Assembly: GCF_022965805.1 (NCBI RefSeq)
Contig: NC_133114.1
Location: forward strand, 9,382,261 to 9,446,260
Source of the DNA: Primulina eburnea
Lineage: Eukaryota > Streptophyta > Magnoliopsida > Lamiales > Gesneriaceae
Length of the DNA stretch: 64,000 bases
Reading direction: 5' to 3'
Shown here: positions 1 to 64,000 of the stretch, piece after piece
How positions within the stretch are numbered: position 1 is the stretch's first letter
Layout of the letters: the number at the start of each line of letters is the position of its first letter
The notes under the pieces: model-generated
What the model was told of the DNA's origin: nothing
Database searches by the model: none
What the model saw: only the letters and a program-made list of their open reading frames with translations
Translations under genes and position numbers: made by a program

Positions 1-975
1 AGGTCGAAGATTTGAACCACCCATTGCCTGACCCTGCATCCTCTGCTGAACAGTCGTCTGAGATCCGGAACCAGATCCTGCTCCACCTCGCAACTGAGGG
101 CAATTCTTCTTAAGATGACCCATCTCTCCGCACTGAAAACAAGCTCCCGCGGCTGATCGGCACTGCTCCGATGGATGGTTCTTCCCACAATGCACACAAG
201 AAACCTTCTTCTTATCAAAGCGAAAAACACCGCTAGACCGTGATCCAGATCCAGAAGAAGAAGAACCAGATTTCTTGAAAGACTGAGATCGAGGGCTCAA
301 AGTACTCGGAGGTCTGGAAGAAAGAATAGACCTACCACGCCGGAGACTGATCTCTGCCTGGCGACACCGGTTCACTAACCCATCATAAGAAGTAGGATTA
401 TCGCAGACAGTGACTCGATCAAAGATCTCCTGGTTAAGACCCTGAAGGAAATGGTCATACTTGGCCTCAGAACTGCCACTAATATGAGGAGCAAAGGGTA
501 ACAACTCGAAGAACTTCTGCTGATATTCATCAACAGACATACTACCCTGCTTAAGATTCAGAAGTTCAATCGTCTTTGCCTGACGAAGGGCTGGAGGAAA
601 ATATAGCTGCATGAAAGCTGCACGGAAATCGGCCCAAGTCACCCTACCCTGAGACTGGACTATCGGCGCAGAAGTCGATCGCCACCACTTACGCGCACGG
701 CCCTCGAGAAGAAAACTAAGGGTCTCTATCTGCTGCTCTTCGGTGCACTGGAATGCACGGAAACAACTCTCCATGCGCTCTAACCAATCCTCAGCATCAT
801 CGGGAGTCTCACCACCAACTAAAGGCTTAGGCCCCATCTGAATGAAACGGTGCATCTCAAAACGCCTAGGGCCATCCCGACGATGACGATGTTCACGATG
901 ACGCCTACGATCATCCTGGTCACCCCAACGACCTACACTCCCCTGACTACTCTCATCACCAAAGTGGTCAGCCAT
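1..975 (-). CDS. Gag polyprotein of Ty3 element A (partial)
   Basis: From an ATG at 973-975 the minus strand stays open to the left edge (325 codons), so the C-terminal part and pol lie outside the window. Gag forms the virus-like particle and packages element RNA in the cytoplasm. An Arg/His-rich start is followed by a capsid-type gag domain (roughly residues 40-190) with motifs such as WLERMESCFRAF and ARKWW. A Ser/Arg-rich linker leads to two zinc knuckles, C-x2-C-x3-H-x4-C near 171-212 and C-x2-C-x4-H-x4-C near 109-150. The same pair of knuckles occurs in the gag at 24770-26539. No stop or frameshift was seen. The start fits the usual leader position about 80 nt after the PBS. Confidence 0.85.
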   Translation of the reverse strand, partial: MADHFGDESSQGSVGRWGDQDDRRRHREHRHRRDGPRRFEMHRFIQMGPKPLVGGETPDDAEDWLERMESCFRAFQCTEEQQIETLSFLLEGRARKWWRSTSAPIVQSQGRVTWADFRAAFMQLYFPPALRQAKTIELLNLKQGSMSVDEYQQKFFELLPFAPHISGSSEAKYDHFLQGLNQEIFDRVTVCDNPTSYDGLVNRCRQAEISLRRGRSILSSRPPSTLSPRSQSFKKSGSSSSGSGSRSSGVFRFDKKKVSCVHCGKNHPSEQCRSAAGACFQCGEMGHLKKNCPQLRGGAGSGSGSQTTVQQRMQGQAMGGSNLRP

Positions 976-1057
976 CGCTACAAGATAGAATGGGGAAAAT
1001 GGTAAAATGGTCAACGAAAATCCCAAAACAGAATCTATATCCCAAAATCATATGCAT

Positions 1058-1069
1058 GCTCTGATACCA
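1058..1069 (-). other. Primer binding site, tRNA-iMet
   Basis: The minus strand reads TGGTATCAGAGC, the complement of the 3' end of initiator tRNA-Met, 4 nt inside the 5' LTR of element A. It primes minus-strand DNA synthesis and fixes the element orientation. Confidence 0.9.
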
Positions 1070-2080
1070 TAAATGTAGTGACCCGTTCCAGAATCACCTA
1101 CTAATCAAGAACTAAGCATGCAATTAACTTAATCAAAAACAATCAGAGATAATTGCGGAAAATGGTCAACCAACGATAGTTATACAACCCAAAAGATATC
1201 CAGAACAACTTAGAAATAAAATATGCGGTACAACCATATCGAATCAAATGGTACTGAAGAAATAACTCAACCGGCTACTCCACGTCCTCCTCATCCTCCT
1301 CCTGAGCCATCCAACCTGAGGCCTGCCCCGTGGGAAATGGGGTGTCCAAGATAAACAAAACCGAGGACGTGAGCGATAAGAACGCCCAGTACAAAAGCAT
1401 GAGTATACAAGCCTATATGAAATGCACATGCTATGATATGATACCAGGGTAGTCAAGAAACAGGAGTCACAAAAGATCTCAATATGCTCAGTCTAGAGGC
1501 GCCAAGTGGATAGTGCCGCGCGGTACTCCTCTGGGTCACTGCATCCACTACAAGATCAGACGTGGACCTAAAATGTCCCGGATCACCGAAGCCCTCCGGA
1601 CCCGTCGGCCACTGTGTACTCTCGGTGTCCATGCGTCCACAAGACAGGGCTGAGCGGCCCCACAAGATATAGCTTATCTCGAAAGAGATACAGCTCAACA
1701 ATAAAGGCTATCTCGAAAGAGATACGGCTCAAGATGAAATGTAACATGCAGTAATAAACGTGACATAATAGCATGCATCATATGACATATATCAATGCAC
1801 CAAATAATCATGCAACACATATAAGAATGTATACTCGACCAGGATATCTCGGATAGTACTTTCGTACCTCAAACCAGCAGATCCTAACAATCCGCCCTAG
1901 AATCAAGCCTGCGTCCGTAGCCCACTGATGTCGCTAACTCCCAACTAGAGCACAGCTCCGCTACAAAACCAGTAGCTCCCCGCTAGTGCCTGAACCTCGG
2001 GAAAAGACTAGAAACCAATCGGAAACGACTAAAATGCTCTGGAACGCTCGGACTTGGCGAGAAGAAGTGAAGCCTCGCGC

Positions 2081-2091
2081 CTCTATTTATA
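2081..2091 (-). promoter_or_regulatory. LTR TATA box (TATAAATAGAG)
   Basis: TATAAATAGAG on the minus strand, about 280 bp from the LTR start and immediately downstream of the inverted-repeat cluster. This is the normal place for the U3 core promoter. Confidence 0.7.
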
Positions 2092-2098
2092 GCCAACG

Positions 2099-2313
2099 TT
2101 CGGACGATCCGATCCACTTCGGAAGCTCCGATCCGGTACACTTCGGACGATCCGAACCCTGCATGTCTTCTACGTGTCCAGCCACCTGGCTCGGACGATC
2201 CGAACCATGATCGTACGATCCGAATCCTGCATGTCTTCCACGGTTCCATCCACCTGTCTCGGACGATCCGAATCCTGATCGGATGATCCGAACCCTGTTC
2301 GGTCCTTCCGATC
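2099..2313 (-). repeat. Cluster of TTCGGACGATCCGAA-type inverted repeats in U3
   Basis: Several copies of a short inverted repeat, core TTCGGA-CGA-TCCGAA, some degenerate, lie between the LTR start and the TATA box. Copies are joined by a second repeated phrase containing CCTGCATGTCTTC. The position suggests an upstream promoter or silencing-target element. Different motifs with the same layout are seen in other LTRs of this window. Confidence 0.75.
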
Positions 2314-2369
2314 CCACCGAAATATAATTAATCCAATAATTAACTCAAATTAGGCATCGGGATACTACA

Positions 2370-5300
2370 GTAAATGACTCAAATAAACCTCCACCATTTC
2401 CTCATGCATTAACAAATTATAAAAAACAAAAAAGTGATTCTGATATCTATGAAGTTTTTAAACAAGTAAAGATAAATATTCCATTATTAGATGCTATTAA
2501 ACAAGTACCTTCCTATGCAAAATTTTTAAAAGACTTATGTACTGTGAAGAGAAAATTGCATGTGAAGAAGAAAGCATTCTTGGCTGAACAAGTAAGTTCT
2601 ATTCTTCAAAACAATTCTAGTTTAAAATATAAAGATCCTGGTTGTCCAACAATTTCATGTATTATTGGAGAAAATAAAATTAAAAAAGCTTTGTTGGATT
2701 TGGGAGCAAGTGTGAATTTACTTCCTTATTCAGTTTATGAAAAACTTAATTTAGGGGAATTAAAACCCACTTCTGTTACTCTTTTACTGGCGGATAGGTC
2801 AATCAAAATACCTAGAGGTATTGTAGAAGATGTGTTGGTTCAAGTTGATAAATTCATATATCCAGTAGATTTTATTGTTTTGGATACACAAACAATAGAA
2901 GTACATAATGAAATTCCAGTAATATTGGGACGACCATTTCTAGCAACTTCAAATGCTTTAATTAATTGTCGAAATGGAATAATGAAATTGTCTTTTGGAA
3001 ATATGACTCTAGAACTTAATGTGTTTAATTTATGTAAACAACCAAGTATTAATGAAAATGAAAATGAAGATGATAATGAAATTCAAACAATTGTGGAAGA
3101 AAATATACAAGAAGAAAACTTAAATCAACAATGTGAAGTTTTTTCAGTAGAAAGTTTGGAGTCTGAAAATAATTTTAAAGAAGATGATAATATAAAACTT
3201 GAATTAAAAGCTTTACCATTAGAATTGAAATATGTATTTCTTGGTCAAAATAAAACATTTCCTGTTGTAATTTCTTCCACTCTTCTACCAAATCAAGAAG
3301 AAGATTTAATTCAATTACTTAAAAAATATAAAAATGCAATTGGATGGACTTTGAAAGATATAAAAGGTATGAATCCTTTAATTTGTACACATAAAATTCA
3401 CTTGGAAGAAAATGCTAAAACGTATCAACAACCGCAAAGAAGGTTAAATCCACATATGAAAGAAGTTGTTAAGAATGAAGTATTAAAACTATTAGACGCT
3501 GGAATTATCTATCCAATCTCAGATAGTAAATGGGTAAGTCCAACACAAGTAGTACCTAAAAAGTCAGGCATCACTGTTATAAAAAATGAAAAAGGAGAGT
3601 TATTACAAACTAGGATTCCATCTAGTTGGCGTATGTGTATTGATTATAGAAAATTAAATGATGCAACTAGAAAAGATCATTTCCCACTACCATTTTTAGA
3701 TCAAATTTTAGAAAAAGTAGCAGGAAATTCTTATTACTGTTTTCTTGATGGGTATTCGGGGTATTATCAAATACCTATATCATTAGAAGATCAAGAAAAA
3801 ACTACTTTTACTTGTCCTTTCGGAACTTTTGCATTTAAAAGAATGCCATTTGGTTTATGCAATGCTCCGGCTACTTTTCAAAGATGCATGTTAAGTATTT
3901 TCAGTGATATGATTGAAGAATATGTAGAAGTTTTTATGGATGATATAACTGTTTTTGGAAACTCATTTGAAAATTGTCTTAAAAATCTAGAAAAAGTATT
4001 AAAAAGATGTGAAGAAAAAAATCTTGTTTTAAATTGGGAAAAATGTCATTATATGGTTAAATCTGGGATTGTCTTAGGACATGTGATATCTGAAAAAGGA
4101 ATTGAAGTTGATAAAGCCAAAGTTGATGTTATTTCTAATTTAACATCACCAAAAACGGTCAAAGAAGTTCGATCATTCTTGGGTCATGCAGGATTTTATA
4201 GAAGGTTTATAAAAAATTTCAGCATAATATCTAAACCAATTTCAAATCTTTTAACAAAAGATACACAATTCGAATGGACTCAAAAATGTGAAAATTCTTT
4301 TAAAAAAATAATTAATCTTTTAATTACATCACCTATTTTACAACCTCCAGATTGGTCTTTACCATTTGAATTAATGTGTGATGCAAGTGATTATGCTATA
4401 GGAGCTGTGTTAGGACAAAGAAAAGAAGGAAAACCTTATGCAATCTATTATGCTAGTAGAACCTTAAATAGTGCCCAAATAAATTATTCAACTACTGAAA
4501 AAGAATTACTTTCAGTAGTATTTGCATTAGATAAGTTTCGATCTTATTTAATTGGTTCTACTACTATTGTTTTCACCGATCATTCTGCCATAAAATATTT
4601 ATCAAATAAACAAGATGCTAAGCCAAGATTAATACGGTGGATTTTATTGTTACAAGAATTTGATATTATAATTAAAGATAAAAAAGGAAAAGAAAATGTT
4701 GTAGCCGATCATTTATCTAGAATAATGACTGAATCATCTCATAATGAAATACCAATAAATGAAAATTTTCCAGATGATCAGTTGTTTTATGCTACTATTA
4801 TGCCATGGTTTGCTAATATTGTAAATTTTCTTGTGACAAATAAAATGCCTTCTCATTGGAATTCACAGGATAAGAATAAATTCTTGATAGAAGTTAAAAA
4901 ATTTTATTGGGATGATCCTTACTTATTTAAGTATTGTCCTGACCAAATTTTTCGACGATGCATACCCGACAATGAAATAAGTAATGTTATTAAATTTTGT
5001 CATTCTGAAGCATGTGGAGGTCATTTTTCATCCAATAAAACAGCTACAAAAATCTTACAATGTGGATTTTATTGGCCGTCTTTATTCAAAGATACGCATT
5101 TATTTTGCAAATCTTGTGAAAATTGTCAGAAGATGGGATCAATTTCAAAACGAAACATGATGTCTTTAAATCCAATCATAATTATTGAAATATTTGATAG
5201 TTGGGGGATAGATTTTATGGGTCCATTTCCATTATCTTTTGGATATAAGTACATTTTAGTCGCTGTTGATTATGTTTCAAAATGGATTGAAGCGATTGCA

Positions 5301-6089
5301 TGTAGAACTAATGATCATAAAGTTGTTATAAAATTTTTAAAAGAAAATATTTTTAGTCGATTTGGAATACCTAGAGCAATAATTAGTGATGGGGGAAGTC
5401 ATTTTATAAATAAATCATTTTCTTCTTTGTTAAGAAAATATGGCATTACACATAAAGTTTCTACCCCATATCATCCTCAAAGTAATGGTCAAGTTGAACT
5501 AGCAAATAGAGAAATAAAACAAATTTTAGAAAAAACAGTTAATCCAAATCGAAAAGATTGGTCTTTAAGATTAACTGATGCATTATGGGCATATAGAACT
5601 GCATTTAAAACATCATTAGGGATGTCACCATATAGGTTAGTTTTTGGTAAGCATTGTCATTTACCGGTTGAACTAGAACATAAAGCTTATTGGGCAATTA
5701 AAGCATTTAATACTAATTTAGATGATGCATCTAAATTAAGAAAATTGCAAATAAATGAACTTGAAGAATTAAGAAATGATGCATATGAAAATTCAAAGAT
5801 TTATAAAGATAAAACTAAAGCCTTTCATGATAAAAATATTATGAGAAAGTCATTTGAAATTGGACAAAAAGTTTTGCTTTATAATTCTCGTTTGCATTTA
5901 TTTCCAGGTAAACTAAGATCGAGGTGGTCAGGACCATTTATAGTCAAATTTGTTTATCCTCATGGTGCTGTTGATATTGAAAATCCTAAAAATAATGATG
6001 TGTTTAAAGTTAATGGGCAAAGACTTAAGCCTTTTATAGAAAATGAAATTTTTAATGATGAGTTTATGCCTTTATATGATCCACAATAG
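2370..6089 (+). CDS. Pol polyprotein (end of gag, protease, RT, RNase H, integrase), Athila-like
   Basis: One open frame without stops from the junction with element A to TAG at 6089 (about 1239 codons). The first GTG at 2544 is not a real start, because coding continues upstream. In order: a gag-pro linker; aspartic protease D-L-G-A near 2694; reverse transcriptase with M-C-I-D-Y near 3631 and the F-M-D-D catalytic box near 3931; RNase H with C-D-A-S near 4377; integrase zinc-binding HHCC near 5000-5140; integrase core with D near 5212, D near 5391 and E near 5492 (S-N-G-Q-V-E-L). Every catalytic box is present, so the enzyme part may still be functional, although gag is interrupted at 2370. 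Codon use is strongly A/T-biased, like the two ORFs downstream and unlike the Tekay elements. Confidence 0.9.
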
Positions 6090-6226
6090 CTGTTTGATAT
6101 TTTCATTTTGTTTTGCAGATTCTAGTTCATTTCCCGGTTAAGTGGCGGATAACGGTACTCCGTGACTGTTTAAGTCGGTTTCTTCAGTTTTCCCAAAATA
6201 ATTGAAATATATATAATAATAATAAT
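6090..6226 (+). other. Pol to accessory ORF spacer with splice-acceptor-like site
   Basis: A T-rich stretch ends in TTTTGTTTTGCAG at about 6107-6119, which looks like a 3' splice site. It sits just after pol and before the accessory ORF, where Athila-type elements are thought to splice a subgenomic mRNA for their extra gene. No donor can be placed because the 5' leader is outside the window. Confidence 0.4.
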
Positions 6227-6757
6227 ATGGATGTGTGTATTATGAATCTTCGTAAATATTTTGCTTGTTTACCTGATAATGCGTTGAAAAAAATTTATAA
6301 AGCTAGATGTGAGCGGCTAAGGTTGATGATGTTATATGGCATACCGGATGATATCCGTTTGATAATTGAAGCAAAAGTCCGATTGGTTGGGGAAGCAAGT
6401 GAATTAATAATAAGACATATGCCAGGATTTGGTAAAAGCACATATGCCAAAAAGCGAAGAGCTAAACGTATAGGTGGATGTCATAAATGTGCAACGTGGA
6501 CTTGTAAAGGAAATTGCAAAAATGTTGGAATGACATCAATGAATAGAGAAGATAAAATTTTATTCATTAAGAATGGTCTGAGTAAAGAGCCTTTGGATAA
6601 TTTTCTAGAGGTTCTTGATACGCATTCTAGTGGGTACGTGCAAAATGAACTTCTTAAACTATGGTGGCAATTTCAACAGGAGGAATATCAATATGGACGG
6701 TGGAATCAGCCTTACAAAGATCCTACTGTAGTAACGCATATCTATTTAGATAAGTAA
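6227..6757 (+). CDS. Accessory ORF: cysteine-rich nucleic-acid-binding-like protein (176 aa)
   Basis: The frame starts at ATG 6227, 138 nt after pol, and ends with TAA. Residues 69-81 read GKSTYAKKRRAKR, a strongly basic stretch, and Cys85, Cys88, Cys93 and Cys97 follow at once (C-x2-C-x4-C-x3-C). This order (Gly-Ser-Tyr-Ala, Arg/Lys block, Ile-Gly, then C-x2-C) is the hallmark of the cysteine-rich nucleic-acid-binding proteins encoded at the 3' end of carlaviruses and related betaflexiviruses. Some of those are nuclear, bind RNA or DNA, and suppress silencing or alter host transcription. The N-terminal 60 residues look helical. The C-terminal 80 residues, with a Trp-Trp pair, have no counterpart I recognise. 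The ORF sits where Athila elements carry an env-like gene. Function in this element is inferred; homology versus chance similarity needs a profile search. Confidence 0.6.
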   Translation: MDVCIMNLRKYFACLPDNALKKIYKARCERLRLMMLYGIPDDIRLIIEAKVRLVGEASELIIRHMPGFGKSTYAKKRRAKRIGGCHKCATWTCKGNCKNVGMTSMNREDKILFIKNGLSKEPLDNFLEVLDTHSSGYVQNELLKLWWQFQQEEYQYGRWNQPYKDPTVVTHIYLDK

Positions 6758-6936
6758 AAATATACACAATTTCGTCTTGGGAATCTGACGTTAAAAGACC
6801 CTGTTTGCCAATTTATAAGAAAATTGGATGGGAAGCATATCCTCGACTCATAGAAGGCGTTGAAGCCGTTACTGAACGTAAAATCAGAGGAAGATGTGAG
6901 CCACAATCACAACTACGCTGTATATATTTGTTTTAA
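6754..6936 (+). CDS. Possible -1 frame extension of the accessory ORF (about 60 codons)
   Basis: Beginning inside the stop region of the 176-codon ORF, the -1 frame stays open to TAA at 6934-6936. It reads like protein (a W-E-S-D start, K-K-I-G-W-E-A, then a basic K-I-R-G-R stretch) rather than random AT-rich sequence, and it lacks its own ATG. It could be a former C-terminal part separated by a small indel, or the product of ribosomal frameshifting. No slippery heptamer was recognised. I do not know the family. Confidence 0.3.
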   Translation, partial: VKIYTISSWESDVKRPCLPIYKKIGWEAYPRLIEGVEAVTERKIRGRCEPQSQLRCIYLF

Positions 6937-7058
6937 TTTTGTCATTTTTATTTTCTTTTAATAATAATAATTTCCTGTTCAAATATTGACTTTTGGCATG
7001 TTACGTTTATAAATTCATATGCTGTGATCTAACAATTACAGAAAACATATTTCTCAAC

Positions 7059-7688
7059 ATGTCAACGTCCACGGTAAGTAAAATCAAAAATATTTGTGTA
7101 TTTTGTGGATCTAGTGCAGGAAAAGATTCAATTTATGAAGATGTAGCAGAAAAGCTTGGAATAACACTTGCTAAAAGAAAGATTCATTTAGTATATGGTG
7201 GTGGTGAAGTTGGCCTCATGGGAAAAGTTGCAAAAGCTGCGCATGCAGGTGGAAGTGAAGTCTTAGGCATTATTCCGATTACTTTAGCCAATCTTACAGG
7301 ACCAACAATAGGAGAAGAAATGCAAGTGGACAACATGTATGAACGAATTACTCAAATGATTGAACATTCAGATGCTTTCATTGCTCTGCCAGGAGGTTTA
7401 GGTACTTTGGAAGAAATATTTCATACTGTTTGTTGGGCACAATTAAATATCCACAATAAGCCAATTGGTTTGTTAAATGTTAACAATTATTATGATAAAC
7501 TGTTATCGTTTCTTGATGATGTTGTGGAACAGGGATTTATTTCATTAGCTTCGCGAAGGATGTTAGTTTCTGCTACAAGTGAAGGTGAACTTATTGATTT
7601 ACTGCAAGGATTTAGTCATGAACCAGATCCATTCTTATCTCAACTTAATTGGCCAACATCCAAGAGTAAGAAAAGAAAATTCATGTGA
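7059..7688 (+). CDS. LOG: LOG family: cytokinin riboside 5'-monophosphate phosphoribohydrolase, intronless, retrotransposon-borne
   Basis: LOG enzymes release active free-base cytokinins from their riboside monophosphates in one step, in cytosol and nucleus. The 209-residue frame has the family signatures: VFCGSS (14-19), YGGGEVGLMG (46-55), and PGGLGTLEE (111-119) with the catalytic Glu. Arg96 stands where the second catalytic Arg is expected, but the Lys that usually follows it is Ile here. Length matches plant LOGs (about 210-220 aa). Start: ATG 7059 gives the conserved N-terminus; the upstream 22 in-frame codons lack ATG. The C-terminus SKSKKRKF is basic and NLS-like. Plant LOG genes normally have several introns; this copy has none, which suggests capture through RNA. 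It lies between pol and the 3' LTR of an Athila-like element and shares its A/T-rich codon use. No poly-A tail or target duplication flanks it, so a separate LINE-type retrocopy is less likely. Confidence 0.88.
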   Translation: MSTSTVSKIKNICVFCGSSAGKDSIYEDVAEKLGITLAKRKIHLVYGGGEVGLMGKVAKAAHAGGSEVLGIIPITLANLTGPTIGEEMQVDNMYERITQMIEHSDAFIALPGGLGTLEEIFHTVCWAQLNIHNKPIGLLNVNNYYDKLLSFLDDVVEQGFISLASRRMLVSATSEGELIDLLQGFSHEPDPFLSQLNWPTSKSKKRKFM

Positions 7689-9132
7689 TGCTAAACTTGC
7701 GATTCAACGGTATGTTTTTAATGTTTTTTTTTTTAAGGTATGAATAATTTCTTCTTCTTCTTCTTCTTCTTCTTCTCTTCTTAGTTTTTTTTATTATATA
7801 AAAAATAAAAATATGTAGTAATAATAATAATACTTTTTAGTTCAATGTCGAGTAAGGTGTCAGTAAAATGCACCTGAGACACATTAGTTAATAATTATCG
7901 GAAAATCGCAATACACTAGATTTTAATATTCATTATATTCAAATTACAGACTACAAGAAAAATTAGTTTTCATATGTACCAATTTATATACATATATATT
8001 TTGATCAATTAATATAAAATATATAATAGATGTGTTTATTTATTTACATATATGTATATAATTGTATGTGTTTTCAAATAAAATAATTTCTAAAATTTTT
8101 ATGAGAATATAGTTAAAAGATATGGTTTGTATGGTTGTTAACATGTATAATTGAAAGAATTCTTTTGTAAAAGTATAATATATACTCACACATCTTTTGT
8201 GAGTGAGTGGTGAGAAATGAGAAAACAATTAATAAACTTTTATTGATTATTAAAAAATGGTTTATTACAAGAATATAAATCCCCTAAAAAAAAAATATTT
8301 ATTGAAAAAAAAAAGAAGTAAATAAATAACGAACTGCAAAATAGTTTATTCAGTGTAAATTTTTTTAGATTTGATTGATGTACTATCAATGTGTTCTAAA
8401 AACATCAATCAATGTTCTCAAAAAAAAAAAAAAAAAAAAAAGAAGAAGATTTGTTTGTGCTAGATAAGTTCCAAAGGAAATCGGATGTATCCGTTATATA
8501 AATGTTTATATATATACATATATATATATTATGGTAGAATGTTTGGATAGAAAATTTTATATTATTGTAAAATTTTGCAGTCACGTTATTTAAAAAAAAA
8601 AAAAAACAATAACAAAAAAAGAAAAAAAGAAAAAAGAAAAAAAGGGGATTTTATTCTTTGTAAATTTTCCTATTTTGTTTTCAATATTAGTTTAATTAAT
8701 TGTCTGCTTTAATACTTGGCCTTTTTCGATGAGAGTTAATATTCATTCCAACTCCATGAGTGAAAACTAGCTATTCCGTAAACATTTTGACCTGAAAGAT
8801 TATATGGAGTTGAGGCTTTTACAATAATATTCTTGATATTATACATGTTATGGTGGGTGGTGTGAATTATCTTTTTGACTATATTATTATAAATTTTTTT
8901 AGAAATTTAAAAATTATATATATATTGTTACTTTATATATTATGTGAAAATAAGAATAAAAACACATCTAATTATATATTATTATATTAAACGAATATAT
9001 ATATATATATATAAATCGGTATATGATTTTGTTTTTAATGAATATGTTTGTATTTGAATATATAAAAGGAATAAAGAATCTAGGTTGTGACTTTCCGATA
9101 AATTTTATTACTAAGAGACTAGTAATAAGATA
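7689..9132 (+). other. 3' noncoding region of the Athila-like element
   Basis: AT-rich, with no convincing ORF on either strand. It holds a (TTC)n run at about 7749-7780, an A-run near 8418-8442, (AT)n runs near 8507-8530 and 8996-9012, and A-rich tracts near 8590-8642. Long noncoding stretches between the extra gene and the 3' LTR are normal in Athila elements. Confidence 0.6.
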
Positions 9133-9143
9133 GTGTGGGGGTG
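9133..9143 (+). other. Polypurine tract of the Athila-like element
   Basis: GTGTGGGGGTG lies directly before TGATGAAAC, the proposed 3' LTR start. It would prime plus-strand DNA synthesis. It is the only G-rich tract in this AT-rich area. Confidence 0.6.
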
Positions 9144-9715
9144 TGATGAAACTTAAAATTAATAATTTATTATATGTTAAAACCTGTATTTTAAAATTTT
9201 AAGTTTCATTAAAATTATAAATTATGTTATTTTAGTATTGTTTGTTTATATTTAAATGTCTTACTAAATTTGTTTTATTTTCAGGTTTTTTACGTGTTGG
9301 TAAAATAATGATAACTCAAGCTAGAAAATTCAAATGGAGGTGACTCAAACATGGTTGGAATCCTTGAGAAGTTATTTACAACTTTGCAGAAGACATGATT
9401 GCCTAAAAAGCTCATTAAGATGATCAAATTGTGCAAAGATCAAAAGGAGGACACATTTACTTTTACTATGACCATCATTTAGTAAAAAATTCATAACTAT
9501 TTCAATATTTATCCAAATGAGGTGAATCAAGTGGCCAAACTCATCTACACAAAATTCCCCACATGTTTGTGGCCTTAATCAGAGTCAAAGTGGTGAGAAA
9601 AGTCGTGGAACAAGGCATTGAAAGAAGGGACATGGAATTGGAGTTGAGGAGACAAAGAATACTATTACAACTACATGGCATTAATAGAATTTTTGACTCT
9701 TTCTCTCATTTGGCC

Positions 9716-9724
9716 TATAAATAG
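9716..9724 (+). promoter_or_regulatory. LTR TATA box (TATAAATAG)
   Basis: TATAAATAG inside GGCCTATAAATAGAGGCC, about 570 bp into the 3' LTR. The copy in the 5' LTR would drive the element. The one here could drive transcription rightward into flanking DNA. Confidence 0.65.
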
Positions 9725-10151
9725 AGGCCTTGTGCTAGCTTGAGAATCATTCTATCTCATTGTAAAATATAGTGTGAGTGTGTATCAAAGTTCTAAGTTT
9801 AAATATATTTCTTTCATTTTCTCAACTATGAGTGATATTTTAGTGTTGATCAAAAGTAAGTTCATGGCAAGCTAAATTTATTATGTCAAGGTGAAGAGGT
9901 GCATTCTTGGTGAAGTAAGATTGTTTATATTTTGTATATTATTTCTTTATCTCTTTTCATTTAGCTAACTTATTTTTATTGTAGGTATAAAAATTAATTA
10001 TTTGTTGTTATCAATTTACATCAAATGCTTGATACCATTAAAGTGGTTATCTTGATTTGTTGTTTAATTTTGATACAATAAATATTTCATCACTTATTAT
10101 TATATATATAGATATATATATATATATATATGTATATTTATATAATAATAT

Positions 10152-10211
10152 CATAATATTTCATTTAGGCGATAGCGTGGCTCTGCCGGTTGTTCTAAAT
10201 GAAATATTATG
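10152..10211 (+). repeat. LTR hairpin 1 (17-bp stem, 26-nt loop)
   Basis: CATAATATTTCATTTAG (10152-10168) is the exact reverse complement of 10195-10211. The 26-nt loop contains GGCTCTGCC, which can form a small inner stem. It lies about 430 nt downstream of the TATA box, so it would be in the transcribed R/U5 part. Confidence 0.75.
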
Positions 10212-10366
10212 ACTTAATACTAACATCTAACAATCTAACATTTACTTTTTCGCAATTAACTTTTATTTTTCGCATCTAACATTTACTTTCTTGCAACTAA
10301 CTTTTACTTTTCCGCAACTAACATTTACTTTATTGCAACTAACTTTTACTTTACCGCAACTAACTT
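10212..10366 (+). repeat. Minisatellite between the two LTR hairpins
   Basis: About seven imperfect copies of a 21-23 bp unit of the form AACTTTTACTTTNCCGCAACT, separating the two hairpins. Confidence 0.6.
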
Positions 10367-10440
10367 ATTAAATCAATATATTTCATTTAGGCAATAGCGT
10401 GGCTCTGCCGGTTGTTCTAAATGAAATATAATGATTTAAT
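10367..10440 (+). repeat. LTR hairpin 2 (24-bp stem, 26-nt loop)
   Basis: Arms 10367-10390 and 10417-10440 pair over 24 bp with one mismatch. The loop (10391-10416) differs from that of hairpin 1 by one base (GCAATAGC instead of GCGATAGC), while the outer stem sequences differ more. Confidence 0.75.
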
Positions 10441-10828
10441 TTAACATTTAATTTATGCAATTATTTATTTATATAGTTATAATTATAATCATAGGTACCA
10501 TATATAAAATATCGGTTAATTCGGTATTTTCTATAGTGAGAACTATATTAGATTATGTGTGTGTTTAATTTTCTTGGAACCATTATTTATGGTAGTTTCT
10601 TTTGTTTCACTTTTAGTTAAACAATATTACATAAACCAAGAATAAATCCTCAAGCCTTGACAATATTTATAATTTGTAAACTTCAGTCTTGCATTTGGTA
10701 ATCTATAAATTAATAAATTTAAACTCAAAATAACCTCTCTGTGGATCGATCTCGTACTTACGAAATATATTACTTGCAGATAACCTACACTTGGGTGAAT
10801 TATTATTTAAGTAGTAAAAATGAGATCA

Positions 10829-11368
10829 AATTTCCATGGATTTTGTGACGCACTTGCCGAGATTCTCCAGAGGTTGTGATGCGATTTGGGTCGTGATTGA
10901 TCGATTGACTAAATCTGCATGCTTTATTCCATACAAAATGACATACCGACAGGAGACCGAGTGTTCTTGAAGATTTCACCTTTCCGAGGAGTTGTCAGAT
11001 TTGGCAAGAAAAGAAAATTGTATCCACGATTTATTGGGCTATACGAGATTCTTGAGAAGATAGGAGATCGTGCCTATCGACTTGCATTGCCGCCATCTCT
11101 ATCTGGAATACATGATGTCTTTCATGTATCTATGCTGCGGAAGTATCTCCCTGATGATTCTCATATTATTCAGCCAGACGAGGCAGAACTTGACGAAAGT
11201 CTAACTCATGTCGAGAAACCGATCCAGATTATCGATTGTAAGAAAAAGCGACTCAGAACGAAGACTATTCTTTTTGTGAAAGTTCAACGGAATCGTCATG
11301 GCATTGAGGAAGCCACCTGGGAGACTGAATCAGACATGAAACAGGAGTTCCCAGACTTATTTCGTTGA
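10829..11368 (+). pseudogene. Tekay-like integrase/chromodomain remnant
   Basis: Bases from about 10840 match the start of the integrase core seen intact at 28250-28370 (M-D-F-V-T, then D-R-L-T-K-S-A-C-F). Near 10950 the sequence jumps to the region after the core ([11 protein letters not shown]), losing roughly 500 bp and shifting frame. The rest is open to TGA at 11368 and ends in a chromodomain-like tail (V-E-K-P-I-Q-I, then W-E-T-E), typical of chromoviruses. Upstream coding was displaced by the Athila-like insertion. Confidence 0.85.
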
Positions 11369-11620
11369 TGTGAGTCTTTTATTTCAGCTTCGCTATTTCA
11401 GTTGCTATTATTCAATTTATTGCATCTGTTTATTGACTCTGATATGATTGCCTGAGATTTCGGGGACGAAATCATGTCTTAGGGGGAGAGAAATATAATA
11501 CCCGATATTTTATATGTTAATCTGCGAAATGATTTATTATAAATTGATATGATTAGGAGAGGATTAATCGGGACACGATTTGATTCAGTATGTGAATATG
11601 TATGTGCGAGGACAGTACAC

Positions 11621-11860
11621 CTCGCGCATATGCGCGACCAGGAGGTGCGCATATGCGCGAGATGGCCAGAGGGCCTCGCGCATATGCGTGAAGTTAGTGC
11701 GCGCATATGCGCGTGTGCAAGGAAAGGTTGCGAGTCTAGCGAACCTCGTGCATATGCGCGCCCCATCACCGCGCATATGCGCGAGCTGCCGAGGAGGTTA
11801 TTGCCGAGACCAGTAGGTCTCGCGCATATGCGCCGAGTGATGTCGCGCATATGCGCGAGA
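11621..11860 (+). repeat. Eight copies of a CGCGCATATGCGCG palindrome in U3
   Basis: Eight copies centred on CATATG, the best being TCGCGCATATGCGCGA, a perfect 16-bp palindrome. Spacing is uneven (about 20-50 bp), and copies differ mainly by transitions at CpG sites. Overlapping ORFs here on both strands are by-products of the palindromes. Confidence 0.85.
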
Positions 11861-11900
11861 CGTGTTGCTTCAAGAGATGAGCGACCTAGCTTAAACCATT

Positions 11901-11925
11901 GGGGGGGGGGGGGGGGGGTGGGGGG
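11901..11925. repeat. Poly-G run (18 G, then TG and further G)
   Basis: An uninterrupted run of 18 G followed by TGGGGGG. It could form a G-quadruplex on the plus strand. Run length is prone to assembly error. Confidence 0.8.
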
Positions 11926-13285
11926 TAGATTGGCAAGTTTCATACTAAAATTCAGTTTGTAAGAAATCTACCCGTTAGATTTTGAATCCGACTTCAGTAC
12001 TGTATTCCTATCGACGGAGGCTTCAACTTGATGTAAGTTTTGTTACGTTTTGATATGTTTTGAAATTATGATATTGCTGGAATTCAATATACTTCATATA
12101 TGATGTTCTTGGCATATTAAACATCATAGAATCGAAGTCAGATTGAGAAAAAGATTAATTAGGGAATTGTTATGATTTTTCAGAGTATATCGATTGATAT
12201 TGGATAGATTTGAATTATTGATTGATTACATATTGGATTGGATATTGGTTATGGTTTGCAATTAATATCAGTTGAGATTGTATTGACAGGGATATTCAGA
12301 TGATTCCGTTATGCCGTTGATTTTGAATTGAATCCAGATTGATCAGATTGGTATTGATTTGAGCAGTATATTGATATGATATTATTGATATTGTCATTGC
12401 CAGATTGAGGGTTGACAGACTTTGAATTCTAGACAGGAACGACATTAGAACTGCAATAAAAGAAAGGTATAAGTCAATGTGGTACCGAGAGAACGACTAG
12501 AGTATGATATACTTGAGTTTCCCTAAATCACATATTTATTGTTATTATTTATATTGATTTGAATTGATATGCTTGTTATATTGATTTATAAAAGCATGTA
12601 TTAGATGAGTATTAGACGAGTGATCTTGTGACATAAGTGCCGATATTGATGGAATCGTCACTGGCACATTGCACATTGTCACAAGATAGTGAATTGACGA
12701 TAGTGCCATAGTCTTTGACGGATAGGTCAAGACACCGGATGTTTGGTTATATCGATTGAATAGAATTGGAGTTTCTTATATTACTGAATTCGATATAGGA
12801 ATGCCAACGTCTGGAAACCAGGATCCCTAGACTAGGATTGAGTCTAGTCTGAGACGTGGAGTCACGAGTCTGATTGACAGTTTTATATTGATTATGTTTT
12901 CAGATTTTGATACATATTACTGTTATCTTTTTCATGCTTTATATTGTTTATATGATTGCATGTTTCGTTGATTTATACTGGGATGTATATCTAACCGGAG
13001 TTATCCGGCTGTTGTCGTGTTTGTATGTGTGCATGAAAACAGGTGGGACAGGTTCGGGGTCAAGGAGATGAAGAGAGATCGTGATTAGAGTGGAGACTAC
13101 GGACTTTTATTAGAGATAGGGTTTGGAACACTTGATATGTAGTTATTAAACCTTAGTTTGAATGATTGTATAAAGTACAAGACTTGTACTTTTAATACTG
13201 ACATGTATATTAGACCCTGTTTATTATAATGGATTAAATTGTCCCAATGATGATTAAGAACATGATTAGCGTCCGGGTCCCCACA

Positions 13286-13599
13286 GTTTATTTGCATTTC
13301 AAATGTTGTTTTTTAATTTGTTTGCTTTCAAATATGCGCTCTCATCTTTCACAATATATGTTTTAATAAGTATAAAATATTTGCTCCAGAATCATTGATC
13401 ATTTCTTCGCTTTGTGCTCATGTGTTACGATTGTACATAATTATAATCTACTTATTTATCAATCCTTGTGAGCTTTGAACTCCTAATATGTGTTATTCAT
13501 GGTGACATAAAAAAATATAATTACAAGACTTGAATATTTATGTGTTGCTCTTCTTGAGCTTAGATGATTTCAAGTGCCTGAGTTAGTCGTTCTTGTTGT
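13286..13599. other. AT-rich spacer, nothing recognised
   Basis: Between the Tekay remnant LTR and the first FolD-array unit. No ORF, repeat or RNA gene was recognised. It may be intron sequence of the FolD-derived locus. Confidence 0.5.
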
Positions 13600-14981
13600 T
13601 AGGTAATGAAAGACTTCTCAAATGAATGTATATAATAAAGTTGGAATCAAGTCTACTAATTTGGACCTGTCAGAGGACATGGATGAGGCACAATTAATTG
13701 TCAAAGTCCATGAATTGAATGTGAAACCTAATGTTCATGGTAGTTTTCGAGCTTGTAGATGCATATTCATACAATTTTTTCTGCATTTTTTACATTATTT
13801 TTTCTCTTGTTTTTTTTGGCTACGTATGTCGTTGTTGCAGGTGTCAAAAGCTAAATAAAGGAACTTTTAAGTGAACTATCGATTTTTTCCATCTTTTAAT
13901 TATTGGCACAATAAGATGAAAGTGACATATCATTTGTTTGTTCTTTATACCCCAAAAAGATAACTCTTGATGCATTCAAATGTCATTATACAGACATTCA
14001 CATTCAAAGGCACGTGCACAATGATTGATGGTACGAAAAAGATAATTCTAAAAGAGAATTTCTTGTTTTTTCCCATGAAAAAATAAGATACCCTAATATA
14101 TCTGCACAATGCTTGATGGTACATAAAGATAATTCTAAACGAAAATTTCTTGGTTTTTTATTGTTGGATAATGGAAAATTTCTCAAAGGAGGGCACATAA
14201 TAAATTTGGAATCGAGTCTATTGCTTGGAACCTGTGAGATGACATAGCCGAGGCATAATTAATCGAAAAGCCCATGAATTGAATGTTAACCCTAATGTTT
14301 ATGGTAGTTTCCGAAATTGTGTACATATAGACATACTGATTATTTTTATCTTTTCATTTTTTCGTTACATGGTTTTTTCTCTTGTGATTTTTTTGGGTAT
14401 GTATGTCATTATTGCAGGTATAGATATATAAATAAAGAGAAAGTTTTAAGAATATTATTTCTTCCCATCTTTCAAATATTGACATGTTACGATAAAAAGA
14501 GAAAATTTTTTGTTTGCTCCTTACCACCCCAAAGGGAGAAATATTGATGATTCAAATGTCATTATACGAACACCCATATTCACATGTATATTCATAATGC
14601 TTGATGGTACGAAAATATAATTTTGAAGTAAATTTTTTTTTTTTTTTTGGATTATGGAAGACTTCTCAAAAGAGAACACATAATAAAGATGGAATTAAGT
14701 TCATTGATTCGGACCTGTCAGAGGAAAAAGTTGAGGTAGAATTAATCGCCAAAGTCCATGAATTGAATGTGAACACTAATGTTCATGGTAGTTTCCGAGC
14801 TTGTGGGCACATACACGTACTTAATTTTTTTTTATCTCTACACTTTTTTATTATATTATTTTCTCTTGTGATTGTTTTGGGTGTATGTCATTGTTGCATG
14901 TATACAAATATAAATAGAGAAAAAATTTTAAGCGAAACATCATTTCTTCTCATCCTTCAAATATTGACATGTTACGATGAA
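13600..14981 (+). pseudogene. FolD-derived tandem array, units 1-3
   Basis: Three degenerate units, with matching points at 13709, 14273 and 14757 (spacing 564 and 484). Each has an open stretch reading like V-G-I-K-S, then L-S-E-D, then E-L-I-A-K-V-H-E-L-N-V-N-x-N-V-H-G, followed by a GT donor. About 100-150 bp later an acceptor-like TTGCAG leads to I-N-x-E-K-I-L-S-E. This is the order of two consecutive exons of the bifunctional methylenetetrahydrofolate dehydrogenase/cyclohydrolase (FolD), and the first matches the FolD signature E-x-[EQK]-[LIVM]2-x2-[LIVM]-x2-L-N-x-N. The catalytic part and most of the protein are missing, so no functional enzyme can be made. The longest open copy is 14601-14990. 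Confidence 0.6.
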
Positions 14982-15303
14982 AAAGGTTAGGGGAGAATTG
15001 GGGAAAAATCCCTATTCAGAAAGTGGAACTTGAGTTCAGTCCCTAGCTCAGAAATATTTTAGCTGCACTCCCTGACACATGGAAAAATTTATTTTGCACT
15101 CCCTATAGTATTTAGCGACGGTTTAAGACAACCGTCGCTATATAAAGCGACGGTTAAACCGTCGCTAAATATAGCAACAGAAACGTAAACCCTTCGCTAA
15201 GTTTAAAATGCGACGGTTTTTGATTTCTGTCGCTAATAGCGACGGTTTAATTACAAACCGTCGCAAATTTATCCATTTTTTAAAATTTTTCTCTTACACT
15301 TGG

Positions 15304-17138
15304 GTACATAAATTGAGAATTTGAGCATATATTCTGAGGAACTACTAACAAAAAAATGCAAAATCATGTCTCGATTTAATGAAGTAAGAGTTGGGAAATC
15401 AACTCTTTACCATGGTTTTAATCTACCTAACACAAGTCAGTAGCATAATAATTTCCAGCACAAAATAGGTTAATATTATCAAGCATACCATCACAATAAT
15501 TTCAGTATATTTCATACACTATTAAGCACATAAATTGGGAATTTGAGCATATATTCCAAGAAGAACTACTAGCATAAAAATTCAAACTCATATCTCAATT
15601 TATTGAGTAAGAGTTAGGAAACCAACTAATTACCATGATTTTAATATACCTAACAAAAGTTGATATCATAATAATACTCCGCACAAAATAGGTTAATTTC
15701 ATCACACAAACACAACAATTTTAGTATATTTCGTACTCTATTAGATACATAAATTGAGAATTTGAGCACATATTCCGAGGGAGACCACTAGCATAAAAAA
15801 GTAAACTCATATCTCAATTTATTGAGTAAGAGTTGGGAAAGCAACTCATTACCATGATTTTAATCTACATAACAAAAGTCAATATCATAATAATATTCAG
15901 CACAAAATAGGGTAATTTCACTATACAACCAAAACAATTTCAGTATATTTTATATTATATTAGGTACATAAATTGAGAATTTGAACATAAATTTCGAGAG
16001 AAACCACTAACATAAAAATGCAAACTCGTGTCTCAATTTAATGAGTAAGAGTTGAGAAACAACTCATTACCATGATTTTAAGCTATTTAACAAAAGTAAA
16101 TATCATAATAATATTCAGAACAAAATAAGTTTATTCAAGTATACAACCACAACAATTTCAGTATATTTCGTACTCTATTGGGTATATAAATTGAAAATTT
16201 GAGCATATATTACAAGGGGAACCAGTATCATAAAAAAGCAAACTCGTGTCTCGGTCTATTGATTAAGATTTAGGAAGCCAACTCCTTACCATGATTTTAA
16301 TCTACCGAACAAAAGTCAATATCATAATAATATTTAGCACAAAATAGGGTAATTCCACCATACAACCACAACAATTTCAATATTTTTTTATGTATTATAT
16401 TGGGTACATGAATTGAGAATTTAAACATAAATTTTTAGAGAAACCACTAGCATAAAAATGCAAATTCATGCCTCAATTTTAATGGGTAAGAGTTGAGAAA
16501 TCAACTTTTTACCATGATAAAAGTCCACCTAACACAACAATTTCAGTATACAACCACTACAATTTAAGTATATTCCGTACTCTATTATGTACATAAATTG
16601 AGAATTTGAGCATATATTCTTAGATGAACTACTAACAAAAAAAATGCAAAATCATGTCTCGATTTAATGAGGTAATAGTTGGGAAATCAACTCTTTACCA
16701 TGGTTTTAATCCACCTAACACAAGTCAGTAGCATAATAATTTCCAGCACAAAATAGGTTAATTCAAGCATACAATCACAATAATTTTAGTATATTTCATA
16801 CACTATTGAGCACATAAATTGGGAATTTGAGCATATATTCCAAGGAGAACTACTAGCATAAAAAATCAAACTCATATCTCAATTTATTGAGTAAGAGTTA
16901 GGAAAGCAACTACTTACCATGATTTTAATATACCTAACAAAAGTTGATATCATAATAATACTCAGCACAAAATAGGTTAATTTCATCACACAAACACAAC
17001 AATTTTAGTATATTTCGTACTCTATTAGATACATAAATTGAGAATTTGAGCACATATTCCGAGGGGGACCACTAGCATAAAAAAGTAAACTCATATCTCA
17101 ATTTATTGAGTAAGAGTTGGGAAAGCAACTCATTACCA
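15304..17138. repeat. About 220-bp tandem subrepeats in the left arm
   Basis: Nine units recognised by the phrase ATAAATTGAGAATTTGAGCA at about 15307, 15529, 15745, 15962, 16182, 16406, 16591, 16811 and 17030. The first three units recur as the last three (15307 and 16591 share private variants), a higher-order period of about 1.28 kb. The right arm repeats the same series in reverse order. Confidence 0.8.
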
Positions 17139-17245
17139 TGACAAATTATGTACCTAATATAATATGAAATATACTGAAATTGTTATTACCCTATTTTGTG
17201 CTGAATATTATTTTGATATTGACTTTTGTTATGTAGATTAAAATC

Positions 17246-19080
17246 ATGGTAATGAGTTGCTTTCCCAACTCTTACTCAATAAATTGAGATATGAGTTTAC
17301 TTTTTTATGCTAGTGGTCCCCCTCGGAATATGTGCTCAAATTCTCAATTTATGTATCTAATAGAGTACGAAATATACTAAAATTGTTGTGTTTGTGTGAT
17401 GAAATTAACCTATTTTGTGCTGAGTATTATTATGATATCAACTTTTGTTAGGTATATTAAAATCATGGTAAGTAGTGGTTTCCTAACTCTTACTCAATAA
17501 ATTGATATATGAGTTTGAATTTTTATGCTAGTAGTTCTTCTTGGAATATATGCTCAAATTCCCAATTTATGTGCTCAATAGTGTATGAAATATACTGAAA
17601 TTATTGTGATTGTATGCTTGAATTAGCCTATTTTGTGCTGGAAATTATTATGCTACTGACTTGTGTTAGGTGGATTAAAACCATGGTAAAGAGTTGATTT
17701 CCCAACTATTACCTCATTAAATCGAGACATGATTTTGCATTTTTTTGTTAGTAGTTCATCTAAGAATATATGCTCAGATTCTCAATTTATGTACACAACA
17801 GAGTACGGAATATACTTAAATTGTAGTGGTTGTATACTGAAATTGTTGTGTTAAGTAGACTTTTATCATGGTAAAAAGTTGATTTCTCAACTCTTACCCA
17901 TTAAAATTGAGGCATGAATTTGCATTTTTATGCTAGTGGTTTCTCTAAAAATATATGTTTAAATTCTCAATTCATGTACCCAATATAATACATAAAAAAA
18001 TATTGAAATTGTTGTGGTTGTATGGTGGAATTATCCTATTTTGTGCTAAATATTATTATGATATTAACTTTTGTTCGGTAGATTAAAATCATGGTAATGA
18101 ATTGGCTTCCCAAATCTTAATCAATAGACCGAGACACGAGTTTGCTTTTTTATGATACTGGTTCCCCTTGTAATATATGCTCAAATTTTCAATTTATATA
18201 CCCAATAGAGTACGAAATATACTGAAATTGTTGTGGTTGTATACTTAAATAAACTTATTTTGTTCTGAATATTATTATGATATTTACTTTTGTTAAATAG
18301 CTTAAAATCTTGGTAATGAGTTGTTTCTCAACTCTTACTCATTAAATTGAGACACGAGTTTGCGTTTTTATGTTAGTAGTTTCCCTCGAAATTTATGCTC
18401 AAATTCTCAATTTGTGTACCTAATATAATATGAAATATACTGAAATTGTTTTGGTTGTATGGTGAAATTATCCTATTTTGTGCTGAATATTATTATGATA
18501 TTGACTTTTGTTATATAGATTAAAATCATGGTAAGGAGTTGCTTTCCCAACTCTTACTCAATAAATTGATATATGAGTTTACTTTTTTATGCTAGTGGTC
18601 CCAATCGGAATATGTGCTCAAATTCTCAATTTATGTATCTAATAGAGTACGAAATATACTAAAATTGTTGTGTTTGTGTGATGAAATTAACTTATTTTGT
18701 GCTGAGTATTATTATGATATCAACTTTTGTTAGGTATATTAAAATCAAGGTAAGTAGTTGATTTCCTAACTCTTACTCAATAAATTGAGATATGAGTTTG
18801 AATTTTTATGCTAGTAGTTTTCTTGGAATATATGCTCAAATTCCCAATTTATGTGCTCAATATTGTATGAAATATACTGAAATTATTGTGATAGTATGCT
18901 TCAATTAACCTATTTTGTGCTGGAAATTATTATGCTATTGACTTGTGTTAGGTGGATTAAAACCATGGTAAAGAGTTGATTTCCCAACTCTTACTTCATT
19001 AAATCGAGACATTATTTTGCATTTTTTTGTCAGTAGTTCCTCTCAGAATATATGCTCAAATTTTCAATTTTTTTGTTAGT
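17246..19080. repeat. Mirror series of about 220-bp subrepeats in the right arm
   Basis: Reverse-complement counterpart of the left-arm series, in the same order outward from the centre, with scattered substitutions. Confidence 0.8.
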
Positions 19081-19466
19081 AGTTCCTCTCAGAATATATG
19101 TACCCAAGTGTAAGACAAAAATTTTAAAAAACGGATACATTTGCGACGGTTTTTGATTAAACCGTCGCTATTAGTGACGGAAAGCAAAAACCGTCGCATT
19201 TTAAACTTAGCGAAGGGTTTACTTTTCTGTTGCTATATCTAGCGACGGTTTAACCGTCGCTTTAAATAGCGACGGTGTTTCTTAAACCGTCGCTAAATAC
19301 TATTTTTTTTACCATCAGCGAGTGCAAAATAAATTTTTCTATGTGTCAGGGAGTGCAGCTAAAATATTTCTGAGCTAGGGACTGAACTCAAGTTCCACTT
19401 TCTGAATAGGGATTTTTCCCCAATTCTCCCAAAGGTTAGTTCCTTATGCCACCAAGGAAGAACTAT

Positions 19467-20674
19467 GTGTTTTTTTTTAAAAAAAATAATATAATTTTTA
19501 AAATTAATTTCAAAAATAATTTTAAAAAAATATGTTTGTAAAACTAACTCAATCTGCACTTACGAAGCGCGGACGCTGCTCACGTGGAGCAGCGTCCGTG
19601 CTTCGTAAGCGCGGACGCTGCAAATATGTGCTCCACGTCGGAGCAACAGAATATTTAGCGACAAAATTTATATCAAAACTATCGCAAAAGTTAAATTAGC
19701 GACGTTTTTACAAAACCGTCGCTTTTATAAACCGTCGCTATGCCTGGAGCCGACCCTAATTCAAGGTTCTGGTGACAGAAAACAATATTTTCGTACTCGA
19801 TAAATAATAAATTGATCAAATATATCAAATGAAAATACCCGACACCTTACCCTCTGCTCTGATGCGAAGGGCGACTAGGCTGATGGGAAGACTGGGAGGC
19901 TGCTGGAATTCTATTACTTTGAGCTCCACTACATGTCTAGACTGATATATTGAATAAAAAATCTCGAGATATAACAGTAAAATCTCGTGATATAATAGTA
20001 AAATCTCGTGATATAATAATTATAAATATCATTCTAACAATATATTGGTAGTACATTTAATATTGTTCATAAAAAAGTAGACTATAATTTATAAGTCAGC
20101 AGGATTTTCAGACTCCGTCTTGGTCGAAAATCTGCTGGCCAAACAAACCAAAGTCAGCCATCCCTGACTTACTGAACAAACCAGGTTGAATAATAAAGGT
20201 ACCTGAAAAAACTTATTTCGTGATGAATTTTTTTCTGTTTTTTTTTTCAATGTCTTCACTACAACAAAAATGGTTTTTCGCAGCGAGCAAATTCTTTTCT
20301 GCAGCGTACATTGCATGCTGCAAAGATGCAAGCCGTTGAAAGTTCAAGATTATCCGCGGCATACATGTATATGTTGTTAATACTATTATTAGCATGCAAT
20401 GTACGACGTAAATGGAAATAGCAAAATTTCGGCATACCGACGGTTTGTTCCATCGCTGATTCAATTGTAGCGACGGTATTTAAAAACTGTCGGTGATTCA
20501 ATTTTAGCAACGATTTTGATATATATTCGGCCGCGCTTACGAAGCACGGACTCTGCTCCACGTGAGCAGCGTCCGCGCTTCGTAAGCACGGACTGGGTTA
20601 GTTTTGCAAACGTTTTTTTTAAAAATTATTTTTGAAATTAATTTTAAAAATTATATTATTTTCCAAAAAAATCC
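19467..20674. mobile_element. Small Mutator-like element, 1208 bp, 9-bp TSD
   Basis: AAGAACTAT is duplicated at 19458-19466 and 20675-20683. Removing the element plus one duplicate restores the array phrase found elsewhere (GAGAACTATTGATGC), so the limits are firm. Terminal inverted repeats of about 150 bp are AT-rich at the tips (AATAATATAATTTTTAAAAT), then GC-rich (TACGAAGCGCGGACGCTGC, containing the palindromic GCTCACGTGGAGC). The interior has GCGACGG-type motifs near 19675-19740 and 20440-20520. No transposase ORF was seen. Confidence 0.8.
20257..20272 (+). other. CACTA-like terminus inside the small MULE
   Basis: CACTACAACAAAAATG matches the usual CACTA (En/Spm) terminal inverted repeat and is followed by short repeats with GCAGCG. 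No matching opposite terminus was found, so it may be a captured fragment. Confidence 0.4.
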
Positions 20675-20683
20675 AAGAACTAT

Positions 20684-21216
20684 TGATGCATTCAAATACT
20701 ACTGTAGGAACACCCACATTCACAGGTACATATATAATGTTTGATAGTACGAAAAAAATAATTAATTCTGAAAGAGAATTTTTTTTTTCTACATGAGAAA
20801 ACATGTTATCTTGACTTTTCCGCACAATACTTGGTACATAAAAATAATTCTAAAGGAGAATTTCTTATTTTTTATTGTTGTATAATGGAAGACTTCTCAA
20901 TGGAAGGCATATAATGAAGTTGGAATCAAGTCCATTGCTTCAAAACTGTCTGAGGACATAGCTAAGGCAGAATTGATCGCCAAAGTCTATGAATTGAATG
21001 TGAACCCTAATGTTTATTGTAGTTTCTGAGCTAATGGGCATCTAGGCATACTGATTTTTTTATCTTTGTATTTTTATCCCATGATTTTTTCTCTTGTAAT
21101 TTTTTATGTGTATGTATTTTAATGTTGAAGGTATAAAAATATAAATAAAAGAAAAATTTTAAGCGAAATATCATTTCTTCCCATTCTTCAAATATTGACA
21201 CATTACGATGAAATAG
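20684..21216 (+). pseudogene. FolD-derived tandem array, unit 4
   Basis: Continues the array after the two Mutator-like insertions. The matching point is at 20988, with the same exon-like stretch (V-G-I-K-S, then E-L-I-A-K-V-Y-E-L-N-V-N) and a later E-K-I-L-S-E-like stretch near 21150. Interrupted at 21217 by a solo LTR. Confidence 0.6.
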
Positions 21217-21221
21217 ACAGA

Positions 21222-22612
21222 TGTTGGAACTTTTCAAGTTCGCAATCTTAATTTTGATATTAACAAAACTTGTTATTTTGTGTTACTAATGTTTTACCCT
21301 GGTGTGCAGAAGCTAGGATCAGTTACGAGCTGTTTACATCGCAAACTGAAGACCCAACTGATTGCACAAATTGAATCAGGCGAACTAATATGTCAAATGA
21401 GTACTCCAGTTGATAGGTAGCTCAACAGGAGAACCTCAGAAGCCTGGTCAGCGAAAAGAGTGTTCAACTGATGAAGAAATTCAACTGATCAGTTCAACTG
21501 AACAAGAGTGAAATCAGTTCAACTGACGAGTCAACTGATTTCACCAGCCCAACTGAAGATCAGTTCAGCAGACTAGTTCGTAGCATCAGTCAAGAATCTT
21601 TCAGTTGTAGATGAAGACAAACTCATTCAGTGGATTCTAGCTATACACAAAGGTAATTGTCCAGTCAAAGGACAATAATTAATATTGCATCATAGCATTA
21701 AAGACATATGTTTCAGAAGGGCAATCGAAAATTCGAGACACAGAGTCCAAGAAAAGAATTCAAGATGCAACAGATACAATAATTGAGTCTCACTGTACGA
21801 TCAATTTCCCTCATATAAATAGAAGATCAGTGAAGACCAATAAAATATGAAGTGTGTGAAGATACAAAGAAAAAAAGCTCGCATATTCATATTAGCTTAC
21901 AAGAAGTAATTAGCCTAGAGGGACACTTCAATGTGTTATTAGCTTAGATTAGAAGCATATTTCTCTCAGTGTGTGGGAACACATTTTCGGTGTATTCTTT
22001 GTTTAGTTCACACACACACACACTCACCGCCTCCACCCAAATACAGTCTTGCACAAAGTCGTTAAACTTGTGTATGTAGTCTTTGACACACAGACGTTAA
22101 AGAAGTGTTGGATGAAAGGTGCTGCCTTCAGTCTAGGCTAGGAGTTCAGTTGAGGCAGTAGTGTAATTCCTAAGCTGAGTGAGTTTGTACAAGTAGTTGT
22201 ATAAATCAAAGTCTTTTAGTGGATCCTACCCGAGGTGGTAGAAGGGTGATGTAGGAGCAGTTGAAGTTTTCGAACACCAATAAACATATTTTGTGTATTT
22301 AATTGATTAACTGATGTTTTCAAACTGATTTCATCAGTTAGAGCAATTGTCGGTTCAGTTCTTGCAATAACTGAACTGATATATGCGACAACTGATCCTC
22401 TGCTTTTCAGTTATTCAGTTTACATAAGTTAAAATGTTTTCTAATTTAACAGTCTTCTTAACGAAGGATTTCTTCGAGTTTCTTCCGCTTGATTTTTAAC
22501 CAAACTCAATTTAATTCATCGGTGTTAACATTATTAGAACACGAACTATTGCAGCTCATTGGAGAATATTGATTTTGAAATGCCTTCAAAGGCACCAGCA
22601 CACGATCCTTCA
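21222..22612 (+). mobile_element. Solo LTR, probably Copia, 1391 bp, TSD ACAGA
   Basis: It runs from TGTTGGAAC to CCTTCA and is flanked by the 5-bp duplicate ACAGA (21217-21221 and 22613-22617). There is no internal coding region, PBS or PPT, as expected after LTR-LTR recombination. The start, with TTAATTTTGATATTAACAAA, resembles Sirevirus-type LTRs. A TATA box (CATATAAATAGAAG) lies near 21794. Orientation is given by that TATA box. Confidence 0.8.
21410..21620 (+). repeat. Cluster of CAGTTCAACTGA inverted repeats in the solo LTR
   Basis: Many full or half copies of the palindrome-like CAGTT/AACTG motif, for example TCAGTTCAACTGA, lie upstream of the TATA box. Further copies occur near 22310-22430. 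Confidence 0.75.
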
Positions 22613-22617
22613 ACAGA

Positions 22618-22693
22618 TCCATTGTTTGTTCCTTACACCACAAAGAGAGAACTATTGATGCATTCGAATTCTGTTACATGAAAACACACATTC
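22618..22693 (+). pseudogene. FolD-derived array fragment between two insertions
   Basis: A short piece of array intron (TTTGTTCCTTACACCACAAA, then GAGAACTATTGATGC) between the solo LTR and the complete Tekay element. It shows that both inserted into the same array. Confidence 0.6.
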
Positions 22694-24513
22694 TGTAAGG
22701 CTCGAGAATTATTCGTTGTCATTGATGTTAGACTTGTGGAAATAAGAATGCATGAATTATGAGATTTTGAGCAGCAGGGCCGAAGCCACATCGCAACCGC
22801 GGTGCTAAGACTACCGCACCCGCGGTGTAGGTGACAGAAATTGGTGAATTTGTGCGAACAGACACTGCACCCGCGGTGCTAGCAAGACCGCCCCCGCGGT
22901 GTGAGACCGCACCCGCGGTCATGTAAGGACCGCACCCGCGGTCTAAGAATTCCAGAAAATAATATTGCTGCCGAGAGCACAACGCACCCGCACTCTTGAT
23001 TCACCGCACCCGCGGTCTGCATGCGAGATTGCCACCTTTGAATTTCGTGTTGACACATGGCATGTATATATATACATAAAGTTGCTGAGTCTTCATTCTC
23101 CTTTCAGATTGAGGGAAAGAATCGAGAGCAAGCTTTGTTCCTTCAAGCTTTGTCATCTTAGATTTGAGATTGTGCAAGATTTGCTCATTTGATTTTAATT
23201 CCGAGTCCGGATTATTGATCCTTGCAACGAGGGCTAGCTAAGGATGTAAGTTTCGATTATTTTCAGCATGGTTCGAAATCTATGTATTGGGGAAATTATG
23301 ATTTTGTTAGAAATATGTGTTCTTGGTATACCGAGCATCGTATATTTGTTATCAGAATGATTTTCGGACACCGTATACGAGCCTTGCGAATTTCCAGCAT
23401 ATATATCGATATTGATTGGAAGAATTGAGCATGTTATATTGTGTTTCGATGAGTATATTATGAAGATTATGAGTTGTGGCTATTGTATATATTGTTTTGT
23501 TGAGATTGAGTTGACCGGAACCGAGAATTACGCCGTTACGCCGTCAAATTGTATTGAAACCGATTTCAGCTATGTTTATTGAGTTGTTTGAGATGTATAT
23601 TGATAGAGTGCACCTTGACTATGCCATTTCAGATTTGTATTGGCTATTGTGAACTCGAGACTTCGACTACGACACTGATGATTCGGCAAGAAAGGTATAA
23701 TTCATGTGGTCACGGGATTGCACAACTCGATTCAGATTTGATACGAGTTTCCCTAAATCACATATTAGATTGTTATTACATTTGATTATGTAATGCCTTG
23801 TTTACTGATTTATATTCGAGTCCTGTGATAGGAGAGATTGGCAGACTTGCCAAAACTAGACGTTTCGGTGTATCGACGCATAGGAGCAGATTTGCTATAT
23901 GTGTAGACCCTCGATACAGAGTTGACCGAAGTCTAGGAATAAGACGTACCGTAGCCCCGAGTGGTTGGGTAGGTAACAGACCATCTTATTCACACCGGGA
24001 TCCCTAGATTAGAAAAGAGTCGAGTTTGAATGTTGAATACAGATTTGTATTCTACTACATGTTTAGATTTATATTCATGTTACTTGATTTATGTTATGCA
24101 TTTGTACATGATTTATTACATTGCATGCATCCATGTTTTATACTGGGATATGTTCTCACCGGAGTTATCCGGCTGTTGTCGTGTCTGTATGTGTGCATGG
24201 CAACAGGTGGGGCAGGATCGGGGTCACGAGCTAGATGAGAGATGATGATAGCGTGGAGATCTCGGGCATTGCAGATTACTAGTGTTTTCTTATGAAACTT
24301 GTACTACTTATGTTTGTAGTTGTCATTTGAACACTAGTGTATGTTTGTACGAACAGACTTGTATGTACATTACGTTGTTTAATTTCTATCGAGATATGTT
24401 ATGCTTTAGTTAATACATTTGAATTAAAGTTAAAAGCAAAATTTTGACCCACATTTTCGAACAAAGATCCAATTAAATCCCAAAAGAATAGAGTTAGAGC
24501 CCGGGTCCCCACA
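22694..24513 (+). repeat. 5' LTR of element B
   Basis: TGTAAGGCTCGAG to CCCGGGTCCCCACA. It holds the CpG-rich U3 cluster (22795-23018) and a TATATATATA box at 23065-23074. It carries the leftward duplicate CATTC. Confidence 0.93.
22795..23018 (+). repeat. Cluster of ACCGCACCCGCGGT inverted repeats in U3
   Basis: About eight copies of ACCGC-ACCC-GCGGT, some flanked by G and C to give GACCGCACCCGCGGTC. Several are decayed by C-to-T change (CTGCACCCG). The cluster ends about 45 bp before the TATA box. The same cluster is in the 3' LTR at 29494-29716. Confidence 0.85.
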
Positions 24514-24518
24514 ACAGG

Positions 24519-24530
24519 TGGTATCAGAGC
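24519..24530 (+). other. Primer binding site, tRNA-iMet
   Basis: TGGTATCAGAGC, 5 nt after the 5' LTR of element B. Confidence 0.93.
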
Positions 24531-24769
24531 TGTAGGTTCTGTAGACTGAGATAGAATAGAATGAGCGGGGTAGATCGAGTCATCTTCCTTGCTTTTGAGA
24601 TGCTAGCATGATTATTGCTTTCCCTATTATATGTTGTGTTGTATTATCTGAATTGATTTACAGCATTTCAAGCCTGAATCAGAACCGATTCTCGATCAGA
24701 GTCTATGATCAGAGGAGGGCTGAGACAGATGATATTAATTGTGTACTAATCAGTGTGATAATCATATTT

Positions 24770-26539
24770 ATGCCGCCTAGACGTATACCACAGCCAGAGC
24801 AGGGTAGCACATCAGGTGCACAGATGGATGTCACCGCTACGCCGATGGAGACCTTATTGAAGAGATTTCAGTCTTTCCATCCGCCTACCCTGAAGGGCAC
24901 AGAGAGTGCAGTAGAGTGCGAGAGCTGGCTTGATGTTATCGAAATGTTGTTTGAGTCGTTGGCCTATACCGATGAGCAACGTGTGAAACTGATAGGGCAT
25001 CAAATGCAGGAGGTTGCCAAGAGCTGGTGGTTGACTACGAAGAGAGCCTTGGAGCACCGAGGCATTGACATCACGTGGAAAGTCTTTAAGGATGAGTTCT
25101 ATCAGCGTTTCTTTCCCGTCTCTTACCGAAAAGATAAAGGAGCTGAATTTGCGAATCTGAAGCAGGGACAGTGGAACATCGAGGAGTATGTGGCTAAATT
25201 TTCTGCATTGCTACGATTTGCACCTCATGTGGCAGGGAACGACGAGGCAGTGGCCGATCAGTTCATCAACGGATTGAATCCCGATGTCTTTACCCTGGTG
25301 AACACGGGCCGGCCTAGTACTTTTTCAGAGGCACTGAACCGAGCGAAGGGAGCCGAGGCTGGCTTGATCAGGCAGCGAGGGGCTTCCTACGGTGTTCAGG
25401 GGCAGAGACCGCCACAGTCCACGACCGTACAGTTTCCACCACCTCCTCCTCGTTTTGACAGTGGAGCTAGTGGTAGTGGCAAGAAGGAATTTCTGAAGGC
25501 TAAAGGCAAACAGTTTAAGAAATCTGGGAGTAGTTCATCGAGTTCGAGTGGATCTCGACAGAGAGGTCAGGGGTCAGAGTATAGTGGCGCATACTGTGGT
25601 TCGTGCGGAGGGCGACATGCGACGGAGCAGTGTCAAGGAGTTCTGGGACGCTGCAACATCTGTAGGCAACAGGGACATTTTGCCAGAGTTTGTCCCCAGA
25701 GAGGTGCACAACGATTCCAGAGCATCGGATCATCAGCACCAGCGCCACAGATGGAGAGACATGCATCTTCTGTACACTCCTTCCAGACACCCTCTACACA
25801 GACCCAGCAGAGACCAGGAGGTAGTCAGACGGTGAGTCAGCATCCCAGACAGCAGGCACGTGTTTTTGCCCTGACAGAGGAGCAGGCGCAGGAGGCGCCA
25901 GATGACGTCATTGCAGGTAGCTGTTTTCTTTGCGGTTATCCTGCATATGTGTTGATAGACACAGGTGCATCTCATACATTTATATCTGAACATTTTGCAT
26001 TGAGACATTCATTGCCTGTTGATTCGATGTCTACGGTAGTGTCTATAGCTTCTCCGTTGGGAAGTGGTTTTATATCTGTGACTACTGTTAGACACTGTAT
26101 GCTTCAGTTTGAGGGGCATGAGATTGATCTTGATTGTGTAGTACTTGGTTTAGCTGATTTTGACTGTATAGTTGGCATAGACATGTTGACCAAGTACAGG
26201 GCCACTGTAGATTGTTTCCACAAGATTGTCAGATTCAGACCCGACATGACAGATGTGTGGAAATTCTACGGCAAGGGTTCCAGATCTCGGATTCCCTTAG
26301 TATCTGCTCTGACTATGAGTAGATTGCTTCAGAGAGGAGCAGAGGGCTTTCTCGTATATTCAGTAGATTTACTGAAGTCGAGCCCAAAATTGGCAGATTT
26401 GCCAGTGGTTTGCGAGTTTGCAGATGTTTTTCCTGATGAGATTCCGGGGTGCCTCCAGTTCGAGAGGTTGATTTCAGCATTGATCTTGTGCCAGGCAGTG
26501 TTCCTATCTCGAGAGCTCCATATAGGATGGCACCGATAG
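24770..26539 (+). CDS. Gag-protease of element B (589 codons, ends by frameshift)
   Basis: The frame is open from 24608, but the conventional start is the ATG at 24770 (MPPRR). The preceding 54 codons have no family character. Capsid-type gag domain roughly residues 40-200, a Ser/Gly-rich linker, then two zinc knuckles (C-x2-C-x3-H-x4-C and C-x2-C-x4-H-x4-C) near 25600-25700. An aspartic protease with D-T-G-A-S near 25959 follows. Gag builds the particle; the protease cuts the polyprotein. From about 26449 the reading is out of frame relative to RT, and the last 30 residues are not family sequence. The Tekay family normally has gag and pol in one frame. Confidence 0.9.
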
Positions 26540-29289
26540 AGCTGAAAGAGTTGAAAGCACAGTTGGAGGATCTTCTGTCCAAGGGATATATCAGACCCAG
26601 TGTATCACCTTGGGGTGCTCCGGTGCTTTTCGTTAGAAAGAAAGATGGTTCGATGCGACTGTGTATTGATTATAGGCAGCTGAATAAGGCAACAGTGAAG
26701 AACAAGTATCCTTTGCCTCGCATCGACGATCTGTTTGATCAGTTACAGGGATCTTCGGTATATTCGAAGATTGATTTGAGATCAGGGTATCATCAGCTTC
26801 GAGTTAGAGACGTTGATATTCCGAAGACTGCATTCCGAACCAGGTATGGGCATTACGAGTTTATTGTTATGCCTTTCGGTTTGACGAATGCACCTGCGGT
26901 GTTTATGAGTTTGATGAACCGCATCTTTCAGAAATATTTAGATAATTTTGTGATTGTGTTTATTGACGACATTTTGGTGTATTCGAAAAGTTTGACTGAG
27001 CATGCAGATCACCTGAAGATTGTATTGAAGACTTTGAAAAATGAGCAGTTGTATGCCAAACTGTCCAAGTGTGAATTCTGGTTGCGACAGGTTGTCTTCT
27101 TGGGGCATATTATATCTGGAGAGGGTATTGCGGTAGATCCGAGTAAAGTTGAGGCTGTGATCAGTTGGCCGAGACCGACTTCTGTGCCTGAGATACGCAG
27201 TTTCATGGGTCTAGCCGGGTATTATCGACGTTTTATCCGAGATTTCTCCAGTATAGCGAAGCCTATCACCCAGTTGACACAGAAGAATATGCCATTTGTG
27301 TGGTCCGAAGATTGTGAAGCCAGTTTTGTAGAGCTGAAGAAGAGGCTGACTAGTGCGCCTGTCTTGACGATTCCTGCAGGTACAGGTGAGTTTGTTGTAT
27401 ACTGTGACGCATCTCACAGAGGGTTAGGATGTGTTCTTATGCAGCGAGGGCACGTGATAGCATACGCCTCTAGACAGCTGAAGCCGCACGAGACTCGTTA
27501 TCCGATTCATGATCTTGAATTGGCAGCGATTGTGTTTGCACTTAAGATCTGGCGTCATTATCTGTATGGCGAGAAATTTGAGATCTATTCCGATCATAAG
27601 AGCCTGAAGTATCTCTTTTCTCAGTCAGAGTTGAATATGAGGCAGCGACGATGGCTTGATCTGCTGAAAGATTTTGATTGCGAGATCAAGTACCATCCAG
27701 GAAAGTCAAATGCAGCGGCAGACGCCTTGAGTCGAAAGGTATGTGCTCTTTCCTTGTCGACTGTAGGTGTATCGAATTTAGTGGAAGATTGTTGCTTGTC
27801 TGGATTGATATTTGATACAGATAGTAGACCGTTGCGACTTGCTGCGATTCAGATTGAGCCAGATCTGATTTTGAGGATCAAAGAAGCGCAGAGGACTGAT
27901 CCGAGTGTGCAGAAATCGATTGATATGGTCAGAGCTGGACATATCTCAGAATATCAGGTCAGAGATTCTGTTCTATATGTGAATAACCGCTTAGTAGTGC
28001 CAGAGATTTCAGATTTGAGACGACAGATCATGTCGGAGGCACACTGTAGTCGGTTCAGCATTCATCCTGGTGGCAGGAAGATGTATGACGACTTGAAGAC
28101 ACAATTCTGGTGGAAGCAGATGAAGACAGACATTGCAGAATTTGTGTCTAAGTGCCTGAATTGCCAGCAGGTGAAGGCAGAGAGAAAGAAGCCCGGAGGT
28201 TTACTTCAGAATTTGTCTGTTCCTGAATGGAAATGGGATCACATTTCCATGGATTTCGTGACGAAGTTACCTCGATCATCCCGGGGCTGTGATTCGATTT
28301 GGGTCATCATTGACAGATTAACCAAATCAGCGTGCTTTATTCCGTACAGAATGACCTATCGACACGATCAGATGGCAGAGTTGTATGTCAGAGAGGTCGT
28401 CAGATTACACGGTGTGCCGAAGTCGATCGTATCAGATCGGGATCCACGATTCACTTCTCACTTTTGGCACAGCCTGCAGCAGGCTTTAGGTACGACTTTA
28501 CACCTGAGCACTACTTATCATCCCCAGACAGACGGACAGTCAGAGCGGACTATCCAGACTTTAGAGGACATGCTGAGAGCTGTAGTACTAGATTTTGGTA
28601 CTAGTTGGCAAGATTCATTGCCGTTGTGTGAGTTTTCATACAACAACAGCTATCAGACTAGCATTGAGATGGCACCGTTCGAAGCTTTATATGGAAAGAG
28701 GTGCCGATCTCCGTTGTACTGGGATGATATTTCTGAGGTACCAGTGTTGGGGCCTGATATGATTCGTGAGATGACAGAGAAAGTGAAGATCATTCAGAAG
28801 CGAATGAAGACGGCACAGGATAGGCAAGCGAAGTACGCCAATATTAGACGCAGACCGTTAGTATTCGAACAGGGAGACAGAGTATTTCTGAAGATTTCAC
28901 CTTTCAGAGGCGTTGTCAGAATTGGCAAGCGAGGAAAGTTGTCTCCTAGATACGTCGGTCCGTATGAGATTCTTGAGAAGATTTGCGATCGAGCTTCCAG
29001 ACTTGCTCTTCCTCCTTCACTGTCCGGTATACATGATGTTTTTCATGTATCGATGTTGCGCAAATATATGCCGGATGATTCTCATGTCATTCAACCTGAC
29101 GAAGCCGAGCTAGATCAGACCTTGAGCTACGTTGAAAGACCAATACAGATTCTTGATCGGAAGGAAAAACAGCTCAGGACAAAGACTATTCCGTTAGTGA
29201 AGATTCAATGGAGTCGTCATGGCATCGAGGAAGCAACTTGGGAGACGGAGTCTGAGATGAGACAGAGGCATCCCGAATTATTTTTATGA
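26449..29289 (+). CDS. Pol of element B: RT, RNase H, integrase, chromodomain
   Basis: About 946 codons, open to TGA. It has no ATG of its own at the start; it is the continuation of gag-pro after a 1-nt deletion. Reverse transcriptase has L-C-I-D-Y near 26660 and F-I-D-D near 26959. RNase H has Y-C-D-A-S near 27400 and a later S-D-H-K. The integrase HHCC zinc region is near 28040-28170, and the core has Asp near 28253, S-D-R-D near 28434, and Glu in S-E-R-T near 28541. The C-terminal 65 residues read V-E-R-P-I-Q-I, then W-E-T-E, a chromodomain-like module that in chromoviruses directs integration toward heterochromatin. All catalytic boxes appear intact. Confidence 0.92.
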
Positions 29290-29380
29290 TGTGAGTCTTT
29301 CTTCCCGTTTTGACTTTACAATTTTGTATATACTTGCATGATTTATTGTGTATGAGTTCGAGGACGAACTCTTGTCTAAG

Positions 29381-29391
29381 AGGGGGAGAAA
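29381..29391 (+). other. Polypurine tract of element B
   Basis: AGGGGGAGAAA directly before the 3' LTR TGTAAGG; primes plus-strand synthesis. Confidence 0.9.
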
Positions 29392-31216
29392 TGTAAGGCT
29401 CGAGAATTATTCGTTGTCATTGATGTTAGACTTGTGGAAATAAGAATGCATGAATTATGAGATTTTGAGCAGCAGGGCCGAAGCCACATCGCAACCGCGG
29501 TGCTAAGACTACCGCACCCGCGGTGTAGGTGACAGAAATTGGTGAATTTGTGCGAACAGACACCGCACCCGCGGTGCTAGCAAGACCGCCCCCGCGGTGT
29601 GAGACTGCACCCGCGGTCATGTAAGGACCGCACCCGCGGTCTAAGAATTCCAGAAAATAATATTGCTGCCGAGAGCACAGCGCACCCGCACTCTTGAGTC
29701 ACCGCACCCGCGGTCTGCATGCGAGATTGCCACCTTTGAATTTCGTGTTGACACATGGCATGTATATATATACATAAAGTTGCTGAGTCTTCATTCTCCT
29801 TTCAGATTGAGGGAAAGAATCGAGAGCAAGCTTTGTTCCTTCAAGCTTTGTCATCTTAGATTTGAGATTGTGCAAGATTTGCTCATTTGATTTTAATTCC
29901 GAGTCCGGATTATTGATCCTTGCAACGAGGGCTAGCTAAGGATGTAAGTTCCGATTATTTTCAGCATGGTTCGAAATCTATGTATTGGGGAAATTATGAT
30001 TTTGTTAGAAATATGTGTTCTTGGTATACCGAGCATCGTATATTTGTTATCAGAATGATTTTCGGACACCGTATACGAGCCTTGCGAATTTCCAGCATGT
30101 ATATCGATATTGATTGGAAGAATTGAGCATGTTATATTGTGTTTCGATGAGTATATTATGAAGATTATGAGTTGTGGCTATTGTATATATTGTTTTGTTG
30201 AGATTGAGTTGACCGGTACCGAGAATTACGCCGTTACGCCGTCAAATTGTATTGAAACCGATTTCAGCTATGTTTATTGAGTTGTTTGAGATGTATATTG
30301 ATAGAGTGCACCTTGACTATGCCATTTCAGATTTGTATTGGCTATTGTGAACTCGAGACTTCGACTACGACACTGACGATTCGGCAAGAAAGGTATAATT
30401 CATGTGGTCACGGGATTGCACAACTCGATTCAGATTTGATACGAGTTTCCCTAAATCACATATTAGATTGTTATTACATTTGATTATGTAATGCCTTGTT
30501 TACTGATTTATATTCGAGTCCTGAGATAGGAGAGATTGGCAGACTTGCCAAAACTAGACGTTTCGGTGTATCGACGCATAGGAGCAGATTTGCTATATGT
30601 GTAGACCCTCGATACAGAGTTGACCGAAGTCTAGGAATAAGACGTACCGTTGCCCCGAGTGGTTGGGTAGGTAACAGACCGTCTTATTCACACCGGGATC
30701 CCTAGATTAGAAAAGAGTCGAGTCAAGATTTGAATGTTGAATACAGATTTGTATTCTACTACATGTTTAGATTTATATTCATGTTACTTGATTTATGTTA
30801 TGCATTTGTACATGATTTATTACATTGCATGCATCCATGTTTTATACTGGGATATGTCTCACCGGAGTTATCCGGCTGTTGTCGTGTCTGTATGTGTGCA
30901 TGGCAACAGGTGGGGCAGGATCGGGGTCACGAGCTAGATGAGAGATGATGATAGCGTGGAGATCTCGGGTATTGCAGATTACTAGTGTTTTCTTATGAAA
31001 CTTGTACTACTTATGTTTGTAGTTGTCATTTGAACACTAGTGTATGTTTGTACGAACAGACTTGTATGTACATTACGTTGTTTAATTTCTATCGAGATAT
31101 GTTATGCTTTAGTTAATACATTTGAATTAAAGTTAAAAGCAAAATTTTGACCCACATTTTCGAACAAAGATCCAATTAAATCCCCAAAGAATAGAGTTAG
31201 AGCCCGGGTCCCCACA
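29392..31216 (+). repeat. 3' LTR of element B
   Basis: 1825 bp, nearly identical to the 5' LTR. The largest difference is a 6-bp indel near 30723 (AGTCAAGATTTG against AGTTTG at 24023). Confidence 0.93.
29494..29716 (+). repeat. ACCGCACCCGCGGT cluster in the 3' LTR
   Basis: Counterpart of 22795-23018, with a few different C-to-T changes, showing independent decay since insertion. Confidence 0.85.
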
Positions 31217-31221
31217 CATTC

Positions 31222-32437
31222 ACATGTATATGTACAATGCTTGATGATATGAAAAGATAATTCTAATGGAAAATTTCTTGATTTTTTGTTAGATAATGAA
31301 ATAATTCCCAAAGGAGGGCACTATTAATGAAGTCATAATTAATCACAAAAGTTATGAATTGAATGTGAACCTTAATGTTCACGTAGTTTTCGAGCTTGTA
31401 GGCGCATAGGCGAACTAATTTTTTTTATCTCTTCAATTTTTATTACATGTTTTTGTCTTGTGATTTTTTGGGTACTTATGTCATCATTACAGGTATAAAT
31501 ATATAAGTAAAGGGAAAATTTTAAACGAAATATAATTTCTTCTCATCTTTCAAATATTGACATGTTAGAATAAAAGATAAATCAAACACATTTGTTCCAA
31601 AGGGAGAATTATTGATGCATTGAAATGTCATTATTCAAACACCCACATTACATGTACATGCACAATGCATGATGGTACAAAAATATAAATTTGAAAAAAA
31701 ATATGTTGGTTTTTTGTTGTTGGATTATGGAAGACTTTTCAAAGGAGAAGACAATGAAATTGGAATCAAGTGCATTGATTCAGACATGTCATAGAGCATA
31801 GCTAAGGCATAATTAATCGCCAAAATCCATAATCTGAATGTGGACACTAATTTTCATGGTAGTTTCCGAGCTTTTGGGCGCGTACATATACTGATATTTA
31901 TATCTCTGCACTTTTTTATTTCACGCATTTTTTTCTCTTGTAATTGTTTTGGGTCTGTATGTCATTATTGTAGGTATACTAATATAAATAAAGGGAAATT
32001 TTAAAGCGAAATATTCCTTCAAATATTGGCATGTTACGATGAAAGGGATATATCTTTTGTTTATTCCTTACACCATAAAGAGAGAACTATCGATGCATTC
32101 AAATGCTATTATACGGACACTCACATTCTAAGAACACGCGCAACGCTTGATGGGAGAATTTCTTGTATTTTGACATGGTGAAACATGTTATTATGAGCTT
32201 CCTGCAAAATGCTTGATGATGCATAAAGATAATTCTAAAGGATAAATTTTTGAATTTTTGTTGTTGGATAATGTAATACTTGTCAAGAGAACGCACGTAA
32301 TGAAGTTGAAATCAAGTCTATTGCTTTGAACCTGTCAGAGGACATTGCTGAGGTAGAATTGATCACCAAAGTAGATTAATTGAATATGAACCCTAATATT
32401 AATGGTAGTTTTTGAACTTGTGGGAACATAGACTTAC

Positions 32438-32508
<71 letters not shown>

Positions 32509-32900
32509 TATCTTTGCACTTTTTTTATTACATGATTTTTTTTCTTTTGTAATTTTTTTGTATCCTTATTTCATTGTTGCAGATATAAAAAAATGTAATG
32601 AAGGAAAACTTTTAAGTTAAATATCATTTTTTCTCATACTTTAAATATTGGCACGTTATAATGAAAGTGACATATTCTTTATTTGTTTCTTATGTCACAT
32701 GCATTCAAATTCTATTATACAGACATAGACATTCATAGTTTCATGCACAATACTTGATGGTATGGAAATATAATTTTAAAAGAGATTTTCTTGCTTTTCC
32801 CAATGAGAAAACATGTTATCGTGAACTTCCTGCCTAATGCTTGATGGTACAACAAAATAATTCTAAAGGAGAATTTCTGTGTTTTTTAGTGAGGGAAAAA
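31222..32900 (+). pseudogene. FolD-derived tandem array, units 5-7 and a partial unit
   Basis: Matching points at 31353, 31828 and 32374 (spacing 475 and 546), plus a partial intron-like unit at about 32690-32890. Exon-like stretches carry stops and small indels and are more decayed than unit 3. The unit at 32374 has an (ATT)n expansion in its intron. Confidence 0.55.
32438..32509. repeat. (ATT)n microsatellite, about 24 repeats
   Basis: An uninterrupted TTA repeat of about 72 bp in the intron-like part of the last full array unit. Confidence 0.9.
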
Positions 32901-33760
32901 GTTATCCAGAGCTCTTACCACGAAGTTGCATTTCAGTCAGAGTAAAGAAGGTTATAGTCGTCGTCTGAAGTAACATAGTTGACTTACTGGATGCAAATAT
33001 ATGATTAAAACATACATTTTTTTATGTAAATATTCTAACATAACATCTATTTTAATAAAAAAACATTAATGTGCAACACGATTTTTCAAGTCAATAGTAA
33101 TAGTTTTTTTAATTAGATCATTATAAAATATTATTTATTTTTTACTTTAGAGAAATAACAAAATATAAAAACTTTTATAATTATAATTTTTCGAAAAATT
33201 CTTTAATAAATAATCTATTCCCATCTAAATTAATATAAATCATCATTATTTGCATTAAATAGAAGTAATTAAAATGGATAACTCAAATGGTAAGAGTATG
33301 TGTTCAATCAAGTTAGATAAATTATGAGATGCTCTTTTATTAGATTGTGGCGGTTTTCTTATGTTCTAAACTTATGTCCAATGTGTTTGGGTTAATGAGG
33401 TGTTAAAAGTCTGGCACTATATATCCAATGATTACCATTGACGATGCGGGATATAAATTTTTTTTTAGTATAATATTATCCATTGGATTCACAATAAGGG
33501 CAATATCATTGATGCAGATTGAACTATACTTTGTTGTTTATTATAATTAAACTTCAAAAAATGTTTCATTGAGGTGTTTTAGATGTGGTCTTTCTATTTC
33601 AGTTATTTTGTTCCAATGTTTTTTGGTCTTCTGTCTTTTCGATTCTTAAGTTGTGTTTGAATTGATGGATTTTAAATATACTGATTTCACAATCCTTGAC
33701 TTGCTTGGATAGAAATAATTCAAGTGGGCTGGTTCCTATCAAATTATATAATTTCACAAA
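32901..33760. other. AT-rich spacer, nothing recognised
   Basis: No ORF above noise, no repeat match to the rest of the window and no RNA gene seen. It separates the FolD-derived array from the Sirevirus element. Confidence 0.5.
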
Positions 33761-33765
33761 AATAA

Positions 33766-34774
33766 TGTTGAGGATCGAAGTTGAGTTTAGAGGGGGGGTG
33801 AATAAACTCTACTCGTTTTTCTTTCTTCTTCTGATGAGGTACTAAAACCCTGTTAGAGATATTAGTTTATCTTGTGCGTATACATTCACCTAGATTACAA
33901 TAATACGTGCGGAAAAAATCTGATGAAGTAATTGAAAGACAATAAAAACAGTAGGCAGCAGTTGTTTATGGAAGTTCGAAGATGAAATCTTCTACGTCTC
34001 CCCTTCTTCTGTTTCCAGAAGGTATAACTAAAAGACTTTGAAAATTACAGTACAACTCTTGTACACACCCACTTCAGAAGGACTTACATCTCAGCCTACT
34101 GAAACTCTTAGTTACTCAACTCACAAATAATGTGATACACAAAGTTCTGAAAAGACTCTTTTCAGATTACAAACTCTTCCTGATAAAGTATAAGTGATGT
34201 AAAGATTGTGAAGAGTGTAAGAATCAGTAGCACAAGATGATCTTCAAAAGATCAGATATTAGCTATGAAGCGTGTGCTACTTTTCTTTGTGTTGAACTCT
34301 AAGTACTCAAGGAATTTCGAGATTTGTCTGATAAGTGAAAATAGCTTTGATCCTTGAAAATGATGTTATGCGAAGTGTCGTGTCGTATAAGGATTTGTTT
34401 CATGTATATATAAGCGACTGAGTTCAACGTTCATAATCAGAGGATGTCTTTAGATAACTGATACAATCAGCTTTATTACCAAAAGAGGTTCCTGCAGAAA
34501 AGCTATAAGACAATCAATCTTGTTTTATACTTAATTGGGTAAAGTGCATTAAATGACTCCGTATAGTATTTAATGCTGCAATTAATACTAGTACTAGGAA
34601 CTTTTAACAGCAACAATTAAGGTAGTAACGTTAGGCAACGTCTTCTACTGATTCTGTATTTCTATCCTTTCTAATGCTTTAGTTTTACTAGACCAGTAGC
34701 TCCTGATAAGTTAGTCTACTGTTCTGGTCTTCTGGTTTTAGTTAACATCGCCACAATAAAATTCATGTCTAACA
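33766..34774 (-). repeat. 3' LTR of the Sirevirus element
   Basis: 1009 bp. On the minus strand it runs from TGTTAGACATG (34774) to CCTCAACA (33766). It abuts the polypurine tract at 34775-34785. Confidence 0.9.
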
Positions 34775-34785
34775 ATTTCCCCATT
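34775..34785 (-). other. Polypurine tract of the Sirevirus element
   Basis: The minus strand reads AAATGGGGAAA directly before the 3' LTR. Confidence 0.75.
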
Positions 34786-34882
34786 TGTGGTGATGACAAA
34801 ACCTAAACGTTAGAAAAGCGATAAATAAAGCAGATAATCATTAAGCAAAATGATAATGTCAATAAAGTATCAAAGTAAATAA

Positions 34883-36265
34883 TCAATCAGTTTCAATATC
34901 CCTGTAGATGACTTCTTCATTCTGAGGATCTTGAAGTCTTCTGTCTGAAGGTTCAGCTTCAGCTTCTGATTGCCTAGTTTCTGCTGGATCTATTCTATCT
35001 TCCCCCTTTTTGGCATCAGCGGCAACTACATGGGCCAAGAGATCATTCATTCTTCCAGATAGGTTCTGAATGCCATTGGTTAGCATCTCCAGATACGGAG
35101 TTTGAGAAGAGATGCGATCATTCAGTGTAGTGAGAGATTGATTTTGAGAATCAATCTTGGCATCCATAAGTTCCAAGGAAGTGGAAAATGATCGGAAGAG
35201 ATCATCATGCTCGGTGATTCGGTTGAGTATATCAGTTTGAGCAAGCATGATGTTACTGTGATTTCTCGATATAGTCTGTCTGAAAACGATGGTTTCAGCA
35301 TGCATTCTTTCCATGTTTTCCGCCGTGTTATAAATGTATTTGCCCATGCGTTCTCTGAAAGTTTGAGCACCAGTGAATTCTGAATTGCTTTTACAGGACA
35401 TTCGTTTGACTAAATCAGACACGTTGTTGAGTTCCCGTTGCAGAGTCTCAATCTGAAATTCCAAGTTGAATGCATCTGATTCTGGGGAGGGGGTTCGCGC
35501 AAGCATGCGTTGTTTAATCTCAGCAAGACGAGAGTTCGTCTGAGTTAGAACAGAATGAGAGATAGTCAACGCAGTAGAAACGAGATCAGTGTCCATCAAA
35601 GCAGTAGAGGGACCAGGGTCTGCTGAGCTTTCTTCTGGAAGAGTAGAGACAGTGGGTTCAGCAGCAACTACGGCAGGAACGATTTCTTCATCAGGAGCAG
35701 CCATGGTGGAGGCCAGGTTCTCTTCTGGTGGTGCAATGGCAGCAGGTGAATCTGATGGTTCTGCAGTGATGGGTTCAGATGGTTGATCCAAAAGAGCTTT
35801 CATTTCTGCTTGATGATCAGCAGAAAATATCTCTAGATTTGGCAAGAGAGATGTAGCATCTGGTTCTGCCATATGTTGCACTGGAGTCGGAGAAGGAGAA
35901 GGTGGCAATGAAGTAGCCGGTGTTGCTTCCTGAGTGGTAGAGAACGTTGGAACAATCGACTCAATGACTTCTTCAACCGAAGCCAGTTCATGTACAGATA
36001 ACAGAGACGATGACGGAATGGGCCTTGTTGGAGAAGCAGGAGTACTGAGAGCAGAAGCTTTTGGTGAGGCTGTAGTCCTTTCCTCAACTGTCTGAATCTG
36101 ATGAAAGTCTGGAACAAGGCCGACGTGATATACAATAGGCTCGCCAAAGCCCTGTTCTTGAGCAAGAAGTTGCTCACGCATCTGTTTTAACTTGTCAGAA
36201 AGAATCAAAATAACGTTTTGATCCTGAACAGCAGTAGGAACATGTAGGATCAAAATTCGATTCAA
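34883..36265 (-). CDS. Sirevirus env-like region, C-terminal ORF (460 codons)
   Basis: Open on the minus strand; ATG at 36265 is simply the first Met after a frame break, not a proven start. The first 210 residues are rich in Pro, Ser, Thr, Ala and Glu. The middle (about 225-400) has a heptad-like pattern with many Leu, Met and Ile and may form coiled coils, and the tail is acidic. No signal peptide or membrane segment is visible. It matches in position and composition the second half of the env-like gene of Sireviruses, whose role is unknown. Intergenic gag- or pol-like motifs are absent. Confidence 0.55.
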   Translation of the reverse strand: MNRILILHVPTAVQDQNVILILSDKLKQMREQLLAQEQGFGEPIVYHVGLVPDFHQIQTVEERTTASPKASALSTPASPTRPIPSSSLLSVHELASVEEVIESIVPTFSTTQEATPATSLPPSPSPTPVQHMAEPDATSLLPNLEIFSADHQAEMKALLDQPSEPITAEPSDSPAAIAPPEENLASTMAAPDEEIVPAVVAAEPTVSTLPEESSADPGPSTALMDTDLVSTALTISHSVLTQTNSRLAEIKQRMLARTPSPESDAFNLEFQIETLQRELNNVSDLVKRMSCKSNSEFTGAQTFRERMGKYIYNTAENMERMHAETIVFRQTISRNHSNIMLAQTDILNRITEHDDLFRSFSTSLELMDAKIDSQNQSLTTLNDRISSQTPYLEMLTNGIQNLSGRMNDLLAHVVAADAKKGEDRIDPAETRQSEAEAEPSDRRLQDPQNEEVIYRDIETD

Positions 36266-36465
36266 GAACTTTCAGAACCGATTCTAGCTTCTGACATTTC
36301 AGCTGATCGAGGATGAAACTCCTTCTGCGCAAGGCCTCGATGATATTTTCAGTTTTTGCAAGCTGAAAATCTTCTCTGCGTTCATCATTTTTGCATAGGT
36401 TCCTTTTGTCTTGAAGTAAGCAAAAGAATGGAAAAGTCGGACCGTGTGCCACTCATCAAAAAAAT

Positions 36466-37695
36466 TCATGCATCATTTGCAGAGCTATCGATTTTTGTCA
36501 AATGAAGATCAACACCGGTTGTCACAATTTTTTTGAGTCCAAAAACTGGTGGTTCTTCAATCATCTTGCCTTTGCCTTTATCTGATGATGAAATAGGCAA
36601 AATGGGTCGGAATGCAGAAGACCCGCTTGTTGATTCTCGAATTACTATTCCAGACGATGGCTTGAAAACAGAAGCAGTAGATGGTGCTGGAATAGATGCA
36701 GTAGCTTGTACAGACATAGCAGCAGAGGGTCGAACAGAAGGAACCACTTCTGGAAATACCTGTCTGATAGGTACTTTCTCAATCTCAGACAGTGCTGCTG
36801 TCTTCTTGATCTTCAGAACGGTGAGAGCTTTCTTCCTGATTGGAGTTGGTACGAGTGGTTGAACATCAGCAGCAGACTCTTCTGATGCTGTTTTGTCCGA
36901 ATCCGTCGAAATGATCACTCTTTTCCTTTTATTTTTCCTTTGAGGTTTTTGAACCTCAGAAGCAGTTTCTCCGATCTCCTTTTTCAAGGCGACAAATTCA
37001 GCCACGGTTGGCTTAGGCCTTAAAGCGAGTACGTTCTCAGCATCAATCATGGATACTGAAGCAGCATCTTGATCACTGGTAGAGGCGAAACCAGCATCCT
37101 TGAGCATTGCGCTGATTTGAACAGCGAATCCAGAACTTTTCCTGACAACCATTTCTTTCATGATTCTGAAGAGGAAACGACTCCAGTCCACTTTGATTCC
37201 CTTAGTGATGACAGTCATCACTTTAACTCTCTCCTTAGTCAACTTGTCGAAAGTGCCGGCTTTGATTAAAATGGATTTTTCCACAATATCGGCCAGAATT
37301 TGATATTCCATTTTGAGTAATTTCTTGTGACAAGAAGGAGACAATTCTTCTCCAGAGGCTGAGAAAGAGCTGAGCGCAATAGACATATCTATCTTGGAGA
37401 TATCAGATAGTTCAGAAATACCTGAGAGTGGGAGGAGAAAGGTCGCTCCCAAAAGTGTGGCATCAATGGAGATGGATGCATCTCCTTGAGAATGAACAAT
37501 ATTTCCTTCATGTACTGTCGCTTTAGCGTAAAAATCCAGGAGAGTATTTTTGTAAATCACAGCTGGTGCTTCCAGGAATTTTCTAAGTCCTGATTTCTCA
37601 ATGTCTTGAAATATTTTAACGAGATTCTCATCCTTGATGTTGAGAACAGAAGCAAAATTTACTTGATATGCGTTGAGAATGTATGCTCCGGCCAT
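36466..37695 (-). CDS. Sirevirus env-like region, N-terminal ORF (409 codons)
   Basis: ATG at 37695 (MAGAYILNAYQVNF) to TGA at 36466. The first 210 residues form a compact, mixed hydrophobic domain of the kind found at the start of SIRE env-like genes and related plant transposon proteins. Residues after about 215 are low in complexity, with a basic block (RKNKRKRVI near 256). Coding resumes in other frames at 36452-36195 and 36265-34883, so the original long ORF is broken here. There is no transmembrane helix I can see, so calling it an envelope is by position only. Confidence 0.6.
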   Translation of the reverse strand: MAGAYILNAYQVNFASVLNIKDENLVKIFQDIEKSGLRKFLEAPAVIYKNTLLDFYAKATVHEGNIVHSQGDASISIDATLLGATFLLPLSGISELSDISKIDMSIALSSFSASGEELSPSCHKKLLKMEYQILADIVEKSILIKAGTFDKLTKERVKVMTVITKGIKVDWSRFLFRIMKEMVVRKSSGFAVQISAMLKDAGFASTSDQDAASVSMIDAENVLALRPKPTVAEFVALKKEIGETASEVQKPQRKNKRKRVIISTDSDKTASEESAADVQPLVPTPIRKKALTVLKIKKTAALSEIEKVPIRQVFPEVVPSVRPSAAMSVQATASIPAPSTASVFKPSSGIVIRESTSGSSAFRPILPISSSDKGKGKMIEEPPVFGLKKIVTTGVDLHLTKIDSSANDA

Positions 37696-38158
37696 TTCTG
37701 TATGAGGATAGGATCAGATAAAATTTGTAGTAGATAGAGATGAAGGAGAGAAAGCAGTAGCTAAATAATAACAGTTATGAAACAGTAAAGATGAAAAGGT
37801 GAAATTTAAAATAAATATACAGCCGTCAAATAAACATACAGACACGTGTCAGTATGTTTTTGGTTGAGTGTTTGAAAATATTTGCAGAAATTGTCAGATA
37901 TACGGATGATTTTTATAAATTTGAAAAAGGCGGGCTGTCCAGACGGTTACTAAAAATAATCAGAAGAAGATTTGTCGTTTTATGATAACGTCTGCTGGAA
38001 GTTTCAGGGTGCTGAAATATTTGAGCACTTTGACAAAACCAGCAGACTCGTAGTTTTATCGAAAAGACAAACATTCTGTCTGTTTTTTGAAAAAGATGTC
38101 AAAATCTTAGTCTGACTAAAATACTGTTCCCCCTCGGTAAATGCAACTAATAAGTGGT

Positions 38159-38624
38159 CATAATCTAGAATGAAAACTCAAGTTAAAAGAGAGTTAGAGT
38201 CTGATCCAGGAGCCGAAGAAATGTTCAGAAGGAAGTTTGGGGATATCATTCTTTACGTAATGATCCTTGAAACAAACTCCTGGAGTTGTAGTGTCCACAG
38301 TCAAACAGATCTGTTGCTTCCAATGATATTGAAATGTAGCATCGATTCCATCCAGAAAATGAACAGTCGCAAGAGTCTTTGTTTCTTCTATAAATACCTG
38401 CGCAACTTGAACGAAGTTAAACAAACATAATCTAGAATGAAAACTCAAGTTAAAAGAGAGTTAGAGTCTGATCCAGGAGCCGAAGAAATGTTCAGAAGGA
38501 AGTTTGGGGATATCATTCTTTACGTAATGATCCTTGAAACAAACTCCTGGAGTTGTAGTATCCACAGTCAAACAGATCTGTTGCTTCCAATGATATTGAA
38601 ATGTAGCATCGATTCCATCCAGAA
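38159..38624. repeat. 199-bp direct repeat (38159-38357 and 38426-38624)
   Basis: Two nearly identical copies offset by 267 bp, inside the Sirevirus spacer between RNase H and the env-like region. Only one or two substitutions were seen. It is a local tandem duplication after or shortly before insertion. Confidence 0.85.
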
Positions 38625-39043
38625 GCATGCTAATGCAATTAGAGAGTGCTGGTTGATCGATAAAGCTGATATTTTCAGTTGTATCTCTGTAAGCCTTTTT
38701 CAATACATTAGTGCTAACAAGACCCAAGCTTGCTAGATTCTTTCTAGGCTTAAGCTTGCTGGAATCTCTTTTGACGAAGATCATCATATTCCTGCTGAAG
38801 ATACTGCGATCTGCTGATATTACTAAATGCAAAAAGTTAAATGTAAAGCTTCTGGTTAGGGAAGCATTTGTAGATCTACTGCTTTTATTTCTGCATCGTG
38901 TAATGTACTGAAATGGTTTCTAATAAAATTTCAGTTCACGTACTTGACCTTCCCTTCTGCTTTTCTGCAAATGACTTACTGTTAGTTAAATACGATAAAT
39001 AATCGAGTAATCATAAAAGCTAAACCAAGATAACAGATAATAA

Positions 39044-42000
39044 TCAAGTTAAATCTATCAAAACAAGAGAGTTACGAAAGTAAGAAAACTTATTTTCTAG
39101 TAAAGGTTTTGTGAAGATATCTGCTGTTTGTTGATCAGTAGAAACGTATTCCAGACGAATGTTCTTCTTTTGCACATGATCTCTGATGAAATGATGTCTG
39201 ATGTCTATGTGCTTCGTTCTGGAATGAAGTACTGGATTTTGTGTGATTGCAATTGCACTGGTATTGTCACATAATATAGGTGATTCGGAGGCTTGAATCC
39301 CATAGTCTCTTAACTGTTGCTGAATCCACAATATCTGAGAGCAGCAGCTTCCAGCAGCCAGATATTCTGCTTCTGCAGTAGATGTGGCTATGGAAGTCTG
39401 CTTCTTGCTAAACCAGGATATCAGCCTATCACCAAGAAATTGACAAAAAGCACTTGTGCTTTTTCGGTCTAGTTTGCAACCTGTATAATCAGCATCTGAA
39501 TATCCAATAAGATTTAACGATGAATCATTGGGATACCATAAGCCGACATTTTGAGTTCCTTTTAAGTACTTCAAAATACGTTTAGCAGCAATATAATGAG
39601 ATTATTTGGGGTTAGATTGAAATCTAGCACAAATACAAACAGCAAACATGATATCTGGTCTACTGGCAGTCAGATATAATAATGAACCATTGAGACCGCG
39701 ATACTGAGTTACCTCTACTGGAATTCCACTTTCATCTTTATCAAGTTTAATAGATGAGCTCATTGGAGTAGAAGCAGCAGAGCATGCTTCCATACCGAAC
39801 TTTTTCAGAAGCTCCTTGGTGTACTTGGCTTGATTTATAAAAATTCCAGTATCCAGTTGCTTAATCTGTAATCCTAAGAAGAATGTTAATTCTCCCATCA
39901 TACTCATTTCGAATTTATCCTGCATCAATTTTCCAAACTTTGCACATAATTTGGGGTTAGTTGACCCAAAAATAATATCATCAACATAGATCTATACTAA
40001 AAGAATATGCTTATTCTTGACTAAAGTAAATATAGTTTTGTCTACTGCTCCAATGGTAAAGTCATGATCGATAAGAAATTGTGATAAGGTGTCATACCAA
40101 GCTCTAGGTGCTTGTTTTAGACCATATAAAGCTTTGTGTAATTTGAACACGTGATGAGGTGAGAAATGATCGATAAAACCTGGAGGTTGTTCGACGTAGA
40201 CTTCTTCTTGTAAAAGACCATTCAGAAAAGCACTTTTCACATCCATTTGATATACTTTGAAATTCTTGAAAGCAGCAAAGGCTAAGAATATTCTGATTGC
40301 TTCGAGCCTTGCTACTGGTGTGTAGGTCTCATCAAAGTCTATTCATTCTTCTTGTCTGAAACCTTGAGCTACCAATCTTGCTTTATTTCTCACCACTGTG
40401 CCTTCTTCATTGAGTTTGTTTCTAAATACACACCGAGTTCCAATGACAGCTTGGTGAGATGGTCTAGGCACTAGAAACCAAACTTCATTTCGTTTGAAAT
40501 GATTCAGCTCTTCTTGCATGGCTTCAATCCAACTAGGATCCAGAAGAGCTTCTTCAATTTTCTTTGGTTCATCCTGAGATATAAAAGCAGCATGTATGTA
40601 TTCATTAAGCATTTGCCTTCTGGTTCTCAAAGGCGCTGCTTGGATTACCAATAACCAATGATGGAGGATGAGATTTTCTCCAGATAAAAGGATTTAAAAG
40701 GATATCTTCCTGATTTGATATGTTGAGATTGTTCTCGACGGAATCAGTAGTAGGTTCTTGAGTGTCTTTTGCTGGTATTGGTAGATCCAAAGTCTGTACT
40801 TCTGGTTCCACTATCGGAATGTCTGGTTCTGGATTTTGAAGATCCTTGATGTTTGCTTCTATATCATCTTCACTGTCAAGTTACAAGTGAATCTTGTCTA
40901 GCCTCTTACTTAAATCAGATATGTTAGATATTTCAGAAGCACTGCTGTCTTCATTGAAGACAACATGAATCGATTCTTCAACATTAAGAGTTCTATTGTT
41001 GGAAATTCTAAATGCTTTGCTTACAGCAGAGTAACCAAGAAATAGTCCAGCATCTGATTTTGAGTCAAATGCAGTTAAATGATTTTTGCCATTATTTAGC
41101 ACAAAACATTTGCAACCAAACACATGAAAATAAGATACGTTAGGCTTTTTTCCCTTTCCATATTTCATAAGGAGTCTGATTGTGCCTTTTGTTGACCATA
41201 GATCTGTTTTGCGTGTAACAAGCAGTATTGATAGCTTCAGCCCAGAAGCGCTGAGAGATGTCTGCATCTGCTAGCATTGTTCTAGCTGCTTCTTTTAGAG
41301 TTCTATTTCTCCTCTCAGCTACTCCGTTTTGTTAAGGTGTTCTGGCAGCTGAATATTCATGATGAATCCCCTGTTCATTCAAATATAACTCAAGATACTT
41401 GTTAGTGAACTCAGTACCCCTATCACTTCTAATTTTAATGATGGAAGTAGATTTTTCATTTTGAATCCTTTTCAGAAGCTTGATCAGGAGGCTACTGGTT
41501 TGATCTTTTCCTGCGAGAAATATTACCCAAGTGAATCTAGAAAAATCATCAATAACAACAAGAGTATATTTCATTCCCCATAAGCTCATGATAGGGATTG
41601 GACCAAATAGATCCATATGCAGTAGTTCCAGAAATCTTGAAGTTGATTTGCTATATTTGTTCTTGAAACTGGATCTTATCTGTTTCCCAAGCTGACAAGC
41701 AGAACAAACATGATTTTTAACAAAATTAATATCAGGTAATCCATCAACTATATTCTGCTTCTTGAGATAATTGATTGACTTGAAATTCAGATGATTCAAT
41801 TTCTTGTGCCATAGCCAGTGTTTATTGCTAAGAGAAGCAACTAAGCATGTAGGAGTATTGACATGATTTGAGTTCCAAGAGACTCTGTAAGTGTTGCCTT
41901 CTCTCTTTCCAGTTAACACAGTAGTTTCAGCAGAATTTCTAACTATACATGAATGCTTCTGAAAAGCTACAGAATAACTAATATTACATAGTTGACTAAT

Positions 42001-42200
42001 GCTGATTAGATTGTAACAGAGATTGTCAACTAATAACACATCATTAATAGTTATGTTACCATGGATAATATTACCTTTACCCATGGTTTTACCTTTTGAG
42101 TTGTCTCCAAAAGTTCTTTGGTCCAGTGCAACTCACTTTCTCGGAAAGTAGGTTTTTCTGTCCAGTCATGTGTCTGGAACATCCACTGTCCAGATACCAT
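39044..42200 (-). pseudogene. Sirevirus pol pseudogene (protease, integrase, RT, RNase H)
   Basis: Minus-strand order: protease with W-Y-L-D-S-G-C near 42190; integrase zinc region (H-K-K-L-N-H, later C-S-A-C) near 41690-41820; integrase core D-L-F-G-P near 41610 and D-R-G-T-E-F near 41420; RT with [10 protein letters not shown] near 40215-40246 and Y-V-D-D near 39980; RNase H with D-A-D-Y near 39490 and T-A-E-A-E-Y near 39370. In-frame stops replace sense codons at about 41334 (in the integrase P-Q-Q-N-G box), 40341, 39995 and 39600. Further frameshifts fall around 42130 and 40880. At least three of these stops are single-base changes in Gln, Gly or Glu codons. Not functional. Confidence 0.88.
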
Positions 42201-42528
42201 GTAGAGTTACTGACTTCTGCTTTCTTCTCCTGTTCTTGCAAACACAAATTTTAGTATCTAGTACCCAAATCTATTTGGGTCCAAGCCTTATCAGTCCTTT
42301 GGGGACCCACATTTGTACAATTTTTGGTAACCTTGTACTTCGGGTATCCAAAGATGTGTGTGCAACAGAAGGTCAGTTATTTCTAACAGTATGCATATTA
42401 AAGTGTTGTTCCTCCCTTCTGTTTCTATTTTCCAGTCTGTATCTCTTCTGAACAGGTTTAGAGTTGTAGTACTGGTAATTTTTAACCTTCATAGGATGTT
42501 GTCTTCCAGAGTTGAATTCTTTTCTGAA

Positions 42529-44281
42529 TCAAGAACTCTGGTCAACTTTTTCCTTAGGTTTAACGTAACCCAGACCATGGTGCATTCTTCTGTTCATTTG
42601 ATGTACATTCCTTTCAACTGAAGCAGTAGGTACTTCTAGTTTCTGTACCACGCTGGATTTCACAATGTGAATATATTTCCTTTTGCACATATCCAGTGTT
42701 GGCTTAGTATTCGTTTCAGAAGTGCCTTCATTATTACAAAAACCGAGACCACTCCTATCTCCTGACTGTTTTTGTAATTCTTGCATCTTTTCCAGTGAAA
42801 CAGAAGACTTGTTCCAAGCATTTACCAGTAGCGACAACTTCTGGTTTTCAGAAAGCACCTTCTAGTAATCTGCTTTGGCTCTTTCATTCTCAGTTTTTAA
42901 TTTACTCATCTTAACTTGTAAATCATTACAGTTGTCTACTTGCAAGCAAGTTAACTTACTGTTCTGATTCTTTAAGTTCTGATTTTCGATCTTAACTTCT
43001 TCAAATGATTGAGAAAGTCTAGAATACTCTTCTACCATGTCATGTAGTGCATCAATCAAATCAGTTCGTGTAAATTCGTTAGAGTCAAAATCAAATACCT
43101 CTCCAAATGTCGAGGTTGAATCATTGTCTGCCATGAGACATTTGACTTCTTCTGCATCACTGTCACTGGAATGACTTTCTGAATCAGATGACTCAGAACT
43201 GGAGTCCGCCCATTTGGATTTGCTTTCTTCAGCAATCATTGCTTTTCGATCTCTTCTGGACTTTTTGTCATTCCTCTTGTGATCCTTTCTCTTCTGGTCA
43301 TCCTTCTTTGGTTTAGGACAATCAGCAATGAAGTGACCTATCTTTCCACAGTTAAAGCATCCCATATCACCAGATGGTGAATCTTTCTTGAAGTTGCGAT
43401 TGGGACCCTGATAAGTTCGATGGTTTTTCTTCATGAACCTGGAGAATTTCTTTACAAATAAGGACATAGCATCACTACTGATTTTTTCAGCAGTCTTCTC
43501 CAATGTACTGTCAATGATCACAGTAGGTAATGCTTGAGGTACAACTGTAGCAGCAGTAGAAGAGATAGTGGCAGTAGTAGTAAAAGCAGTAGCAGTAGCA
43601 ACAAGAGCCTTGGTGGGTAGGCTTGAAGGCTCTTCTCCACTTCTTATTTCCAATTCAAACTCGTAAGCTTTTAGATCTGCAAATAAGTCGTGCAGTTCCA
43701 ACTTGTTCAAGTCTTTGGACACTCTCATAGCCATTGTTTATCCATCCCATTCTCTGGGTAAATCTCTCATCACCTTGAGGGCTATTTCTCTGTTGCTATG
43801 CTCTTTACCCAGAGCTGTTAGCTCATTTACCAGGCTACTGAATCTTTCATCGAACTCGTTTAGAGTTTCACCAGCTCTCATTTTTAGATTTTCGAACTTC
43901 TGCATTGCTAAAGACAGTTTGTTTTCTTTCGTCTGCTCATTTCCTTCACATATCTGAATGAGCTTTTCCAAAATATCTTTTGCAGTAGAACACATTTTGA
44001 TCTTGCTAAAAGTGTTCTTGTCGAGAGTTTTATACAATATATCCTTTGCCACATTATCAAGGTTGGCCTTCTTCTTATCTTCACTGGTCCATTCACTTCT
44101 TGATCTGCGGTGCACCCTCAGTAACAGCAACAGCTGTGTTAGGCTTTAATATTTTCAATGGACCATCTGTGATAACATACCACATGTCATCATCTTGTGC
44201 TGCAAGATGAGCTTGAATTCTGATCTTCCAATCATCGAAATCTTCCTTAGAGAACATAGGGATCTTGCTGAAGTGTGACAT
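42529..44281 (-). pseudogene. Sirevirus gag pseudogene
   Basis: Starts at ATG 44281, about 33 nt after the PBS, with a Copia gag domain (F-D-D-W-K-I-R-I, then M-W-Y-V-I). A 1-nt loss near 44100, a stop near 43738 and a TAG near 42860 break it into three frames. A zinc knuckle C-x2-C-x4-H-x4-C lies near 43325-43370, followed by a Ser/Asp/Glu-rich and then a coiled-coil-like region, as is common in Sirevirus gag. Confidence 0.85.
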
Positions 44282-44313
44282 CTGTTGTAGTTTTTCAAGA
44301 ACAAGAATGACCT

Positions 44314-44325
44314 GCTCTGATACCA
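44314..44325 (-). other. Primer binding site, tRNA-iMet
   Basis: The minus strand reads TGGTATCAGAGC just inside the 5' LTR of the Sirevirus element. Confidence 0.9.
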
Positions 44326-44327
44326 AT

Positions 44328-45334
44328 TGTTGAGGATCGAAGTTGAGTTTAGAGGGGGGTGAATAAACTTTACTCGTTTTTCTTTCTTCTTCTGATGAGG
44401 TACTAAAATCCTGTTAGAGATATTAGTTTATCTTGTGCGTATACCTTCACCTAGATTACAATAATACGTGCGGAAACAATCTGATGAAGTAATTGAAAGA
44501 CAATAAAAACAGTAGGCAGCAGTTGTTTATGGAAATTCGAAGATGAAATCTTCTACGTCTCCCCTTCTTCTGTTTCCAGAAGGTATAACTAAAAGACTTT
44601 GAAAATTACAGTACAACTCTTGTACACACCCACTTCAGAAGGACTTACACCTCAGCCTACTGAAACTCTTAGTTACTCAACTCACAAATAATGTGATACA
44701 CAAAGTTCTGAAAAGACTCTTTTCAGATTACGAACTCTTACTGATAAAGTATAACTGATGTAAAGATTGTGAAGAGTGTAAGAATCAGTAGCACAAGATG
44801 ATCTTCAAAAGATCAGATATTAGCTATGAAGCGTGTGCTACTTTTCTTTGTGTTGAACTCTAAGTACTCAAGGAATTTCGAGATTTGTCTGATAAGTGAA
44901 AATAGCTTTGATCTTTGAAAATGATGTTATGCGAAGTGTCGTGTCATATAAAGATTTGTTCCATGTATATATAAGCGACTGAGTTCAACGTTCATAATCA
45001 GAGGATGTCTTCAGATAACTGATACAATCAGCTTTATTACCAAAAGAGGTTCCTGCAGAAAAGCTATAAGACAATCAGTCTTGTTTTATACTTAATTGGG
45101 TAAAGTGCATTAAATGACTCCGTATAGTATTTAATGCTGCAATTAATACTAGTACTAGGAACTTTTAACGGTAACAATTAAGGTAGTAACGTTAGGCAAC
45201 GTCTTCTACTGGTTCTGTATTTCTATCCTTTCTACTGCTTTAGTTTACTAGACCAGTAGCTCCTGATAAGTTAGTCTACTGTTCTGGTCTACTGATTTTA
45301 GTTAACATCGCCACAATAAAATTCATGTCTAACA
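44328..45334 (-). repeat. 5' LTR of the Sirevirus element
   Basis: 1007 bp, the counterpart of 33766-34774. Most differences are transitions. Confidence 0.9.
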
Positions 45335-45339
45335 AATAA

Positions 45340-45839
45340 TTAGGTAAATTTATATGGAACTTGAAATAAATATAATAGAGAAATATAATTGTATATTGAG
45401 TAGCTCTTTTTATCAGTGATATCGTGAAAAATATCGATAACTAAAATAGTCAACTTTAAAAAATATGAATAAATAACATATATTTTTTAACATGTAAGTA
45501 AATATATATTATAATTGATTTTAATGATATCCTTGTAAAAATTACGAAAGACCGAAAGATTATATGAAACAAAAAAATGCAAACACTGACGTAAAAATAA
45601 TTATATTATAAGATAAAATATTCATTTATAATGAAGTGATATTGTATTGATTTAAATTACAAGCATTTCAAATACATATACTAACTCAATATGTATATCA
45701 AATTTCGAAGTGTTTATGGGGAAAAACAAATTAGGCTTGAATCTTTAGTCTTTAATATCATATTTCAATTAATGGATTAACCAAACAAGAAGATCATTTG
45801 ATGATTTCAAATAATACGTTTTGCAATACACATGTTACT
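45340..45839. other. AT-rich spacer, nothing recognised
   Basis: No ORF, repeat match or RNA gene seen between the Sirevirus element and the MITE. Confidence 0.5.
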
Positions 45840-45848
45840 TACTAGTTA

Positions 45849-46029
45849 AAGTGAGTCTAATGTGAGACCGTCTCACGGATCTTAATTTGTGAGACGGGTC
45901 AACCCTACCTATATTCACACAAAAAAGTAGTATTCTTAGTATAAAAAGTAATACTTTTTCATGGATGACCCAAATAAGAGATCCGTCTCACAAATATGAC
46001 CCGTGAGACCGTTCACACAAGTTTTTGCC
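45849..46029. mobile_element. MITE with GTGAGACCGTCTCAC ends, 181 bp, 9-bp TSD
   Basis: TACTAGTTA is duplicated at 45840-45848 and 46030-46038. Inner terminal sequences pair (TGTGAGACCGTCTCACGG left, CCGTGAGACCGTTCACAC right), and a second inverted pair GAGACGGGTC/GATCCGTCTC follows. A 9-bp TSD suggests Mutator-type mobilisation. It has no coding capacity. Confidence 0.75.
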
Positions 46030-46038
46030 TACTAGTTA

Positions 46039-48395
46039 CTTAAAATATATCGGTTAACCGATTTTTAAAATAATCAAAACTTAACATAATTCAACAAATA
46101 TTTTTAAAAATTAAAAGCGAATTTCCAAATTCGGTTTAACATCACCCCTAAGAGTGTATGTAACCTTAGAATCACTGGCTTTCTCGAGAAAATTACTATT
46201 CATGATCGATTCTTCACTCTGTCTTGCACTAATATACACTCCATGCTGCCAAATTGCTATAAAAAATGTGGTGCTCAAATTCAGTACACATATAACTCAT
46301 GTATTAATTAAATTGTTAAATATTTTATTTAAGTTTAAAATGATTTTAGCGATGCATGATTTATTTAAAGTTCATTATTTTAATGTTTATGTGATGCACG
46401 TTAAAATGTTTTTCGAGTTTCATGTTTCAGGCGATTATTCGAGTCGGGATCGACGAAAAGATCGGGGACGATTCTTGGCAATTTGAAATGTGGTATTTTA
46501 TTTTAAAAGCTAGGAAGGGGCAATTTAAATAATTTATTTATTTTTTAGCATTTTAAAGCCTTATTTATGTATTTAGTAATTTAAGAGTTTGGAACTTTTA
46601 AAATTAGTGTGTAATCATTTTTAAATGGGGAGTTTGATTAAATTAGTGTGTGTTAACTTTTGATTAGTATTTAATTTAGTTAATTTAACACTAACTCTCC
46701 TAATTAAAAAAACACACACATTATACACACACACTTACACGTTTTTACACACACTAAAACATACAACACATCTTACACATTCATTTTTCAGATTTTTAAA
46801 GATAGGAAACCTAGGGTTCTCCATCTAAGAAGCAGCCGCCCCCTTCTCCTTTATTTTTCCAGCAAGTTTTCGGAAACTTTATTGCAATATAATCGAGCCA
46901 CCATCGTTCCAGAACAATCTTCGCGCCATCTCCGCTTCGGTATCGCCGTTTCGGTAATGTTTATCATCAAAGACACGTATAATCTTTCTTTTGCTGCATC
47001 GATCATGTAATATTATGTGTTGCGTTATTTTATGCGTAAAATTCATGTATGATGTTCATAGTTTGAGCGGATAATTGATCGGATCGGTTTTGAAGGAAAA
47101 TTTTTAGATCTAAATCACGTTTTTACTGTTTTTGTTAAAACTGCGAATTTTCGGTCAAGAATTTGAGAAAACTTTCAATACGAAAAATGTATAATTTTTG
47201 ATGCCTTCGATTTGATATAAAATTGGAGTTATTTGGACAACAATTGAGTGAGTTGTGGCGTTTTTCGTGGGACTGCTCAAACTGCATTTTTCAGAAATTA
47301 TGATGTTGATGTGTTCTTGAGATTTTATTGTTGTGAGCTTCGTTGGGGATCGACGAGCGATCGCTGCTGTGTCTAGATATGTTTAGCATGATGTTGGGAT
47401 GGTTGTATTATATTCGTTTCGCGTCGATAGGCACTTGGGAGATCGAATGGTCGTATGAATCGTGTTGTTGTCGAAGTCGTGTTCACGGGTGATTGGGTTA
47501 ACTGTAACATATGATTGTTTTGGGGATAAATGTATAGGCTTGAGTCAAAGACATAGCATCCTAAGATGGTCTCGAGGTGTCGTTCACGGTCCGTATAATC
47601 GTGTCTAGAATGATAAACATTGTGTGTTCAGAATTTTCGTGAGTTTCAGAGTTACGCAGGTACACGGACCCAGACACGGACCCGGGCACGGGGTCCGTGC
47701 CTTTGATTTCTTCTTGGTGTCATTTTTGCGTGCAGACACGGACCAGGGCACGGGGTCCGTGTCCTTGTTTCTTCTCGGAGTCAGAATTTGCGAAGCTACC
47801 CGGACCTCTACACGGATCCTAGCACGGGGTCCGTTTCCTTCCTTCTTCCCGGTAAGTCCTTTAGCGAACCTACACGAACCTATACACGGACCCGGGCACG
47901 GGGTCCGTGTACTCACGTTTTTGGGAAAATCTTAATGTTTTCTTTGAGGTTTGATGTCATGGTTTAGAGCAAGGATTATCAAGGTCGAGTCATAGGAAAT
48001 TTTAGAATGTTCTAAGAATTGATTGAGCTTGAGAGTAAGCATGATAATTACGTCTAAGTTATGCAAGTTAAGCTTTTGATGTCATGTAGTATGTGCAGCA
48101 GCGGCTCGATCGAAGTCCAACGAATCCCTCAACACCAAGTAAGTATGTATGACGTGCAAGAAAATATTTTAAGATATAAGCATGAAAATATTAATACTAT
48201 GATTTTATGTTTTAATGCGAGATGTTTTGAGCCAGCTTTTCTTTCAGCTAAATTTTATTTGTGATGGATGATTTCAAAGATATAATTTTTTTTTATGAAC
48301 GATGAGTTGACGACCGTATGGATGTTTATATTTAAGAAATTTTTTAATTTTTCCGCAAATTTTAAGTAGTAAAAGTACAGTACATTACAAAAAAC
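46039..48395. other. Repeat-like DNA, possible decayed LTR or 5' leader
   Basis: No convincing ORF. It contains a CA-rich tract (46717-46765), a CTAGGGTTCTCCATC phrase typical of plant 5' leaders (46810), an intron-like GGTAATG donor context near 46952, and the CpG-rich inverted-repeat cluster at 47661-47910. The style is that of a Ty3 LTR or leader, but no TG...CA ends, PBS or PPT could be fixed. Confidence 0.4.
47661..47910 (+). repeat. Cluster of CACGGACCC...GGGTCCGTG inverted repeats
   Basis: Four main copies with 9-bp arms CACGGACCC and GGGTCCGTG around a GGGCACG centre, some arms degenerate, spaced about 65-75 bp apart. Mirror-image ORFs on both strands are by-products. Confidence 0.8.
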
Positions 48396-48406
48396 ATGGT
48401 TGTTAC
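48396..48406 (+). pseudogene. First codons of a small ORF split by a Copia insertion
   Basis: ATG GTT GTT AC precedes the Copia 5' LTR. The remainder resumes at 58268 in the same frame once the GTTAC duplicate is counted once. Confidence 0.4.
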
Positions 48407-50477
48407 TGTTAGAGTAGGTGCACGTCGAGCCAAGTGTTGGCCGACTGTTCACGATGAAACTCTTTGTATAAACGATCTTTATTTTAATAATATTTGAATT
48501 TATTAATTTGGCGCATCTTTATCTTTATACCCATGCTAGCTGCATAGATAAAGCCCTTGAATATACAAATAGTAGAAAGAATATGAGATGCTCATATGAT
48601 GAGTATCATGAAACTCATATTTGTAATACTGTATATTCTAAACCGTTCCTAGTCGATTCAGCCGCCACTAAGAAGGATAAAGGCCGCTCGAGTTAGAGAC
48701 TAGTATCTGCGATGTGAGTACCATGTTTCATTGGTAGGGGACATTGTGATGTCCGAACATGCAGATAGGTGCTCCTTGTAGAGTGCACTGAACAACCCTC
48801 CATAAAAAGACTTTCCAAGTGGTTCTCACTTATCGAGTGGAATAGTCCTGGTTTATGGTTGTACAGAATTAGTCCTTATGACCCGGGACAACATTGAGAC
48901 TCTATGTGCTAGCGTTTCACTTTGACTTGTTTACCGACTCTTATGGGGTCATTAGGTGGCAAGGTTGAGTGTTACGGCGAAACATATAGGAGTCGATGCA
49001 TTGTAGTCGGGGATTCACCGCTTACCTACGGGTATGGATATCCTATGTGTTTTTCATGTATGTGTGGGTTGAAATCTCTGATCAGAGTATGGTGGTAATT
49101 ATGAAAGGGGTTTCATAGATTACACCATCGATGCAATCACGACATGACACATAGTATCGATTCATTGACAACTCTCGATAAACCAATAGTTGTCGAATCG
49201 GTCGGGATATATGAGTTGAAGGGACCGTACTGTACGCTAACCATAATTGAATGGTTCTTGCAGGCACTATCATGTGATACCTAGGGAATCACGTAAGCGA
49301 TGCTGCTAGGCGTTTAACGTGATTGGTTGGGTACTATCAGACTTGAGTTCTGACGTTCTTACTATCAAGGAGTTGATAAGTAAGAATGGAGCAATTGGGG
49401 TATGCTCGAATAAGGACATGTTTAGTCCGAATCACATAGAGATGTGAACCCATGGCTAGTTGTATCAATGAACCATTAAGGGCCACACAAGTACTGGCTT
49501 TGTAAATCCCGATGAGAAATAAAATAGTTCAATGTGTTGAACGGCTTATAAATGTGTTTATAAGCGTTAAGAAAAATAGAAGTATGACTTCTAAGAGAGA
49601 AATATAAATTTTAATTTATGGAAGTGTTCCTAAGATTAAAATTTGGCCAAGTAAATAATGTAGTCGAAAATTGTGATTTTCATAAACATTATTGGGGACT
49701 AAATTAAATTAATTCAAGTGTTGAATTAATTAAACACTAGTGGACCTAGTAGAGTACAAATAATTAAAAATAATTCAAGTGTTGAATTAATAATATTGAG
49801 TCTAGTAGAGCTCAATTAAAATAATTATTTAACTAGTGGGACTTGAATAAATTCAAGTAGTATTTAATTAATCTCAAATGTGTTTGAGATAATTAAAATT
49901 TAGTCCATGATTTTTAATGTGTTAGAAACCATATAATATATGTGAGACATGCTAGGGTTTGCATGCTTGGGAGTTGAAGAGACTTTGAATACTTTTTAAT
50001 AAAATAATACATGGCATGGGGAACAATTTTTTCCACTTTTCCCACACCCAAGTCTAGACTTCACTCCCTCATTCTTGCATCTCTCCTTGGCCGAATTCCT
50101 CTCCCAAAATTCTCTCAAAATTTTTCTTGTTTTGTTCTTCAAGTCTTGGAGAATAAAAGTCCTCTCATTGAAAAATCTTCTTGCTTTTCTAGTGCAAAGT
50201 AACAAGGGATTTACATTGCTTGTGGTGGGCTCAATTTTTGGAGTTGGAGGAGGAGCTTGTAGATTGCCAACCTTCAAGAGCTAAAGTGTTTACACTTTAG
50301 TTGGAGCCACACATCAACCTCAAGGGGTTGATAGGTAAATCTCTAAACATCCTATGTTTGATGTTTTTGATTTTGTAAATATTACACAAAGAAATCTAGG
50401 TGGCCGAAAATATGAGCTAGAAAATAAAATTTTTGACTTCCGTTGCGTTTCCGGCCACCGTAACCGGTCCGCTTTCA
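48407..50477 (+). repeat. 5' LTR of Copia element C
   Basis: TGTTAGAGTAGG to CCGGTCCGCTTTCA. It contains a repeated phrase AATTCAAGTGTTGAATTAAT near 49717 and 49781. It is unusually long for a Copia LTR. Confidence 0.93.
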
Positions 50478-50479
50478 AG

Positions 50480-50491
50480 TGGTATCCGAGC
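50480..50491 (+). other. Primer binding site, variant (TGGTATCCGAGC)
   Basis: TGGTATCCGAGC starts 3 nt after the 5' LTR. It differs from the standard initiator-Met complement at one base (C for A). Confidence 0.8.
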
Positions 50492-52245
50492 TATGGTTAC
50501 GGTTTTTGTGTAATATTTGCATAATATTATGTTGAGATCGATTTCTAACCGTTTGAGATTTTTTGTGCAATAAAAACATCAAGTCCGAAATTTTGATGCA
50601 AAACAAAAAAAAAAAAAACATTTTTTTCGGGCAGCCGAGGGGCAGCCCGAAATGCAGTTTTTTAAAATTAAAAAAAAAAATTTTTGTTGCCGGAATCCGG
50701 CGACGGAACTCCGGCGACGGCGATGACGGCTAGGGTTTCCAAAAGTATTTTGGATAATCTTAGTGTCATGGGCCTTGAGATGTTGGGCCATTGGATGACC
50801 AACATATTTTGTGAAATTTAAATGGGCCAAAGTATTTTTGGTGAAAAATGAATTTTGGACCCTTAAGTTTAAATTTACAATTGTTGCACATATTTTCTCA
50901 TAAAATAAATAATTGAAGTAGGACTTTGATTATTTATAGTAAATTGTGATTTACAAGAAATTCGATTATAAATAAATTAATTTGAAAGTAGACAAAGGTG
51001 TTTGTATACTTTGTTAATTTAATTTATAATTGTGGCGGTTAGTGATTGGATCAAGATATATAATATTGGATCAATTAATTATAGTGATAATTAATTGATG
51101 GTGTATGATATGTGATATTGTGCATGAAGGATGATCAAAAGCCCAAGCCCAATTTTCTAGGTGTATGCTAGGATATTTGTGTTGTATGATTGTAATAATT
51201 ATCAATTTAAAGTGGGCTTGGTTTATGGCTCGTTCCCACCCCCATGAGATGTATCCCTATGTGCCATTGATATTTAATTGTAAATATTAGAATAGTCGAA
51301 GATCAAGATTGGAAGATGGTGGCCTTGGAGATTATGAAGATCGAAGACATGTAATATTGGATGCTAATGTAATAATTTAGTTGCATTGCATCCCGTGCAT
51401 TTACCCTAGGATTGGACCTAGGCCCGTGTTTAGCTCACACGGGCCATTAGAACTTGGGGCGATTGATCATCCTTGTATTGTTTTCTATTTATAATATATG
51501 CATGATATGTTATAAATAATGAGTATGTGCGTTATTATTATTATAATAACAAAGTTGCATGAATCCGGCAAACATACGATCAAACATGGCGAGCTTTTAA
51601 AAATAAAATTAATGATGAGACCTTTCAAAATTAAAAAACCCTCATTTTGAATAAGATTCAAAATTAATATCAAGTCCGAAAAGGGGAATTATAAATTTTT
51701 TTATAATTTCCTTGTCTTCCATCGACAATGGGTGCATGATGAACGCTACCCGTACTCGGGGCTCGGCTCAGATAATTGAGGGGGCCCTGGGTGCCGGAAA
51801 GCTGTGACATCCATTGACATAGTGATGTGAACTACGTGGAACTCCCATGACTTCGGCTCAGATAATTGAGGGAACTCATGGCGACCGTCCATTAAGGTTC
51901 AACATCGATGGGTAAGGCTTGACACGTAAAGATGAACGACGTCTATAATGGGTCCTAATCAAACGTGAGACAAAAGTTTACGTTAAGGGTTGCATTGTGA
52001 TGCAATTGGGAAACTACCTTTTAGGAATTGTGATTGGCTGTATAATCGGGATCATAATTCGTTAATTGGACCTTACGTACCTACTGAGGAAAGGAGTTTC
52101 CCGTTTTCACTAGAGGGTAGTGAAAATGTCAAAACAGTGGGAGCGATTATTTATAAAGTAAAAGTCCAAACTTTATATCTTATTAAATATTTTGAAATAG
52201 TCATTAACATTTATCTGTTTTACTTTTCAGTACAAATCTGTGACA
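50492..52245 (+). promoter_or_regulatory. Long untranslated leader of element C (1.75 kb)
   Basis: No ORF of note. It holds GC-rich inverted stretches (CGGGCAGCCG near 50628), a duplicated phrase CGGCTCAGATAATTGAGGG near 51763 and 51855, and a pyrimidine tract ending TTTTACTTTTCAG at about 52218-52230, a good splice acceptor 16 nt before the gag ATG. A leader intron is therefore likely. Confidence 0.6.
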
Positions 52246-54738
52246 ATGTCATCAATTCGCAACCCGTTTTCGGTTATTCTCGAAAAACACGTTCTAACCG
52301 GACCTAACTATATCACTTGGCTAAGAAATTTAAAGATCGTCCTAAACTCGGAGAGAATCGCATACACACTGACTAAGTCGCCCCCTGTTGAGGCTCCGAC
52401 TGACTGCACTCCCGAGGAACTGCAGACCTACAAGGATTGGTGCGACCATGACTTGAAGGCCAAGTGTTACATGCAGGCTTCGATGAACGATGAGCTGCAA
52501 AGGCGATTCGAGGATGCAAAGAATGCTGCTGACATTCATTTGCACCTCAAGGAGCTCTTCGGTGAGCAAACTCGACCTTTGAGGCATGCCACAGTAAAGG
52601 AGCTCATCACTTTACGCATGCGAGATGGGACTTCGGTCCATGAGCATGGCCTAAAGTTGATTGGGCTCGTGGACAAGCTCGTGGGCATGGATTTGATCTT
52701 GCCATCAGAGTTGACCACGGATGTGCTACTGTTGTCACTGCCTAGCTCTTTCGATCCTTTTGTCGTGAACTTCAATATGAACAAGCTCGAGCCCAGCCTT
52801 GAAGAGTTGGTGAACATGCTTGTGACCTTTGAGTCCACCATCAAGAAGGAGAAGTCGGTTCTTTATGTGGGCTCTTCATCTGGCACGAAGACCGGTCCAC
52901 ATGGGAAGGGAAAGAAGCGTTCTTTCCAGCGCCCCAAGAAGAGCGAGCCCTTGAAGAGGCAGACTCCGAGTCCCGTAGTGGCAGCCGCGCCAGCCAAGGC
53001 TGAGAAGACTGTTGACATCTGTCACCACTGCAAGAAGCCTGGACATTGGAGGCGTAACTGCAGGGAATATCTTGCGCAGAAGGGTTCTGGCAAAGGTATG
53101 TTCTACATTGAAGTGAATATCTCCATTAACTCTACTTCTTGGGTATTGGATACCGGCTGTGGCTCACATCTCTGTAATGATTTGCAGGTGATGGGAAAAA
53201 GTAGGAAGCTCAAGGAAGGTGAGACCTTCTTGAGGTTGGGCAATGGAGCAAGGGTTGCTGCCAAGGCTGTGGGAGATGTTTATTTATGTTTGAACAATGA
53301 TTTTAATTTGGTTTTAAGAGATGTTTTATTTGTACCAGACTTGATCAAAAACATTATTTCCATTCCTATGCTTGATATCGATGGATTTTCTTGTTTATTT
53401 GGCAAAGGTGTTTGCAATATTTACAAGAATGAATGTTTAGTTGGTACCGGTGAACTTGAAAACAATCTCTACACCTTAAAATTAAAAGATATTCCACTTA
53501 ACAATGTCCAAACAATAACAACAACAAATAAGCGCAAACAAGATACTCTTAATTCGGCACAATTATGGCATGCTCGATTAGGTCATATATCCCTAAGAAG
53601 GATGAACAAGTTAGTGGGAGTTGGCATGTTTGATATGTCCGATATTAATGCTCTCACGACTTGTGAATCCTGTCTAAAAGGAAAGATGACCAAAATTCCC
53701 TTTAAGGGCCATGCGGAGCGAGCCAAAGGGTTATTGGATTTGATCCATACCGATGTGTGCGGTCCGCTTAGCATCACCACTAAGCATGGACATTCTTACT
53801 TCATCACCTTTACCGATGACCATTCGAGGTATGGGTATGTGTATTTGATGAAATACAAGTCTGAAGCCTTTGAAAGGTTCAAAGAATTCAGAAGTGAAGT
53901 AGAGAAACAATTGGGACGAAGCATCAAGACACTTCGATCGGATCGAGGTGGTGAGTACTTGAGTGCCGAGTTCCAAGAGTATCTTAGAGAGAATGGGATT
54001 CTCTCGCAGTGGACTCTGCCCGCTACACCGCAGTTGAATGGTGTTTCGGAGCGTCGTAACCGGACTTTGATGGATATGGTTCGGTCTATGATGGGGTTCA
54101 TGGAGTTGCCGCCATCTTTTTGGGGATATGCGCTTGAGACAGCGGCACTGTTGTTGAACCATGTCCATACAAAAGCAGTTGATAAGACACCATATGAGAT
54201 ATGGATGGGTAAGCCACCCAAATATTCTTATTTTAGAATATGGGGGTGCCCTGCTTATGTGAAGCAGGCAGTGGGAGATAAATTGGACTGTCGATCCATT
54301 TTATGCTACTTTGTGGGATATCCAAGGAATTCAGCTGGATATTATTTCTATCATCCTCAAGAAACAAAGGTGTTTGTTTCTAGGAACGCAACCTTTTTGG
54401 AAAGGGAATTTCTATTGGATAGAAAAGGCAAGATGATAGAACTCGAAGAGGTTCGAGAGACACCCACAGTTGTAGAACCCACACCCGAGAAGCCAAGTGA
54501 GGAGATACAAGCTCCTAGAAGAACCGAGAGAGTCTCGAGACCACCTGTGAGGTATGGTCTGCTTCTTGAAGAGGGCCATGATGAGCCTAATCTTGGATGT
54601 GATCCAAGGACCTTCAAGGAAGCGTTATCTGATGCCGATTCATCCAAATGGCTTGAAGCAATGGAATCTGAGATGAATTCATGCATTCGAACCAAGTGTG
54701 GAATCTCGTGGATCCACCTGAGGGAATTGTTCCCATAG
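52246..54738 (+). CDS. Gag-protease-integrase and start of RT, element C (830 codons, frameshifted end)
   Basis: ATG 52246 (MSSIRNPFS) is chosen as the first ATG after the acceptor; the in-frame GTG at 52240 is not a start. Copia gag domain (residues 5-200), a basic linker, and zinc knuckle CHHCKKPGHWRRNC near 53022-53064. Protease has D-T-G-C-G-S near 53150. The integrase zinc region has H-A-R-L-G-H and a C-x2-C pair near 53570-53680, and the core has D-V-C-G-P near 53752, D-R-G-G near 53940 and the later S-E-R-R-N-R-T. After codon 811 or so the reading is out of frame because of the deletion. Confidence 0.92.
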   Translation: MSSIRNPFSVILEKHVLTGPNYITWLRNLKIVLNSERIAYTLTKSPPVEAPTDCTPEELQTYKDWCDHDLKAKCYMQASMNDELQRRFEDAKNAADIHLHLKELFGEQTRPLRHATVKELITLRMRDGTSVHEHGLKLIGLVDKLVGMDLILPSELTTDVLLLSLPSSFDPFVVNFNMNKLEPSLEELVNMLVTFESTIKKEKSVLYVGSSSGTKTGPHGKGKKRSFQRPKKSEPLKRQTPSPVVAAAPAKAEKTVDICHHCKKPGHWRRNCREYLAQKGSGKGMFYIEVNISINSTSWVLDTGCGSHLCNDLQVMGKSRKLKEGETFLRLGNGARVAAKAVGDVYLCLNNDFNLVLRDVLFVPDLIKNIISIPMLDIDGFSCLFGKGVCNIYKNECLVGTGELENNLYTLKLKDIPLNNVQTITTTNKRKQDTLNSAQLWHARLGHISLRRMNKLVGVGMFDMSDINALTTCESCLKGKMTKIPFKGHAERAKGLLDLIHTDVCGPLSITTKHGHSYFITFTDDHSRYGYVYLMKYKSEAFERFKEFRSEVEKQLGRSIKTLRSDRGGEYLSAEFQEYLRENGILSQWTLPATPQLNGVSERRNRTLMDMVRSMMGFMELPPSFWGYALETAALLLNHVHTKAVDKTPYEIWMGKPPKYSYFRIWGCPAYVKQAVGDKLDCRSILCYFVGYPRNSAGYYFYHPQETKVFVSRNATFLEREFLLDRKGKMIELEEVRETPTVVEPTPEKPSEEIQAPRRTERVSRPPVRYGLLLEEGHDEPNLGCDPRTFKEALSDADSSKWLEAMESEMNSCIRTKCGISWIHLRELFP

Positions 54739-56177
54739 GGTGTAAATGGATTTACAAGAGGAAACTTGGGGCGGATGGGAAGGTATTGACCTTCAAGGCG
54801 CGACTGGTTGCAAAAGGGTATACTCAAAGGCAAGGTGTTGACTATGAGGAAACCTTTTCTCCAGTTGCGATGTTCAAGTCCATTAGGATTTTGCTAGCCA
54901 TAGCTGCATGGTATGACTATGAGATATGGCAGATGGATGTCAAGACTACCTTCCTTAATGGGGATATTAAGGAAGAGATTTACATGTCTCAACCTGAAGG
55001 GTTTACATCTATCGGAAGTGAGCATATGGTATGCAAACTTCAAAGATCTATTTATGGTCTTAAGCAGGCATCTAGGAGCTGGAACCTCAGATTCGATAGT
55101 ACAATCAAAGAGTTTGGTTTTACTAAGAATCCTGAGGAACCCTGTGTGTATAAGAAGGTCAGTGGGAGTGCTTTGACATTCCTTGTTCTTTATGTTGATG
55201 ACATTCTACTCATTGGGAATGATGTAGGAATGTTGCAATCAACAAAGATATGGTTAGCAAGTAAGTTCTCAATGCAGGACTTGGGTGAAGCATCTTTTGT
55301 ATTGGGAATACAGATTTATAGAGATAGATCAAAAAGATTGCTTGGTCTCACCCAGTCCACATACATTGATACCATCGTGAAGCGGTTCTCGATGGACGAG
55401 TCCAAGAAAGGACATCTACCAATGTGTCATGGCGTGTCCCTATCCAAGTCTATGTCTCCCAAGACTGATGCAGAGATAATGGCGATGACACGTATTCCGT
55501 ATGCTTCGGCTATTGGTAGCATCATGTATGGGATGATATCTACACGTCCTGACGTGGCTTTTGCACTAAGTGTAGTGAGTAGATATCAATCCAACCCTGT
55601 TCTTCCACACTGGAAAGCTGTGAAAGACATCCTCAAGTATTTGAGAAGGACCAATAAGTTGTTCTTGGTCTATGGGGGTGGAGAACTGAAATTGGAAGGC
55701 TATACCGACTCTAGCTTCCAAAGCGATGTTGATGACTCGAAGTCAACCTCCGGATTCATATTCATGCTCAATGGTGGTGCTGTCTCTTGGAAGAGTTCCA
55801 AGCAAGACAGTACTGCGGATTCCACCACTGAGGCAGAATACATTGCTGCATCGGCTGCAGCAAAGGAGGCCGTTTGGATTAGGAATTTCGTCCAAGAGTT
55901 GGGCGTCATTCCAAATGGAGTTGCTCCTATCCCGGTGATGTGTGACAACACGGGAGCCATAGCTCAGGCGAAGGAGCCAAGGTCTCATCAGAAGTCCAAA
56001 CACGTATTGAGAAAGTACCACATCCTCAGAGAGATCGTGGAAAGAGGAGATGTCACGATTGACAAAGTCGGCTCCGCAGATAATGTTGCTGATCCACTAA
56101 CTAAGCCTTTACCAGGACCATCATTCGAGAAGCATCGCGAATCAATGGGTCTAAAGAATATAGGTAGTTGGCTCTAG
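54681..56177 (+). CDS. Reverse transcriptase-RNase H of element C (498 codons)
   Basis: Continues the polyprotein after a single missing base in the codons before 54681; the ATG at 54681 is an internal Met. RT shows Q-M-D-V-K-T-T-F-L-N-G near 54935, Y-G-L-K-Q-A near 55050 and Y-V-D-D near 55190. RNase H shows Y-T-D-S near 55700 and T-E-A-E-Y near 55830, and the usual A-D-P-L-T-K-P ending near 56095. It ends with TAG, 14 nt before the 3' LTR. All catalytic boxes are present. Confidence 0.92.
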   Translation: MHSNQVWNLVDPPEGIVPIGCKWIYKRKLGADGKVLTFKARLVAKGYTQRQGVDYEETFSPVAMFKSIRILLAIAAWYDYEIWQMDVKTTFLNGDIKEEIYMSQPEGFTSIGSEHMVCKLQRSIYGLKQASRSWNLRFDSTIKEFGFTKNPEEPCVYKKVSGSALTFLVLYVDDILLIGNDVGMLQSTKIWLASKFSMQDLGEASFVLGIQIYRDRSKRLLGLTQSTYIDTIVKRFSMDESKKGHLPMCHGVSLSKSMSPKTDAEIMAMTRIPYASAIGSIMYGMISTRPDVAFALSVVSRYQSNPVLPHWKAVKDILKYLRRTNKLFLVYGGGELKLEGYTDSSFQSDVDDSKSTSGFIFMLNGGAVSWKSSKQDSTADSTTEAEYIAASAAAKEAVWIRNFVQELGVIPNGVAPIPVMCDNTGAIAQAKEPRSHQKSKHVLRKYHILREIVERGDVTIDKVGSADNVADPLTKPLPGPSFEKHRESMGLKNIGSWL

Positions 56178-56179
56178 TG

Positions 56180-56191
56180 CAAGTGGGAGAT
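56180..56191 (+). other. Polypurine tract of element C
   Basis: CAAGTGGGAGAT lies between the pol stop and the 3' LTR TGTTAGAG. Confidence 0.8.
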
Positions 56192-58262
56192 TGTTAGAGT
56201 AGGTGCACGTCGAGCCAAGTGTTGGCCGACTGTTCACGATGAAACTCTTTGTATAAACGATATTTATTTTAATAATATTTGAATTTATTAATTTGGCGCA
56301 TCTTTATCTTTATACCCATGCTAACTGCATAGATAAAGCCCTTGAATATACAAATAGTAGAAAGAATATGAGATGCTCATATGATGAGTATCATGAAACT
56401 CATATTTGTAATACTGTATATTCTAAACCGTTCCTAGTCGATTCAGCCGCCACTAAGAAGGATAAAGGCCGCTCGAGTTAGAGACTAGTATCTGCGATGT
56501 GAGTACCATGTTTCATTGGTAGGGGACATTGTGATGTCCGAACATGCAGATAGGTGCTCCTTGTAGAGTGCACTGAACAACCCTCCATAAAAGGACTTTC
56601 CAAGTGGTTCTCACTTATCGAGTGGAATAGTCCTGGTTTATGGTTGTACAGAATTAGTCCTTATGACCCGGGACAACATTGAGACTCTATGTGCTAGCGT
56701 TTCACTTTGACTTGTTTACCGACTCTTATGGGGTCATTAGGTGGCAAGGTTGGGTGTTACGGCGAAACATATAGGAGTCGATGCATTGTAGTCGGAGATT
56801 CACCGCTTACCTACGGGTATGGATATCCTATGTGTTTTTCATGTATGTGTGGGTTGAAATCTCTGATCAGAGTATGGTGGTAATTATGAAAGGGGTTTCA
56901 TAGATTACACCATCGATGCAACCACGACATGACACATAGTATCGATTCATTGACAACTCTCGATAAACCAATAGTTGTCGAATCGGTCGGGATATATGAG
57001 TTGAAGGGACCGTACTGTACGCTAACCATAATTGAATGGTTCTTGCAGGCACTATCATGTGATACCTAGGGAATCACGTAAACGATGCTGCTAGGCGTTT
57101 AACGTGATTGGTTGGGTACTATCAGACTTGAGTTCTGACGTTCTTACTATCAAGGAGTTGATAAGTAAGAATGGAGCAATTGGGGTATGCTCGAATAAGG
57201 ACATGTTTAGTCCGAATCACATAGAGATGTGAACCCACGGCTAGTTGTATCAATGAAACATTGAGGGCCACACAAGTACTGGCTTTGTAAATCCCGATGA
57301 GAAATAAAATAGTTCAATGTGTTGAACGGCTTATAAATGTGTTTATAAGCGTTAAGAAAAATAGAAGTATGACTTCTAAGAGAGAAATATAAATTTTAAT
57401 TTATGGAAGTGTTCCTAAGATTAAAATTTGGCCAAGTAAATAATGTAGTCAAAAATTGTGATTTTCATAAACATTATTGGGGACTAAATTAAATTAATTC
57501 AAGTGTTGAATTAATTAAACACTAGTGGACCTAGTAGAGTCCAAATAATTAAAAATAATTCAAGTGTTGAATTAATAATATTGAGTCTAGTAGAGCTCAA
57601 TTAAAATAATTATTTAACTAGTGGGACTTGAATAAATTCAAGTAGTATTTAATTAATCTCAAATGTGTTTGAGATAATTAAAATTTAGTCCATGGTTTTT
57701 AATGTGTTAGAAACCATATAATATATGTGAGACATGCTAGGGTTTGCATGCTTGGGAGTTGAAGAGACTTTGAATACTTTTTAATAAAATAATGCATGGC
57801 ATGGGAAACAATTTTTTCCACTTTTCTCACACCCAAGTCTAGACTTCACTCCCTCATTCTTGCATCTCTCCTTGGCCGAATTCCTCTCCCAAAATTCTCT
57901 CAAAATTTTTCTTGTTTTGTTCTTCAAGTCTTGGAGAATAAAAGTCCTCTCATTGAAAAATCTTCTTGCTTTTCTAGTGCAAAGTAACAAGGGATTTACA
58001 TTGCTTGTGGTGGGCTCAATTTTTGGAGTTGGAGGAGGAGCTTGTAGATTGCCAACCTTCAAGAGCTAAAGTGTTTACACTTTAGTTGGAGCCACACATC
58101 AACCTCAAGGGGTTGATAGGTAAATCTCTAAACATCCTATGTTTGATGTTTTTGATTTTGTAAATATTACACAAAGAAATCTAGGTGGCCGAAAATATGA
58201 GCTAGAAAATAAAATTTTTGACTTCCGTTGCGTTTCCGGCCACCGTAACCGGTCCGCTTTCA
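56192..58262 (+). repeat. 3' LTR of Copia element C
   Basis: Same length as the 5' LTR and nearly identical to it. Confidence 0.93.
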
Positions 58263-58267
58263 GTTAC

Positions 58268-58547
58268 AACGTTAAATATGTACATTGTGGATGCTACTTC
58301 AATAATGCCGAGCATTCAACCAAGCGGCGGTCACAGCCCCTTGATGTTCGAGTTTCGTTTCCCTAAGTATGCTACGTTTGACTGCTGCAGAATCGCTAAT
58401 GCTGTAAACAAGCAAATCATTTTATTAGTGTACAGCAATCTTGATGTATATAATGCAAACCTATATAACCCAGATCAATACAAACCATTGATAGTAAAGA
58501 ATTTGAATTTTGTATACTTCATTGTTGTGTTTAGTTGGTATGATTAA
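58268..58547 (+). pseudogene. Remainder of a small ORF interrupted by element C (unknown)
   Basis: In the same frame as ATG 48396, this stretch is open to TAA at 58545-58547, for a pre-insertion ORF of about 96 codons. A possible GT donor (GCTGTAAAC near 58402) follows a more ordered first part, so it could instead be the first exon of a larger gene. No family was recognised. It converges on the 3' end of the transporter gene. The interruption is certain; that it was ever a gene is not. Confidence 0.35.
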
Positions 58548-59567
58548 TGTAGAATTTCTCAATAGTTAGGCTTAGTCCTTCTTTCGTAACCATTTTTCTC
58601 TTCCAGCTTGTTATCTTTCCTGCCAGTACAAATCCATGTTTTGGCTTGATTAGAAATCCTAGAATTAACGTGTTTTTATCAACTCCAGCATCGTAAACTA
58701 AATTAAATTACAATTAAAATACAAAAACCCCCCTTCAAATTACAAAATAAAAGTAAGATGCCACTTCCTCAAACCCATATTATCTTATCAACTGTTTCTT
58801 CCATAGAAGATTCAAGGCCATGGTACAGAAGATTCAAAGGTCATGTTACCAGTTTTTACAACTAGAAGATAGCAGCAGAGAGTAAAAAATGAATAAGAGG
58901 AAGTGTGAGGAAAAAGAAAACAGCAAAACATGACCAGTGGCTCTGTGATAGTGGTGCTTTGGTAGTGCAGATCCGATGGTAGTAGAAAATTTGGTTCTAC
59001 AGCAATGGTGGTGGCTTTGTAGATGTTGAAGCAAAACGACTCATATTTTTGTCTAAGGGGATGCAATGAAAGAGAGGACGGCTCTTTATCCAATCACTTC
59101 ACAACAATCTTTCTCTCTTAAATAAGCAATCACTCTGTCATCACATCAATACAACCAACACACCCAAAGGCTTAAATAATACTGATTACTTCAAGTAAGA
59201 GAAAGACAGGTGACTTATGAACCAAAGATTATTATCTTTATGGAAACCATATTCCTCGCCGAACATTCATCATATTCTGAGACCTGAACTTTGAATCAAG
59301 CAAAGATCTCATCTTACAACTTACACTCATAAAAAAGTATGCATCATTCTCCAAGTTCGACTTCAAAATAAACTCAATATTCTCTAAGCTACCGATATAT
59401 GATTCTAAAATTGGTAAACTCAAACACAATAATCAATTCCAAACTATTTTTTTTAACTAAAAACCATGAGGCACAGCACTTGGAAAAAATATAATTTGAT
59501 TGAGAGCAAATCGAACAACAGTAATCATTCAGAGAATGGATAAAGAGCATTAAAATTACCACTTACA
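58548..59567. other. Region downstream of the transporter stop, nothing firm
   Basis: It probably contains the 3' UTR of the minus-strand transporter gene. Short ORFs on the minus strand near 58812-59093 have no recognisable features. Confidence 0.45.
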
Positions 59568-62500
59568 TCATGAAAACTGTGATTCAAAAGAAAAGAGACT
59601 CCTTTGTGTATCAGTTCGATTCTTCAGCCATCGACAGTATAAAGAAGCTGCCCCAACCACTGATAAAAGTGACAGCACTGCCAGAAATCCAAAATGCGAA
59701 ACATCATTTACAATTATCACAATCCCTAGCATTACCGACTCAACCAAACTAGCAATCGAAGCTTCTGTAGTCCCAATAAGATTGGCTTTCGATGCAGGGA
59801 TCCCAGTTTGTAAAATCTGTGCCCCTACAACGTCATATGACATGCGCCCCAATCTTGACAATACCTGTTTGTGGGAAATATCTCATTAGGTCACGACATG
59901 CTTGAGAAAGGTCCATGATGAAGCTAAGAAGTACACACCATGAAGCAGAAACAAGAATATTATAGCATTCTAACTAGAGACAGTACATAAATAGAAGCAT
60001 ATGCATCAAAACAAGCAATAGAGAACAACATACAGCAAAAGTTTACCAAGTCTGTCACAAACATTCGACAAACCACTAGAGAACAAAGACTGCACTTCGA
60101 TTGTTTATTATGTTAATTTCTGAATTATATAGAAGTCGTCAAACCCATAAAAAATCTGAACAAATTTTGTACAGAACGGTTTTGGCAAAGTTTAATGCGG
60201 CTATTTTATGCCAATACAAGAAAATACTCCTCAAATAATAGAAATATGAGTTCTCTTGAAAGAATCTGAAACTCAGTTGTCCATACAACAATGCATAACT
60301 TCAAATGAATACGAAAGTAATTAAATATTGACAGAATTTAATTCAGTAAATCAACATGTTTGCATCAATGAAGAATAGCACTTCAATGATAGGCCTAAAA
60401 ACTTGCAAACTCCGTTAAGTTTTCACAGCAAACATAGGTTTCACTGTTATAGAATCATAATAATCAGCAGCCAAAAAGAATAAAAGGATGCAATTTATTC
60501 TAAAACATAAATGAAAAAAACATGATTTAACCTACTCAAATTGTATCACATTAAACCCATTAAGCATGTCCAATAACAAGTGCTATCGTTTAAATGGATG
60601 GTCTACTTTATGTTTCGTTAACGAGTGCTTGCTTCGGTTATAATTGAATAAAACATATAAATTTGCCATTAAATCAAACACAATTTTTATACATATATCC
60701 AGCATTTGCAGTTTAAATAGAAAAGGAACTCACAATTAAAGACAAGAAGAATAGAAATGGAATTTTCTGAGAAACAGAACCGGTCCAGTACACAGCAACA
60801 GCCATCATGAGAAGTGAAGCCTGAAAGATCAGGCCAGCTGCTCCAGCCTGCTACGAGAAGTACTTTGAGAGTGCGAAGACTAACACAAACAACATAAAAG
60901 AAATAACTCCAGTGAGAAATAATGTGTAGAAAGAAAAAACCTCGAGAATGCCAAGTCGCTTGACCATCTTTGCAGACACAAATGTTGCAGCAACACCAAT
61001 AAAAGCAGATAACACATTGAATCCCCCGATAATTGAAGGTTTTAGACCTGAAAAAAATCTCAAATATATCAATACAAAAACACTCATCACCACTGGAACA
61101 TCAACAAAAATAATAAGCATCTCCAGATCATTTGCGGTACGAACATACGAGAACATTTATCTCAATTACACATCTTCATCATACAAACTTTATGACACTG
61201 ACACTTTCCCTCACTATCATAGCCTCAAAAATAAAAAAATGTGAATAGAATTCCATTTTCAACTTCTTCCAATCAATCTCAATGTCATTTTGACTAATGT
61301 GGACAAGAAAAAGGATGAGGGTGATGTTGCAATATAGTAGTCATTCTCGTCCTGTTGCCATCTTAAATAAGCTAATAGCTTTTTCCTGAATAATAAACAA
61401 AGCTGTGTCATAACCAATTAACTAACAACCACCAATCACTTCATTGGCTATTAGTGACATTGGACATAAAAGGTAATTTAGGTGGACCAAAACTGTTCTC
61501 GTAACTTGATGCTTGTCTTCCCTAACTGGAGATCCCTCATCACACACTTTTCTGGCATCAGCTTTATATAGAGAGATGCATGAACTTCAGTTCAAAATCA
61601 TGCCTCCTATCAGATATGTTTTATGTTTCTTTATGTCTCCACAAAACTATGTTTGACCAACCAAGAAAATGAATTTCACCCGCTTCTCCATGCATCCAAA
61701 CCAAGTTCAAAACTAACGCGATCAAGGAATCACAGATGCAAATTTCCATTATACAGCGATTATAAATTCTAGGTTTTTATTCAATAGCAACATGGGAAAA
61801 ATTAACAGGATTTGTTGAAATCCATATAACTGTAAGTGCCATTCAGGAAGCTAATTCAGCTAGTGTAAGAGTCTAAACACTACCGTGTTGTGTTAAGAAA
61901 GCCGTCATCAGACCACCAGGAGCAAGTACATTGAAGTAGAGCAACACATAAGCAAGGCTTGCTGGAAGAACAGGTTGTTGAAGGTATTCAAGCCACCCAT
62001 GCCTAATAGATTCTACACTGATAGCCACTGTACAAATAAAAGCAGAATCAGCGCAGACAAGAAAAAATCCAAAATCTAGAACATAAATTACTAAAACTTA
62101 CATATATTTTTGGGATCTAAGATAGATAATGGAGAGGAAAAACTGCAACCACTTTGTGGACATTTGGCACTGTCCAGGACTCCAGCAGAAAGCTTATTAG
62201 TTATCCATCCGAGAGTAACCTAGATAATAAAAAAGGGAAAAAGAACTCAGAAGATCAACTAGTTTCAACAACATTGCAATAACTAAGTTCGATGACGCTA
62301 CCACAACAGGCAATGACCATGTCATCAAACTAGCTGCCAGCATTAAGCATGTCAACGGTTCATATTTAGATAAGAAAATGCTAAATAATGAAGCTCCTGT
62401 AACCTGCAGTTATACAAGACCACAAAATTATTAGCACCAGTATTTAATACTGAATAAGAACCATTATTATTTTAGCTAACTATGAAATTCCAATCAGTTT

Positions 62501-63914
62501 AGACATGCTTATAAATATCATAAAATGCCAAAAATTAAAAGATCACAAATGACAATCACCTCACAGACGAGATCGATGCGGCTGAGAATTGCATTTGCTT
62601 GAGCAAGAGCAATAGGTCTGTTTGTCCCTGCCAACTGAAATAAATGTATCCCAGACAATTTAAAAAGAATGAAAGCATAACACAATATTAAAGAGACCCA
62701 GAGAGCTGCAGAAAAAGAAACAAAGAAACCAAAAAGGACCTACCAAAACAACCCAATCACGCTCCATTGCGACCCCCAGAGCCAGTCCACAGAGCCTTTC
62801 AACAGCCAGAGCTATTACAAGCACAAAAAACCAAGGTTTGACAAGTATAGAAGACACATTAGAGTGGACAGTATGGGCATGGATTATTATTCCAACAGAT
62901 AACAATTGAGCAGCTGCCTGAAACAAAAACATGACTGTAAGAAAGTGGAATCAAAGATTTCAGTTACAATAATGTTGGATTCAAGTGAAGAATAAGAACC
63001 TGGACGATAGTCAAACAATTAAACGCAGGCAGTCTTGGACAGCAGTCCATAAGTTTCCCAACTAAAGGACCTCCAACAATAACTGCAAACTGTTGCAACA
63101 TGCAGATGGTTGAGAAGCTAATCCCAGTTCATGTTTTAAAGAGTTATTTATGTGGATTTGATACCTTTGCAAAAAAGCCCATGATGGCCACAGGACGAAG
63201 ACTAGGATGAATCGATGCAATGGCAGCAGGCCAAGCAAAATTCCAGAGCTGTTCAACTGAATTCCCAGCCAAGCAGCAAGCGTATAAAGCTAAAGTACAA
63301 GAGACATTTTGTTAAATACTGAGTAAACACGCACAACTGCAGATACATCATTTTATGTAACCACTTCCATTTGAAGGAAAAAATTAGGAAAACAAAAATT
63401 CAAAATCATAAGTATATATACACGCATGAAATCAGTCTGTTCACTTTAAGAGAACTTTTTAGTAAAACCAATGATAATATCTGTCACAGTGATAGTTCTT
63501 TTGAAATGAAGCATTAATACTGAAAAAAAAAAGAAGAAATGGAGGTTTATCAAATGAATTCTGAGGATCAAGGAAATCCTCTAATTCTATGGAAATATCA
63601 GGTATCACTGAAGAATATGAAAGTGCCTCTATATCTGAACTGTAGTTTTATAGAGTGGTGCAAATTTGATCTAAATAATTATTATATAGGAAAATGAAAT
63701 GAGATCGAATGTATTTTAATGAAAGAATGGTTTGTTTACATTTGCGGGAAGTGATAATTTTTCAAAGTTTTATTCTCTAAATGAAAATTCAATTAGAAAA
63801 TTCTGCATCAAATCAACGAGAATGCTATCGCAGTATAGGAGCACACAGACCATAGAGCCCGGCTGGATGAGCAGGAGTGGCAGCAATTGCATTCTGCTCC
63901 TCCTCTGACAAGAC
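59568..63914 (-). CDS. IREG3: Ferroportin-family transporter, plastid type (solute carrier 40 member 3-like), 3' part, 11 exons
   Basis: Minus-strand exons, each with GT-AG borders and matching phase: 63914-63851, 63289-63165, 63089-63000, 62917-62744, 62634-62560, 62403-62302, 62219-62102, 62027-61884, 61047-60941, 60847-60734 and 59864-59568 (stop TGA). Together they encode 469 residues. The text is typical of plant IREG3/MAR1/FPN3 (Ferroportin1 family): [41 protein letters not shown] and M-S-Y-D-V-V-G near the end. These proteins sit in plastid (and mitochondrial) membranes and move iron or nicotianamine-like chelators; Arabidopsis MAR1 also lets aminoglycosides into plastids. Many hydrophobic helices are evident. 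The N-terminal roughly 130 residues, with the transit peptide, lie beyond the right edge. No stop or frameshift was seen, so the gene looks functional. Confidence 0.92.
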
Positions 63915-64000
63915 CTACATGATCCCAAGGAAAGAAAGAACAACCAATAATTAAAGATATTTAGACTTGCATAATTTCAAAGATGAAAGGATACTGAAAA
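63915..64000 (-). other. Intron of the transporter gene reaching the window edge
   Basis: The minus strand reads toward the acceptor ATCATGTAG at 63915-63923. No further exon is visible before the edge. Confidence 0.7.

Follow-up and report, generated by a model that had tools for sequence, protein, structure and literature searches.

In the window, the 64,000-nucleotide stretch of the Primulina eburnea genome analysed here (C14:9382261-9446260), we find an Athila-like Ty3/gypsy retrotransposon that carries an intact 209-codon gene of the LOG family between pol and the 3′ LTR. There is next to no doubt that LOG is a standard gene of this element. As an explanation of the whole, we consider it probable that an ancient, intronless LOG gene and an ORF resembling carlavirus nucleic-acid-binding proteins (NABPs), here ORF3, are inherited with the element and kept by selection; its anatomy, its copy number, the co-divergence with pol and the constraint are directly supported. 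Our assignment of the predicted protein is to the LOG superfamily as such, and does not extend to the cytokinin-specific enzymes. Plant LTR elements often carry extra ORFs of unknown function. Here the enzyme fold is known, the catalytic pair is retained, selection has left a measurable trace and the partner protein resembles a viral one, which makes the use to the element directly testable.

Element anatomy and genomic copies

The LOG frame, from ATG to TGA, contains the motifs YGGGEVGLMG and PGGLGTLEE and the catalytic R96, as an earlier reading made from these letters (the sequence-only reading) had described it; the intact pol to its left and the polypurine tract and LTR to its right are equally confirmed (Table 1). 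That reading also called LOG A/T-rich like pol, which holds roughly, LOG being the less A/T-rich of the two (GC 0.356 vs 0.284). Profile search recovers the order PR-RT-RH-INT in pol, with the protease match (22.6 bits) slightly below its cut-off of 24.3 and the remaining domains above theirs.

Table 1. Features of the window copy and its surroundings (window coordinates)
Feature	Position	Strand	Evidence
Right part of unrelated element nested in gag, its LTR at 1070-2369	1..2369	-	Repeat 1070-2369 = L069:5098-6417
gag 3′ end, runs into pol	2370..2543	+	Alignment with L070
pol: protease, RT, RNase H, integrase; single open frame, 1181 aa	2544..6089	+	ORF and profile matches
Candidate 3′ splice site ttgttttgcag, before ORF3	6116..6118	+	By eye
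Short A/B-conserved tract upstream of ORF3	6130..6167	+	25-nt identical run 6143-6167
ORF3, 176 aa, carlavirus nucleic-acid-binding-protein-like	6227..6757	+	Carla_C4, Viral_NABP
Near-invariant tract between ORF3 and LOG	6774..6911	+	A/B comparison; 138 nt
Candidate 3′ splice site ctaacaattacag, 17 nt before LOG ATG	7040..7041	+	By eye
LOG-like phosphoribohydrolase gene, 209 aa, intronless	7059..7688	+	ORF, profile, structure matches
Polypurine tract AGTGTGGGGGTG	9132..9143	+	Sequence; adjoins LTR start 9144
3′ LTR, TATAAATAG at 9716	9144..10818	+	Paired with 5′ LTR left of window

The partner 5′ LTR (L069:1702-3378, from C14:9373962 on) is found left of the window, starting about 8.3 kb from its edge. 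The two LTRs differ by 10 substitutions in 1674 aligned bases (K2P 0.006); at the rates used for LTR dating, 1.3e-8 and 7e-9, this would place the insertion at 0.23-0.43 My, a young age. The element is flanked by the target duplication AAATG, and the final CA of its 3′ LTR is missing. The integrase beyond that LTR, already recognised as unrelated, belongs to another gypsy element, the target into which the window element inserted. Its gag is in turn split by a nested insertion with the target duplication GTAAA, at a site that is uninterrupted in the C8 copy. We note that this minus-strand insertion (window 1-2369) is another LTR element.

A second copy of the same family (family A), C8 (L070/L071), has the same gene order over about 11.8 kb overall, LTRs that are 99.6% identical (6 substitutions in 1631) and a perfect 5-bp target duplication, TCTGT. 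In a separate family, B, pol is 78% identical to that of A and the gene order is the same, while the LTRs of the two families are unalignable except for about 126 bases at the LTR end; the full family-B copy, C9, has the target duplication ATCAC. LTR pairs, target duplications and a primer-binding site are thus seen in three full copies, and the LTRs have the TG..CA ends typical of LTR retrotransposons, apart from the CA missing in the window. In each, TGGCGCCGTTGCCGGGG, which we take to be the complement of the tRNA-Asp 3′ end, directly follows the 5′ LTR. None of the three has every gene whole: gag is split in the window, and the gag-pol frame is broken in C8 and C9.

Using LOG as a query against its own genome (812 Mb), we scored the best 150 of 1383 candidates, 80 of them from family A (82-100% identity to the window LOG) and 70 from family B (67-68%); the corresponding searches with ORF3 and with the Pfam LOG profile scored the best 150 of 1249 and of 1042 candidates. 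With 150 scored copies in two families, a chance origin of the pol-LOG arrangement is excluded. Internal stops are absent from 57 of the 80 family-A LOG matches (23 have stops) and from all 70 of family B, counts that come from the best matches only and are biased to intact ones. Many of the listed family-B matches have the same score, and the LTRs of the C9 copy (L072:5588-7158, L073:6426-7996) differ at 1 of 1571 positions, which, as far as the best matches go, suggests a recent burst.

We read 45 distinct places, 36 of family A and 9 of family B, fetched by LOG or ORF3 and many of them by both. ORF3 and LOG adjoin in 44 of them, with LOG just downstream; at the 45th (L068), the stretch read holds LOG and part of the tract between the two genes, and ORF3 is listed about 4 kb upstream. 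Among places fetched in this way, no copy lacking LOG was seen. Together with the 5′ LTR and the C8 copy with its target duplication, this bears out the earlier claim that LOG is internal cargo. LOG is full-length and stop-free in 30 of the 36 A places and 5 of the 9 B places; it is cut in one A place (L020), and in 2 of the 4 other B places it merely starts five bases late in the alignment.

Two observations concern the neighbouring elements. Both the window element and the C9 copy have landed in the integrase gene of another gypsy element, and their insertion points fall at almost matching codons, following ..EWK and around ISMDF/TMDF (window 10819-10920 with L069:1601-1701; L072:5491-5587 with L073:7997-8090), a possible nested-insertion hotspot used by 2 of the 3 full copies. 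At window 11600-11920, the neighbouring element contains CGCGCATATGCGCG-type repeats followed by a long G run.

The LOG protein and its pocket

The window LOG matches Pfam Lysine_decarbox with 125.7 bits (cut-off 27), and its best solved relative is At2g37210 (E 8.1e-63), to which it is 55% identical in a structural alignment. Its AlphaFold model (pLDDT 89) finds 2a33_B as the best PDB match (TM 0.79/0.95). The LOG fold and the PGGxGTxxE motif are both present.

In CgLOG, published structural work proposes Arg99 and Glu122 as the catalytic residues, Met96, Lys100 and Glu121 as the adenine site, and Met96, His97, Lys100, Glu125 and Trp129 as a prenyl site common to AtLOG3 and CpLOG (PMC4979012). 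The window LOG keeps the catalytic pair as R96 and E119, and has Y94, I97 and H122 where the shared prenyl site has His, Lys and Glu. Among 122 element-type rows, the catalytic Glu is found in all and the Arg in 118. The pocket Lys position holds L/I/M in 113, K in 8 and H in 1; the Glu125 position holds H/Q in 109, E in 8 and other residues in 5; the pocket His is retained in 41. All 120 canonical LOG1/3-type rows have Lys, His and Glu at these positions. We read the replacement as a change of substrate after capture with hydrolysis retained, and it could also reflect a weakened cytokinin activity. It is fairly likely that the protein is a hydrolase on some nucleotide; LOG would then cleave a nucleoside 5′-monophosphate to the free base where the element replicates.

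Whether that nucleotide is a cytokinin precursor divides two readings. LOG may activate cytokinin in the classical way and so promote division of the cells in which the element replicates: it has the fold and the catalytic dyad of type-I LOGs, and the carlavirus protein p12 is described as inducing hyperplasia (PMC12172455), such that both accessory genes could act on proliferation. Given the changed adenine/prenyl pocket, we hold classical cytokinin release to be possible and rather doubtful. In fact, the three residues replaced in the window are those shared by AtLOG3, CgLOG and CpLOG, and Ala changes at AMP-binding or catalytic residues are reported to have nearly abolished the activity of CgLOG on AMP, Ser19 excepted (PMC4979012). 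If cytokinin nucleotides are indeed its substrate, LOG gives a selfish element a means of tuning cell division.

Alternatively, the enzyme may no longer make cytokinin and may remove or make another nucleotide product, for example one of defence or stress, as one half of a counter-defence pair with ORF3. This would account for a kept Arg/Glu dyad beside a pocket replaced in most element-type rows, and it would suit a partner of the carlavirus type, a kind of protein described as suppressing RNA silencing (PMC12172455). However, two Xanthoceras rows, P0123 and P0203, retain the canonical pocket, with P0203 placed on the clade's first branch; the first role may therefore have been cytokinin release. 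We consider action on another nucleotide somewhat unlikely; if it is true, the enzyme would mark out a host pathway which elements have to disable. Such probability as is left falls to a minor or non-enzymatic role of LOG.

ORF3, conserved tracts and candidate expression signals

The sequence-only reading missed both the carlavirus-NABP-like ORF and the conserved tract downstream of it. ORF3 scores above the cut-offs of Carla_C4 (28.3 bits, cut-off 20.9) and Viral_NABP (26.7 bits, cut-off 23), and contains a basic stretch and a CX2CX4CX3C motif. A protein search returned 145 relatives, with PF01623 in all 120 listed and with Orobanche, Citrus and Rhamnella among the named plants; in viral_contigs, 164 pattern matches gave no confirmed relative. 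The top viral matches of the predicted ORF3 structure are flexivirus silencing suppressors, at E 0.09 or worse. Because the model is of low confidence (pLDDT 65), this structural likeness to viral proteins is only suggestive. Carlavirus proteins of this kind are described as RNA silencing suppressors, and p12 of the carlavirus chrysanthemum virus B as a transcription factor (PMC12172455). By analogy, ORF3 may bind nucleic acid and dampen RNA silencing.

Compared with the window, the longer tract is 91-94% identical in all 9 family-B places; of the 36 family-A places, 21 match it at 100% and the others at no less than 97.9% within the part that aligns. It contains a run of 78 nt identical in A and B, whereas the longest such run in 3.5 kb of pol is 29. 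In the 36 family-A places, ORF3 ends after 176 codons in 27 and earlier in 4, has indels in 4 and is absent from 1. Since family-A ORF3 stops before the tract, its conservation there does not serve the ORF3 protein. The shorter tract is 92-97% identical in 9 of 9 family-B places. We note that these near-invariant tracts are common to both families despite a pol dS above 1.

A genome search with the tract DNA scored the best 40 of 926 candidates. Rfam gave no match at E<=1 for 6050-7100, folding of the longer tract revealed nothing unusual (z -0.39), and the second conserved motif had no exact match in viral_contigs. The idea of a conserved coding frame overlapping the tract, as the Citrus model P0080 has it, was rejected by eye, as a length change in family B closes the frame. 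The longer tract could instead stem from recombination between the two families, against which the partial protein-level match of P0080 speaks weakly.

ORF3 and LOG may be expressed from element RNA that is either spliced or initiated internally. Both candidate acceptors in Table 1 have counterparts in family B, the acceptor-like TTTTTATTTCAG at the place matching 6116..6118 and an acceptor-like site at the place matching 7040..7041, and a donor-like GTATAA lies 3′ of the primer-binding site in both families. Acceptor- and donor-like sites are common in A/T-rich DNA. In its strongest form, the joint reading would be a two-gene module for host manipulation in an ancient retrotransposon lineage, with a viral-type silencing suppressor and a LOG re-tooled for a new defence or hormone nucleotide, both selected across eudicots and joined by a near-invariant RNA element through which their expression is controlled. 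We regard this as improbable, if worth stating: were it true, the element would resemble a retrovirus in which a counter-defence region has replaced env.

Descent, selection and relation to known systems

Between families A and B, LOG has an NG86 dN/dS of 0.197 (dS 1.24) and ORF3 of 0.211 (dS 1.41); the values are 0.103 (dS 1.15) and 0.065 (dS 1.47) for two parts of pol and 0.258 (dS 0.84) for gag. At about 1.2, dS is near saturation, and the LOG ratio is 0.27 by LWL85 and 0.06 by ML. As dS is alike in LOG, ORF3 and pol, LOG and ORF3 were most simply inherited with pol. Within families, with rows containing indels or stops left out, dN/dS is 0.30 for A LOG (92 pairs, dS>0.02), 0.40 for A ORF3 (78 pairs), 0.51 for B LOG (7 pairs) and 0.57 for B ORF3 (6 pairs), a weaker constraint that is expected if drift after insertion is added. 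Very probably, then, LOG is kept by purifying selection, which implies that the element has a use for it.

In a tree of 139 proteins (117 element-type, 21 host and 1 bacterial, after 5 of odd length were dropped), all 117 element-type LOGs group as a single clade (support 99/94) that excludes the 21 host LOGs. The clade spans several plant orders, with the family Malvaceae represented, and includes Primulina, Populus, Reevesia, Diplodiscus and Xanthoceras. Its rows were chosen as those matching the window LOG best, and most are metagenome proteins that are element-like by tree position only. The host rows are of the LOG1/3 type plus AtLOG8, with the LOG5 and LOG7 types left out, and include two proteins of P. 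eburnea itself (P0319, P0332).

We read the linkage of LOG to the element directly in Primulina only; for other plants, it is drawn from gene models and from contigs that agree in length. The Citrus model P0080, outside the tree set, joins ORF3 and LOG domains, the Xanthoceras model P0123 joins LOG to a stretch like the element's gag, and the pairs P0002/P0122 and P0014/P0220 are ORF3 and LOG matches from the same source on contigs of equal size.

Host LOG1 genes of Primulina (C11 and C2) are split near residue 40 of a query made of the last 70 residues. In that search (best 150 of 859 candidates scored), 15 host-like places of at least 63% identity stop at residue 40-46, while element copies continue to 53-59. 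With the first 86 residues of host LOG1 as the query, the 150 matches listed of 984 candidates are all unbroken element-type copies, with no host exon among them. Lacking at least the intron on the C-terminal side, the element LOG looks like a processed copy, which fits the capture through a spliced RNA that had been proposed.

The unbroken frame and the young window insertion would also suit a recent event, in which a host Primulina LOG mRNA was lately picked up as a functionless hitch-hiker. The sequence-only reading had named selection or recent capture; against recent capture stand the dN/dS of 0.20, a LOG as diverged as pol and a clade of several orders. In fact, the element LOG groups with the element-type LOGs of other orders and not with P0319 or P0332, and the gene order recurs in the separate family B. 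Tree and dS thus speak against recent capture, unless horizontal transfer of the whole element explains the tree, and we reject it as very improbable. That a host LOG gene merely lies beside a retrotransposon fragment is rejected as virtually impossible, given that LOG sits between paired LTRs both in the window and in another copy, one with a perfect target duplication, and given the 80 family-A and 70 family-B matches among the best 150.

We therefore return to the reading of an old, inherited gene. A plant LOG would have been taken long ago as an intronless copy, with one origin in our data, by a high-copy Athila-like element whose env position holds ORF3 and LOG as accessory genes; since then, LOG would have passed on with pol under purifying selection. 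In public annotations, LOG copies of retrotransposons appear as "LOG3-like" or "LOG6", or are fused with ORF3 (P0080, P0121, P0126, P0128). Some plant "LOG" gene models are retrotransposon genes, P0121 of P. eburnea for example, and such misnamed genes may inflate the counts of plant LOG families.

By its features, the element is best called Athila-like. One RNase H region is found in pol, and the profile search gave no match to RVT_3 or a chromodomain at E<=1; a single RNase H and no chromodomain are described for Athila, as opposed to Tat or chromoviruses (PMC6317226). Similar to the Athila clade of the Ty3/gypsy OTA superclade (Athila4-1, Diaspora, Bagy-2, Cyclops-2), it has this pol order, extra ORFs and long non-coding DNA between pol and the 3′ LTR, a 5-bp target duplication and a tRNA-type primer-binding site. 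It differs in having an NABP-like ORF and LOG at the env position and a gag without the Athila ORF-1 domain PF03078, which found no match in C8 gag, where Retrotrans_gag scores above its cut-off. PF03078 is reported in 16% of Athila elements (PMC6317226) and is not a required feature.

ORF3 resembles the cysteine-rich NABPs of carlaviruses and flexiviruses in its profile matches above cut-off and in the basic stretch beside four cysteines, but it is longer (176 aa in A, 181 in B) and retrotransposon-borne. The element LOG shares with plant LOG1/LOG3 the fold, PGGxGTxxE and the catalytic Arg and Glu; in contrast to them, it has no introns, its pocket Lys and Glu are mostly replaced and it forms a separate clade, and the window LOG additionally differs at the pocket His.

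A LOG-family domain in a Gypsy element is itself not new, since YgdH, tied to the LONELY GUY family, is already reported for such elements, a precedent that the sequence-only reading missed. Alvarado-Marchena 2022 (PMC9289625) places YgdH in the LTR-element consensus of Citrus sinensis and C. clementina, and of Populus trichocarpa without a copy filter, and cites Steinbauerova 2011 for an earlier report. Our data meet these elements at two points: Populus proteins fall in the element clade, and the Citrus model P0080 joins both domains. In its section 12, that work lists the domain only, without a partner ORF, a selection test, a pocket analysis or a LOG tree (PMC9289625). In the literature searched, which leaves out most subscription journals, we found nothing that joins LOG and Gypsy elements with a carlavirus-type gene, with selection or with a pocket change. 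The pairing with ORF3, the evidence of selection, the pocket change and the near-invariant 138-nt tract thus appear to be new within that literature. A parallel case, as described in the same source, is the AlkB-type RNA demethylase of Phalaenopsis Gypsy elements, a host-type enzyme likewise acquired and kept, and found also in flexiviruses; it concerns another enzyme and another group of elements (PMC9289625).
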